64,000 nt of DNA. Origin: Isoetes taiwanensis (Eukaryota; Streptophyta; Lycopodiopsida; Isoetales; Isoetaceae). The notes beneath the pieces were generated by a model. That model did not search any database, had not been told where the DNA came from, and saw only the letters and a list, made by a program, of their open reading frames with translations. Position numbers and translations under genes: made by a program. The stretch lies in contig JAJEKV010000085.1 in NCBI GenBank assembly GCA_021234155.1, positions 1,870,896-1,934,895 of the forward strand, written 5' to 3'. Positions 1 to 64,000 of this stretch are shown in pieces (within the stretch, counting starts at the first letter, position 1; the number at the start of each line of letters is the position of its first letter).

Positions 1-25
1 AGCAATCAACGCAAGGCTCGTCCAG

Positions 26-1029
26 ATGAGGAACCAGGTGCATCAGCTGATCCACTGGGCCACCCTATTGATGAATGCCCAAGAATATGCACCTGCTCCA
101 CCACCACCTCCACCGCTAGCTCAGCAAGGCATCGAGGAAGGTCCACAGCAGGAGGGGCAGGACAATCAGGGGAATGTCAGAGACAGGAAGAGGAAAAGGA
201 GAAACAGAAGGAGTCCAACACCACCTAGCTCCAGTTCATCAGACACTTCAGACAGCCATGACAGTTCTAGCTCAGATAGTGAGTCCGACACTCCACAGGT
301 AAGAGCCAGGGCAAGGAAGGAAGACGATTATCAAAAGAAAGTTGACAGTGCTATGAGCAATGTGTGGAAGACTAGGAAGTTGGGTCAGTTCCTCGTGGAA
401 GGATAGGTCGTATGGAGGCGTAAGCCCGGCTTGATTTAGATGGAAGAGTTCGCAACTCTTATGGCATGAAGGATAAGGATATAGGGAAAGTTGCTACAAA
501 GAAACTTGATAGGAGCAAGAGAATCTGGTGGAAAGGCTACGCAAAGTCCAACAAGCTCAAAAGGAACAGCTTGCATTCAAGACCTTCAAAGAAGGCCTTT
601 CGCAGACATTATGTGCCCAGTCACATACTAGCAAAGATCCCAAAGAGCTCTACAGATTGAACCAAGGTACCTTGTCGTAAGCAAAGTACACAGAGGAATT
701 CATGCGACTTCAAAGCTCCATGTTCCCGGAGTTTCGAAAGGCAAGCGGTTGAAACTTACATTGAGGGATTGAACAAAGAATATCAAGAGGCTAGTCCCAG
801 CGATCAACCCTAAGTCAAGAGCGTAATGAGGATAAAGCCATAAGTTTGAAGAAGCTCCAAAGAACGCCAGTGAGAGACAAATCGCCTTCAAAGGAAAGTC
901 ACGACAAAGTACCAAGGGCAGCAACAGAGTAAGCAATCGGCAACTACGCCATCAGGAGGCCAGCAGCAAGGAAGAGCTCAGGGTAAGAACTTTGGGGACC
1001 GTAAGCCGCAGAATGCATCAGGGGGCAGC
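26..1029 (+). pseudogene. gag region, frame-broken
   Basis: The first readable block (26-406) has a proline run followed by an Arg/Ser/Asp-rich stretch, as in nucleocapsid-proximal gag of plant Ty3 elements. The frame then changes repeatedly (466-660 and later), and no single frame reaches the zinc knuckle that begins after 1030. The true gag start is upstream of the window. It would encode the capsid/nucleocapsid of the element's particle. Gag identity rests on position and composition, not on a recognisable capsid motif. Confidence 0.6.
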
Positions 1030-2562
1030 ATGTTAAAGTGTATTCTAGACAGCCTGACGAAAGAGAAGAGACAGGAATGTATTGAGAAGAAGCTATGTTT
1101 CAGGTGCTTCCAGCCAGGGCACCGAACACATGATTGCCCATTCGTCATGCAGGCAGCCTTGGCAGAGCTTATGGATTGGGATTCACCAACAGAAGCGGAT
1201 GAGGACGACGACCAGCATGAGGTCCAGGACTTCATAGATGGTGAGTGCCACATATGTGCAAACATTGAGTCAGATGACATTGAAAGTCAGTCAACAGTCA
1301 TTGCGGCTGAGGGGATCATAGATAGCAGTCCATATCTAGTATTGATAGACACAGGTAGCTTGCACAACTTCGCCTCTCCTAGGCTGGCTGCCCTAATGAA
1401 GAACAAGGTATTGAAGTCTAAGCCAAGGCCAGTTGCTATGGCAAACGGCGCCATTCGGCACACTAAGGGAAGGAGGATTACATTCGACATAGACCTTAGT
1501 GGAAGTAAGTGGCCGATGGGGGCGGAGGTTATGGAGATTGGAAGGTATGACCTCATAGTAGGAATGGAGTTCCTAAAGCCAGCGAAAACCATGATAGACT
1601 GCGACCGCAATGAAGTCGCCATGACAGCACCGGACGGCACCAAATTCATAGTGAGAGGTAAGAAGACAGCTTCTTCTATGCAGTGTATTTCTTTGAAGCA
1701 GCTAAGGAAAAGTATAGAAAGAAATAAGGTGGATTACATTTTGAGATTGGAGGCAATTGAGCCCAATAAGCAGGATGGGAACGACCAAAAGGGGAAGCAC
1801 TTGCCCAAGCCAGTAGCAAGGCTTATTTCGGAATTCAAGGATGTATTTCCGGATGAAATCCGGCAACTACCACCTTATAGGGGTGTGGAGTGTGAGATCA
1901 CACTAGCACCAGATGTTAAGCCTACCAGCAAGGCACCGTACAGGATGAGCACACCGGAATTGATTGAGCTCAAGAAGCAACTCCAGGAATTGCTTGAGCT
2001 TGGTTTTATTAGAGCAAGTGTGTCTCCTTTTAGAGCACCCATACTCTTCGTGAAGAAGAAAGATGGCAGTTTAAGAATGTGCATAGACTATCGCCAGCTC
2101 AACAAGCAGACGATAAAGAATAAGTATGCATTGCCAAGGGCAGATGATTTAATGGACCAGCTCCAAGGAGCAAAGGTATTCTCTAAGATTGATTTGAGGT
2201 CAGGGTACCACCAAATAAGAATAAAAGAAGAGGATATCCATAAGACCGCCTTCAGAACGCGGTATGGTCACTTTGAGTTTACAGTAATGCCCTTTGGATT
2301 GTCGAATGCTCCAGCAACTTTTATGCGCCTCATGAATGACATCTTCAGGGATTTTCTAGATGAGTTTGTCATTGTCTTCTTCGACGACATTCTAGTCTAC
2401 AGCAAGTCCATTGAAGATCATAGTCAGCATTTGAGAAGGGTGTTAGAAAAGTTGAGGCGGCATCGTTTGTATGGAAAGCTCTCCAAATGCCACTTTGCTA
2501 CTGAAAGAGTGGAGTACTTGGGCCATGTCATATCGGCGGAAGGGATCTCCACCGACCCATAA
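1030..2562 (+). pseudogene. gag zinc knuckle, protease and reverse transcriptase part of pol
   Basis: One 510-codon frame. Residues about 23-36 form a CCHC zinc knuckle ([14 protein letters not shown]). About residue 105 is the aspartic protease site LIDTGS. The reverse transcriptase begins around residue 285 and carries the catalytic box FFDDILVYS near residue 450, where most relatives have YLDD. The frame stops just after the HVISAEGI motif at the end of the RT palm/thumb, and the rest of pol continues in a different frame after about 2557, so a small indel has broken the polyprotein. It would copy the element RNA into DNA in cytoplasmic particles. Confidence 0.92.
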
Positions 2563-4702
2563 AGATCGGGCGATGAGTAGATTGGCCAGCTCCAAAGAAT
2601 GTGGCAGTAAGAAGCTTTCTAGGTCCGGCGGGGTTATTACAGGAAGTTCGCGTGAAGGACTTAGCCAAGTGGGCGTCCCCTTTGACGGACCTCACTAAGA
2701 GTGTTAAGGTGAAAGATTGGAGAACACATTGGTTAGAAAATGTTCAAGCTTCATTTGAAAAGCTTAAAGAGGCCTTAACAACAGCACCAGTGCTAGTTCT
2801 GCCAGATCCAGACAAGGACAAGATAGTAGCAACAGATGCAAGTAAGATAGCAACAGGTGGAGTCCTTATGCAAGAAGGAAGAGTAATAGCTTATGATTCC
2901 AAGAAGTTGAATGACACCGAGCAGCGCTATCCAACCCATGATCAGGAACTTCTAGCTATTGTCAGAGCTCTTCATATTTGGAGGCATTATTTGCTTGGGA
3001 GGAAGTTTCAGTTAGATACTGATCACCAGAGCCTCCAATACATCTTTACCCAACCACTTCTGAATCTAAGACAAAGGAGGTGGATGGAATTCCTAGAAGA
3101 GTATGACTTTGAGATTGCTTATAAGCCAGGTAAGTTGAACGTGGTCGCCGATGCTCTTTCTAGAAGACCTCTTGAGACGAGAACTCATTGTAATGCTATA
3201 TCAACTCTTTCGAGTGGATATGGCAAGAAAATTGAAGAGACACTACCATCTGATGGTGATTTCAAGGAGGTATGGGAAAGCCTTTCTAGAGAGGCTAGAA
3301 CAGATAAGGAACGGGAGGCCTTCAAGCATTATAAGAAGGAAGGCAACTTGTTGTATCATAAGCATAAGTTGTGTGTGCCCGAATCATCAGGGGTAAGGAA
3401 GCTAATTCTTCATGACACACACAACAGCCCAATAGCAGGGCATGCAGGGTTTATGAAGACCTACTTCAAGATTCGAAGTAGCTACTTCTGGCCGGGAATG
3501 AAGAAGCAGATAGCAAGATATATTCGTGAGTGCCAGTTGTGTCAGCAAACCAAAGCGGAGCAGCTTCGAATTCCAGGAGCTTTGGAACCTCTAGCAGTGC
3601 CGAATGCGAAGTGGGAAGTGGTAAGTATGGATTTTATCACAGGACTTCCCAAGACTCTTCGAGGCAAGGATGCATTGATGGTCGTAGTAGACAAATTATC
3701 TAAGATGGCACATTTTGTGCCTTGTAGAACTACCGACACAGCATTAGATACTGCCAAGCTATTTGTGAAGGAGATTTTTAGGCTCCATGGCATGCCTCGG
3801 GAGATAATATCTGATAGAGATTCCAAGTTTATGAGTGCTTTTTGGCAGGACCTCTTCAGCACCATTCAGACGAAGCTCTCCATGAGCACGGCATATCATC
3901 CCCAAACAGATGGTCAGACGGAGAGGACGAATCGAATCATTGAAGATATGCTTAGAAGCTTTGTGTGGAATAAGCAGTCCAAGTGGGATGAGTATATCCA
4001 CTTGGTGGAATTCGCCTACAATAGTGCCAAACAGGAGTCATCTCAGATGTCTCCTTTCATGGTAAATTACGGGTACCAGTGCTTAACCCCGGACACTTGG
4101 CACAATCCCGTGTCAAAGATTGAAGTGTCCCAACAGATGCTAGGAGATATGCAGCAGTTGGTGGAAGAAGTGAGGGGTTACCTCCTAGCAGCAAGAAGTC
4201 GGCAGAAGAGTGTAGCCGACAAGCACAGGACAGTAAGAGAGTTCAAAGTAGGCGATAGCGTGTGGTTGAAGATCAAGGTCAAGCAAGGTAAGCTTCGGAT
4301 TGGGAGTTGCAAGAAGCTTGCCCCTCGATGGGCTGGTCCGTTCAAGATTTTGGAGAGAGTGGGCTCCCAAGCCTACAAGTTGGACCTTCCGGCCCATCTC
4401 AAAGTTCACAAGGTTTTCCACGTAAGTTTATTGAAAAGGCACAATCCTAACCCTGATGAGGTTTTGGATACTCCAACGTTGTTGGAAATGACTGAGGAGC
4501 AGGTTGAAATTGCGCCTGAGTTACTTAGAAGACTAGGAGGTCTCAGTTCCTCCAGTATTTGGTCAAGTGGAAGCACTTGCCCGTGGAAGACGCGACATGG
4601 GTATTGAAGCAGGATTTGGAGAAGCAATACCCAGATTTCATGAAGGAGTTTGATGGGCAAGTCGTCTCCGACTTGGTCGACCCCGACTTGCCAGGAGGTT
4701 AG
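2563..4702 (+). pseudogene. RNase H, integrase and chromodomain part of pol
   Basis: Continuation of pol after the frame break. It is open from 2601, where the RT connection region is recognisable although altered. RNase H is marked by ATDASKIATGGVL and DTDHQSLQYI. Integrase follows: an H..H..C..C zinc-binding N-terminus (HAGFMKTYF to CQLCQQTKA), then the catalytic acidic residues in MDFITGLPK, IISDRDSKF and PQTDGQTERTN. A further frameshift near 4530 truncates this frame at 4607. In the +1 frame the sequence reads YLVKWKHLPVEDATWV, a chromodomain core, and runs to a stop at 4702. The chromodomain places the element among chromoviruses. Confidence 0.93.
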
Positions 4703-4779
4703 CTTAGTATATTTCTTAGTTAGCCTCTAGTTCTGGCAGATGTATTCTAGCTAGTGGAATACATAGGCCAGAATCTTGG

Positions 4780-5165
4780 AACATGTGGGCGATGATGAGA
4801 TAAGCCTTTAAGGCGTTCTCTAGGCCAACATGCACCAAGAGGTGCGCATGACCAATAGGGTCATACGAGAGAGAGAGGAAAGGCATGGTGCGCGATGATG
4901 GGACATCGGTCGGATGCTCTCTATGCCACGATGTGGGGGTCGCACACCTGGCCATAGGGGGGTCATGGTGAAGGTTAAAGTGATCATGTGCGATGATGGG
5001 ATCGTGAGACGTTCCCTAGCTTAAAACCCTTGGGGCATGATGCACTAGGGGTACTCGGCACCGGGTAACCGAGTACAAGGTAGCACTTGATCATGGGCGA
5101 TGATGGGATCATCTTAAATGGTCCTTAAGCTCAAATCCGAAAGGGCCATGATCGAGTGCAAGGTA
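4780..5165 (+). repeat. Degenerate tandem repeats of about 100 bp
   Basis: Four units, each starting with a variant of GGGCGATGATGGGATC (near 4786, 4888, 4987 and 5097), lie in the untranslated stretch between the pol stop and the 3' LTR. Spacing is about 100-110 bp. The rest of 4703-5534 has no gene. Confidence 0.6.
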
Positions 5166-5518
5166 TTGGTAAGGGGGGTGGTCCCCTAAAACCACAAACT
5201 TATTAATTAAACTAACGTAATGTGCTCCTTATGCAGGAAAGTGAGAAGGGAGCATCGAGGTGGGGCGCATTACGAGAAGATGGGGGAACCATAAATTAGA
5301 TTATGAACCCTAATAACTCTTATAATAATGTTTTGAATTATTGTAAGAAGTAAACATGTTAAGGCTATATAATTTTGTATAAGTACTAATATAGCCTAAA
5401 TTTTGACATTAACTCTTTAATAGGAAGTTGATCGTTTAAATTTAAGTGTATGTTCTTGTGTTGTTTTGCAGGATAGATTAGGCTCGTCACCTTAGCGCAA
5501 TGTTGAGGACATCATTGT

Positions 5519-5534
5519 CCTAAGGGGGGGAGAA
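5519..5534 (+). promoter_or_regulatory. Polypurine tract
   Basis: The purine run AAGGGGGGGAGAA sits directly before the LTR start. In LTR retrotransposons it primes plus-strand DNA synthesis. Confidence 0.85.
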
Positions 5535-7162
5535 TGTGACGTTCCAGGGGAATATACGCCATAAATACGTATATTCCTGGACCCGTCACCATACAAGTCT
5601 ACCTATGTAGCCTTGTATGCCTTAGAAAGTGGCAAGGGGTGCACATCTAAGTTAAGTGTTTAACTTAGATAACCTTAGGATAAGGCCCATTTCCACATGG
5701 CCTTATCCTATTGGGCAACCGCCACACGGCCTCATCCTAGTGGTGCCACGTGGCATCCCATGTGGCCCCATACCTATATGAGCTCTAACCCTAACCCTAG
5801 ACCCTTTTCCCTGACCTAGCACCTGAACTTTCATCTACGTGCCCGAAACCCCGTTTCGAGCACCGTTCGTCATAGTCTAGCCTGGAGCAGCAGCCCCTGG
5901 AAGGTGTGTATGATCGTAGAGGGAGCAAGCCTTCGACCCACGTCAAGGAGCATGGAGACGCCCGGGATGGGAGGAAGCGCTTCTGGAGGAGGTAGGTTGA
6001 GTAGAGTTCACGTTAGTTCACTTGGAAGTTAGCATTCCAGGTGGGTTAGTATTGTGTGTCTAGAGTAGAGCTACCCTAGATCCTTTATTGAACATCTTGA
6101 ACCCTAATCAAGGAACCCTAACTGATAGTTAGATATGTATGATTAGATTAAGATGTTCATATGATATTGTTCATGATGATTATGTGATGATGGTTGATCA
6201 TGTTGTTCCTCTTGTGTTGGGAAGGGGGGTAGAGACCTAGGGCCATATGTAGTATGCTCCTAGTGTAGATCCCTTAGTTCCTATTAGTTGCGGCCTGTGC
6301 ATAGGAACCCACCGGGCTATGGAAGCTATGATGTGACTCAGCACTACACAACGGGGCTAGAGGCAATATGGAGGGTGGATCCCTGCCGAGTGGGGGCTTC
6401 GGGGGATCCCACAGTCGGCTAGGCTTATGGTCAGTCACTTCGTGTGGGCCGAGCATGGGTCCGACACCTCCTGGGGCAATGGTGTCGCCCTGCCTCTCAA
6501 GAGTTGCAAGTGTCAGCTTGGCTCTTGTTTTGGGGGGTTCAGTCGGGTACGAATCGTGTGTCGCCACGATTCTCTAGCCGCCCGTGGAGCCTCTAGACCC
6601 CGGGGAGGGGAGATGCAACCCTTCCTAACTCGTCGGACCGGGGAGATGCAACCTGGAGTAGTCCCGATGGGTGATGCCATGGGATTGCGTATCCGGAAGG
6701 TTAGAGTCATGCCACAACTTGGTCTAGCCCATCTGCAAAGTATGCACAGGAGGGGCGGATGGAGTGGTCAACCCTAGCCATTGTCTTATGCCAGCCCCGC
6801 CATTGTTATGACTCGGTCTGCTCTATCTTGAGGCCTATCTAGTCAGTCGATTCCCTCATGTGTCGGAGCCACGGGTAGGAGCCCCATGTTTTATGGCATA
6901 TGATTATGTTCTTTGCATCTATGGATATGCGATTGAGCTACCCTTCGAGGTAGTATGTTGTATGGTATTGTTAGTTCTGACGTGTTTATGCTTCCGCTGT
7001 GATAGGAGCCCATAGGGGAAGGGCACGCAAGACACCTTCGTGTCCCCTTCCCGCACTACGATCATCTCAGAGTGCGGGATAGACGGAGGGCCCGTGCGGT
7101 TGCAGGACCGGATGGGGGATTTCCTACGGCCGGGCGCCGTATGTTTAGCAAGGAGCGTTACA
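5535..7162 (+). repeat. 3' LTR of the Ty3 element
   Basis: Starts TGTGACGTTCC and ends GGAGCGTTACA, which are imperfect inverted copies of each other with the canonical TG...CA ends. About 1.63 kb. The start is fixed by the polypurine tract, the end by the inverted terminal motif and by loss of similarity at the flanking repeat. It contains a possible TATA element (CCTATATGAG near 5772). Its overall character resembles the LTR at 56879-58469, including a shared GTTTAYGCTTCCGC motif. Confidence 0.88.
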
Positions 7163-7164
7163 AT

Positions 7165-7978
7165 TTAATTCATCCAGCTCCTGCATGAAGCAGCACCATG
7201 TGGCCTTACCATACTGAATCCGAGGTCACAGATCTTTGATACAACCAACCTGTATGTCTTACAAATCAATCTTCTTAATGAACATGGTCGGAGTTGTCGC
7301 TAGTCTGTCTGATGCCATTACTAATGGCTATCAGATCAGCTCCATTATTGAGAAACTTGCTTATATTGAGTGCAACACGATATATGGCTGCAATTGCCAA
7401 TCTGATTTCTGGATGCAATTTTTATTTCATAGCCATACATTTTTCCACAATAGCATATATCTATCTGCTACTTCTAAATCGAATGACAAATTTGGTCTTT
7501 CTGCAATATGATGACCCAAATACTTCAATTCCAAATGAATGCTTTCATTTTTTGCAGCCAGTTAAACAGAGCTTACAGAGCTTGACCAAGATCTCTCCAA
7601 GTTAAATTTCAAGACCCATAAAGCAGAACATGCCTCAGAAGTAGAGTTTGAGACCCATTAAATGAAACAGAGTTAAGAAGTCTGATTTCATCCTCTCAGG
7701 TTCGATTTATAAATTTGCAGCCAAAAATTTTCAATTTGTAGCCATAGAATCATGATTTCGCCCCATTAAAGAGGCAAAAGGATTAGAAAACTCTGTTATG
7801 GGGCATTTCGTCAAATTTGCACTGAATACTGTACTCGGTATGAGCTACTTGATTAAATGTTCAGGCATTTGGTGTCAGATTGAATTAGTATAATCTCTTG
7901 CATTGCAGATCATATATATAATATGAATTTTTGCTTTATTCCTAAGTTTCTTGAATATGAATTTGTTTGTGGTCTATT
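7165..7978. repeat. 0.8-kb duplicated sequence, copy A
   Basis: Nearly the same as 8820-9616, with scattered substitutions and a few small indels. It contains overlapping short open frames of about 90-100 codons conserved in both copies, but I recognise no protein. The LTR retrotransposon inserted at its left edge. Both copies end near GTTTGTGGTCTAT. Confidence 0.85.
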
Positions 7979-8819
7979 ATTGAGCTTAGATATAAATTTC
8001 TGCCCTGCTGTTAAACATCCCAGCTCAATAAGCTCTCACAAAAAAACATCCTGGCAAATAGAGCTGGGTCTGAAAGGTTAATTTGTAGACCTTCTGTTCC
8101 TTTTTCTTCTCCTCTGCTTCAGACTTAGGATCAAGCCTATTTTCAAGCTTAATGGGTCAATCTATATGTTCAATGAGAATTATAGATTTGTTGTCAATCT
8201 TCTCCAAAAGCTTTCTGAGCTGGTTATTCCTATTACCCTCTGTTAATTACGAACCATAGACATCATATACCATGCAATTAGCTATGGCACCAACCAGGCT
8301 CTTGCAATCTTTGTGTAAAAATCCTTGCCTTTTAAAAATGCATGAATGACGGTGGGATTAGGTCTCCTAATCTATCAATATTGTGCTCTGCCCTAGACTT
8401 GAGCAACGGATTTGAGTTGCACAGCCTACAAACATTAAGCATATTCCAATTGGTATACTAGGATTGAAGTATTTTGTTATGTCGAGAGGCTTCTTCAAGA
8501 AGGATCAAGGGGGTTGCAGAGAATCAACAAACGCTGAAGACAATTGCTTTGTGCAACCATTTGAATGATCCAAGCGAAAGAATTGCTTACGAGGCTCTGC
8601 TAACAGTGGCACAACTGTTTTCGGTTGTTGAACTCACTCTTGAACTATGTTGACTCGGTTGGGCGCTCCCTACTGTACTCAAGGATCCCAGAGGCCCATT
8701 TCTGGTTATTGCCTATGGGCGCTGCAAGCCAAATCACCAAACACAAACAGGGCCTTCTAAATCCAGAAAAGAAACTCAGGAATCCATGCCTTAATAAGCT
8801 ATTCGTCGATTACTCATAG
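7979..8819. other. Spacer between the duplicated copies, with an ARM-like fragment
   Basis: No complete gene. About 8481-8650 on the plus strand reads NDPSERIAYEALLTVAQL in one frame, which looks like one helical repeat of an armadillo-type protein. It has no visible start and meets a stop soon after. This may be a captured or processed gene scrap; the family call is tentative. Confidence 0.25.
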
Positions 8820-9616
8820 ATTTAACTCATCCAGAGCGCCATGTGGCCTTACCATACTGAATCCGAGATCATAGATCTTTGATAGAACCTGTATGTCTTA
8901 CGAAGCAACCTTCTTAATCAACATGGTCGGAGTTGTTGCTGGTCTCTTTGATACCATTACTAATGGCTATCAGATCAGCTCCATTATTAAGAAACTTGCT
9001 CATCTTGAGTGCAACACGATATATGGCTGCAATTGCCAATCTGATTTTTGGATGCAATTTTTATTTCATAGCCATACATTTTCCCACAATAGCATATATC
9101 TATCTGCTACTTCTAAATCGAATGACAAATTTGGTCTTTCTACAATATGATGACCCAAATGCTTCAATTCCAAATGAATGCTTTCATTTTTTGCAGCCAG
9201 TTAAACAGAGCTTACAGAGCTTGACCAAGATCTCTCCAAGTTAAATTTCAAGACCCATAAAGCAGAACATGCCTCAGAAGTAGAGTTTGAGACCCATTAA
9301 ATGAAACGGAGTTAAGAAGTCTGATTTCATCCTCTCAGGTTCGATTTATATGTTTGCAGCCAAAAATTTTCAATCTGTAGCCATAGAATCATGATTTCGC
9401 CCCATTAAAGACGCAAAAGGATTTGGAAACTCTGTTATTGGGCATTTCGTCAAATTTGCACTGAATACTGTACTCAATATAAGCTACTTGATTAAATGTT
9501 CAGGCATTTGGTGTCGGATTGAATTACTATCATCTCTTGCATTGCAGATCATATATATAATATGAATTTTTGCTTTATTCCTAAGTTTCTTGAATATAAA
9601 TTTGTTTGTGGTCTAT
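8820..9616. repeat. 0.8-kb duplicated sequence, copy B
   Basis: Second copy of 7165-7978. Here the left edge is uninterrupted and continues into TAGATTTAACTCATCC, which shows what the target looked like before the LTR element inserted in copy A. Confidence 0.85.
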
Positions 9617-10963
9617 AATCATTCATTATCGGTAACAATAAATATAAATGCAGGAAGTCTACAGAAATTAGATCGATCTCCAGACATGAACGACCGGATT
9701 TCGCCTAACAAATAGAAAGGGATAGCCTTGAGTGCAACGTCTATCTTGGTATTTTATACATGGTCCTCTATCCTGCATTTTTTTTTCCTTTCATTCAGAC
9801 TTTTACTACCATTTTCGCCTATTTGCAGCTCTTATGACAAGAACCACCCAATGGGAAAACAAAGAGGTCGCCCTAGGTACGTGCATTTACAAACATGACA
9901 AATGAATTCCATTCCTTTAGACATTGTTTTTTATTTGAATAGTCTCTTCTGCATTTGCTCCTGAACAGATTAGCCATAGTTGCCTCAAGCAATAATGATA
10001 GTAACAAAGCAAAAATTTATGGGCACCGCACCGATGGTCGCACCTGGGTTCAACTCCCAGGGATGCACAGGCCATATGATTATTAGAGCTCGAATTAGCT
10101 TTTTCTATCACTCTCCCACCACGTCAGCAATAGGTATTTTTTTTTAAAACCGTGGGTTCTTCCTTCCGGCAAAGCTCCATCTGTTCGCTTGGCAAACGCT
10201 CGGATAAAGATACAGTTGTGCATATAAGCTTATATTAAGGCCGTCGTCATCAAGTCTAAATAAGGTAAATCTTTTGCTTGCTTTAATTCCAAGCTTCGAT
10301 TTAAAGTATCAAATAGCTTGAAGCGTGTTGCTGGCACAGTGTTTGGCAAATTGCTCTGTAAACAGGGTAAAAAAATTTATGGGTACGATTTGAAGCTTTT
10401 GCTTCCCTGGCACATATAAATTTCCCCATTAAAGCGTACGGTGGATGTCACAATAGCTCGGTTACAGTTAAAATCCTTGCTGCCCATTAAAGCCTACAAT
10501 TCTGAGGCAGAGTTCCATGGTCCCAGCCAGCCTTTGGAGCCACAATCCGAATTGTTTCCCTGAACTAGATGGCTGAAGCGTAAACAAGGAAAGTTTTTGC
10601 TAAGGTTATCCCAAATGATTCGGTGGGCATGTTGCAGCATGAACTGGCTCCAAAGATTGAAATTTGTGACGGAACTGAGGCAAAAATACCTGAACTGAGG
10701 CTCGTGCACCTGATTTGTAGGCTCCAAAACAAACCCTTGTTGATATCTGCTTTTTCTACTCATTTTCTCTCTGGCTTCCATCCCTGTCTCATTTCAAATC
10801 CCACGAAAGTCAAGAGTTATGGTGTAGATAACGCCCTGCCCCTCAGACGTTACCTACAAAAAACTTTTCGGGCCAACGAAAATGCCTCGGGCGTGCGCGC
10901 CCTTAACGCCCTTGGTTCGAGGGTTTGCTGCACGCACAGATCGAAGAGAGGAGAGGAGCCGGA
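9617..10963. other. Intergenic region upstream of the recombinase gene
   Basis: No convincing gene. The last 150 bases before 10964 are GC-richer and probably hold the 5' untranslated region and promoter of the downstream gene. At about 9860 a short stretch reads MGKQRGRPR followed by a splice donor-like GTACGT; a similar KKRGRPR plus donor occurs near 40985. Both look like AT-hook exon scraps. Confidence 0.4.
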
Positions 10964-13900
10964 ATGGGAGCAGAAGGAGCAAGCGACATGATGGCTTCAG
11001 AGGACGCCGGAATGGCGCCATCATTTTGTTTAGGGTCGGAATGTGCTGTTTTAGATCTATCATCTGAGAATCCTTTGATTTCTCAAGATGCTCTGATGGC
11101 TAAAGAACAGCATAAGATCAGTGAAGGGAAGAAGACGCCTGCTAAAATGAGCAAGAATCGCCAGAAGAGGACAGTTGCAAATAAGCTTTGTGCCATTCCC
11201 AAGAAATCTCGAGTTTCTTCAGAGTTTTTAGCAGTAGATGCATTGCCAGTTGATCTCATTGACTCTGATTCTGAATCAGAATCAGATGTTGAAGAATCTG
11301 ATGGTAGAAACAACAAGAAATCAGGTAAATCAGGTTTTCTTGATGCTGATGCAAGAATGGCTCTCACTATGAAGAAGAAGGCCAGTACTGAGAGAAAAGA
11401 TAATGCTTATGCTGAGAGATATTATGAATGGAGGAGAGAATATGGTGGAAAATTGTTTGGAGTATCTTCATCATTTCAAAAACGAATTCAAGAGTTCAAT
11501 ACACTGGAGATCCGTGAGTTTGGTCAGCATCTTGTGTATTTTTTGCAGCAAGTTGTACAAAGAAATGGAAAGATGTATAAAGCAACGACAATAAAGGATT
11601 TCTTGACTACTTTTGGAAGGTTAGTTACCTGATATTCTAAGTTTGGTTCAATTATAGCTTATATTAGTTTAAGGTTGAGAATTCTTAGATATTTTAAGTT
11701 TAACTTACAGCCTTATAATAGCCATGCAAGGGAAAATCGTGGAAGGAGAATGCTTTAAATAGAATAGGCATGCCCTTTCTTGAATAGGCCTTCTTTTCTT
11801 TCTATTTAAATGAAAAGTTGAAAAATACTCAAAATCTATGCAATATTTCAGAGCTAAATATGTGTGCATGCATCCGGGTACATGGATCTGCACTCTAATG
11901 CTGTGAATGCCTGTTGTATTTGCTATCATTGGTTAAAACACTGGCCATTGGGGAACAATATTTCAGAGGTAAATATGGGTGCATGCATCCGGGTACATGG
12001 ATCTGCACTCTAATACATGGATCTGCACTCTAATCCGGGTACATGGATCTGCACTCTAAACATGGGTGCATGCATGCGGTTACATGGATCTGCACTCTTA
12101 TATCTTGATGGGATGTGTAACTTTGGGAAAAGCAGCATAGAATAAAAACTGTGGTTGTGTAACTTAGATCAGCATGCTGAAACAAGATTAGACATAGTGT
12201 AGCAATGCTTTGAACAGCCTAGTTTCTGCAATTTACATATGCTTCTTAGAATGCACAAATCGGCTGAGCTACATGTTATTGTCCATGTTATTGTTTATTT
12301 TGATTGTCCATGTTATTGTTTATGTTCAGATTGTTGCGAGAAGGAAGAAATGACCGTATACGTACCACGGGTCAAGATGAGCCAGATATCAATGTATTTG
12401 AGCATCCGTTTTTTGCTGCAGCGAAAGAGGCAGCTAACAAAGTGATAGCAGATATTATGGCAAGGCAGCCAAGAAATCCGGATTCCTTTAATATGATAAC
12501 TGATAAGGTAATTAAGATGTTTTCATTTCTGCAACTAGATTAAGTAGATGCTTGTATTTTACATGTATTTTAGATGTAAGGTTTGTACTATTACAGGTGA
12601 TTGTGAAGGTCTTGGCAGCGGAAGAGTTTTCGCCATCGACTCCAAATGGCCTTCTTAATCGGGTTATTTTCTATTGTATAACCAATTTTTTGATTCGTGG
12701 GGGAAAGGAGTTGTGGAATGTGGTCTACAGCGACTTTCAATTGATGCAAGATCGTTACGGGCGATTTGTTAGGTGAGTTTTTTATTTTCCTTTTGTGTGT
12801 GTTGCTACTGTTGTAATAATTAATCTTTGCTATAATGTGTCCATACAGGTTTATGCAAAGGCCTTGTAAAAATCGTCCAGGTGATCTGAATAATTGCAAA
12901 GAATCAGACCTAAGAAAGCCTGTTGAGGTGTACGAAACAGTTAACGAAGACTTATATAAGACTTTTGAAAAGTATATTTCTCGACTTCCACCAGTGGACG
13001 ATGGAGAAGATGTTTGTGATCGCCATTTTCTCAAGGCTAGTAAGACGTTTGTTGCTGGAGGATCAAGTTGCTGGTATGCTAAGACAAATTTAGGGTGGAA
13101 CAAAATTTTCAAAGTTGGAAAGATCATGGGCAATATAGCTGGTATTCTTTCATCCCTTTTGTCGTTGTGAAGTTTTCAAAATTTGAAGGCTAATTTTTTT
13201 TGTTTTGCTGATAGGCCTCAAGATAAGCAACAAGACATTGCGTCACTATGCAGTCACAAGAGCTCGCCAACAAGGAATTCCTGATGACAATCTTAAGGAT
13301 TTAACTGGGCATAAACGTGTCGATACACTTCGTAACTATGACCATTCAGGTAAATTACTTTACAATGATGTTTTTTTGTACATTTACAATGATATTTGTT
13401 TGACAGGAAAGCAAGCCATGATGGCAATGCAAGCAAGCATTATGCCAGGCGGAAAGCCTTACGCTGCCACTCTTGCAATGTTACAAGAAAAACGTGAGTA
13501 TTTATGACTCATTTGTTATGCCTGTTCTTCTTCTTCTATTTTCTTATCATTATTCGATTCATATAGTCAATGCACCAGACGAGAATGTTGAAACGCCCAT
13601 TGCTGTTCCGCAATTAGTTCTTGCCTTGGGAGAACGCGAAGTGTTAAAACTGCCTTCTAAGCAGCGATCTGAGGAGCAGGTTCAGCAGCGAGCTGAGGAG
13701 CAGGTTCAGCAGCAACCTGAGGAGCAGGTTGAGGAGATTTTGCATCAATCTCGACAGCAAATGGAACATGTGCAGCAAATTTCTCCTCGGCCACAAATTG
13801 CAATGCAGCAGGAGGCAACAAATCAGACTGGTAATGATATAATTTCATGCCTTTGAATACTTAAATTTCATGTGTGTTTTACTTATAGATGGCCAGCTGA

Positions 13901-16900
13901 AACCTCAACCTAATTTTCGACCACCATTGGCTAATATGGCAAATGTCGGAGTTCCAAATGTTGGATATCCAGTTCAGAATTCTGCATACCCTCCCCGTGG
14001 ATCCTATTGTTTAAATTTGGTTTTTCCGGGGTTCCGAAAACTTTTTGGATTTTTTTTTTAGGTTAATTTTCTAAGGTTCGAAGGGTTTTGCCAGCCGAAA
14101 AAACTTCCCGATAATCCAAAAATTGGAAAAGCATTTTTGCATAAGATTTGGATGGTTTCGATGTTGGTCAGATTTAGGGATTTCTTCTTTGGGTAAAGCT
14201 TCGATGCGCCGTCACTCTGGAAGCATGTAGCACGGCATGGAGGCCACGATTGCTTTGGTTAGGGTTCGCGATTTGGACATTCGAGATACATGTTTCTATT
14301 TTCTATTCGGAACTATAGCTTGCGGGAGGATTATTGTTTCACATCGATTCTAGAATTGAAGGCAACAAGTCGTTATCAGGAATGATCGGCTTCATGTTGG
14401 GCCAGCTTCTACCTTATGCTAAATTGACCATCACTATCTGCAAATCTCCTAGCAGTTGGTAAGAGTTTTCTTTTTTTTCACGGCATGGGCTTTGTTGAAA
14501 ATCCATTCATCGTCTATTCTTCATGCTTCTCTATGTTTGCTAGCCAAAATTCTTACGGTATGAGATGAAGCATCGAGAGCATTTCTTATGTTAAAATTTC
14601 ATTTTAGGTGTTGCAAAATGCACAGGCTATGTTTTTGATGCTTAGAAATGGCCAGTTCGTTCCTGATACTATCTAGCGTCACGCCAAAGAAAAACATTCT
14701 CCACAAATTTTATAGGTGAGTCATTTTTTCTTTGTTTTTATCTCTATATTTATATGATTCAAACTATATTTGAACGCCGCTTGAAATACCGGCATTCTTA
14801 AGTCGAAAGCATGCCTATTACCCCTACAAATGTGTTTATGATGTTAGCTTTTGACATTATTCATCCTGGTTGTCCTTCCTCGACTTACTTGATTGAAGAT
14901 ATATTTGAGAACGATCTTGATACTAGCTTAGTGGAATTTTATCCATGAATGTAAGTTTTACTTTGATCCGCACTAGAGTATTTGAGGAGAGTTAACTTAT
15001 TTGTTATTCTTGCTATATTTTACTGCCCATGGGAAGTCTATATTCCTCAGGTACCATCATTGCTTATTCCTCAATTACCATCATTGCTCCTTCTGTAGAA
15101 AAGGAGTGTACCGCCGACAAACATCTCCATCATATATATTCTTATATGCCAATGCAGGAAACGACTCAATTTCCATTCTTTCCACAAGGTAAATTAGCTA
15201 TATATTGATGAGTCTCAATCACTATTTCTTTGTTCAATCATTATGGTGACAATCTGCGATTTGGGCCATAACAAAGGTATCCACTTGCATTTTGTAACTG
15301 ACGGAAAAGCTTCAATCTAGAACTTTTATGAGTCGTTTCTTCCATATTTTTGTTACGAAAAGGAGTTTCATTATAGAAGATTAATAAAGCGTGCCATGTC
15401 AATGAAGGCATGCTTTTGGTCTTTGGAAGCTTTTTCCACGGCAATGTCTCTTGGTATATTAAAGTCTACATGCAAGAGAACCAAAGCTTCCAACGGCATC
15501 TAACATCTTACTTTTTGGTGTCAAATCAAAAGGCTTGGTTAGGGGTTTGCATACGATTCTCCAATCACTTTGTTTTTCCAGGTAAGTCCACTTCTTTTCC
15601 ATTTAACAAAGCTTCCAATGGCATCCACATCTTATTTTTTTTAGGTCAAATCAAAAGGCTTGATTAGGGATTTGCATACCATTCTTCAATCACTTTTTGT
15701 TTTTTCCGTGTAAGTCCAAAGATTTTTTCCATTCAATTCACGTCTTTGCTTAAGTTTCTATGGTTTCTTTGTGTCCCATGTTCATGATTATCCAAAAGAG
15801 GCATACACTTTCTTTTATTGGGCTGCCTCTCTTTCTTGATGTGCATGTCGTCTTGCAATTTCACCGTTTGTATTTTTAGGCAAGTCTACTTTTCTTTACA
15901 TTCAGGTACATAAAATAGTTCAAATCCTTCACAGGCCACTTATGATTTCTTTCCTTTTTCTTGCATATATACTAAGCCAGAAGGTTATTTCCAAATTATC
16001 CAAAAAGCCGTGCATTACTACCTCTCTTTCTTGCTGTGCATGTGGGCATCATTTTTGTTTTGCAAGTAAGGAATGAAAATTTACCATCACATTCTTGGCC
16101 TACGTTGCTGTCATAACAGATAACAGTAAAGCCACAAATCTAAATAATAGGTGTTCACTTCCAGATTTGTGCTCTATCCTAAGACTACAGGATTAATCAT
16201 GCATCATCGAAGAAGATGCAAAAACTCCTATCGCCTTTGTCCACAACGTATACCTCATCGAAGATACCATTGTGGATATCTATACAAAAATTGAGGGCAT
16301 AGAGAAGGCTGTAGAAGTTTCTCAAGATTTGCCAAGAACAGCTATGATCTCATACGGTAAGTTTTCCCCTTGAATTATTTGTCTTCCCATACCATACCAT
16401 GATTGCTCATACTCGGCATTCTTCTTAGGTGTTTTGATACATTAGCACATTGACTAGGATGAAGCCAGAATGGCAAGGTAAGTGCCCTCCAGACTTCATC
16501 ATCCAATCATTATTCTTCTTTCTCTTACGAAGACGGTTTGACACTCTCGAAAATCACAGCATCAATGACAACATTTTGAATAACCTCTTCACAATGGCTG
16601 TTGCTTGATACAAAATATGGAGATCCGAAATATCCTTCAAATGGAGCAGAGAAGTCTGTTCTTTGAATAACCTCTGACAGTGATCAACATGGAATTTGCA
16701 GGGTGCTCAACTTCTGCTTCCAGCTTTTACCTAGGGTTTGCCTAATAAGCATTTTGAAGAGATCAAGGCCTAATGCATTTTCTAAGAAGCAGCAATAGTT
16801 ATTCTCTAGGTAAGTGTTTACAAAGCTAGAATAGATTGCCGCTCCCACAGATCTTGAAGATATGAGTTACTCTTTCAGGATAAAAGATCTCAGAGATGCA

Positions 16901-18692
16901 CAAGGTCAGGTCTTAGGATTAAAAATATTATGCTGTTTTGGAGAGACTCAAATACTACACTTACCCTGTTCTAAGTATATGGCGAATCTTCCTTCACAGG
17001 CTGTCAAAGGCTTCGTTATATGTGGACATACTATTATTTTTATGCTGTTGCTACAGGAAGTTAATGCGGTAAGTTAATTCTGTTGTGTTTTCTCAATCCT
17101 TTGCTTCATCCAAATGCTTTTGGAGAGACCCTGCGTGCTTTGTGTAGATGCTTTTTAGATAGATAATATTTCGCAAATGATGTATAAGGAGTTTACAGTA
17201 GTGGATATACTAGAATAGTAATAGCTTTTATTTTGTGCAGGCCATTTCTACATATGTTCAGTTAGACCAGATAATCCTCAAGGCACCAAATCCAAAAGTT
17301 ACCTACATGTGGAGCATCAGAATTCAATCAAGTACAATGCAACGTATTTCGTGATTTCATATCTTCTGTTTGACATGAAGACATCATAGCACATCGACTT
17401 CCATTTATTCCCAATATTGGATCAGTGAGCTCTACATTTTTTTGTGAAGAGATTTGTTTATTTATTCTATTTTCTTTTGTCTCAGGTACATAGTGCGTAA
17501 TCTTCAAGTACGCCTACATGCTGTTTTATGTTGTGTAATTCATTTCCATACTGTATCTGGATATGACCAAGTTGATATTCTATCTTATTCACATGTCTTA
17601 TCAGTTCTCTAAGAAATATTATCCATGCATATACGCTCTGCTTCAATAAAAATTAGCAGAGGTGCACATTGCTATGGTATACAGTAATGTCCTATTGAAA
17701 TGTGTCGTGACTTTTAGCAACCTTAATTAATCTGTTATCTAAATATTTCTCTTGCAGAGAATATGAGACCAGCATTCAACTCCAATGTTCTCGCGTAAAC
17801 ATTAATCCATTACAAACATTACTCCATTAGAGTTGGCATTAAGTTGAACGCATATCCACCTGACCACAACAGATAATTACTGTAATTTGTAATTTCTAGC
17901 TTTTGTGAACATAACTACTGGGTTTATTGAACATCGAAAATACATCCTTGCCATACAGTTCTTTCTTAACATGGAAGAACATCTTCACATCGCCGATCTA
18001 CAAATCATTCAGAATACACATTGCATTACACACAAGAAAAAAATTAGCATTTAAAGTTACACATTGCACTTTAAGCGTTTCATGCTTTCAAGTGCAAAGA
18101 TTCTAATATTAGTCTTGATATTATCCAATAGGTTCACATCATCAACTTAATCTCTACATGCTAGCATGCCAAAATGTTTAAATAAGGACTACAATCCAAA
18201 TTCACCTTAAATCAACCAACTTATACCACCCACTCCAACAACATAGTCCTTTATAATATACAGCCAGTCAACAATAACCTTCATGCCATTCGTATCGTCA
18301 AGCTAATATCCTAAATAATACCTACCACTCCTCATCCCTAACACACATTACCCCAACGTCATAGATTGCATTACTCTTCAAACTATTCCTCAACCACACA
18401 TCAACAAATCACATCCTTACAAAAACACAACAAAATACAGCTATTCGTACATAATCCAACAAAAAAATTCATTGTTCTACCCAGCCATCACATGACCATC
18501 TCTTCAAATCTACAAAAGCCCGGCAACGCCGGGCACCACACCTAGTTTAGTTTTAATTTCTCATTCTATTGGTACGTTTTTTTCATTCTGTTGGTACGTT
18601 CTATTGGTGTTCAAATTTCTGATTTTATTGATTGTAAATGCTTGTATGGGCAGAAAAATCCTTGGATAGATGGCAGCGATTATGATCTGTAA
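10964..18692 (+). CDS. Crypton/DUF3504-type tyrosine recombinase gene, last exon split by a Helitron
   Basis: Eight exons joined in frame by GT-AG introns: 10964-11619, 12330-12507, 12597-12772, 12849-13141, 13215-13349, 13407-13493, 13567-13830 and 13889-14001, then 18546-18692 after the Helitron. About 634 residues precede the insertion. Residues 1-150 are basic and acidic low complexity (DSDSESESDVEESDG), suggesting a nuclear protein. Residues about 300-490 match the tyrosine recombinase domain shared by Cryptons and by ZMYM2/QRICH1/KIAA1958-type host proteins: FLIRGGKELWN (Arg312), NKRPGDL-like KNRPGDL, NKTLRHYAVTR (Arg444), LTGHKRVDTLRNYD (His467, Tyr476). The His expected three residues before Arg444 is Lys441. 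A Gln/Glu-rich tail has a threefold EEQVQQ repeat. Frame is kept exactly across the Helitron excision point to a stop at 18692. It could be a host gene or an old Crypton. Confidence 0.85.
11840..12100. repeat. Short tandem/dispersed repeats in intron 1 of the recombinase gene
   Basis: The unit TACATGGATCTGCACTCTAA occurs five times between 11879 and 12099. A longer unit starting AATATTTCAGAG and containing GTGCATGCATCCGGG occurs twice. Local slippage or short duplication is the simplest explanation. Confidence 0.85.
14002..18545 (+). mobile_element. Helitron H1, inserted in the recombinase gene
   Basis: Starts TC after A14001 and ends CTAG before T18546, the A^T insertion rule of Helitrons with no target duplication. 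Seven bases before the CTAG is a perfect terminal hairpin, GCCCGGCAACGCCGGGC (18518-18534, 7-bp stem, AAC loop). Joining the flanks restores an open frame, which independently supports both boundaries. The interior has no replicase or helicase that I can recognise, so this copy is non-autonomous. It holds many exon-like pieces followed by GTAAGT motifs, and a CA-rich tract before the 3' end (about 18170-18500). Confidence 0.88.
15483..15728. repeat. Tandem duplication of about 124 bp inside H1
   Basis: Two adjacent copies starting AAAGCTTCCAAYGGCATC and both containing TCAAATCAAAAGGCTTG, then a splice donor-like GTAAGTCC. Copy one is about 15483-15606, copy two about 15607-15728. Confidence 0.75.
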
Positions 18693-19104
18693 TATTTGTA
18701 TAGATGGCAGCAGTAATATGATGTGTATACATGGCAGCATGGCAAGTTACAGCAGTGGAAAATATGGAAGTTGGGAAACAGCTTTAGTTACAGCACAGTT
18801 GTAAAAAATATGGCACTTGTGAAAAAATATGGCAGTTGTGAATATGACTTGAAACTGTGATAAGTAATTACTGTCATAATCTGTAATAATGTTTTGATAA
18901 TACTCTAACACTCTAGGATTTTATGAGATTATATCTAACACTCTAGGATGTTATGAGAGAAAGAGTAGAAGTTGTGGGCCAATGAGCTGTTACTAGCTGG
19001 TAACAGCACTTTAATGGACGGCTGAGATTAGATCTCAGCCTGTAAACCAGAGAACCAGGGCGTTAAGGTTTCTGATCATCTTTTGCCTTATTTATTTGAA
19101 AAAA
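18693..19104. other. 3' flank of the recombinase gene
   Basis: AT-rich, probably the 3' untranslated region and flank. GATGGCAGC and TATGGCA-type words recur, and CTAACACTCTAGGAT occurs twice near 18902 and 18937. No gene seen. Confidence 0.5.
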
Positions 19105-20346
19105 TCTACTTAAAATATTTTTGGGGATTCTGGCTCACGCCGGAGTGACGCCGGAAAAAGCATCGATTTCCGGCGAAAGCGTCAATTTCCGGCGAAAGCG
19201 TGACTTTTGGAAGATTTTTTTGTTTTCCGGCAAATTTTCCGGCCCCTTTCCCCTCTCATATCCGTTCCTCTTTGTTCGCCTCCACTCTTCTCTGCGAAAC
19301 GGCAGCACTGCCTGCCATAATAATACTGGATTCTCCTCCTGCAATGGAGTTTAAATCCTTCCTTAAAATTTACCCTAACCGGAAGAGCAATCGGTGCAAG
19401 CAGCATTTTTTCCTAAGCGCAATCGGTGTAGCAGCATTTCTTCCTGAGGGGGTCGGCATCGCTGTATGGGCGGGTCAGATAACGGACAGGCAGGGATTTC
19501 CCAGTTTTCGCCACAAGCAGGTCAATGTGTTTTCTCTTCCGGCTCCATCGTGGGTTTGAAGATAAGATCTAACTTAACCTCTCTCATTTTTTTGCAGCTG
19601 ATTCGGCTACACAAAGAAACGTTAAGGTAAATTTTTTCTTCATTCTCTGTTTTTTACGTTTGTTTTGAGGTTTCATTCCAGAGTGCAGTTACAGGAACAT
19701 CGCCATTACAACTTCTCTCTTTGGACAACTCGAATCCTAAGGCCTCAGGCAGCACCAGATTCGTCCAGCATCAGATAAAATGCTTTCGGTGGGAGCATAA
19801 ACGAAAAGCAAAATGAGGAAGACAAGAAGCAAGCGGATTCTGACGGCTGGATTTTCTTAGAACGGCCGGATTTAGGTAGAAAATTGAAGCAAATTCCACT
19901 ATTTTGTTTAGGTACGTTTTTGCTTTTCCTAATTGCTGAAACTGCTGTGACAAAGCAGAGGACGCTGAAGTATTATTTCTGGGTTTGGTTAATCGGCCAT
20001 AGCAAAGGTGAGCGGTGGGAAATACAGCCCGTTACATGGATAATGCCTAAAGAACCATGTTCCTAGCTCTTCAAATCCATTTTCAGGTCGAGTTCTTGAC
20101 AAATTCCCGTCGCTTTCTCCACAATGGAGGCTCTGAACAAGACTGCAACGGATATGCACTGGATCTCCAGGTGCTGCGATGGATGTGCATGGCTAATCTG
20201 CTTTGGCCTGCTCTGATCTTTGTTTTTTGGATACTGCATGTGCTTTTGTTATGGAATCCATCACAATCCAGCATAGTTGCTTTAATCTTCTGTAGCTAAT
20301 GATTTTAACTTGCAGCCACCATCTTCTTTTAGAACTTTCTAGGACT

Positions 20347-20497
20347 GAAGCCACCACTGGCAGAAAATGGCGGAGGCTTTTGCAATCGAGAACAAGGAGG
20401 TAACTCAGAAAGTAATGAAGCAGAGTCGTATTCTTCTAGAAAACTCAAGTAAATGGTTTATTACAACTGGTCGCCATTTTCTGCCAGTGGTGGCTGC
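20347..20497. repeat. Perfect 24-bp inverted repeat (foldback) in H2
   Basis: 20349-20372 (AGCCACCACTGGCAGAAAAT...) is exactly complementary to 20472-20495, with pairing continuing a few bases outward after one mismatch. The loop is about 99 bases. The flanks on both sides share the word GATTTTAACTTGCAG. A transcript would fold into a long hairpin. Confidence 0.85.
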
Positions 20498-22006
20498 AGT
20501 CTGTAGTTAAAATTGATTTTAACTTGCAGGGGCACTAAAAGAAAAGTGCTATCTTCTGTAGCAACCATTCTTTTTGTTCAGGGTACCGGCATATGCTGGC
20601 AATGACAAACAGTATGTTATTAGATCACTATTTCGTTTAGAAAAAGAATGTGGTTGCAGTCACTCTACATTGTCCTGTGTTGCAGTGATTGAACTAAGGA
20701 AGCTTAGATCAAACCAGCTGTGCCATAAGTGCTTACCATATGTGTCTGCTCGCCTTCTAGAAACCCTCCGTTTGTAAGCTGAAGGCATAATTTATTCTGA
20801 GATTTATCAAACAGCATGCAGAAATGATATTTGGTACTCTGGTGAACATCCTTTCAGTAAAAGGACTCCTTTTGCATGCGCTGTTGCAAGGCTTAAAGCC
20901 CTTTTGACTCCTGTCTATTTTTCCATATCTTCAACTTTTCCTGCATCCAAGGAAGAGATTTGCATTGCCATGGGTGAATTTTCTACATTTAGGAAAAGTT
21001 CCATTTTTTTGAGGCATAATTTAAACCTTTATCTAAATGTTCTTTTCCTCTATAGGTTGCTTCATAGCTCTATTATTTGATAAGTTGTTGGACTTCGTTA
21101 TTGTTGTTTGTAAGTTCTATTTCATGCCCTTTGCTGCAACATGTCATTTCTTCTTCCCCTTTTAACCAGTCTGAGACCCATGGGCGCTTCACTAAGCAGA
21201 TGAATATCAAAAAAGTCTTGCTGGCCAAGTTCTTCACTCCAGTTTAACTGCCATTTTCATGTTCAAAGATTATGATATGCTATTATAATTTAAGCACAAA
21301 CATCTACCTTGCTAATTCAGTGGCATCTGATTATTTGCCTTATCTGTATAAAGTTCCAGAAAGTGTTATTTTCTGTTTTTCACTGGTTATTTTATGGCTC
21401 TACAAGGACGGAGGGTTTAAACTTTAAGGGCATGTTCACAGGCTTCATGCAAGTGCTTCTCTCTTATCTGTATCTTGGAACAGAACTGTGATTTCAGAAT
21501 CTCATTCCACACAGCTTATTGTTGATAATCCAGCAGGAATTCTTGCTCCCACAAACAAAGCGATCATAGCGGCTTTATCTATACATTAACGTATGATATT
21601 CAAAAAATGCTTTAGTTTACATCTTATTGTTAAACATATATGCCATATTTGGCAGGAAGGAGGCTGCAGAAGAGTCGAGAAGAATGAATACCTATCAAAA
21701 TTCAATAGCATCTAGAATTAGGTTAAATAATGCAAAAGGTTATTCAAGATCAAAGTGTAACTAAGTTTGTATGCATTGTTTAATTTTAGTTATTTAAAGT
21801 ACATTTTGTACATTATCTTTGTTAAGTTTGATTCTAGGACTAAGTAACATGTATTTTGCTGCGACAGGTCATCTTTAATGTGCGGTGCGATGAGGTCATC
21901 TTGGCCTCATATGCACGAACATTGCAAAAACAAACTAACACTTTTTGTTAAAACCCTCACAATCCCATAAAACCCTTGCACAGACCGACCAACGCTCAAC
22001 CAGAGC

Positions 22007-22262
22007 AAGGGCGAACGCATGCATTCAAGGTTCAAGATACCAATAAACGTAGATGAGACATCAACTTGCAATATTCCAAAGCAGTCCGAGCTGGCAAAGT
22101 TGACAATAGAGACTAGCATGATTATATGGGACGAGGCCCTAATGATGCATAAACATGTTTATGAAGCACTGGATAGAGCACTTTGTGACACGATGTCATG
22201 TGAAAGATTATTTGGGGGACTCATTGTTGTTTCGGAAGGAGATTTTTGCTTCCTCGAAGCAC
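22007..22262 (+). pseudogene. Helitron PIF1-like helicase fragment
   Basis: A roughly 80-residue piece of the SF1B helicase domain of Helitron Rep-Hel. Seen directly: AMHSRFKIPINVDETSTCNI, a serine-rich nucleotide-binding neighbour block, then MIIWDEALMMHK (Walker B, Asp-Glu) and LFGGLIVVSEGDF where functional proteins have GGDFRQ. Walker A is upstream and not recognisable, the motif after GDF is lost, and the frame ends at 22303. In living Helitrons this enzyme unwinds DNA during rolling-circle transposition. Its place 250 bases from the 3' end of H2 fits the usual gene position in an autonomous Helitron. Confidence 0.88.
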
Positions 22263-25200
22263 GCCTATATATGGATCATGTTGGGATCACCATAAATATG
22301 TAAGTGATGAACCATATCCATTCTTGCAAGCATCAACCTATAGTGTTGTTGGAAGTTGCACAAATGGATGTGCAAGCATCAACCTATATGTTGTTGGAAG
22401 TTGCACAAATGGATGTTAAAGGCCAAGTAAAAACACAGTCGGGGACATTAGCGAAGCCGAACGCCAAAGTAAAACACATTGGGACATTAGCAGTTAGCGG
22501 CCGCACACATTTACTAGTCTACTTACTTAAAAAGTTTTTGCCCTTTCTCTCTCACGCCGGGTTCCCCTTTCCGGCCGCTGGATGTTACGCTTTTTCCGGC
22601 ACAAAAACGGTTTTCCGGCCAAAACTTCTTCTTCCTAACATATTTTTTTGCTTCCGTTTATTTTTCCGGCAGCAACTTTATCTCTCTTGGTTGTGGGCGG
22701 CCCGTAGGTTAAGGTAGCATGGCGGGTCGCAAAGCAGAGCACAGCAATCCGGCGATGTCTTGGTTTTTCGGCACTTCACCCTCCCTCGAACGTTTTATTA
22801 TTCTAACGTTTTGTTCCTTTCTTACAAACGGCAGTAGCAAGAGCAACGTTATGGAGTCGTTCAGCTTAATCCATCTGTTTTTTCCTTCCTCAGTCTATTG
22901 AGCGATGCTGAGGTCGGACACAAAACCTTAATCCGTCTGCTTTTGACAATATTATTTCAGAGATGGAAATCAGACACCCAGTTTGGAGATTGTGAGTTTG
23001 TATTGTTACAAAGATAGTCCAGATAGCAACCATTTGGATATTCAAGGAAGTGCTGATGTTAAAAGGCATGCAGGTTGGCTCTGAAGAACAGAACAGAGGT
23101 AAATGGTGAAGATCCGGCTATGGCATAACTGGGTTTGTGCAAAACGTATATACTGATAGAGATCACATCAAAGAAAACTCAATCGATGGGGAAGCTTTTG
23201 ATAAATCTAGCATTCTTTTTGGATTCACGTGATGTTAAAGCAAATCGTGTTTGGCACGCTCTCCAAGCCACCGATAACCGCTTAAGATTGGTGCCTTATT
23301 CGGATCTAGGAAGTAAATTGATAGTTTATGACATGCGACCAATGATTTTGTATCTAATGTGCAAAGCCAAACAAAGGCGTACTGCGTCTTGATTATGCAA
23401 GGAACTCCCCGGATATAGTGTTATGACAGAGGTAACAACCATCTTTGTAATACAACTTTGCATTTGCATCTGTGATATGGAGGCATGGTTCTTGTTCCAT
23501 GCAAATTGTAAGTGTTTTTCTCGCTTGAATTTCTTTGTCCATCTCTCATTATGCGGCCCCGATGATGATCGTGTTAATGCCATGTATAGAGATTGGTCGC
23601 CTCTTAGCCACAAGTAAAATGAAAACGTGGTATTTGCCTGCTGCATTATCTAAAGGGCAAGTATGCCATGGGAATCCACCTCAAATTAGGCAAGACAACC
23701 AAACTGATGCCAACATGATATGAGGTATTCAAATATATTTATGCATTTTGAAGAAAAAGCAGTTCAGGATCTCTAACATAAATCAGGAGCTCCCATCGTT
23801 TTTCCTTCTTCAAAATGCAGAAGCAAGGCATTTGTGCAGCATGAGAGCTTCATCGAGCAGAGCTATCTCATCCGGCATCCGGTACACCTTATCCGACAGC
23901 AAGCAGGTAATTTATTAACCTTTTTTCTTTAGAGATTTTTCTTTTTAAATTAGCAACGCATTGGGGCTATCCACCAATGCTATCCAGCTTATGTTCCAAA
24001 GGGATCCATTGCAGATTGAGTCGTCATGGCAGCTGGTTCATGTTTCTGATTTGTGAAACGGCACCATCGCCAGGTTTTTATGCTGGGTTCCAGTGAGCAA
24101 ATCGATACTCCTACAATATACCTGTAATGGGTGCACGCTTTCGGTTTGCCAATTGACTGTTGGTGAGGTTCTACAGCATTTTGGTGGTTTTGGAAGTAGT
24201 CCTTCCATTGTAGGTTGCTGCTCATGTAGTTCTTTTTTCTTGATTGTCTAATTGAGAAGTTGATTCTTAAATAATGCTCCATTTTGCAGATTTGAGGCAA
24301 GTAAGGCGGCAGCAACAGCATGCAACCAAGTAGGCAACAAGAGATTTTCATTTGACATTTTTGTTTGTTTTGCTAATCGTCTTTTGCAAGTTCTGTTGCT
24401 GCAAGATTCGTTGTTGCAGGGCAGTGTCCATAACGTATTTCTTTATGTCTTCTTTGCATGTTCAAAATCCAGTATTGTGTGCTTATTTCTTTGTGTTGGT
24501 TTTAGTCTGGATTTGATGCAGATGTCTCAATATTCCTGTGCCTTTTTTATTAACAGAGATGGAGTAATGGGTAGCAATCGGTGACTTGATTTCTGGACAA
24601 GAACATTTTGGAATCTGCCAGATGAGTCCACAAGGTAGTTTTCTTCTTCGAGAGATCATAGGGTCCATATACGGACACCTTTCTTAAACATATTTTTTAT
24701 CTGTTTACTAATTTCCTTCGTGCTTATTTTCATAGCAAAGCTCATGCAGTCTTGCCAGGTACTTTGGTGCCCATTCCTAAATGCTTAGTGCAAAGTTATT
24801 GCAGCTTGACCAGTGAAACAGGTGAAGCATCTTCAATATTTTCATTGTTTGTCACTTAAGGATAGCATTTTTTACACGTGATGTTATGCAAACCCAAATC
24901 TGGTCCTGCTATACCCATAAATCTGGCATTTCGTAATGATGGAAGAGATATGGAAATGGTATCTTGCTTCTGATGCATCTTCATTTACATGATATGCTTC
25001 TGTTCTACTCTTTTACGTTATTATTGTTCAACTATCTATTGTATTATTCTCCTTGCATAGCTTACATTGCTACAGTTCTCTATTTCTTTACAGGCTGGTG
25101 CTGGAGCAACCGTTTTGGCCTAACAGTCAGGCATGGCCGGATATGCATGAAGATCAAGCCGCTGGAGCAGGTAGAACCCTTAATACCTCTGTTTAATTAT

Positions 25201-25865
25201 TTGTTATACTTATATTCAGACGAGGCTGCCTTCCACCAATGAATCCATCTTAAATACATTGTGGTTTTTTATTTGCTACTTGCATTGTCATAACAGATAG
25301 GTGCTAAGCAACTGAGTATATGTATGTCAATCTTACAGAGCAAGGGCAGAGCAAGCAAGAGCAAGAGCAATTTTGAAGCGGATTTCATAGGGCAGAAGAG
25401 TCGCTGAAGCAGGTATGAAACATATCAGAAACAAGGGTGCTTGAGACATGGAGTGCTTGAAACAGTAGTGCTTGAAACATATCATTTACTTAACTCTTGC
25501 ATTTTGAACACGATTGCAAATTAAACGGGAGTGTTGCATCACTCCCGTTTCAAAGATTCCCTTTAAAAAAACACCAAGTTTCTAAAATAAGCCTTTTTTG
25601 ATAGTTGTTAAGAATTTCTAGAGGTTTGCATTTTTTTTCATGCCATTTTGGCCCATTATTAGACGAAAACTTTGTACTTATGAAACAGAAATCATAAAAA
25701 TAGCGAAATTTAGGCATAGACTTGAAGAGACTGAAAGCATTACAAAAAACAAGCACCAGAATAGAAAGGAAAAAAAAGTACTATGTTTTTAATAAATTGT
25801 TGTACATCAATATTGAAGATTCATTGTAATAAATAATGATAATTTTAATATCACGATGTCAAAGA

Positions 25866-28800
25866 TCTACATCATAGTCCTCCTCATTCTTTTTTCTTTG
25901 CTCTCGCCATCTCGTCATACATTCTATCCGCTCCTTTGCTTTGGAGACTTGAGTTTTGTATCCTCCTTGTCCTTCCGGAATGGTAGCTAAAGCTACTTCT
26001 TTAAGCTCTGCAAAGGTTGCCTCATCGTCTAGTGAGCTGGAGAATGGAGGTCAGATCTCGAGGATGTTAGTTTAGCATAATCGGATGAAGACTTGGCCCC
26101 TAGCTCTTGATGTTCATCCTGGTAAAGTAGGTAAGGCAAACCGATCTCATCTTCACAAAATTAACGAAGATCCTTATCAATATCCACGGCTACACAGTTG
26201 CGGCCCTTCTTAAGTGCACATGCGATAGTAGTACCAGAACCAGAGAAAGCATCAAGCACCCAGTCTCCTGGACGCGAGAACATGTCCAGGAGATGGTTGA
26301 TGAGCTTTTGTGGTTTCTGGTAGTGATTCACAATCCTGCCTTGTGCAGTTGGGTCCTGCAATTTCTGTAAACTCAAGGACGTTTGAGAAGTTTTGACAGG
26401 CGGCAGTGTTGAAGTGTTCCATGGTCCTCTTCCTATCAAAACTCCAATAAGCTACATGAAGGTACTCTACCTTGCTAAGCAACCTTGGTCCTCCACCATG
26501 GTAGTTGATGTTCATTTTGTACCTAGTAAAACATTTAAAGTGATGTTTACTTAGCAAAAACAAGAACACACTTCGAAAACCAGAAGCAGGAAATACTATT
26601 CCGGAATACACTACGTAATCAAAGAGAAAAGTAACTGTATTCTGGAATAAGACTTACCAGACAAGGTTTTCATATCCTGCCTGAACTGGAGAACCAAAGT
26701 GGTTTTTGAAAGCTGATTCTACCAAGCCAGACTGCATGCTCGAATGGAAAGTAACTAAACGCCAATGTTTAGCCGTTGTGATCTGCTTGATTCCATCAAT
26801 AAAAGCATTAAACTCTGAAAATTTGAAGGGCTGGTCGTCATATCTGCTGTCTTTAAGCTTAAACCCGTAGGGAAGATCAGCAATAACCAAAGTGAAGTCC
26901 TGTGGCTTAACCGTTCCGACTAGGTTCGTGCAATCACCATGAATGATTGAATATAAATTGTTTTGATCAAACATGCTGAATCTCTCGTAATCGGATGGTT
27001 CTAACTCAACAGTTCTTCTTTCAGCTAACGACCTCTCTTCCCGTGCTGTTCTAACCAAATGCATGAAGCCCTCGGGAAGGTCTTTGTTTTTCTTTTTGCT
27101 CTGAGAAAAAACATGACAACAACTGTAAGGAGATCGTGTGTGCAAAGGCGAGTAATGTTGAGAGTACTTACCCAGCCCTCAAAATTTGGTGCATATTGCA
27201 CAATTCGCTCGTCAGAAGTGGCTACAGGGTAGAGTTCCTTGCACCTTTCCCATGTCTCTACGTTTAGCTGCTCCATCAAACATGTTTGACATGTTATGGC
27301 GTTCTTTTGGCTGCAAGGCGTTAAGGAAACAATGAGTAAAAAGTAAGAAACAAGGCAAAGAAGAAGAAAAACAAATAAAAGTCAAGCTAAATGTATTCTG
27401 GAATACAAACTGGTTAACTGGTGATGTTACCTCGAAACAAAATGCATTGTGTATTCCGGAATACACATTGCTTCTCTGAAGAAAGCAATGTGTATTCTGG
27501 AATACACAATACTTTTTTAGAAGAGGACATGTGTATTCCAGAATACACATGGCTTCCTTTACATGTCCATTGTGTATTCCGAAATACACATTGCTTGTAT
27601 CTAGAACGACATTGTGTATTCCTAATACACAAAGGCCCCCAAGTGAAGAAAGGTATGTGTATTCGAATACACTATCTACCATGTTTTGGGACTCTAACGT
27701 CTAAAGAGCAAAGTTTGTGGCAGAGATCTTACTTGTGCAATTCCTTTGACATTTCTTCTAGGCTAAACTCCTTGTCAACAACTTTTTGGAGAAGCCTTTC
27801 CAAAATCTCTGTGTCGGAGAAGCCCTGCATTTCCCTCCAGACGGTAATGGTCATTTCTTTTTTTTGGGCACGCGTCAGGGTTTTTTCTTGGCTGTCTCCT
27901 TGCCCTTGCTCTTTAACTCCCCTCGCTCGAACATTGTGAATATCTGGTCCTGGAGTTCCCAAATCTGTTCAAGCAGATTTCACGTCAAATAGTTGGTTTG
28001 CTATTCTGGAATACATTTTGTGCTTACCTTGCCATCTCTAAAAGCTAACTGGAACCAGTTGTCGTGGGGAATAAGAGACTGCCTTTTGTTGGCCTCGTCA
28101 TATTTCAGGCAGCATTCAATGGCACACGCCTCCTTAAGCTCCAAGGAAAACGCTGGCTTCTTCAGGTCCTCACCGTACTTTTCCTTGAAAATTACGTACT
28201 CCCTGTGCATAAACCGGATCTTGTCGACAAAGCTCATCTTTAGTTTGTACTTTCGTTATCGATTGTGGGTGTTGGCGATTTTTTGCTCTTCATCCAGTAA
28301 GACCACGGTGAGACGGCCCTGAGGAGGGCGGAGAGGTACCTCGGGTTCTTCTTTTCTTTGTAAAGTTGCCTTCTTGCCTTGAAGCTATGATTCCCTCCCA
28401 AGACGTAGTGAGTGTAGGTGTCAGCATTTTCTCTGTCATACTCCTGGGGGGTTGTGCACTGGTCCCTGTCAACAAGGACAACTATTGGGGCCACATGAGC
28501 ATTTGGATTGCTCCTTATTACATCTTTTCGAGTTCCTCAAGTGATCGGCATAAATTTTTTGCGAACACAGGAAGTGGCCTTTCACCGACTTCATTTTTTG
28601 GAGGAAGCTTCATTGAAGTGGCCCGGCAAATAAATGACACCTTGCACAAACTTGTGCGGGTTAATCTCTTCCATTTTTTTCAGATGTTTTATCAACTTTT
28701 TTTCTTTAATAGCAACACCAGGTGCTTTACCCTTTCCTTCTTCTTCTTAGGTTCCTCGGGGACTTCTATGATTTCAAGTCTGCATGTTTTCCTCTTCTTT

Positions 28801-29421
28801 GGTTCTTTAGCAGCTATGGTCTCTCTTAGCGTGCTAAGTTTCTTTGGCGCAGCATGAGGGGTTCTTCCTCCTCTTCTTCCTCAAAACCTTTATCCGATGA
28901 CCTCCCCAAGAACTAGCGTAACTAGGAGAAGGTGGTGATTGCGATCTTTCTCCATCGATTGCTTTCTGACTCACCGACGGAAAGTCCTCGCTTGTCTTTG
29001 GAAAAACTGTTTAATTAATGAACACAGGCTTCGTTTTAGCCGTAGTGTGAAAAAAAATTTGTACAAATGCGGTGGTTGCACACCCGACAATTTTAAAGAA
29101 TGCAAGGTCCACAACAATGAAGCCTTGGGAGGTCTTGAAGGATAGCCTCCCCGTTTGACCTCCTTGTCCCAAGCACCCTGGAGACATCTTTTATTGTCCC
29201 AAGGTTAACAAACATGGAGTCGGCGTACCTTTTTGTTACCAAAGACTTTTACGGGGCGATACAAAACGCGTCGGTGTCTTTATTTTTTCCATCTGCCCCC
29301 TGAGTTACGAACCACTGCGTTTGAAAGTTTTCGTAAATAGCAGGTTCGTCCGTGTCAGCGGTGTGCTTTTGTGATGAGATTTCTTTGATGCCCTCTTGCT
29401 TCCTTCTTCCCTGCCACTGAA
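25866..29421 (-). pseudogene. ParB-like domain fused to class-beta DNA methyltransferase
   Basis: Read on the minus strand. A degenerate leader (29421-29150) is followed by a lysine-rich linker and a ParB-like domain (about 28720-28270): LPVFAKNLCRSLEELE, then APIVVLVDRDQ and YVLGGNHSFKARRQL, the GGNH..A signature of ParB/Srx-type NTPase domains. Exons then splice in phase: to 28028, 27964-27733, 27310-27172, 27100-26658, 26522 onward. HGDCTNL and IADLPYG (26878-26864) are the catalytic motif IV; YQKPQKLI and LDAFSGSGTT (26253-26227) are the cofactor-binding motif. This IV-before-I order is class beta (N6-adenine or N4-cytosine). DLPY rather than DPPY or SPPW leaves the target base open. A stop at 26161 and at least four frame changes mark a pseudogene; a charged tail continues to 25866. 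Confidence 0.75.
27393..27672. repeat. Palindrome array 1, 41-bp period, in a methyltransferase-gene intron
   Basis: Six units at 27449, 27490, 27531, 27572, 27614 and 27657, plus an outlier at 27393. Each is GTGTATTC + centre + GAATACAC (or a one-base variant). The centres are CG, TG, CA, CG, CT and none, in that order. Centre-to-centre distances are 41, 41, 41, 41.5 and 42.5 bases. The whole array lies in intron 27732-27311. Confidence 0.95.
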
Positions 29422-29466
29422 ACGTTTAAAACAACCATGTTAAGACAGAAATGCAAAAGAAATTTG

Positions 29467-29980
29467 TATTCCAGAATAACATTTGCTAATCTTATGCCCT
29501 AAAGGCCAGAAAAAGACAAGAAAACAAGCTAAAATGTTGTCAGTCTAAGTCAATTTCGTGTATCTAAATTAGACTTAACAGAGTAATTTTTAACATAAAA
29601 TGTTATGCATTTGCGACTAAAAAGTGTGTGATTTTAGTAAAAAAAGCAAGCGTTCTCAAAACTACAAGCAAAATGTATTCCAGAATACACTTTGCCCATC
29701 AAACGAAGAGCAAAGTGTATTCTGGAATACACTTTGCTCACTGGCGAAGTGCAAAGTGTATTCCGGAATACACTTTGCCTATCGAGACGAGCAAAGTGTA
29801 TTCCCCAATACACTTTGCCCTTTTCAGCGTAGAGTAAAATGTATTCGGAATACACTTTACTCTTCACCCGAAAGGGCAAAGTGTATTCCTAATACACTTT
29901 GCACTTCGCCGATGAGCAAAGTGTATTCCGTAATACACTTTGCTTTTCGCTCGATGGGCAAAGTGTATTCGAATACACTT
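29467..29980. repeat. Palindrome array 2, 41-bp period, between the divergent genes
   Basis: Eight units with centres near 29681, 29723, 29764, 29804, 29847, 29889, 29929 and 29970, spaced 40-42.5 bases, plus an outlier at 29467. Most units are GCAAAGTGTATTC + centre + GAATACACTTTGC. The centres vary (CA, TG, CG, CCC, G, CT, CGT, none). The last unit is the perfect 16-mer GTGTATTCGAATACAC, as in array 1. Unit five has altered outer arms (AGAGTAAA / TTTACTCT) that still pair. Confidence 0.95.
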
Positions 29981-30238
29981 TGGCCTCTGTAAAAAATCGA
30001 AAAACCAAAGAAAGACGTACTATGTACTTTACATGCTTACCTGTCCATTGTTTTCGCTATGTGAATCGAATACAACAAATATATATATTAATCTAAGAAG
30101 GCGGGCTGGCGACTAAATCTCTGAAGCGGAATATGCAACCGAGGCGCCGAATTTTCCTTTTTAAAGGTAGGCAACTGTCCGGTTGTGTTTTTCTATGTGA
30201 TCACGAATACGTCTTGTCCAAACACTCACGGATAAGTG

Positions 30239-30324
30239 TATTCGGAATAGCATTCTTGCACACACACGCGGAAAATCTTTGCACCTTACGAATACTATTC
30301 GAATAGCATTTGTATTCTCGAATA
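30239..30324. repeat. Three further palindrome cores before the plus-strand gene
   Basis: TATTCGGAATA (30239), TATTCGAATA (30296) and TATTCTCGAATA (30313) are variants of the array core with different flanks (AATAGCATT). They lie in the presumed promoter or leader of the plus-strand gene. Confidence 0.8.
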
Positions 30325-30379
30325 GCATTAGTCCAATCGACTTGTGAGTTAGTAACAAGCCCACAATTTTTGCGGTTGT

Positions 30380-33300
30380 TTGAAATGGTTAACCGCCGTG
30401 AACAAACTTCCACCACCATTTGTTTGCCCAAGTACCTCTACTTCGGATGGAACACAAGACGGAGATGCTTCTTCAACACCTACCTCGACAAGGTCTTTGT
30501 TACTTCTAGAAGAAACTCCGAGTCCAGTAACTAGTAGACTGCCACCACCTTTCCAACCCGCTCCAAGTCCAATAGGAAACCGGCTGCCACCACCTTTCCA
30601 ACCCTCACATTTGCCGCGTAGCAATCTTCCACCACCATTTGTTCCATCCCCGACACTACAATGGCTCGACCTCAAAGAAATTTTTGAACGGACTACCTCC
30701 GTAGTTTGTTGTTTCTCCATCTTCACTTACACATGCCGGGAATACAAATTTCGGCGTTCAAGAAGGCTGCGAGATTCTCCATCGTTTCTCCCACCACGAT
30801 TTCACTACAAATGAAGACGACCTGCGGCATCTACTCCTCTTCACACAAACGTGGTGACACATGGGTTTGCAGAATTTCAGTCTGCTATAAGAGAGATGTT
30901 CGATCGAACTCCCTGTGAAGACGCTACAACAACTTTCGCTGGCACATCATATGCTGGCCCATCTCCTTCATTCAACACTTTGCACCTCCGCCTTTTTAGA
31001 GATGCGACTTCACGTGGTTTGTTCTCCTCTACAAGCACGCCACTAAGGGCGAGGAGGTCACCCCCGTGAGTAGAACTCTCTTGAAGATGAAGACACCAAC
31101 GGCGTGCAACGAGATTACATGTTCTCTAGCCATCCACCAAAAAATTTAAGGTGGATTATGGTGTGAGAGCATGCTCCTCTCAAGAAGAAGAAACCTTATG
31201 GACGAGCATAAAATGAGAAGACTTTTAAGAAGTAAATGCTGCTCATTGGGTTGCATCAACAAATTTAACATGTCTAAATTACGAGCAATTAGAGACAACT
31301 ACACCAATGACATTGGCTGACCCGAATGCCTACTTGGCCTATCATGTAAGGCGGACCGCAACACCTTCTTGCACTACATTAACCGGCAAGAAGTTTGCCG
31401 AAATGCTTTATGGTTGTCCACCGCTTTAGGGACTACCGGAATGTCTAGAATACACAAAAGATCGGACAAAAATCCAGCAATTGATGATCATTGTGGACCA
31501 AGAAGAGTTGTAACCATGCATGCCCTTGTCTGCTGTGTGTCATGGATGGAGAAATATTTTAGAGAAACATGTGAGAAGTCGCCTAACAAAGAACATGTAT
31601 CATTTAACCGATAACATCACCAAAAAGATGTTTTTTAATGAGTACAAAGAGACTTGCACTCAACTTCAGCACATCTCTTACTCACACTTCACCAGATTGT
31701 GGAAAAGTGAATTTGGTTTAGTGAAAATTCCGAGGAGACATAGAATGTCTGTTTGCTCAAGGTGTGCAGAATTAAAAAGTCAAAGAGAAACCGCAAAGAC
31801 GTAAGTCGAAAAGAAGTAAGCTCATGTTCTTCAATCTCTCACTTGTTTTAAAAAAATGCTTTGACCTTATTTCTTCTACAGATATTGTGCAACAGAACCT
31901 TGCCAGACATCGTGAACAACAAGCAGCAGAGAGAAGAAAGCTTGCCAAACACAGAAAAAAAGCTCTTGAACGTCCGCTGCAATATATGTCTGTTGTGATT
32001 GATGGAATGGACCAAAAAAAAACTACTCTACCACATTTCTTGAACATTCCTAAAGATGTGCGAGAGGAATGTTTTGTTAAGGTCCACCTTGTAGGAGCTA
32101 TGGTCTTCAAAGGAAGTCTAAAGTGCAAAGTATTTTTGACATATCCAAACTTGCATGGTGACCCGAACCTCACAATTACAATTCTTAACCAGGTCCTGTG
32201 CGAGCAAGAGCAATTACCACCAGTGCTTTACCTGCAACTTGACAATACTACAAGGGAGAACAAGAATCAAACACTCTTTGCATACTGTGCTATGTTAGTG
32301 GAGCTAGGGATCTTTAGAAAAGTGAAGCTCGGTTTTTTACTTGTAGGCCACACTCATGATCAGATTGACCCGGATGTTCAAGAGATTTTACAGTATGCCT
32401 TAGAAGGAAGAAGGCTTTCTCCCTTCCTACATTAGTTCGAATTATTGAAGATTCTTACACTCCCACTCCAGGTGATCGATCTTCTTAAAGAGATGGCGAT
32501 TTCGAGAGAGTTTGTTTTCTCTCAACGTTCGGGAGAGAACAAAGTCGTGAACAAGTTGAATGATCTCACCTTTCAACATCACATCAAGTTCTACTTGAAG
32601 GATGGCGAGTTTCTTCTGAGGGAAAAAGTATACCACAACTAAGGACTGGAGTCCACAAGAGGGATTACGCTTCCTTAAATATATTCCGGACACTTCCTTC
32701 ATAGAACGTCTTTGAACAACTTCCTCTCAAAAATCCTAAGGAGTCCAAGCGTAAGAAAAAAGTACCCCGAGTCATCCTTAAAAGCCATTGAAAATGGAAT
32801 TTCCTCGAGGCTTTAAGTACTTCTTAGAAGAAGATCGGATGTGGTGGAGTAATTTCTTTCTCGAACAAAAAAATTGTTGTGAAAAATATAGCTCTAAGAC
32901 AGGTTGCAAGAACCATTTCGATGGCCTAACACCTTCCATCAACCCCAAAGACCAAGCGAGTCCAAGCAAAGCTACATTAGCACCGCATTAGAAGAAAAGA
33001 TGAGGATCGAGTCATGTACCTCCCGGACCAAGACGCGAGGAATGAACCTCAAGGTAATATCACAGAAATTTGCAAGGGTATGCTAATTGCTCTTCCAACT
33101 GAGGAGGATGACAAAGGTCGACCTTTCTGGATAGCAAAAGTGCTTGACACCGTCAAGGAGGAAGGCTTAGTCACTAAACTCAAGATTCATTGGCTTGCAA
33201 CCGCGATCGAGAAAATGCTTTTGAAGGTAGATATGAGTTAGAAATGAGAAGCCAAGGAAAAGGAAGAAAGTCCAAGAAGGTGGGTTGTAGGGATGAGCTG

Positions 33301-33585
33301 ATCCTTAATGATGTGACTATATTGTGCTATGATTTTAAATTGAAATCTGACAATCGTCTACGCCAGAGGACTATCAATTTGCTTAAAAAAGCTTGTAATT
33401 ACGAAGAAGAGGATGAAGAAGGTGGTGGCAATGCTACACCATCTGTTGATAGTGATGAGGAAGATAACTCAAGCACTTCCTCTAGTGACAGTGAAAAAAG
33501 TGAAGGTGATGAGGATGGTATAAATGAACATGATGACGTCTTGGATCCCTCCTTCATCACTCCTCACACTTTTGCACATAACTGA
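30380..33585 (+). pseudogene. Putative transposase-like protein (DUF7869-like), broken
   Basis: The N-terminal block (30380-30814, no ATG in its frame) has four LPPPF motifs in a Ser/Pro-rich stretch. About 31660-31800 reads SYSHFTRLWKSEFGLVKIP then CSRCAELK, a probable zinc-binding CxxC. The core frame at 31824-32435 has VIDGMDQKKTTLPHF, LQLDNTTRENKNQ and LLVGHTHDQID. These three acid-bearing motifs match, from memory, the uncharacterised family called DUF7869, which looks like an RNase H-fold (DDE-type) nuclease. Frame changes near 31450, 32390 and later break it. The C-terminus (33240-33585) is acidic and Ser-rich. Position between the TTAA ends and opposite the methyltransferase gene suggests it is the transposase; this is inference. 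Confidence 0.6.
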
Positions 33586-36080
33586 GTCTTAGAAAAAAAC
33601 TGTAAATTTTGTTGTGAATATGAAGATTGTATCTTCAAATTTTGAGAATACTACAGTTTCAGTTACGGACTAACTTCAATTTTTTGTTAAATATTTTATC
33701 CTCTGAAATTAGGGTTTCTCACGTAAAATATACTTCAAGAACATTCTATTTGCTAAGAAAAATGACACTTTCAAACAGTCAATTCTTTCGTTGCACAAAA
33801 AAATTAGTCACTTTTGGGGGGGTCAAAATAGAATTTCATGCATCTTTTTTTTTTTTAACCTCGTTTTACCCCCTTTTGTAAAAAAAAGGGGAATCTTTAA
33901 GGAATATTCCTTTCGCTCTCGTTTCAATGATTTGCTCCCGTTTAATACGCAACTTTGTTTTTGCAGGTATCAGATCATTTCATTTGAAGAAAGAGGAATC
34001 GCTGGTACATGGAGCCAAAACGGCTGCCTACAGAATCGATTCTGCTCATGGAAAATGATTCCAGTCCTTCGCAAGAGCGGCACAGGTGCTCTTATGATCC
34101 CAATTATTTGGATTCTTTGCATCCCAAATTTACATTCGTTGGTAAGTAGTAAAATAAATGATCCCTTTTTATGCTTGAAGCCTTTGTGTATATTGCAGGG
34201 GTCGGTTTAGGTCAATCGAGGACATTTACAAATCTGGGAGACTGCTGCACAGCTCAGAAGGGGCTAAAATATTCTGATTCTGTGCATTCTAATCTACGTC
34301 TTCTGTTTTCAAACCCTAAGCAACATGAGGCAAAATTCCAAACATGTTTATAGCTTGCAAATTGAGTCTAAAGCATTCTCGCACGACTAACTACGGTGGC
34401 TAGATTCCAGTACGAATTTCTGCTAAATCATTGGTAAGATCTTTGTATATTTCATATTGTTGAGTTCGATAGCCTGGATTCCAAATACCTATCAGATCTA
34501 AAGTCTGTTACTTTCGTTCCATCAATCCTCTATGGTTCCAACTAGGTTGCAAGAGAGCTCCATAAAATTGTGTGCATCTCACGTTCATTTAGTTCTATCT
34601 GAGGTACGCTCTCATGATAGCCTTGCAAATTTGCTGGACAACTTCTAAATTCTGTTCGATATGTAGATTGCATGTTTCGCAAAGGAAGTGGAATATGTAG
34701 ATTGGTGGGCTTGGCAAAAAGTTTGAGAAATGGTGGAAGCAAATAAGAGGTGGTTTTTTGAGTCTTCATGTGTCCTTTCCTCAATCAGCCTCTCTGCCCA
34801 CTAAATCAGTCGTTCCATAGGTGAGACCAATTGAACATACGTGAAACCAATTGAACATACAGTCTTTTACATTTTGGCAGTATAGATATATTATCTTTCT
34901 GCCCACTAAATCAGTCGTTCTTAAGTGGCTATTGTGACTGTGTGCTCAAGAGGCAGTGCAGAATGAGGTTAGGTTTTAGATATTTTAACAGATTTGGTAA
35001 TAATATTGGTTGTGCTTGATGCAGAAAGGGCGAATTTTAGTTCAGCAGTCTCCAGCATTGGCACTTGCAGCAAAAAGTGTGGATTTGAGTTTTGAAATCT
35101 TGAACACGTAAGTAACTCATGTTTGTCTTTCTCTGTTAAGCACAAAAATTCAAATCCCAACGGCTTTGGAATGATGGGCTTGGGTCTAAATTAAGGAAGC
35201 TCCTTTTCAATATACAGTTTGAATATAGTTTTTGCAACTGAGAAAGGTTTCGTGATGGTTTTTTGATGATTTTTATTTGTAGACAAATATGTTTGCCATA
35301 GTCGCTGAGGAAATCTTGAAGATCTCATTGGTGCTTGAAGACTTTTTCTTAGTAAGCTGTGAAAATGCTCAGGTTTTGATCATGGGATGATTTTTAAAGC
35401 TTTGTAGCTCAGGCGATAGATTCTTTGTCTACACACGTGTCTACACAGTTGGCATGTGTGTCTACACACATGCTTGCTTTCTTGCTTCAAAGGCAGATGA
35501 AGAGGGAGATAGTAGATTCTGGGTAAGATGCTTAACCGACCAAGATCAAAGATGGATTTTCATTTTTTTCACTATTAGAGTATTCAGAACCTCCACACTA
35601 GATCTGCCATTGCATTTCTTAAAATTGACTATTGACTATTGTTATACAAGTTAACATAAATCTACCTTGGATTTTTTAAAACTTATGAGCATTTCATTGG
35701 ATCGTTTTTCAGACTCAATTCTGCTACTCATGCATGTTTTTTATCTGCAACAGGTCATTTTTTCCTTTTAATGCAGTCCAAGATTTAAGAGCTTCAATAA
35801 GAAGATGAGTATAAAAAATTCTTGCTCGCCAGGTTCTGTACCGTGGTCTAAATGCCATCTTCCATGATGACGAACTTTGATTTACAATCTATGTTGTTAA
35901 TAAGTATCTATCTGTCCTATTGCATCATATGTAGTTAACTATCAAAGTTTTATAGTCCTATCAGATTGTTTTAGCCGTTATATATATGCTCAGAAATGTT
36001 TTGAATTCCCTTTCTCTGAAGGCCGAGCAAAAATACATTCCAGGACATTAGCTCGGCAACGCCGGGCACCCGTTTACTAG

Positions 36081-39000
36081 TCTACTTACTTAAAATGTTT
36101 TTGCCCTTTCTCTCTCACGCCGGTTTCCTCTTTCCGGCAACCGGATGTTACGCTTTTTCCGGCCATGTAACGCTTTTTCCGGCCAAAACGCTTCTTCCAA
36201 CATTTTTTTTTTCTTCTCTTCATTTTCCGGCAGCAACTTTATCTCTCTTGGTTATGGGCGGTGCCCGTCGGTTAACACAGAATAGTGGCGAGAGTTCGCC
36301 AAAGCAGAGCATGGGCACCAATTTCGTCGGGTCTGAAGCGAAAAAGCATTTCCGGCCAGAAAATCATTTTTGGCGTTTCTTTCATCCATGATCATCCTGA
36401 GCCGGGGTGATTCTCCTCCTCCTCCTTCCATGATCTCTTGCTAAAACTTCAAAACGGTAGAAGCAAAATGAACCCCAAAAGGCTCAGGGAGTACCAGCTT
36501 CATCTGGCATTAGGTAGCAGATTTTCCAAAGGCTTTCAGTTCTTTCATTTCTTCATTTGATTTTAAGTTTTAGGTCTTCAGGAGCATCGCCGTTATGCCT
36601 TTTTCCTCTGTATAACTCCAATCTTAAAGGCCTCGGGCAGCACCATCTTCATCCAGCATCGGGTAATATGCTTCTGGACTTCATTTTATTCATGTTTAGA
36701 GGGAAGCTTTTTTTAGATATATGCATTTTTCAGATGCATTTTTCAGAAGCTTGAGCCATTATTTATTCCGGAAGAAACATACCCGCTGGTTTAGGCCGTT
36801 CCCCTGCACTTCAAGCTGTGGATTCGTGGATTTTTACAGAAATATGTTAGCATGTCGAGTTTTGGCGGCCGTAGCTTCAAGTTCCAGGTAGATTTTTTAG
36901 CAGTTCTTTTAGATTTCGACTTTGATAGGATTCGTATATGAGCTCTGTGGACTTGGAGCTTTTTATGTTTTGGAGCAGGTTGTTTTTGGAGGTCCTCGAT
37001 TTTTGGAGGTCCTGTTTCGAGCAAAGTTTTGCCAGCAATAGAGGCTTTCGGCATTGGTGCAAGATCCGTTTGTGCAGAACACATACTGAATTAGCTCCAG
37101 CTTCATTCTATCTGATGAAAGGTTTCCAAGGATGCCATTTCAATTATTAGAAGGTACATAACTCTTCGAAATTTTGAGTTTCTAATCTATGTAATGTCTA
37201 GCAGTAGCTTCAAGATTTGCCAGGAATTCAAGTTTTTTTCTATTCTTAATCATACCTACGCCATTGCTTTCTTCTACCGTTGATTATTTTTGAATCAAGG
37301 CCAAACCCAAGATCTCCTTGCTCAAGCTCCTGCACAAGTTCTATTCTGTCATATCTTACAGTTTTCCTCTTATTTATTATCCATAGACACGAGAAGTATG
37401 AGGACGGACCAATGCCCATGTTTGTCCTGTCTGTGTGCTGTATGTTGGAGGCCTACCAGTCCTGAATGCCAAGGTTATTGAATCTGCATTTAGGCTTGGC
37501 TTGGCATTGCAATGTGAAATTGCATTGAAATCCAAATTTGTTGGAAAGCAATATTTTTATATTGATTTTCCAAAAAGCTACCAAATCTCTCAATTTGATT
37601 TGCTTGCTATACGTCTTCATTCAAGTATGTAGAGGTGGTTCTCAAGCTGGATGACGATTCTCCTCCTCCTCTGCCTTCCATATTTCATTCAGGGCCATAG
37701 GCGCAAGCAAATTAAATTCTAGAGGTCTCATGGAGCTCCGGCATCAGGTAACAGATAAGAAATTACTTGCAGTTCCTTTTTAGCTTCGGTTCATCATTTA
37801 TGTTTAGGTCTTCAGTAGCGAAGCCACTATGTTCAGTCCTCCAAAGAATGATATCATCCGTTGCTCTCTGTGTTTAAGATGGTACATAGACAACGTACTA
37901 GGCTTTTGCTTTCCCTGTAAGCATTAATAATTATCCTTCTCAGCCACTGATGTAGCTACTACATTTGATGTATTATATTGATGTAGCTACTACATCTGAT
38001 GTATTGCATATATTTCTTTCTTTGGTGCAGACTAACTTGAGACTTGGTGAATGATCTAACAGGAGATTTGGTGAATGATCCAAATGCTTATACATAAGGT
38101 AACTGGAATTGACCATATACCAAGTTTGATCTGGCAATGCTCAGATGTAGTTCTTGATGATTCGTATTTTTTGCAGGAGCCCTGAAGTTTTACATTATTT
38201 TGCTGCAATAGATCTATTTCTCCCCAAACAAGCATAACAGAATTGCCTCAGGTATATTTTAGATCACATATTAGGTTTTCCATTGTACCCCCCCTTTGTT
38301 CACAAAGGAATCTTGGGGGTATGCAAGATGTATTTGCAGATGTATTTAGGGGTGTTTGCAAATGTATGTTTTTAGATGCATGCTCTGTTAGGTTAAACAG
38401 AATAGTGAAACAAGATATGAAATAATATCTGAGATAAACATTCTTACTTCTTCCTTAGCACCACATATTACCTTCAGTTTCTTTATTTTTATTCAGACGT
38501 TGACTACATTCTATATTCAGATTAATCAGCTCAAAAGGAACCGAGATATTATTTTGTGTTCATAGCATGTCAGACTATATGCTGAAACGTTTGACAGAGA
38601 ATTTTTTAATTTAGCTTAAGGTTGGGTGCTTTTTCGCAAACTATAAGAGTGAAAGCTGATAATACAGAAGCTTAACCATGTCTAGCATAAGCTCTTACAA
38701 CATTCCAGATGCATGGGTCCATTTGCTTTAGATATCCATGCTTAAAATCCAAATCTCGACGGTTTTGTAGTGATGCACATGCGTCTAAATTAAGGAAGTT
38801 CCATTTGAACATCGCTTCCAAATCTTAAAGTATGAGCTGCAAGACATTATCTTTCAAAAATGTTGTTGTACTCCGTGTTTTTGTTTCAAGGACATGTTTG
38901 CATTCACTTTGTTCTCATTTCTATTAACTGGCAGATGTCCCTTCAATTTGTCCCTTCATTTTCTAAAATAGGAATAAGCTTGCTTTGATGTCAATTGATG

Positions 39001-39928
39001 ATTCTGCTACAGTAAGGGGAATTTCTCCTTCGGAATTTCTAATTATCAGTAGCAGGCTTTTATTTGACATCCGTGTTAATTGTAGAGCTCCATCTACTGT
39101 TAATCATTTTCCTAGGACAGAGACGTGGCCCTGCGCATTTTCTGAAACATGTAAGGTCCGTTTTGTTGATATGTTTCATGTTTTTCCCTAGCCCTAAATA
39201 CTTCGTTTGAAAGACCCAGTTGTTACATGTCATTCTTTTCATGTCATTCTTTTCGTGTTGTGCAGGGGTGGATTCTATATGAGGGCCCCCAAATTCGTTG
39301 GTGCTCAAATCTTTGGAAACGGAAGCTTAGATAGGCCATGTAAATGATATTTGACTCTGCAGAAAGCCATTAGGCAGGGCCGTGATATTTACAGGTATAA
39401 ATATTCTTTCTCTGTATCTGGCTTCTGTTTTGTCTGGCTTTCATTTTGCAAGAGAGCTTGATATCCATACCTATGAAAAAGTGACATGCTTTGTTCTTGG
39501 ACCTTCAAGATACGAAATACATGGAGGATCGATTGTTTATTCCAGTTTCCTTGCAGTACTATCAGTGGTTGCTTGCTTCTTCCCAAGAAAAACTCTAAGA
39601 TAAATTGTAAAAAAATCTTATCTGCAGTTTTGCTGACAAACAAGATTAGAAATAAGATACACAGGCCCAGAAATTGGTTGGCTGCATCTGCTTTGCTGGA
39701 AATCGGTACCGTATAGTGATGCTAGGGACAAGAGGAATCAGGAGTTGCAGTATCAAATTAGATAGTGGTATCAGGAAAAGAAAGACATGAATGCATGCAA
39801 TTTTGAGTTCTGTCTTCCATGATTTCTGCATGAAGATATCAACATTTTGATGTTGGAAGTGATTAATTTTAGAGTGATTCTTACATGCCAGGACATTAGC
39901 CCGGCAACGCCGGGCACACGTTTACTAG
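36081..39928 (+). mobile_element. Helitron H4 (third in tandem)
   Basis: Begins TCTACTTACTTAAAATG directly after the CTAG of H3. It ends with the perfect hairpin GCCCGGCAACGCCGGGC (39898-39914), then ACACGTTTACTAG before a T. It has no recognisable replicase or helicase. It contains Helitron-family modules also seen in H2, such as GGCAGCACCA followed by TCCAGCATC (near 36628 and 19749). Confidence 0.85.
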
Positions 39929-42900
39929 TGTGTATTAAATGGTAAAAGTTTTGTTATTAATGTGTAAATTACCATGTATTTTAATCAAAATGATCTCAAA
40001 TGACCATTTTTCTTGATGCCAGACAAACTCGCCTCTATGCCAGACAAACTCGCCCCTAGGACCATAGACAGTGCCCATTCCTATTATATTGGAGGACCAG
40101 AGACCCTGAACACCAGACAAGATTTATTTTGCAGAATCAGCTGATTAGGAGCAATAAAATATATGCGAGGTGCCATATCCCAAAATGAGCTTTTGTGCCA
40201 TAGTTGCATGAGGCATCTATGCATAGTTTCTCTGCCACGATAAATAATGGTGGCTAATGTTCATCCGTATGATCACACTTTCTTGATTGCAAGATATTCA
40301 CTGTTTCTAACCTTAAAAATGAGGATACCAGTCGTTTTTTTTTCAATTGAGATGTACCTTCCTCTCACATTAGAATTTTGGTTCATAAGACCGATGATCT
40401 AGAATTGAACAATAAAAAGCAGTAGCCATAATATGTCCGTCACACCCGAATCTCTTAGGCACAAAGATAAGTGATGTTTTGGTACAAAATATATGCCAAG
40501 TACCATCTCCCAAATATCACCTTCAGGTTCATACATGCAATTTAGTGGGAGTCTTTCGACTACGACCGATCTTTTTTCACGTTGATACACGTGGAAAACA
40601 ATTTTTAAAATCCATGGATATATTGCTTAAGTTTATTAATTTAATGCTTAGTTTGCGTCATTTATGAGCCAGCTTTTTTCGCATCAGTATGCATAATAGA
40701 GGATTCTATAGGCTAAATATTTTTAAGACATCATGCTATCTTTTATTCCAGATTCTCGGAGAACTCTACACCCGCAAATTTGCCTAAATAAAACTGCTAC
40801 TAAACATCCAAATTAGGTGTGCCAGGTATAAACAAAGAATTACAGTATTTCATGATCCCTAAACAATGAAGTAACCTTATCTTACTCTTATCTATGTGTT
40901 AACAACATTGAGAAAGTTGAGGATCACAATGTCGAAGATCACCATGCCCAGGATCAATCAGCAACAAAAAAGAGGGGTCGCCCAAGGTAAACACAATTCG
41001 TACACATATCAATTAAATTTCACTTATCTACTCTCTACCATTTATTCAATTAACATCTTTCATGTTTCACCTCCAAATTAAATACGAAGGGGAAGCACGA
41101 AAAAACACAAATTGTCTCTATCTACAATGGTCTAATGCATTGTGCACGCTGCATACACCACAAAACACAATACGCCATTGCACTAGATACCCAACAATTG
41201 TACTACTGCATGCACAACAGCAACATACCACAACATGCCAACATTTGCTAAATCTCGCATTCATTTGCAACGCACCCATGATACATGCGCTAAATTCTTG
41301 TATATAATAGTTTAATAAAAAAACCTCCCATAAAAATCTTAGTTTTGATTAAAACCTTTTTGTTTTTAACCAAAATTTTGTAAATAACATTTGCAAACGT
41401 AATGGTAGGATGGTGCATTGGTAAATTTCTCTAGAAAATCATAAGGCAAGGTATTTGGGGAGCTATTTCTTTTGCCATGAATTGAGTAACGGACCAAAAG
41501 GCAAAGATAAGAGGATGTATGGGTTTATGTAGCAACTTGAAAGATCTTCAAGTTTAGTGAAATTAAGAACAACGGTTGCTCAACATAATGAAAGTGATTG
41601 TCCAGTTAAACTTTCTATGATAGTAAGAAGTTTGCTAGTAACATTAGAGTTAACCAGGGATGTCCCAGCATAATGTGCAAAATGCATATTAATGAGGTTG
41701 GAAAATGGCTATTGCACATTCTTTTATATCTAGGGGAGGAGCGCCATATTTGATGCAGTTAAAGGGAGAACAAAAAAATGGACTTTGAATCCTTGTTGAA
41801 TCATAGGTTTGATAAGTACATTGAAGAGCTTGGAAGAAGCTCTATCTAATGATCCATTATTATTATTTTTCTACAGCCATGGATTGTTCAGAACTTTGGC
41901 TCAAAGATAAGAGGTCCAGAGCACCCCTTTAGCTCACCTTGGTTCCATCAATGGCGCAGTTGTGTTCTAAACCCGTTCTTCCTTGCTTTTTCTATCAGAA
42001 AATAGGCAAATAGACACTCTTACGAAAGTTTAGATCTTAAGTTACTTGATTGTTCTTGCCTCAAACTGATACTGCTACAAGGACATACATCCATTTATAT
42101 ACCTGCTCCACCAAAAGAGTAGAGATGCACCATCATTGATGCACTATTCCTGAAAGAAAACTCTGTAGACTGAGTTAATACTTTCTGATGCTTGGAAATA
42201 TGACTTAAAACTTGAGAGATGCCATCATAATCGTTTTTATAAAAAAAATTTTGGCAAATTTTGATTATAAGAATGATGGAACATGCGGCATTGTTAGCGC
42301 CCCTCCCCTAGATGACATGGTAATTCTCACATGTGTGCACAATGCATAGCGGGAGCGGGATAACTTAGTGAAAAATGCATGAATCATATGCTGAATGCAT
42401 GACAATTTTCACGTTGAATCTTGGTTCGACAAACTTTTTAAAAACAACAAGCAAATTTCCTACAATTCTCGAATCAGCCTGCTAATCACAAAAGTGAGCC
42501 TACAATTTCCTACAATCTTAATGGGTACCAGAAAATTTCCTGCAGCATATGTTTCAGCCGGAAATCAAAATTAATTTTCATTAATCAGGTCTGCACATAT
42601 GGCTTTCTTGTTCCCTCCATTTCAAGGGCCTTCATGACTGATGGCTGAGCAGCTAGCAGATCTTATTGCAGGGTGGAAGCCGAAGAAGAAGAAGAGCCGT
42701 AAATATTGATGGGATGGGCTGGCCGGATAGGATATGGCCGCCGCCCTCCTCCGTCCAACGAAACGAAAATACCCTTAGGTAAAAAAAAACCCTTGACATG
42801 TACTCTATGCTTTTCCAGACGTTTGCAAATTGCGTTGCTAATTTTCCGCTTCCTTTTTTTTCCCGTCGACAGTTTTCCTTTTAACACAACATTTTGTTCG

Positions 42901-43014
42901 GAAGGGCTTCGGACAAATGTGTGGACAGCATGCAAATTTTCGATTTTGTCCGGAGGTTTGATGGACTTCCTCGGACTTTGCCGAACCAAGCGTTGAATGT
43001 ATGATATTGTTGTG
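39929..43014. other. Region without a recognisable gene
   Basis: AT-rich. A 17-bp unit TGCCAGACAAACTCGCC is tandemly repeated near 40016-40055. A block around 40150-40210 (AAAATATATGC, CATMTCCCAAA) recurs imperfectly at 40485-40530. Near 40920-40996 an open stretch ends in KKRGRPR and a splice donor-like GTAAAC, possibly an AT-hook exon scrap. 41060-41300 is CA-rich. I see no complete gene or element. Confidence 0.5.
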
Positions 43015-45342
43015 AAGGAAGGAAGGAAGGAAGGAAGGTATTTTTATCGTCCACGGAGACCAATCGGTCTATGAGACGCAATACAAAAGCGCAGCAAGCG
43101 GATTACTACCCGGATTAAAAAAACCCCCGCCCCGAAGGGTTTTCGAGGGAAAAACCGTGGCAGCAATCAGCCTGCTGACAAACTGTTCCAATATACGAAA
43201 TGCAAAAACACACAAATATATACACTGATGTAAAATTGCACAGCAGTGCCCGATCGCCGGCAGCGAAGGGGGCAAAGGTGGGCTCGCAGATCCAGTACCT
43301 CCTGTATGTATGACCCCAGAGCACGTACTGACAGTGTGTTCATCAGCAAATGTAGGGGCAAGTCCGCCGTACTAAGGGAACATATATCCGCCCGGATCGG
43401 TGAATCTTTGGGCAACTCGGAAAGTGTGAGACTCATCCTCAATGGCACCGCTTGATGCCCCGACGAGAGTTCGCCCCGGGGCTCCCCAATCCACCGCTTG
43501 TCTCGATCGCGAAGATGGTGGGCACCCACCGAATGGAGGCAATGAGTCCGCGCTTTTCGAGGGCACTTTGGAAACGCAGTAGAGTCTGCGGGCCCGAATA
43601 ACGCGGGTTGATGTGCTCCTTGTAATGGGCGCTTTTGACCTGCTCTAGAGTGCGGGATCCCGTGGCTTGCCAAGGAAGCAAGCGTCCGTGTACTCCAGCC
43701 GTCCACGACGGGCTTTGTCCACCTCGCACGCATCTGTACTCTTTGCACGTTCCATAGCCGCTGCGGGCCCATTGCCACGCAGTAAGCCCGGTGCGGGAGC
43801 CGAGCATCACCCATATTAACCACTTTCGAAAATAGACGATGTGTCTATCAAGGGTCGCCGGCCCCGAAGAGGCAAGAATCCGGCCATGCAGCAGGGAATT
43901 GATAGGGGGTCAAGGTTTCACCCCAAGTGCGGGTGCTAAAAATGCCTTATACGACTGCCTAAGTCATTCCGTGTCGCCATAGTGACCTGACCGGCCCCAA
44001 ACCTCGACCACAAGATAGAAGGGACAACAGACCGGCACCAAACAGATGTGATCGATGGCCCCAATCATAGAGCTCGCTCGGGACTCTTGTTGATCACGAT
44101 GGCATAAAGCGCTTTCCGGGCTTTTGTCACCCGCAGAAGTTTAATGGGCGCCCCCAACAGGCGAGGGAGGGGAACTCCACCCCTAGGTACTTGTAGGTGG
44201 GCGTGACCTCCCAGCCGCCCCCCGATATGTGAGTGAGGGGGGGGTGGGGTGGCGTGAAGAGGATATGAGAACCACCCCGGTCTTGGCGGATTCATGTGCA
44301 TGTCGTGGCCCCGGTGAGAATGTGTCAGGGCACCCGGATGAGACTGCGCAGAAGCTTCGGGGTGTGGGCGGGGAAGGTCAACATCGTCCGCATAGATGAG
44401 CCGGGCGATGACACCGTGCAAAAGTCGTATGCCACCCCCCATGCTTTCGAGAAGCCGGGGCTCTAACCGGTCAATGTAGAGGCCAAAAGTGTTGGTGAGA
44501 GGGGGGCAGCCCTGCCGGGACCCTCGATACTACCGGTGAATGCTTGGCCCGTCGGTGCATCACCGCCAAAACAACTCTCATACGACAGTATATGGCATTA
44601 CGCGCGACAAAAGCGGCAGCCCCAGTTGACGCAGTCTAGCCCATAGCTTTTCCCGGGGGACCACATCAAAAGCCTTTGCGAAGTCCACAAAGCAGCAATA
44701 CAAGTCCTGCCGATGGTTTCTACCGCCTTCAATCGATTACGCAGATAAAGATATGGTCAATCGTTGAGTGGCGGGGTCTAAAGCCTGCTTGTGTGAGGGC
44801 TCGCACATCTGCCGCCGCCCGGGGTCAACTGCTGCTCGAGAATGCCAGCCAACAGTTTGGCAAATACTGAACTGACCATGATCGTCCGGTAATTGGCCGG
44901 ACAGTGTGGGTCGCCCGCCTTGTGAATGTGGACAACCCTGCTTGTGGTCCATTGTCGGGGGAAACCTTCTTGCAATGCTTTGTTGAACAGTGTAGTGAGG
45001 ATCGGCACTGCCGCTGCCCGCCCATTTGAGTAACTTCGGCCGCATACCATCGGTCTCCGCCTTCCCATTAGCCGGTAGTTCGCGGGCCCTCCACAACATC
45101 CTCCTCCCGAGAACCAATGGGGGGCCATCCGGGGGGGTATGGGCGTCTGGCGTCCCCGGGTGGGTCATAGAGCTGCCGCAAATCTTCCCACCCCGGGGTG
45201 TGATGTCCCCGCCCCGGGGTTCGTGATGTCCCCCCGAACATCTCCCCCCGATGCCCGGCAAGGTATCAGCGCCTTGTGTCACTAGCCAGATGCGTGGTGG
45301 CCAAAAGGTTCGGGAGATCCGTGTCCCGGGCCAACATCTCAA
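43015..45342 (-). pseudogene. Degenerate non-LTR retrotransposon (LINE) reverse transcriptase
   Basis: Minus-strand, GC-rich and frame-broken. From 45128 downward: LFNKALQEGFPRQWTTSRVV, HKAGDPHCPANYRTIMVSS (LINE RT fingers), then CCFVDFAKAFDVVPREKLW near 44690-44640, and LIYADDVDL near 44395-44370, the catalytic YADD box. The C-terminal part spans about 43823-43170. The probable 3' end is GTGGACGATAAAAATA followed by a (CCTT)n tail (43039-43015 on the plus strand as GGAA repeats). No endonuclease was recognised, so the copy is 5'-truncated or too decayed. Base composition differs sharply from the AT-rich flanks, consistent with insertion of a foreign-composition element. Confidence 0.85.
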
Positions 45343-45464
45343 ACCACGATGCTGCTTAAGGTATTGCTGCCTTTGTGTCCTTCAGCATCCCCACGGCTTC
45401 GATCCAACTGCTCTAGTGTGGGGTGGCAGAATTCTTTGCAAGGCGTCCATGAGCAAATGACCTC

Positions 45465-45905
45465 CAAACTGAAGAAGTACTCATTGGAGCAATAATACAT
45501 AAATTAATTTGATACCATTATGGGTTCTTTACACTCGTTTTTTGCTAAAATTAACAAACCACCTAGTTTTGGGGGTTTTTTATGGAAATGATCATAACTT
45601 TTTGTGATGATCCAAATAAAAATGAGCCCTTCAGAGCTATTGTAAAGGAGGATGAGATCTTTTCATCAAATGTAAGATCATATAAAATGGAGTCTTAAAT
45701 CACAGGTTATGTTATTTTTAATACACGAGAAATTTTAGAGGGATTTACGATACCATAACTTGAGATTTCGGAATCCGATTCAGGAGATGTTAACTTTCAT
45801 GGAAATATCTCAATCTCTTCTAGTATATCTGGGGATCATCACAAAAAGTGCGAATTTCAAGTACTCATTAGAGCAATAATACATAAATTAATTTGATATT
45901 ATTAT
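45465..45905. repeat. Pair of 45-bp direct repeats about 390 bp apart
   Basis: GTACTCATTRGAGCAATAAT followed by ACATAAATTAATTTGATA occurs at about 45477-45517 and 45859-45898. The sequence between has no gene. The pair could be the ends of a small mobile unit or a local duplication. Confidence 0.7.
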
Positions 45906-46317
45906 TATCAGGCCAAATAGTAAAAACGTAGGAAAACAAAGGGGGACAACTACGCGTCGGAGGCGGCTGCTCCTAAGGTCTTCCATTCCATCCCATCCTT
46001 CATCCTTCATTACACCTGACAGGATTTCTAGTTTGAAAAAAAAAAAATTAGGTTTGGTCTTGATCTACAAGTTTCAAGCTTCTACGATTTAGTTCTGACC
46101 CCAGCTTCATTTTCTTCTTTAATTTGGGTTTGGACTAGCTCCAAAGTTCGTAAATACTCAAATCGACTGATACAGGATGAAATTGGATCGTATTACAGAT
46201 GCTTCCATTGTTGTCCAAGTGGTCAAGATAAATTGAAGGTTTTAGGCGTCAGATGATGTAACGTATCTGTTATATTTGATCACCTTTTTTCGAAAGGGTT
46301 ATTTCAAAGCTGGTGCC

Positions 46318-48078
46318 ATGAAGGGAAGGCAATGGAGATGGATATGGTATCTTGTATTATCTTCTTTATTTGTGGCCCAACTTTCATTAAGCTTGCCTGA
46401 TGCTGGAATTGTGAGTATTCTTGTGCCATGTGCATATGATGGTGTATTTAAGGACTGTATATGAGTAGGATGATGTGTTGCATTCCACGTCAGGATACAG
46501 GGCAAGGCAGGGGTGCATTGTTCAAGGAAACGAAGTAGGTTGGCATGGCAAGCAATTGAGGAGGTTTGGATATTTTGTTTGTTTAGAAGGATTTTGATTT
46601 CTCTCTTACAATGATAAATAGTTGTCTTTAGCATTTATTGTCATAATTAAATAGGCCAATTGGGCTTTGTTGCAGTATCTTCTACCATTTGTGGAAAATG
46701 TAGGATACAAGATGTCTCCAAATTGCAGGCTGCATCCAAGTAATGATATGTTCCGTGATCAAGAAAACCAGAAGGAACATATGCAGTTACATCGTTGGCA
46801 ATGTGGTTACTGCAGAAAAATTTTCCAGTCTGAAGAGTTTCTTGATCAACATTTCAACAATAGGCATAGTGATATGCTAAATGTTGTACGTCCTTTAATC
46901 TTTTTAACTTCATGAGATTTAGTTCTTGTAGCTTTTGCATATCAGAAACTTGAGTATGTATTCAGATTAGGCGGCATTATAGGGTGTTCAAGGTCCATGA
47001 TCTGTGTCTATCTCAAGTTCATATTCTGTATCAGTAAATTCTCATCTACCTATCAGGATTTGAATACTTTTTTACAATTGGCGCAGAAGGCTATGAAACC
47101 TGAGTTTGACTCTCTCCAGTTTATAATGTGCACTACTGTACCTATATATCAGTAGATCTATTTAGAATGGCCAAGGTAGGAATGGGGATATCCTGAGTCC
47201 AGAGCCTTATATTAGTGCATCCATTCTACATGTTCTTGACTTTATCTTAAGTCTTAGGGCTATAATTAATAATGTGAAGAATCTGCAGACTCGACAAAAT
47301 TGCCTAGCTGATTTATGTGGGCCTCTTCACTGCGACTACATGGAAAATAAAGCTGGACACAAATATAAAAAGGGAAAGTGTAATCAGGGTGCCATGGACC
47401 GTAACCGACATCTATGTGAAGTATAACTTGGCATTTAGTGTTCCTAAAAAAGACATAGAAAAGGTCTAGCACCAAGTTCTGACCATTTTTGCATGCAGAA
47501 CATAGCAAATACCTGCTTTCCATCGTATGGGACATCCCTGGAGATAAAGCTTAATGGTATTATTTTGGAGATAAGAAATATATGAACTTTCTACATTTAT
47601 GATAGGTTTGCATCTGTGCAGATTTTTTCTTACGGCAATTTTGTGATTCTCACACCTGCAAAAAAGGCAAGAAGATTTTCCCTAGGGGAAGTGGAGTAAG
47701 TTCATTAACCATTTTATATCATTTATAGTATAAGTTGGTTATGTACATGCAAATTACACAATTTACAAATCCCATTAGTTGCACTCATGTATGTACTTTA
47801 ATGTTGTTATTAAATTGCCTGCAGAAATGGGAATACAAGGGCTTGTACTATACTGCATGCATATTTGTCTTTATAGTGCTGGCGATCTTTTATGGTGGTT
47901 TATATGCACACAGAAGGTATGATGCTACGTGTTTTAATCCTTTCCACCTTATGTGAGGTCCTTGTTCTCCCTAGCTTGACAATGCAGCTATGTATATTGA
48001 TACAGAGAAACAAACTTGAGCGTAAACTCATTGAAGCATCTCACACGACATACTGTTTCTAAATCGAAGAAGCATTGA
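46318..48078 (+). CDS. C2H2 zinc-finger single-pass membrane protein, complete
   Basis: Seven exons with GT-AG borders, all joining in phase: 46318-46410, 46676-46885, 47289-47420, 47499-47556, 47622-47695, 47825-47916 and 48006-48078; 243 residues. The start ATG gives a signal peptide (WYLVLSSLFVAQLSLSLPDAG). Residues 74-95 are a C2H2 finger (C74, C77, H90, H95; WQCGYCRKIFQSEEFLDQHF). Conserved Cys-rich blocks follow: NCLADLCGPLHCDY, CNQGAMDRNRHLCE and FLRQFCDSHTC. Residues about 196-215 are a transmembrane helix, followed by a basic tail ending SKSKKH. This architecture matches a conserved single-copy plant family annotated only as a C2H2 zinc-finger protein; its molecular role is unknown to me. 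Topology implies that the finger is lumenal or extracellular. No lesions, so probably functional. Confidence 0.88.
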
Positions 48079-50210
48079 TAATTGAAGATGATGAAAATCA
48101 GCAATGCTTGGTTTACAAGGTCAATCTACTATAATTTTCTGATTATGGCATCAGCATTGATTTACATGTTCCTTCTTTTGGAAATTGTCGTATTGGTAAC
48201 GATCTTTTTTCCCAGCTTTTGCTTTTATCCTGGAGTAGTTATCTCCGAGTATAGCAAAGAGGGTTATTTGTTTGCAGTTAAATTGAGTTGAGCTGTGCGA
48301 CACAGTGCAATCAAGTAGTGTGCTTTTATATTTGCTTTTCTTTGCTCGTTGTAATTTCAACAAAATTCAGGTTAGCAGTTTTAAAAATTCACTGGAAACA
48401 CAATACTTATAGAAGGCCATAAAACGCTCTACGTTTTGTCATAGAAGGCCACAAAATGCCCTTTGTTTTGTCCAATTCCATTATTGTTAAGAGTTACGAT
48501 TCAGGATAGGACCCAATTAGCAATGTCGTAGAAGTTAAAATGCTCCTCTTTGGAAGTTGATGCATATAGCAAAAGTGTATAACTGTCTTTTGAGCCAAGA
48601 ATTGAGGGAATAAACTAATCTTTGTTGAAGACCTTTGTGACATAAACGAAATAACCTGAACAAGGAAGGAAAAATTTTTAGCTAAGAAAGCAACGAATGG
48701 AAAGGGGCTCCGAAGGAATTGGCACCTTTTCCATGAGGTTTAGATGCAAGGCTCAATGGCAGTTGTATTGTAGTGTATGCAGCCATTGGGTTCTCACTCT
48801 TGTCGAGGTTGCATGCAAAAACAGGTAAATAGAGGACTCAATTGTATGCCAAACAAGAGAATTGGGGTAGCCACCATTAATAACAAATTAATAAATGTAT
48901 TTTGGTCATTAACAACAGTATGGCATCCTCTTTTTGTTCTCCGTGGACGATAAAAAATTTATTCTATTTATTGTAAAAATGTTGAGCGGGACAAAAGTGG
49001 CTAGGTTGCATCAACAATTCTTTGATACCGAGCTTCAAACATTCTTATACCTTCCTTCCTTCCTATATGGGCAAAGCAATGTATTTTGTTTCCTAAAGTT
49101 AAATACATTTTTTTAAGGTCTATTTGTAATATGGTCATTGGATTTATGACATCTTATGCACCTTGAGCAAGACAAATATTTCAATGCATTAAGACGGGCA
49201 TGGTTAATGATGTGATTAAATAGATTAAATGCATGGATTGGAAGCATGACTTTTATGTTTGAACTAGAAAAATGCCCAACGTTGCTAGGTTTTTCGTCAA
49301 ACATAAGTCCAAAAGCTGATAAAAATAAAAAGGTACAATTAATGTGGTTACTTCTAGAACTTTATATTCGAACCCCAGGAATAATTAGGAGTACAAGAAA
49401 TTTATCGCGGCGGCCAAGGCCGCCGCGAACATTTCTTTCGTTCCTAACCTGTTCAATTGAATCTACTAAAATGTCTAATGGTCATAAATTCCCAGCTGGG
49501 CAAGTAATGTTTGGACCACATTTTTACCCTATGCTAGAAGGCTAAGAGCTATATTGAAATACGTTGAAAATAACTTGGTTCCTCGGCCGCGAACATTTCT
49601 CTTGGTTCCTTGGTTGCGAACATTTGGGTGAAGATTGTGCTTGGATCAGCACTATTGCCTTGCGTTCCTGAGCCCATATGATACATGAATGCTGTGGCTA
49701 GCGACAACAATAAAGCTTCAAACTGAACTAACCTCACCTGAGAAAAGCAGAGCATTCTAGGATCTACATGGCAGTAGGAAAATTTGAACTAGGGAACCGT
49801 TCGTTCAAAGTGTTATCTAAGATTTGAAAAATAGGGACTTGTGAGCTAACTAGGTTTATGGTGCCAACGTGGCCGTCAAAATGACGGGCTTGATTTTCGT
49901 CATCGCCCGTCAATCTTTTAGCCCGCCTCTGGGAAAGAAGCCGTAAGGAAGCAGCATTTAGAAGTAAACTAGAAGGGCGCCTTTCGTGTCGGACTGCGTT
50001 TCCTTTTCAAATATTAACAGGTTAATCCGGCTTCTTACTTCTCATTCTTGCATTTAGATCTTTCGTTCTTTCTAGCTCTTCAAATTTGCCGATTCCAGAT
50101 CTTTTTTCCTCTGTTTTTTGCCTAAAATTTGCTTGTTCTTGCTTCAGATCAGATTTCTGCGCATTGTTTCACCACTACAGCGCAAATCCGTTTGTTCTGC
50201 TGCAAAAATC
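48079..50210. other. Intergenic region between the two host genes
   Basis: No gene recognised. At 48940-48957 the word TCCGTGGACGATAAAAAA matches the 3' end of the LINE at 43015 in opposite orientation, and CCTT repeats follow at 49050. The word GCGAACATTT occurs at 49425, 49588 and 49616. Near 49884 TGACGGGC...GCCCGTCA is an 8-bp inverted repeat upstream of the next gene. Confidence 0.45.
49406..49427. repeat. GC-rich perfect hairpin
   Basis: CGCGGCGGCC, AA, GGCCGCCGCG: a 10-bp stem with a two-base loop in AT-rich surroundings. It could be a terminal structure of an unrecognised mobile element. Confidence 0.85.
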
Positions 50211-50621
50211 ATGTCGGCCCGCAAAAATGATGAAGAATCAGGTCTTAGCTGGGCAGATCAGTGGGATACTCATAGCAATAGCAACGGCGCGGCTTATCCG
50301 GCGGGCAACAAAGATGGAAAAGAGAAGAATAAGAAGCTTGCAGAATATGAGGAAAAAGTTAAAGCAGCGGCGAGTGCCGGATTTGTGAAGGCTAAATCTG
50401 CAGCTTCTGTTGGCGCAGAAAAGGAAAAGGTTGTTGCAACTGTCGGAGCTCAGAAAGTGAAAGCAGGCACGGCTACTGGCATGAAATGGACCAGAAAAGG
50501 ACTCAGAAATACTCAGAGGAAATTATTCAGCAGTGAAGGCTGCGAGCTGGTCCCCATGACTTTCAACAACTCGAAATTGCAAGCAAGCAGGGCCAGTTTT
50601 CCAGAAACCGCCGGATTATAG
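50211..50621 (+). CDS. Small plant protein with GLSWADQWD motif
   Basis: Single-exon frame of 136 codons. The first ATG in frame is 50211. The N-terminus reads ESGLSWADQWD, followed by a Lys-rich segment, then an Ala/Lys heptad-like stretch (AAASAGFVKAKSAASVGAEK, residues about 54-73) and VKAGTATGMKWTRKGLRNTQ. From memory this matches small plant proteins of unknown function that share SGLSWADQWD near the start and a KVKAGTSxGxxW segment near the end. No signal peptide or membrane segment. The Ala/Lys region is likely helical. The last 30 residues look like a lineage-specific extension, and the DNA encoding them is partly duplicated downstream (50853-50905). The upstream promoter is not recognisable. 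Confidence 0.72.
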   Translation: MSARKNDEESGLSWADQWDTHSNSNGAAYPAGNKDGKEKNKKLAEYEEKVKAAASAGFVKAKSAASVGAEKEKVVATVGAQKVKAGTATGMKWTRKGLRNTQRKLFSSEGCELVPMTFNNSKLQASRASFPETAGL

Positions 50622-50905
50622 TACTAGTAACAAAGAACATTCAATATTCAAAGTTCTATCATGATGAAATTGCAAAAGGTCAGCGAGGAAATGACATTGG
50701 AGATAAAATCATTGAGCTTTTACCTCTAAAGCGTTGGATCATTGCCTCATCCCAATGGTCGCAAAAGCCTCGTTTTTTTCTATGAATATCTTGGGAGATG
50801 GCTCAAGAACCATCCTGCTACAAAGTTTTACCAAGCCAAGAACTGGTAATACTCGAAATTGCAGCAAGCAGGGCTAGTTTTGCAGAAACCGCCAGATTAT
50901 AGTAT
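50575..50905. repeat. 45-bp partial duplication of the gene's 3' end
   Basis: CTCGAAATTGCARGCAAGCAG through AAACCGCCRGATTATAGTA occurs at about 50569-50626 and again at 50853-50905. In the second copy CAGATTATAGTA is then repeated twice more. 50906-51449 has no gene that I recognise. Confidence 0.75.
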
Positions 50906-51449
50906 CGCCAGATTATAGTACCAGATTATAGTATTGCTTGCTGTAAAGTTTTATCAGGCCTATCCAATCCGGCGGCGGCGATCCAAGAAGAACAGGGCAG
51001 AATCCTCGGAATCTGCTCAGAAATGTTTTTATGGAGATTCATCCACAAAAACGTGGCATTTAAACGCCAGCCTATCTGCCAGGCTCCAATGCAAGGCTGA
51101 AAGAAGGTTCGAGTTAACCCTAGCAACGGATCTGGACTGCGTTTCAACGTGTCTTCTTGTAATTTTTTTAGGCACTTTTTTTAATCCTCCATATTTTTTG
51201 CCCCGGACAAACTTAAGACAGGTGTCACTTATATGGGAACGAATATAGGATAATATTCTCAAAGCATCTTGCCTATAGCAATTATATAGTTTAGATATGT
51301 TGTCGATAGAATTTGTGCATTATAAATGGTGTTAATTCAAGATGTGAACTCATTGCTCTAAAGAAATCCTTGTTATTTCTAGAACCACAACATTTATAAA
51401 GTTTGCACTTTTGGCTTTTGAATTAGAGATTACACTATTCGCATTTAGA

Positions 51450-54400
51450 ATTTCTTTTTTTCTTTTGGGAAGGATGAAAAAAAAGTTTATTAATCAAAAA
51501 TAGAGATTACAAAATGTACATATCTCATCTAGCTATAAACAAGTGCAAGAAGATGCCATTGGGACACGAGCATGAAGCACTATGTACTTACTCTAGTAGA
51601 GGAGACTAGTTATAAGAGTTAAGCTGAAGATATTGAATCCAAATATAGTCCGTCACGTCTGACTCAAGAGAGGAGCATATATGAGTCGTTAGTATCTTGT
51701 CCTGGCATACAACAATAACATGACAAGTAGTCCAATTCAGATTCACAATCTTGCTGCCTTTGCAAAGCCTGGTTGACCTTACTATGATAGTAAGAGATAC
51801 CTTCCTGCAGAGAGGCCATTTGATCTGCACACTTATCTGAAATTTTGGGAGAATTTGTGGAACATTTCATCACAAGAGAATCCAGATCAATCAAAGAAGG
51901 AAAAAAGACAGAGGCCAAATTAAGAGGAATATCTGACTGGGTTGTTTGGAAAGAAGGGATTATGAGAGAGAATAAATCACACGGTGTGCTCATAGCTAAA
52001 CTAGCATCCTGCTCATCATTAAGGTTAGACAATACCTGATATGAGTTAGAGCATTGTACATGTTGCTGAGTATCTGTTGCTTCATGCTCCTTAGCAGGTT
52101 GACAATCCATTTCACCACTAGAAAAATCCTTAGGATCTTTAAGAGCTGGAATCTTATGGTTTTGCTGAGAATCTTTAGCTGAATGCAAATCTGAGCTCAG
52201 GATCTTCTGAATGGAAGATTCCTTCATGTTCTTGGCTTCAGACTTGGTAATCAAAGGTTGCTTTGCTTTGTCTTGAATTTTTACATTTAGTTATTCTTGA
52301 TAGGGAAGTCCAACAGAGTGTAAGAGCACTGACCTTTATCCTTTTGTTTAGCCTCCTTGATTATCTTATTCAAGCTTAAGCTTAAATTTTCTATAGCAGA
52401 AAGTGATTTATCTGGATCTTACCTTTTACAAGAAGTTAGGGCTCCCCAATTGTAATAGAGCTTTTATTTCTCAAAGAGTGGTAACTGCCCTGATCATCCA
52501 TAAGTCCCTTATCCATTTTTTGTTCTCTAGGTGCCCTCTGCTTTTGAATTCTCTTGAAGCTTCCATTAACTCTTGTCCATTTAAATCTGTCCCCTTCTTG
52601 CAGTTCAAAGAATTGATCCTCACTTCTAACATTAATCTCCCCATTAATACTCAAACGATTTTCCTTAATGTGTATCTGATCTGATTGCTTTTTTGAGGGA
52701 AACTGTTCACCAGGAATTCTGTCTAGAATCTCACTCTTGGAGAAGTTTTGTCCTCTGAATGAACAACTGCAACATCCATATTGTTGTTTGATCTACATTC
52801 AGAATACCAAAAATATCTATGAAGACATTTTTGACATTGAGAAGTAATCCAGACCATCTGAGGGTCAAAGAAGATTCTGAACCAAAGGCATCTTTGAAAG
52901 GAATAGATAGGGGGATATCTTTAGACAGATCCAATTGCACAAAAGATCTAGGAGTCCTTGAAGGAGAGTATTCAGTAGAGATATATGTGCCAATAGAGTT
53001 GAATAGGAGCCTGAAGCATTCTTCATCCCAATATATGGGATTCAACCAAGTAAGGATGTAGAGGCAATGCAAAGGTTGTTCATTTGCTCATTATCAAGTT
53101 TGGGATGCCACTTAAGAAAGGTGAGCTGGGAAGTCTCAAATGTTAGAGGACCATAATTCAGAAATTGGTTGATTTCAGATTTCCACACTCAAGCACGATA
53201 AATAGAAAATTAAGCCAGTAAACAGAATGGATAAAAATTCTTTTGTGTAAATTAAGAAGAAAAGCCCAAAGTCTATCCAATTTTAGGCCACATTTTTGAA
53301 CCTTGACAATATAAAGCCTCAATTTTGGAATAAATAATAGGAAGGTCTAAGGAAATACCATTGTAGATATTCAATTTACGCCGATGGAGATGAAGAGGCT
53401 TGGTCCGCTTAAGGGTGAAATCACACCTGCAGCCGCCCAAAAATGATATTTTTATGTCTTGGGCAAGTCTTCGAGATGCCCAAGAAATCAGTATCACACC
53501 TATGCCTAAGATCAAACTGCCACATCACAAACTTGACCAGAATCGATGAACCCTAAAATCATTCTTGTTGTTCAGATTTTAGTCTCAGATCCCTCCAAAC
53601 CTCAACGGATTAGATTGTTTGCTGTTGAATCAACCACTACGGGCCTCTGCAAGCAAGAAAAATCCGAATTTGCGATTGCCTACTTCGACTTTGGCATTAT
53701 TTCTCCTCGGATTTTTGCTATTCTAGCTCCTCTGCAAGCATCTTTTGCAAGCATCTTTTGCGATTTTGGCTTCATTTTGAGCAAATCCGGCGAGGAAACA
53801 CTCAAATCCATCCTGAATCGCTCAAACAGAAACCCTAATCTTTGCTCTTCGATATCTTGCTGCACTGTTGGCACTTAGCTGGCGGCGCCCAAGATCGTGG
53901 TCAGGGGATAACCCCGCCCAGGAATACGCACCCTGTCCAGGAAATCTTGCGTCTCGGGCACCCTGAGAGTGATAGAGGGGGCGCCCAAGAATTTGAAACG
54001 CAGAAATTTTATTGGTGGATGAAAATTTCATATCCTGGGTGGCCACAAGTGTGATTTCACCCTAAGTCTCTTATTCAGAGCTGCATCAGAATGGATTTCG
54101 GCATGATCTCGGGAGACACCATAAGGAAATGGTCTCTAACAGGATCAATAGGATGCAGCAAGCCACGGTAGTCCCGATCAACAGAGAGATTATCCCAGCA
54201 GGGAACTTTATGAGAAATGGGATCCATAATATTCTTTTCTTGGAGCAAATTGTCAAAATTTTCAAAGAACAGTATTCTCTGGATTTTCTTGAAAGGATTG
54301 AAGTTGCTGGAGCAGAAAGGGTCGGAGGTCGGAAGCTTAGCAAAGGAGTGAAGAAATGCCAAATTTTTAAGGTTTAAAAGGCTATTAGAATCCATAAGGG

Positions 54401-54930
54401 AAAATAGGAGAAAACAACAATCGCACATGCAAAATTCAAAAAGATCCAACGAAACAGGAAAGGGAGAAAATGAAAAGCAGGGGAGAAGGAAACCACTGAT
54501 TAGACTCTAAATTAACCAACAGAGGTCGAAAAACCATCTCAATTGTATCTGATTGTAATCAATCAAACAAAATATGTCAATCCAGAGACAATTAAGGCGA
54601 ATTCCCTTCAAATTGAGCCGAGTCCTGTTGAGAATATACTTCAAGAAATATTTTGAATTCCACCCATTCACAATGAACTCCAAAAATGCCAGAAGGAGCA
54701 ATTCTGCTTGATTCCACAAATTTTTCCAACCAAGAATTTGTAATTTCAACTTCAAATTCCAATGTGCTAGGAACCAAGGTGTATTCTAGAATAAAGAGAT
54801 TATCTGGAAAAACTTGCTGAATGATTAATGAGTTCCAGAATTCAGTACTAGAGCCCTTCAGAAAACCACAGGTAATCCTTGTTTTTCCTCTGATAATTGT
54901 AAAAAATTTTGTGTCCATATAAAACATCAA
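51450..54930 (-). pseudogene. L1-like LINE ORF1 (DUF4283-like) remnant lacking ORF2
   Basis: Minus-strand remnant. About 53160-52730 reads SQLTFLKWHPKLDNEQ, then WLNPIYWDEECFRLL and FVQLDLSKDIPLSIPF, the order of motifs in DUF4283-type nucleic-acid-binding ORF1 proteins of plant LINEs. A 196-codon frame (52254-51664), Ser/Gln-rich, may be the C-terminal part. The 3' end carries GAGATATGTACATTTTGTAA and a T-rich (A-rich on minus) tail near 51450-51490, typical of plant L1 3' untranslated regions. No reverse transcriptase lies between, so ORF2 was lost or never copied. 54066-54930 probably holds the N-terminal part, interrupted by the MITE at 53413. Confidence 0.5.
53413..54062. mobile_element. 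Harbinger-like MITE, 650 bp
   Basis: Terminal inverted repeats of about 28 bp: left GGGTGAAATCACACCTGCAG and on to CCGCCCA, right (reverse complement) GGGTGAAATCACACTTGTGG and on to CCACCCA. Flanked by TAA on both sides (53410-53412, 54063-54065). A 3-bp TWA duplication with GGG-starting ends fits the PIF/Harbinger superfamily. No transposase inside; it moved by another element's enzyme. It sits within the LINE remnant and is therefore younger. Confidence 0.88.
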
Positions 54931-55339
54931 TTCTAAAGAGACAAGGAAATGCTAACCATCTACAAGGGCAACAGACTTAATCCCGGAATTGGATCAACCA
55001 GAGGAGTTTAGAGCACTTTCAAACCAAGAAGAGAGAAATTTTAATAGGACAAAAAATTCAAGAAAATAGGTGCTCAAGATATGGGACCCCATTCATCCCT
55101 TCCTGTTAGAGTCGCTCTCAACCATCCTTGCGGTCCACTTAGTGCGAGCCTTGATGAACGGCTTCTCGATCCGACAACATGCGCCTGAAAATCGCCTTGT
55201 TGATGAAGAGCGGCTCGCGACTGGATTTTCCGCATGTATTCCTACATTTGCTTCGTTAATTCTTGCTTTTGCTAATTTTGTTCGTCTAAATTGACATTTA
55301 TGTCTTATGTCTTCATGGAATCCTTTTTTGTCTTCTCAG

Positions 55340-56230
55340 TTGCAGCTTGTTCATGTAGTCCAATTGTCGGATTTGTTCCTCTCGCCCTTCTAATTCTGGC
55401 GGTTTTTCTATTGCCTTTATCCGATTTTCTCCTTTTGGTCCACATGTTCCATAGTTGGTGGTCTCTTTAGTTCTATTGATGCATTCCACCTTGTCTTTTG
55501 AAGTGTCATTACTTCAGGGCCTAGGGCCTGATCACCAATGTGCCCCTTCATTTCTTCAATCTCAATGTTCCATTGACGTTACTCATTTTTCTATTTTCTT
55601 GTGTCGTCCTTATCTGGCGTTTAGTCTAGTGGTAACACACTAGGTCTAGCAACTATAGGTCTCGAGTTCGAGACCGCCCAGAATTGCACTCTGAACTGTT
55701 GGGTGTCAAAACCCACAGATGCAATGTAAAGTGGTTGGGGGCAGGGCCCAACCAAGCAATGTAGTGTGGTGTGTGGTCACATGTCCAGTTGGATGCTGCC
55801 TAGTGGCGTGACGTTAAAATACTATCTATCTATCTTTATCTTATAGTGGTCTTAGGTTGCACCATTAATCCTGTATAGTTCTGTAAGCCTCTTTAGTGTC
55901 TGCCCTGATATTTGTTCTTGTTTCGACGATCTTGTTTCTTCTTGTGGACTCCTGCACTCCTATTTGTGCTCCATTGCTTCCGTAGATTTTGTTACATTTT
56001 TTCTTACTCACTCTCACCTTATTCCTCCAAGCTGACCATCTCACACTTTCCTTTCCTGAGTTTTTTCTATCATAGTCTTTCAGTTGTCGTTTATTCCAAT
56101 TGCCCAATTTGTCCCTCTCGCCCTTCTATGTCTAGTGGCCGTGTTCTATTGCCTTCAATCATAGTTGTGTCCACTTGTTCTGCTTATTCCATGGTTGGTT
56201 GGTTGGGTTCATTTATTTTGAGTTTGTTCT
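55340..56230. repeat. Diverged duplication flanking the SINE
   Basis: About 55345-55465 and 56090-56205 share the order CCAATTG, CCTCTCGCCCTTCTA, TCTATTGCCTT and TTCCAT.GTTGG. On the minus strand both read like a charged helical segment (GREEQIRQLD, GREGQIGQLE). These may be remnants of a coiled-coil coding repeat. 56235-56878 has no recognisable gene. Confidence 0.45.
55616..55835 (+). mobile_element. tRNA-derived SINE
   Basis: Contains an RNA polymerase III A box (TTAGTCTAGTGGTAAC, 55621-55636) and B box (GAGTTCGAGACC, 55664-55675) spaced as in tRNA genes, then a non-tRNA body and a CTAT-rich tail. Flanked by TTATCT at 55610-55615 and 55836-55841, a likely target duplication. It needs a LINE enzyme to move. 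Confidence 0.85.
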
Positions 56231-56878
56231 TTTAGTCTCATTATTGTTTAGCTTTGTTGTTTTAATTTTCCTTGCTCATAGTTTCGTTGCTCATCTTCTT
56301 GACCTTCAATTTTACTTGTTATATTGGCCTTGTGAGTTAGACGTTCATGCTATCTTTATAGTTTTCTTTATCTAGGTTGCCCGATTCATTAGAGGCTATT
56401 TTCATCACTTCGCTTGTTGGTATCATTTTCCATTTTACTGTTGGTTTCATGCACCCCACACGTTCTTGTGTCTTAATGGTCCCGAGTATTTCCTTGCCTC
56501 ATCAGTTCTATTCATCTTTTATCCCTTATGGCTCCATTTCGTTTCATGTAGTTCTCATCATGCTTTCAGTTGTGTTCAGGCTATGGGGATGTCACATTGT
56601 GTCCCTTGTCCTTTGCTGGTGCATCACTTTTTCAACTCATCATCACTAGCTCCTTCTTGAGATATCAATCAATATTTTTACCATAGTATTCTGGCCTTCT
56701 ATTGTTTAGCCTGTTTGGCACCAAGTCTTCCCTTTATCTGCGTGGTTCTTCTGCTTCTTCAACTCCATTGCTCATACTGTTGTTTTGGTTGATTCCTCAT
56801 TTCTTTGAAGTCCAACTGATTCATTTCGTTGCGTTCATTTTGGTTGCTCTGTTTGCATTGGTTCATTGGGGCTCATGC

Positions 56879-58469
56879 TGTGACGTCCCCTACTCATATA
56901 CGGTGCACTCACCGTATACAAACAGGAGTTCATCCCCCATACCAGCTCCATGCTAATATAGGGCCCTCCACGTATCACTGCAACCTTGAAGAGTTCCAAT
57001 GGGAAGAATGAAGGGGTCCTTTACCCTGTCTCCCTCAGGGCCTACCTAGCTGCGGAAGCGTAAACATACATGTCAGTAGTACATACATCAACATCATATG
57101 ACCATCACGAAGGATGGTCCTCCACATACCTGCATAGACAAAGATCATCACATCACATCGGGAATCCTACCCAAGGCTCAGACTCAAAGGGATGACTGAC
57201 GGCTTGGGTCTCCAGAGTTCATTGCAGACAGAGTTCATGGCAATGGATTTGGCTGGCATAAGAACATGGCATAGGGTTGTCCACTCCATCCGCCCCTCCC
57301 TGCACACTTTGCGTGTAGGGTGAAAAGTGTCGGGACTGACCAGAGCCACGGGATGCATAGCCGAAAGGGCTATTCCTGGGGGTCATCATCCCAGTTCGAT
57401 GGGGCGGTAGGGATCACTCCCTCCGAGAGATCTACATGCCGACTCAAGGTGACTAGAGGGCCACCGCCCGTTATTCGAACCCCACCGGAAAGTCATGAAC
57501 ACCACTTCACAGGGTGTCGAGCCCATGCCTTACCCACACTCGGTGGTAAGCCATTAGACCTAGTCACAATGATCCCGGTGAGCCCTTACACACCGGAGGG
57601 ATCGTTCAAGAGTCGAAACACGAACCTCCTTCTCGGCCCGGTCCGGCCCCTTCACCCACAACCTGGGTGTGGCTCTTGTACACAGGCGAATCTATGGTGT
57701 GCTAGAGAGGCTAATCTAGGAGCATCTACTACCAAGCTTGAAGTCTCTACCCCCTTCCCAATACAAGGAGTTCACGAGAGATACATCATCCATATACATC
57801 ACAGAAGAACTAAAGAACATAGATCTAATCTATATCATAGAGTTAGGTTCTTTAGTTAGAGTCTGGTATCTACTCATCTAGAGATCTAGATAGCTGCTAA
57901 AGGCGATTTAATAGGCTAAACCTACTTGATACAATGACCGGAAAACGGTTTAGACCATTAAATCGACTACATACCTGATCCAAGAGTTGCTCCTCGACGA
58001 CTGAAATTCGACCATCCCACTTGAACCGCTTTCGAATCAAGGGAAACTAATGGTGCCATTCTCTCTGGGGTCCGGGAGGCGGTTTTTGACTCCTAGAGCA
58101 GCCAAAACAGAGCTCTAAAACCCTAGGAACGAAAATGGGCAAGTTAGGGTTCTTCTACTTAAATAGGCAAGGGTTGGGGCTTAGGGTTTCCAATTATCCC
58201 TTTAGGCATGTGGGATAATTGGAAATGGGCCCACTTGCCTTTAATGGCTAGGTGGCCAAATGTGCCTACATGGAAATGTGTGCACCTTAATAAATGTGCA
58301 TGTGCACATTAATAAGAAATGCACATACCTAGCAAGTTGCCCCCTAGGGCTACTCACCGGCTACACGCCGGGCGCATTACACGCGTCGGTTGGAGTGGCG
58401 GTAATGCAGCGTGTTAGACAAGACGATGCGATACGTCCCGGGACCGTATCTTGTCTTTGAAACGCCACA
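56879..58469 (-). repeat. LTR of a second Ty3-like element, reverse orientation
   Basis: On the minus strand it runs TGTGGCGTTTC ... GGGGACGTCACA (TG...CA). It is preceded by the polypurine tract AAGGTGGGGAGAA (58482-58470 on plus). About 1.59 kb. Terminal sequences and an internal GTTTACGCTTCCGC motif resemble the LTR at 5535-7162, so the two elements are related but not the same family. It is the 3' LTR of an element that continues beyond the window. Confidence 0.85.
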
Positions 58470-61400
58470 TTCTCCCCACCTTGAAATGATGCTGTCCGCA
58501 GCATCGTGGGTCTCCCCACCTTGGAATCTTCCTAACACGCAATCAACCCGATGCATACGATATACTACTATTATACTTACACATTTATTAAGATTACCTT
58601 AAGGTAATATTTTTAAATTATTATTACGCCATTACATTATCAAATAACTTGTCAATTCGTAACTTCTATTAAACAGGGTACTTATTAGTCCTCGTTATTA
58701 TAACATTTAGTTTATCACAATTTAACACTTTCATATACAATTATTATTTAAGGTACTCTTCATTCCTTGCAACACATTCCAACAAAATTTGTGTTGCAAG
58801 TGCTCGCACCTTAAAATCCTGCATTAATTTTACAATATCTATAATTACATACTTACTATCTTAATTATTAGAATTACTCTAAGGTAATGTTTAAGACATT
58901 ACTGTACTATTTCATTACCCAATTAACTTATCACTTCATAACTTAATCTACGCAAGGTAATTATTAACCTTACTTAACACAACATTTAAGTTTATCAGTT
59001 TATCAATTTCATACAAAATTAACACTTCTAAGGTACTCTTCATCCCTTGCAACACATTATGACTAAATTTGTGTTGCAAGTTTTCGTAGCTCGACCTCCT
59101 TGCCCTCCGGAGCGCTCTATTGGCCTGCAGGTCGACCTACGTTATTACTATTTTAATTATTAATAAAATTTTGGTTATATGGTGACCACCCCACCTATCT
59201 ACATGGATGCATGGCTAATCTCCCGGCGTAGGAAGAGGGTGAATCTTCCATTATGGCCGTGGAGACAGCGCCTATATGCCTATATGCCGCTCATGCCTAC
59301 ACCTCTAGTTGCCCAGCGTGGAGGATATCCTTCCCGCGTGGGGGGCGTGAAGGATAGCTTCCTCCTATCAAAGCATATATGGGGCTAAAGGTGCCTTTCC
59401 TATCAATGCATTCCTGAATGACCTCCTTTCTCTCGAGGTCGTCTACTTCCGTGGGACAGAAGTAGACTTTCTAATCTACCTTCCACTCGTCCAAGCGGAA
59501 ACGCGGTCATGCCTACATTGACATTACACCACGCCCTAGAGATCACCGTAGCGGTCTCATCATCGGTAACAATGCATGCAACCCCTACCTAGCATAGGTT
59601 GCATGCGTAGATTAAGCTTAACTATACAAGCATTTAATCTACACACAAAACGACATGCCTGAGCCAATTTTTGCTGGCTCCTTTAACGCATGTGATTAAC
59701 ATAATTACCCTAAGGTAATATTTATAAATTAACATTATCACAATATCGGATACATTACTTCCGATAGTACAATTATATTTACTCTAAGCTTTGCAATATT
59801 TAATGACTTTTAGATCGCGATTATTTGAACAATAACCCTGATTTAGACCTATTGTTACATAGACAAGGTTTTAATTATCATACACAAGAATTAGATGTGC
59901 TTCTTATTCTCTTCCTTGGGTCCTGCATTACCCTTGGAAGTATATCCCTAAGATGCACTTAAGTATCTTTGAATTCTATTTTCTATCTATATCTATAAGG
60001 ACCCCAAGGTCATATGGCTATCCTTGGAAGGAATTGCATCCTTGCGAAGGATTAATTAACATGCTACCTCACATTATCGTTGTTATTTAACTTATTTCCG
60101 TATGATACATATACGTACAGTAATTCCATGCAATTATTAGGATCTATATTTAACTTATTTATAAGACACATTAAAGCTTATAATGCATGCGTACGCCTTA
60201 CCTAGGCTAGAATGCATCCATCCATTGAGCGGTCGAGTAATTTGGAGATGACTTGGTGGTTGCATTGCTCCCATAGTTTTGCTCCACTTCATTGGTGTAG
60301 ATAGCTCTTTGCGTCGGGTCTCGCGACGTTGAAGACCTCCCGAGCTATCTATCTATCTATCTTGCGCTCTATTAAGCTTCGCCATTGCCGGAGTGAACTC
60401 TATTCTATGGGTCAGTCAATTCGATGCAAAATACGTTCAATCATAAGATTGAGCCCTCCCACTTTCTTCAAAAAGAAAGTGGTCCTGCCTTCTTCAATGA
60501 CGTTGTACACAACGTCATATCTATTCTCCCCTTAAGAGGTTATATGCTTCTTACTTAGCACATTAATTTACTAGCCTTAGCTAACATATATAACCATCTA
60601 AGATGGATGCACATATTATGTTATCATTTATTTCAATATAGCTATGGGTTACCTACTTAGTTAGAAACGATTCTAAACCACAAGGTTTTGTCATCATGAC
60701 AATTCCTTTTGTCTCAAAAGACTATTTGATTACTATAATTCTTATTTTAGATGTACCTTGCATGTATTATTCTTTTATATTCTAGAGATTCCCCTTTCTT
60801 AGTTATTTAGCTCTTGGAATATTCCTACCAATCGAATTGATGTCATCGTAACAAGTTGGCCTACTTGTTAGATTACTTCTTTTCTTTTTCGGTTGGATTA
60901 TTCTTTTGGAGGTACTAGATTTATACATGGTCAACAATTATCCTAGTAATGATTCCTTCTTAGCGAGGAGATCAATCTCACCAAGTGGTTTCAATACGTT
61001 GGATGTCTGTTAACAATCGTGTATAATTATAGTTACTCCTATGCATTTCCTTCCCAATCCTTGACGCTTAGCTCAATATTGGGGCAATCCTTTTAGCCAG
61101 AATATCTGGAAATGCCTTCTAATCCCAATATGGATGTTACCGTCCATACATTAACCTACTAGGCCCCATGGCCTTAGATCCTTGAGCTTGCTAGAAGCTC
61201 ATCCACTTTCGTTACTGCTTGAAGTAGCAAGGTAACGTTCTTCCGAGTCGCTCGATACTTCAGTCTCCTTGACGGTGGCTCCTCTTTGATGTAGAGGTTG
61301 ACTTTGTTCGTTAGAAGGCTCTCATTGCTGGTGGCCTGATGGTGTAGTTGATCACTTGAATCTTCCATGCCGCTTTTCCAAAGCCTGAAGGTGGCGCCGT

Positions 61401-64000
61401 TGAAAAAGATCTTTCATCTTGAACTCTTTGTCTTGGCAGCTAAAGGACGACTCTGTATCCCATATTGTTTCTTCGACTCCATCGATGTCTCATACGTTGA
61501 GTCCTCTTGTCGCCCCTGCAATTGCCTGACATCTCTTCCTTTGATCTGTTACGCTATGGGAAGGAAGGAATAACAAGGGAACTATACATGCAAAACATAT
61601 AGCTTACCTAATTACAATTACCACTAGAGCTATTAGGTCTCCCTTGTGCCTCCCTTCAAGTTGCACACCTACTCCTTGGCGATGTCATCGGTGTTCCTCT
61701 GGGTGCAATGGTGTTGACGATCTATATCCTCCTATTTGTACGTTGGCTCGTATTCCGGGGTAATTTGTTGATATAAGTGGGCCCTCTGATGTTTGTCGGC
61801 TATGGCACAACACGCTTTGCATCACATTCCAACTAAAGGTGTGCTTGTCGTTGATGCTTCGACATTTCAGTCTGCTTCCTGATCCTGTTTTCGGGCGGTA
61901 GTTGTTCCTCCCGTCGTGATACTTGAAACTATTTGGAGGCGTCTCTTGAGGCTGTGCGCGATTCCTTTGGCTATACTCCTCTGGAGTTGTTCTCTTCTGC
62001 AGTTGTTCTTTGAATCGTCCATCCTTGGGTTCACCAAGTTGCATGCAAGTCCGTGTGCAAGTCATCGGCTCGCCTCGCCTAGATGCTTCTCCATCGAGCT
62101 TCTAATCTTCCTTGTTTGCTCCCCTCGATCACATGGCTTGGACATTGTCACGTTCCGCCATGCTATGCCGTCTTCTTGTCTTGAGGTACCCTCCGGTGAC
62201 TTTGATTGTGCTCGTCAGTTTTGATCCTCCTGTTGCCTCTAGGGAGCTCGTGGAAGAAGTCGGTTGCTAGCACTTCTCCAGCTTTCAGTTCCTGACCTTT
62301 GTCTCTCTATGCATGTCGGCCTCTCTAGCAAGTAAAGCTTCATGGCTCTTCTCCCTGCTGGCGATGTTGTCGGGATGATGGATCCTTATATCTGCGCAGC
62401 TTGATCCTTGAGTTGAAGAAGTACCTGCCTTAGATATGCTCTTGTCGTTGAATAGCCTGGCTATTATCTTGAACTCTCTTTTTGCCGAAGGTGCTTTAGT
62501 TGCTATCCTTGTCGTTAAGGTGTCGAATGCTTCTACCTTGGGCGTTTGACGTGCCACATGTCGGAGATATGATCGGCTTCTTCTCTTCTAATTACTGGTA
62601 GGAGTACCTGACGAAGCCATCACCTAGTTCTTGAAGGCATATCTCCTCATCGCCGTGCCTTTCGTAAGTGCATCTCCATCTAATACACGTGTCATAGCGC
62701 ATCACCCTATATTACCACAAGGTGGAATTATGGTTGTCGAGATGTTGCCTTCTTAGTTGGCTCATTGATGTCGGGGCGTTCCTTCTTCTATTGTTGAGGC
62801 CACTCGTGTCATAAGTTCGTCAAGTGTTGCTGCTGCCACAAGATGTAGTGTTGCGTCCCCGACGATGTCACAGTGCGTACCGATGATCTTGACATGACCG
62901 GTATTATCTCTTATTCGACATTGGGTGGACGAGTTGTCTTCTACTTCGGGCCACTTCCGAAGTGTTTGAGTCGAAGGTTTGCTTGGCCTCTGGTGGCTCT
63001 CCCTCGTACTTGCTCTTCCATTTTGATCTTGGGCTATAGTTGTGCTTCTTTGCTTCCTCTTTTGGTAGTCGAATGAAGGAGCTTCCCTGATCTAAGCGCT
63101 AAATCAGTAAAACATGACTCTAAACTCCTGTTTCTCCACCGTATCTGTGAGCACCGAGATATACAATAGACATATATGCATTTACATTGGGATTTTAATT
63201 CATCGACTTTTTCAAACAACTACGAAGATCTACTTAATTGTTTATACCCTTTTAGGGTTTCCTTCCTCCTATCGCGTTTGATCCTTCGGGTTTTGCTTTG
63301 CATCTTCTTTGTTACGGTTGACTCGTGATTCCTTTGAGATCTTTGCTACTATTGTTGAGCTTCATGTCTCGATCCGGGCTTCGTCCACGCCGATTCATGC
63401 GAAGAGTGTTCGTCGATGTGATCCCTTGAGAAAGATGCTCCTCCTTAATGTGTATATTCGCTGCGTGAGGAATGCGGTGACCGCTCAACGTCCCTACATG
63501 CGGTGTGTGTCGTTGCGGGGGTTGCCGATGTCGCGGTGCCGTTGATCGCTTGAGTAAGATCACCTAGCTGTTTGCGGTTGGGCATTCTTGAATATCTTCG
63601 AAGCTCTAAGATCGTAGTCGGTGAGGCGTGCATTGGCATTCCTCCAGCGAGTTGAATTTCGAGTCGCGACTCACATTGCTTGGGCTTTGCTTCATTCTCG
63701 AGGTGCCTCTCCACGTGCGGAAGTGTGGTAATCTCTATTGTCCCTACCATGGCTCCTTACGGTCCGTCTTTGCATGATTTGTATCTGTTGGCTAGGTCGT
63801 CTCCTCCGTCCTTTGGGTCCTATCCATTCGAATCTTCGCACTCCTTGGGCGTGGTAAGGTCGTCCTTCCTTTGGTTTCTAGGTGTTTTACGGGTCCCGAA
63901 TTCTTGTTCGAGCGGAATATTCTCCTCCTTGATCTTGTCCCTAGTGCTGATATAGGCCTTGAGTGGGAGATGTTCCCCGATATCGTCTCCTCCCTCGTGG
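58470..64000 (-). mobile_element. Internal region of the reverse-oriented LTR element, apparently non-coding
   Basis: 58484 to about 61100 is AT-rich without coding potential. 61150-64000 has more balanced composition and short minus-strand open frames (61174-61368, 61685-62065, 62285-62557, 63445-63750). None shows a protease, reverse transcriptase, RNase H or integrase motif. By position this should be the 3' half of pol if the element were autonomous. A large non-autonomous derivative (LARD-like) or a heavily decayed copy are the two explanations. A (CTAT)n microsatellite lies at 60343-60361. Confidence 0.55.
58575..59088. repeat. Tandem imperfect repeats of about 270 bp
   Basis: Two units, about 58590-58806 and 58868-59088, share TAAGGTAATRTTTWA, CAACTTRTCAATTCRTAACTT-like and GGTACTCTTCATYCCTTGCA blocks, ending TTTGTGTTGCAAG. 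The first block recurs at 59707. They lie in the non-coding interior of the LTR element. Confidence 0.7.

What the first reader, a model, noticed from the sequence alone, without database searches (positions are those of the whole stretch)
25521..33945. 8.4-kb TTAA transposon encoding a ParB-like/DNA methyltransferase protein and a DUF7869-like protein
Seen: inverted ends with TTAA on both sides, two divergent genes, and palindromes confined to this interval. Known: TTAA duplications occur in piggyBac and Kolobok; bacterial phages and plasmids often carry ParB-methyltransferase fusions. Inference: a eukaryotic DNA transposon that carries its own DNA methyltransferase, with a transposase family not formally assigned. 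I know of no described plant transposon with this gene pair.
Basis: partly seen in the sequence, partly recalled or inferred. Interest (0 to 1): 0.92.

Follow-up and report, generated by a model that had tools for sequence, protein, structure and literature searches.

The report
Quillwort transposon carrying ParB-like DNA methyltransferase
A jumping gene repeated hundreds of times in what is probably a quillwort genome carries, besides its likely mobility enzyme, a bacterial-style DNA-binding and DNA-methylating protein together with regular arrays of palindromic sites, so it may mark its own DNA; a similar gene pair is already known from algae.

Summary
The element is real, but its ends were misplaced. 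Copies show that the terminal inverted repeat starts 14 bp outside the reported TTAA, which lies inside it. The true element is window 25507-33959 (8,453 bp), flanked by TTTG; 21 of 22 copies carry perfect 4-bp target duplications of varied sequence, and two are each other's empty site. So it is not a TTAA (piggyBac/Kolobok) transposon. Assembly size matches Isoetes taiwanensis; the 25-bp terminal pattern matches 1,417 places, control 0.

DUF7869 is predicted to be a DDE-type transposase (RNase H fold, three conserved aspartates), perhaps with a BAH-like domain. The opposite-strand gene encodes a ParB-like fold fused to a beta-class N6/N4 DNA methyltransferase; median dN/dS is low in both genes. 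Palindromes (ancestral core probably TGTATTCCGGAATACA) form arrays 40-42 bp apart, in the window only in introns or between genes; 6,502 in the genome, control 6; 3 of 6 short copies keep them near both ends.

Best reading: the ParB-like protein binds these arrays and methylates the element's own DNA. Binding and methylation are inferred. A ParB-methyltransferase accessory gene is already published for an Ectocarpus Sola1 transposon, so this is a new variant.

The parts
25507..33959 (.). whole transposon, 8,453 bp
   Evidence: ends shared by 20 fetched copies, 4-bp target duplication TTTG
25503..25506 (.). left target-site duplication TTTG
33960..33963 (.). right target-site duplication TTTG
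25507..25531 (+). left terminal inverted repeat (25 bp; the TTAA lies inside it); a second, inverted copy of the AAACGGGAG motif follows at 25542-25552 (one mismatch)
   Evidence: 722+695 genome matches of the 25-bp pattern, control 0+0
33935..33959 (-). right terminal inverted repeat (25 bp)
26161..26522 (-). ParB-methyltransferase gene, last exon with methyltransferase motif I (FSGSGT at 26230-26247); a frame break near 26385
   Evidence: PF01555; motif place; exon borders inferred from GT/AG
26658..27100 (-). ParB-methyltransferase gene, exon with motif IV (DLPY at 26867-26878)
   Evidence: borders inferred
27172..27310 (-). ParB-methyltransferase gene, linker exon
   Evidence: homologous stretch open in L023; borders inferred
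27733..27964 (-). ParB-methyltransferase gene, exon ending at the splice site where ten of eleven relatives also end
   Evidence: borders inferred; frame breaks
28028..28700 (-). ParB-methyltransferase gene, ParB-like exon (GGNHSFKARR at 28369-28398); frame breaks; its 5' part may reach about 29400 by analogy with L023
   Evidence: (fold of relatives)
27392..27671 (.). palindrome array 1, in the intron between 27310 and 27733
29674..29977 (.). palindrome array 2, between the two divergent genes; as single-stranded DNA it is predicted to fold as one long hairpin
   Evidence: 80-nt arms, 91% complementary; z -24
26596..26650 (.). two single palindromes in the last intron of the methyltransferase gene (a further one at 28001-28014 in the first intron)
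   Evidence: one mismatch each
30237..30326 (.). two weaker palindromes upstream of the transposase gene
30385..33585 (+). transposase gene (DUF7869 protein), start uncertain; frame breaks
31776..32435 (+). open frame with the presumed DDE core: aspartates at 32001-32003, 32241-32243 and 32367-32369
   Evidence: PF25273 E 2.1e-35; fold

Best explanation
This is a cut-and-paste DNA transposon of a quillwort (the assembly size matches Isoetes taiwanensis). The DUF7869 protein is most likely its DDE-type transposase, perhaps with a C-terminal BAH-like chromatin-reader domain; the element has 25-bp inverted ends and makes a 4-bp target duplication of no fixed sequence. The opposite-strand gene makes a ParB-like protein fused to a beta-class N6-adenine/N4-cytosine DNA methyltransferase. 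Most likely the ParB-like part recognises the element's palindromes (ancestral core probably TGTATTCCGGAATACA), which sit as phased arrays, and so brings the methyltransferase onto the element's own DNA. The mark would keep the element accessible, or license it for the transposase, against host silencing. Shown: ends, duplications, two empty sites, the gene pair, low dN/dS, the arrays and their link to the element. Predicted by models: the two folds. Inferred: that this protein binds these sites, that it methylates DNA, and what the mark does.
Confidence: 0.5

Rival explanations
1. The palindromes are binding sites of the transposase (internal sites that help assemble the transpososome), and the ParB-methyltransferase acts elsewhere, for example at the ends.
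For: 3 of 6 short copies keep the sites near both ends (L017, L018, L020), as expected for a sequence needed in cis for transposition; the 40-42 bp phasing suits protein assemblies of any kind.
Against: In full copies the arrays are about 1.9-2.4 and 4.0-5.1 kb from the left end, far from both ends; a 16-bp palindrome fits a ParB-type dimer site (parS length recalled).
Confidence: 0.25
2. The arrays act through their strand structure: long hairpins or cruciforms, or hairpin RNA that feeds small-RNA pathways.
For: Array 2 of the window is predicted to fold as one hairpin (z -24); in L023 the whole 352-bp array is a self-inverted repeat at 95% identity, next register 81%.
Against: In the other 15 of 16 copies tested the best register of array 2 scores at most 1.3 times the next, so the single palindromes, not the large hairpin, are what lasts.
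Confidence: 0.12
3. The palindromes are heat-shock-type elements (TTCnnGAA) that switch the transposon on under stress, as in some retrotransposons (recalled).
For: The core contains TTCnnGAA, and array 2 lies between divergent genes.
Against: Positions beyond that core, not used to pick the sites, are conserved too (T 87%, G 75%, A 71% at -1 to -3); sites with 0 or 1 bp between the halves are common (67 of 208, though some may be assembly errors); array 1 sits in an intron.
Confidence: 0.08
4. The methyltransferase gene is a passenger without function in the element.
For: Captured genes are common in DNA transposons (general knowledge); the window gene and many copies have frame breaks; the probable Ginkgo relative has lost motif IV (reads DISQG).
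Against: Low median dN/dS, domain order and an exon border kept between lycophyte and fern, and the same kind of fusion in a brown-algal transposon (PMC12477816).
Confidence: 0.07
5. A TTAA transposon (piggyBac or Kolobok).
For: TTAA at both apparent ends; one of 22 copies has TTAA as its duplication.
Against: The terminal repeat continues 14 bp beyond TTAA in the copies, and the duplications are other 4-mers in 20 of 22.
Confidence: 0.01

Closest known systems
Sola1-1_Ec32 of Ectocarpus (Dinatale et al. 2025, PMC12477816; passages, outline with abstract, and one part of the reference list seen)
   Same: [quoted passage not shown] those authors suggest self-binding and self-modification
   Different: 21.5 kb against 8.4 kb; brown alga against lycophyte (relatives in Ceratopteris and probably Ginkgo); no palindrome arrays are mentioned in the passages seen; homology of its transposase to DUF7869 could not be tested
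ParB/Noc/KorB proteins with parS-type palindromes (bacteria, plasmids)
   Same: predicted ParB fold; 16-bp palindromic sites (parS length recalled)
   Different: GxxR motif absent; fused to a methyltransferase; sites in arrays phased at 40-42 bp; ParA partner not looked for
Phage ParB-N6_N4 methyltransferase fusions (PMC12704722, passages read)
   Same: same two domain types in one protein
   Different: spliced plant transposon gene; three relatives of the ParB part gave no significant PHROGs match (one row at E 0.72), and an IMG/VR scan confirmed no relative
Mos1/retroviral-integrase type DDE enzymes
   Same: RNase H fold and three conserved acidic residues
   Different: third residue is Asp; extra BAH-like region; 4-bp varied duplication
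Fungal TET/JBP-carrying DNA transposons (PMC12730594, passages read)
   Same: DNA transposons that carry a DNA-modification enzyme, discussed there as counter-silencing
   Different: dioxygenase against methyltransferase

Membership tests
piggyBac / Kolobok (TTAA transposons) | TTAA target duplication | tested here: not met
   21 of 22 copies have perfect 4-bp duplications, TTAA in 1 of them; TTAA lies inside the terminal repeat
Sola (Sola1) | 4-bp target duplication | tested here: met
   that Sola1 makes 4-bp duplications is recalled (PMC3627910 states it for Sola2)
Sola (Sola1) | transposase homologous to curated Sola1 transposases | not testable with these tools
   Repbase is not held; two papers looked up for it are not held
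Sola (Sola1) | ParB-methyltransferase accessory gene opposite the transposase, as in Sola1-1_Ec32 (not a defining feature of the superfamily) | tested here: met
   precedent
DDE/D transposases | RNase H fold | tested here: met
   [not shown]
DDE/D transposases | three conserved acidic residues | tested here: met
   D132 37 of 39 (2 gaps), D213 39 of 39, D255 38 of 39; in the window 80 and 42 positions apart; that these three are catalytic is inferred
DDE/D transposases | inverted termini and target duplication | tested here: met
ParB family | ParB fold of the N-terminal domain | tested here: met
   predicted model only (pLDDT 66): top 4, rows 1-14; sequence searches give nothing over cut-off
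ParB family | helix-turn-helix DNA-binding domain | tested here: inconclusive
   several rows align to model residue 521, but with rmsd 5.4-14.6
ParB family | nucleotide-binding P motif GxxR | tested here: not met
   GGSH or GGNH in the 11 relatives, the window and L023; motif from PMC12704722
ParB family | palindromic cognate sites | tested here: inconclusive
   16-bp palindrome arrays exist, binding not shown
ParB family | ParA partner | not tested
   no dedicated search was made
beta-class N6/N4 DNA methyltransferases | PF01555 match over cut-off | tested here: met
   62.4 bits against 26.7 for the joined window exons
beta-class N6/N4 DNA methyltransferases | motif IV before motif I | tested here: met
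   DLPY exon precedes FSGSGT exon; DLPY departs from the usual DPPY/NPPY (recalled)
beta-class N6/N4 DNA methyltransferases | methylates DNA | not testable with these tools
   needs native-read or enzyme data

The most novel reading that the evidence does not exclude
A plant transposon that runs a self-addressed DNA-modification system: its phased palindrome arrays work like parS loading sites for its own ParB-like methyltransferase, which writes 6mA or 4mC on copies of the element (autonomous and non-autonomous) and thereby tells the transposase and the host which DNA is the element. This would be a ParB-parS-like address system at work in a plant nucleus.
Probability: 0.32. Interest if true: 0.87.

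Novelty: new variant of a known kind. Interest (0 to 1): 0.68.

Why it matters
Whether vascular plants have enzymes that write 6mA or 4mC on nuclear DNA is disputed (recalled). Here is a multicopy plant element with a candidate enzyme of low dN/dS and a candidate address sequence (thousands of palindromes), which makes the claim testable from native long reads. It also gives the uncharacterised Pfam family DUF7869 a likely function, points to a ParB-like protein with its possible sites in a plant nucleus, and shows transposons exchanging methyltransferase and array modules.

Tried and rejected
TTAA transposon: rejected, see above. Virus origin: IMG/VR scans with the ParB and DUF7869 alignments gave 126 and 37 pattern matches, none confirmed. 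ParB by sequence: nothing over cut-off in Pfam, PHROGs, NCBIfam or PDB (weak rows such as DUF6551 E 0.035 and 0.069 and TIGR03764 ParB E 0.039). Rfam and tRNA scans of the window: nothing. The DUF7869 profile search of the PDB gave 18 rows, all xylanases at E about 0.3, taken as chance.

The 350-bp large palindrome was tested in 16 copies; strong only in L023, so not taken as the main feature. A first attempt lost sites and was replaced.

Copies L003-L022 were chosen because two facing termini stood at suitable distance among the 100 listed places; other pairs (for example on C23, C50 and C54 there, C232 and C256) were not fetched, so copy statistics are not a random sample. L023/L024 came from the methyltransferase search instead. 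L021 (inverted-duplicate copy) fails the duplication test. In one search sites were picked by GTATTC..GAATAC (one mismatch), so conservation of those 12 bases is by construction. The site list is capped at 100 rows (50 distinct places on contigs C1-C21, clustered), 5 of 50 had no terminus match within 15 kb, and the 2.6% assumes even spread. Of 10 methyltransferase hits on listed contigs 4 had no exact terminus downstream. In one search pairs with saturated dS or under 61 codons were dropped: kept A-A 21 of 21 for each gene, B-B 14 (methyltransferase), 17 (ParB) and 21 (DUF7869) of 28, A-B 15 (ParB) and 49 (DUF7869) of 56; no A-B pair of the methyltransferase was usable; pairs are not independent.

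Not done: genome-wide DUF7869 count (the PF25273 search was sent 16 times and never answered), comparison with Repbase Sola1, a look at the Ceratopteris or Ginkgo genome for palindromes, and a paper search aimed at palindrome arrays in transposons. After re-checking the calls I lowered the best explanation from 0.55 to 0.5 and the novel case from 0.35 to 0.32, because the helix-turn-helix alignments have high rmsd.
Full report
WHAT WAS CHECKED FIRST. The window holds TTAAACGGGAG at 25521-25531 (+) and 33935-33945 (-), as reported. Between them run a minus-strand gene with a PF01555 methyltransferase match and a plus-strand gene with a PF25273 (DUF7869) match. The genome G000 has 1,658,258,908 bases in 1,110 contigs, which fits Isoetes taiwanensis (1658.30 Mb in 204 scaffolds and 909 contigs; PMC8566536, passages); the identity is inferred from size. 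That assembly was made from nanopore reads polished with racon and pilon, so frame breaks in repeats may be errors as well as decay.

ENDS AND TARGET SITES. I fetched 20 copies, chosen as facing pairs of the terminal motif. The 14 bp outside TTAA are conserved too, as an extension of the inverted repeat, AACAnnnTTGCnnATTAAACGGGAG, with a single or double substitution in one end each of L008, L012 and L014. Outside that stand 4-bp duplications: 20 of 21 elements including the window have a perfect one, of varied sequence such as TACT, CAAT, AGTG, CCAC; the exception L021 is an inverted-duplicate copy. A 22nd copy, L023/L024, has TTAA there. The window element is therefore 25507-33959 with TTTG on both sides. 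L005 and L010 lie in two copies of one repeat at different places, and the joined flanks of each align through the empty place of the other (only the loci in hand and the window were searched). The 25-bp pattern occurs 722+695 times in the genome, its reversed control 0+0.

SELECTION AND MOSAICISM. In 15 long copies dN/dS medians are 0.39 (A-A) and 0.10 (B-B) for the methyltransferase, 0.46, 0.11 and 0.13 (A-A, B-B, A-B) for the ParB part, and 0.24-0.28 for DUF7869; single pairs range from 0.05 to 0.76 (dropped pairs are listed under Tried and rejected). The copies are mosaics: a left block (methyltransferase, about 0-3.2 kb) and a middle block (ParB 5' exon, array 2, start of the transposase gene, about 3.2-5.5 kb) each come in two forms, about 54-79% identical to the window across forms and 78-95% within, while the right block (transposase core) is 86-98% identical in all copies that have it. 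All four combinations occur: A/A window, L003, L004, L008; A/B L011, L013, L015; B/A L006, L009, L012, L014, L016; B/B L005, L007, L010.

THE PALINDROMES. In the window, 16 of 18 matches to GTATTCNNGAATAC (up to 2 mismatches) lie in the element, against 2.2 expected in the whole window; none of the 12 stricter matches falls in the five inferred exons or the DUF7869 frame. Over 21 elements 208 sites were found: the bases between the halves are most often CG (62), then TG (30), G (27), none (25) and CA (21), which suggests an ancestral CCGG decayed by deamination and small deletions (inference). Bases outside the picked core are conserved (T 87% at -1, G 75% at -2, A 71-79% at -3 to -5), and the two arms of a site agree above shuffled arms at -3 and -6 to -9 (0.43-0.74 against 0.32-0.56). 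Of 143 neighbour distances under 100 bp, 85 are 40-42 bp, about four helical turns. The core is the same in both haplotypes. Genome-wide TGTATTCNNGAATACA occurs 6,502 times, reversed control 6. Of the 50 distinct listed places 45 lie within 15 kb of a terminus match, 2.6% expected under even spread. Among six short copies L017, L018 and L020 keep sites near both ends; L019 has three at one side, L021 two, L022 three. In L023 nine sites at 41-42 bp make up an array that is one 352-bp self-inverted repeat (95%; the other 15 copies show no such contrast).

LINKAGE WITHOUT USING THE ENDS. The PF01555 search of the genome scored 150 of 1,443 candidates, all 150 over the cut-off. Of the 10 hits on contigs covered by the terminus list, 6 have an exact terminus 635-653 bp downstream and 4 do not. 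The best hit, followed up without regard to ends, proved to be a complete 8,373-bp element with both genes. A genome-wide DUF7869 search did not complete.

HOW IT MOST LIKELY WORKS. Shown: a transposon with inverted ends, 4-bp duplications, a DUF7869 gene and a ParB-like methyltransferase gene of low dN/dS, and phased palindromes that several non-autonomous copies keep. Inferred: the ParB-like protein binds the palindromes; its methyltransferase modifies the element; the mark counters silencing or labels the element for its transposase. The title of PMC12695648 (listing, start of abstract seen only) associates adenine methylation with permissive chromatin in eukaryotes, which would fit.

WHAT IS KNOWN. 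The Ectocarpus paper (PMC12477816, passages) describes Sola1-1_Ec32 with a ParB-like plus N4/N6 methyltransferase gene opposite the transposase, proposes self-binding and self-modification, and cites Iyer 2011 and Petroll 2025 for green and red algae (reference list; neither read). So the pairing idea is published. My searches listed no paper on it in land plants and none with the term DUF7869. The 4-bp duplication and the same kind of accessory gene make Sola1 the likeliest superfamily, but the transposase comparison could not be made.

Noticed in passing
L003-L016 and window element: Module exchange: left and middle blocks come in two diverged forms in all four combinations, over a uniform transposase core.
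   Followed up: partly
L017-L020, L022: Short copies (2.8-4.3 kb) keep the ends and, in several, arrays and a scrap of a methyltransferase exon (L017, L018, L020), around other internal sequence.
   Followed up: partly
L021: Inverted-duplicate (foldback) copy whose flanks are also mirrored, without a target duplication; may be an assembly artefact.
   Followed up: no
L023 coordinates 7481-7829: Nine palindromes form one 352-bp self-inverted array at 95% identity.
   Followed up: partly
window 874-4604: Retrotransposon pol frames (protease, reverse transcriptase, RNase H, integrase, Tf2-1-like SH3).
   Followed up: no
P0107 (Gb_17912): A probable Ginkgo gene with remnants of the same ParB-methyltransferase fusion, motif IV changed.
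   Followed up: no
window 25542-25552: The left end carries a second, inverted copy of the terminal AAACGGGAG motif, making a small hairpin; by eye the right end does not.
   Followed up: no
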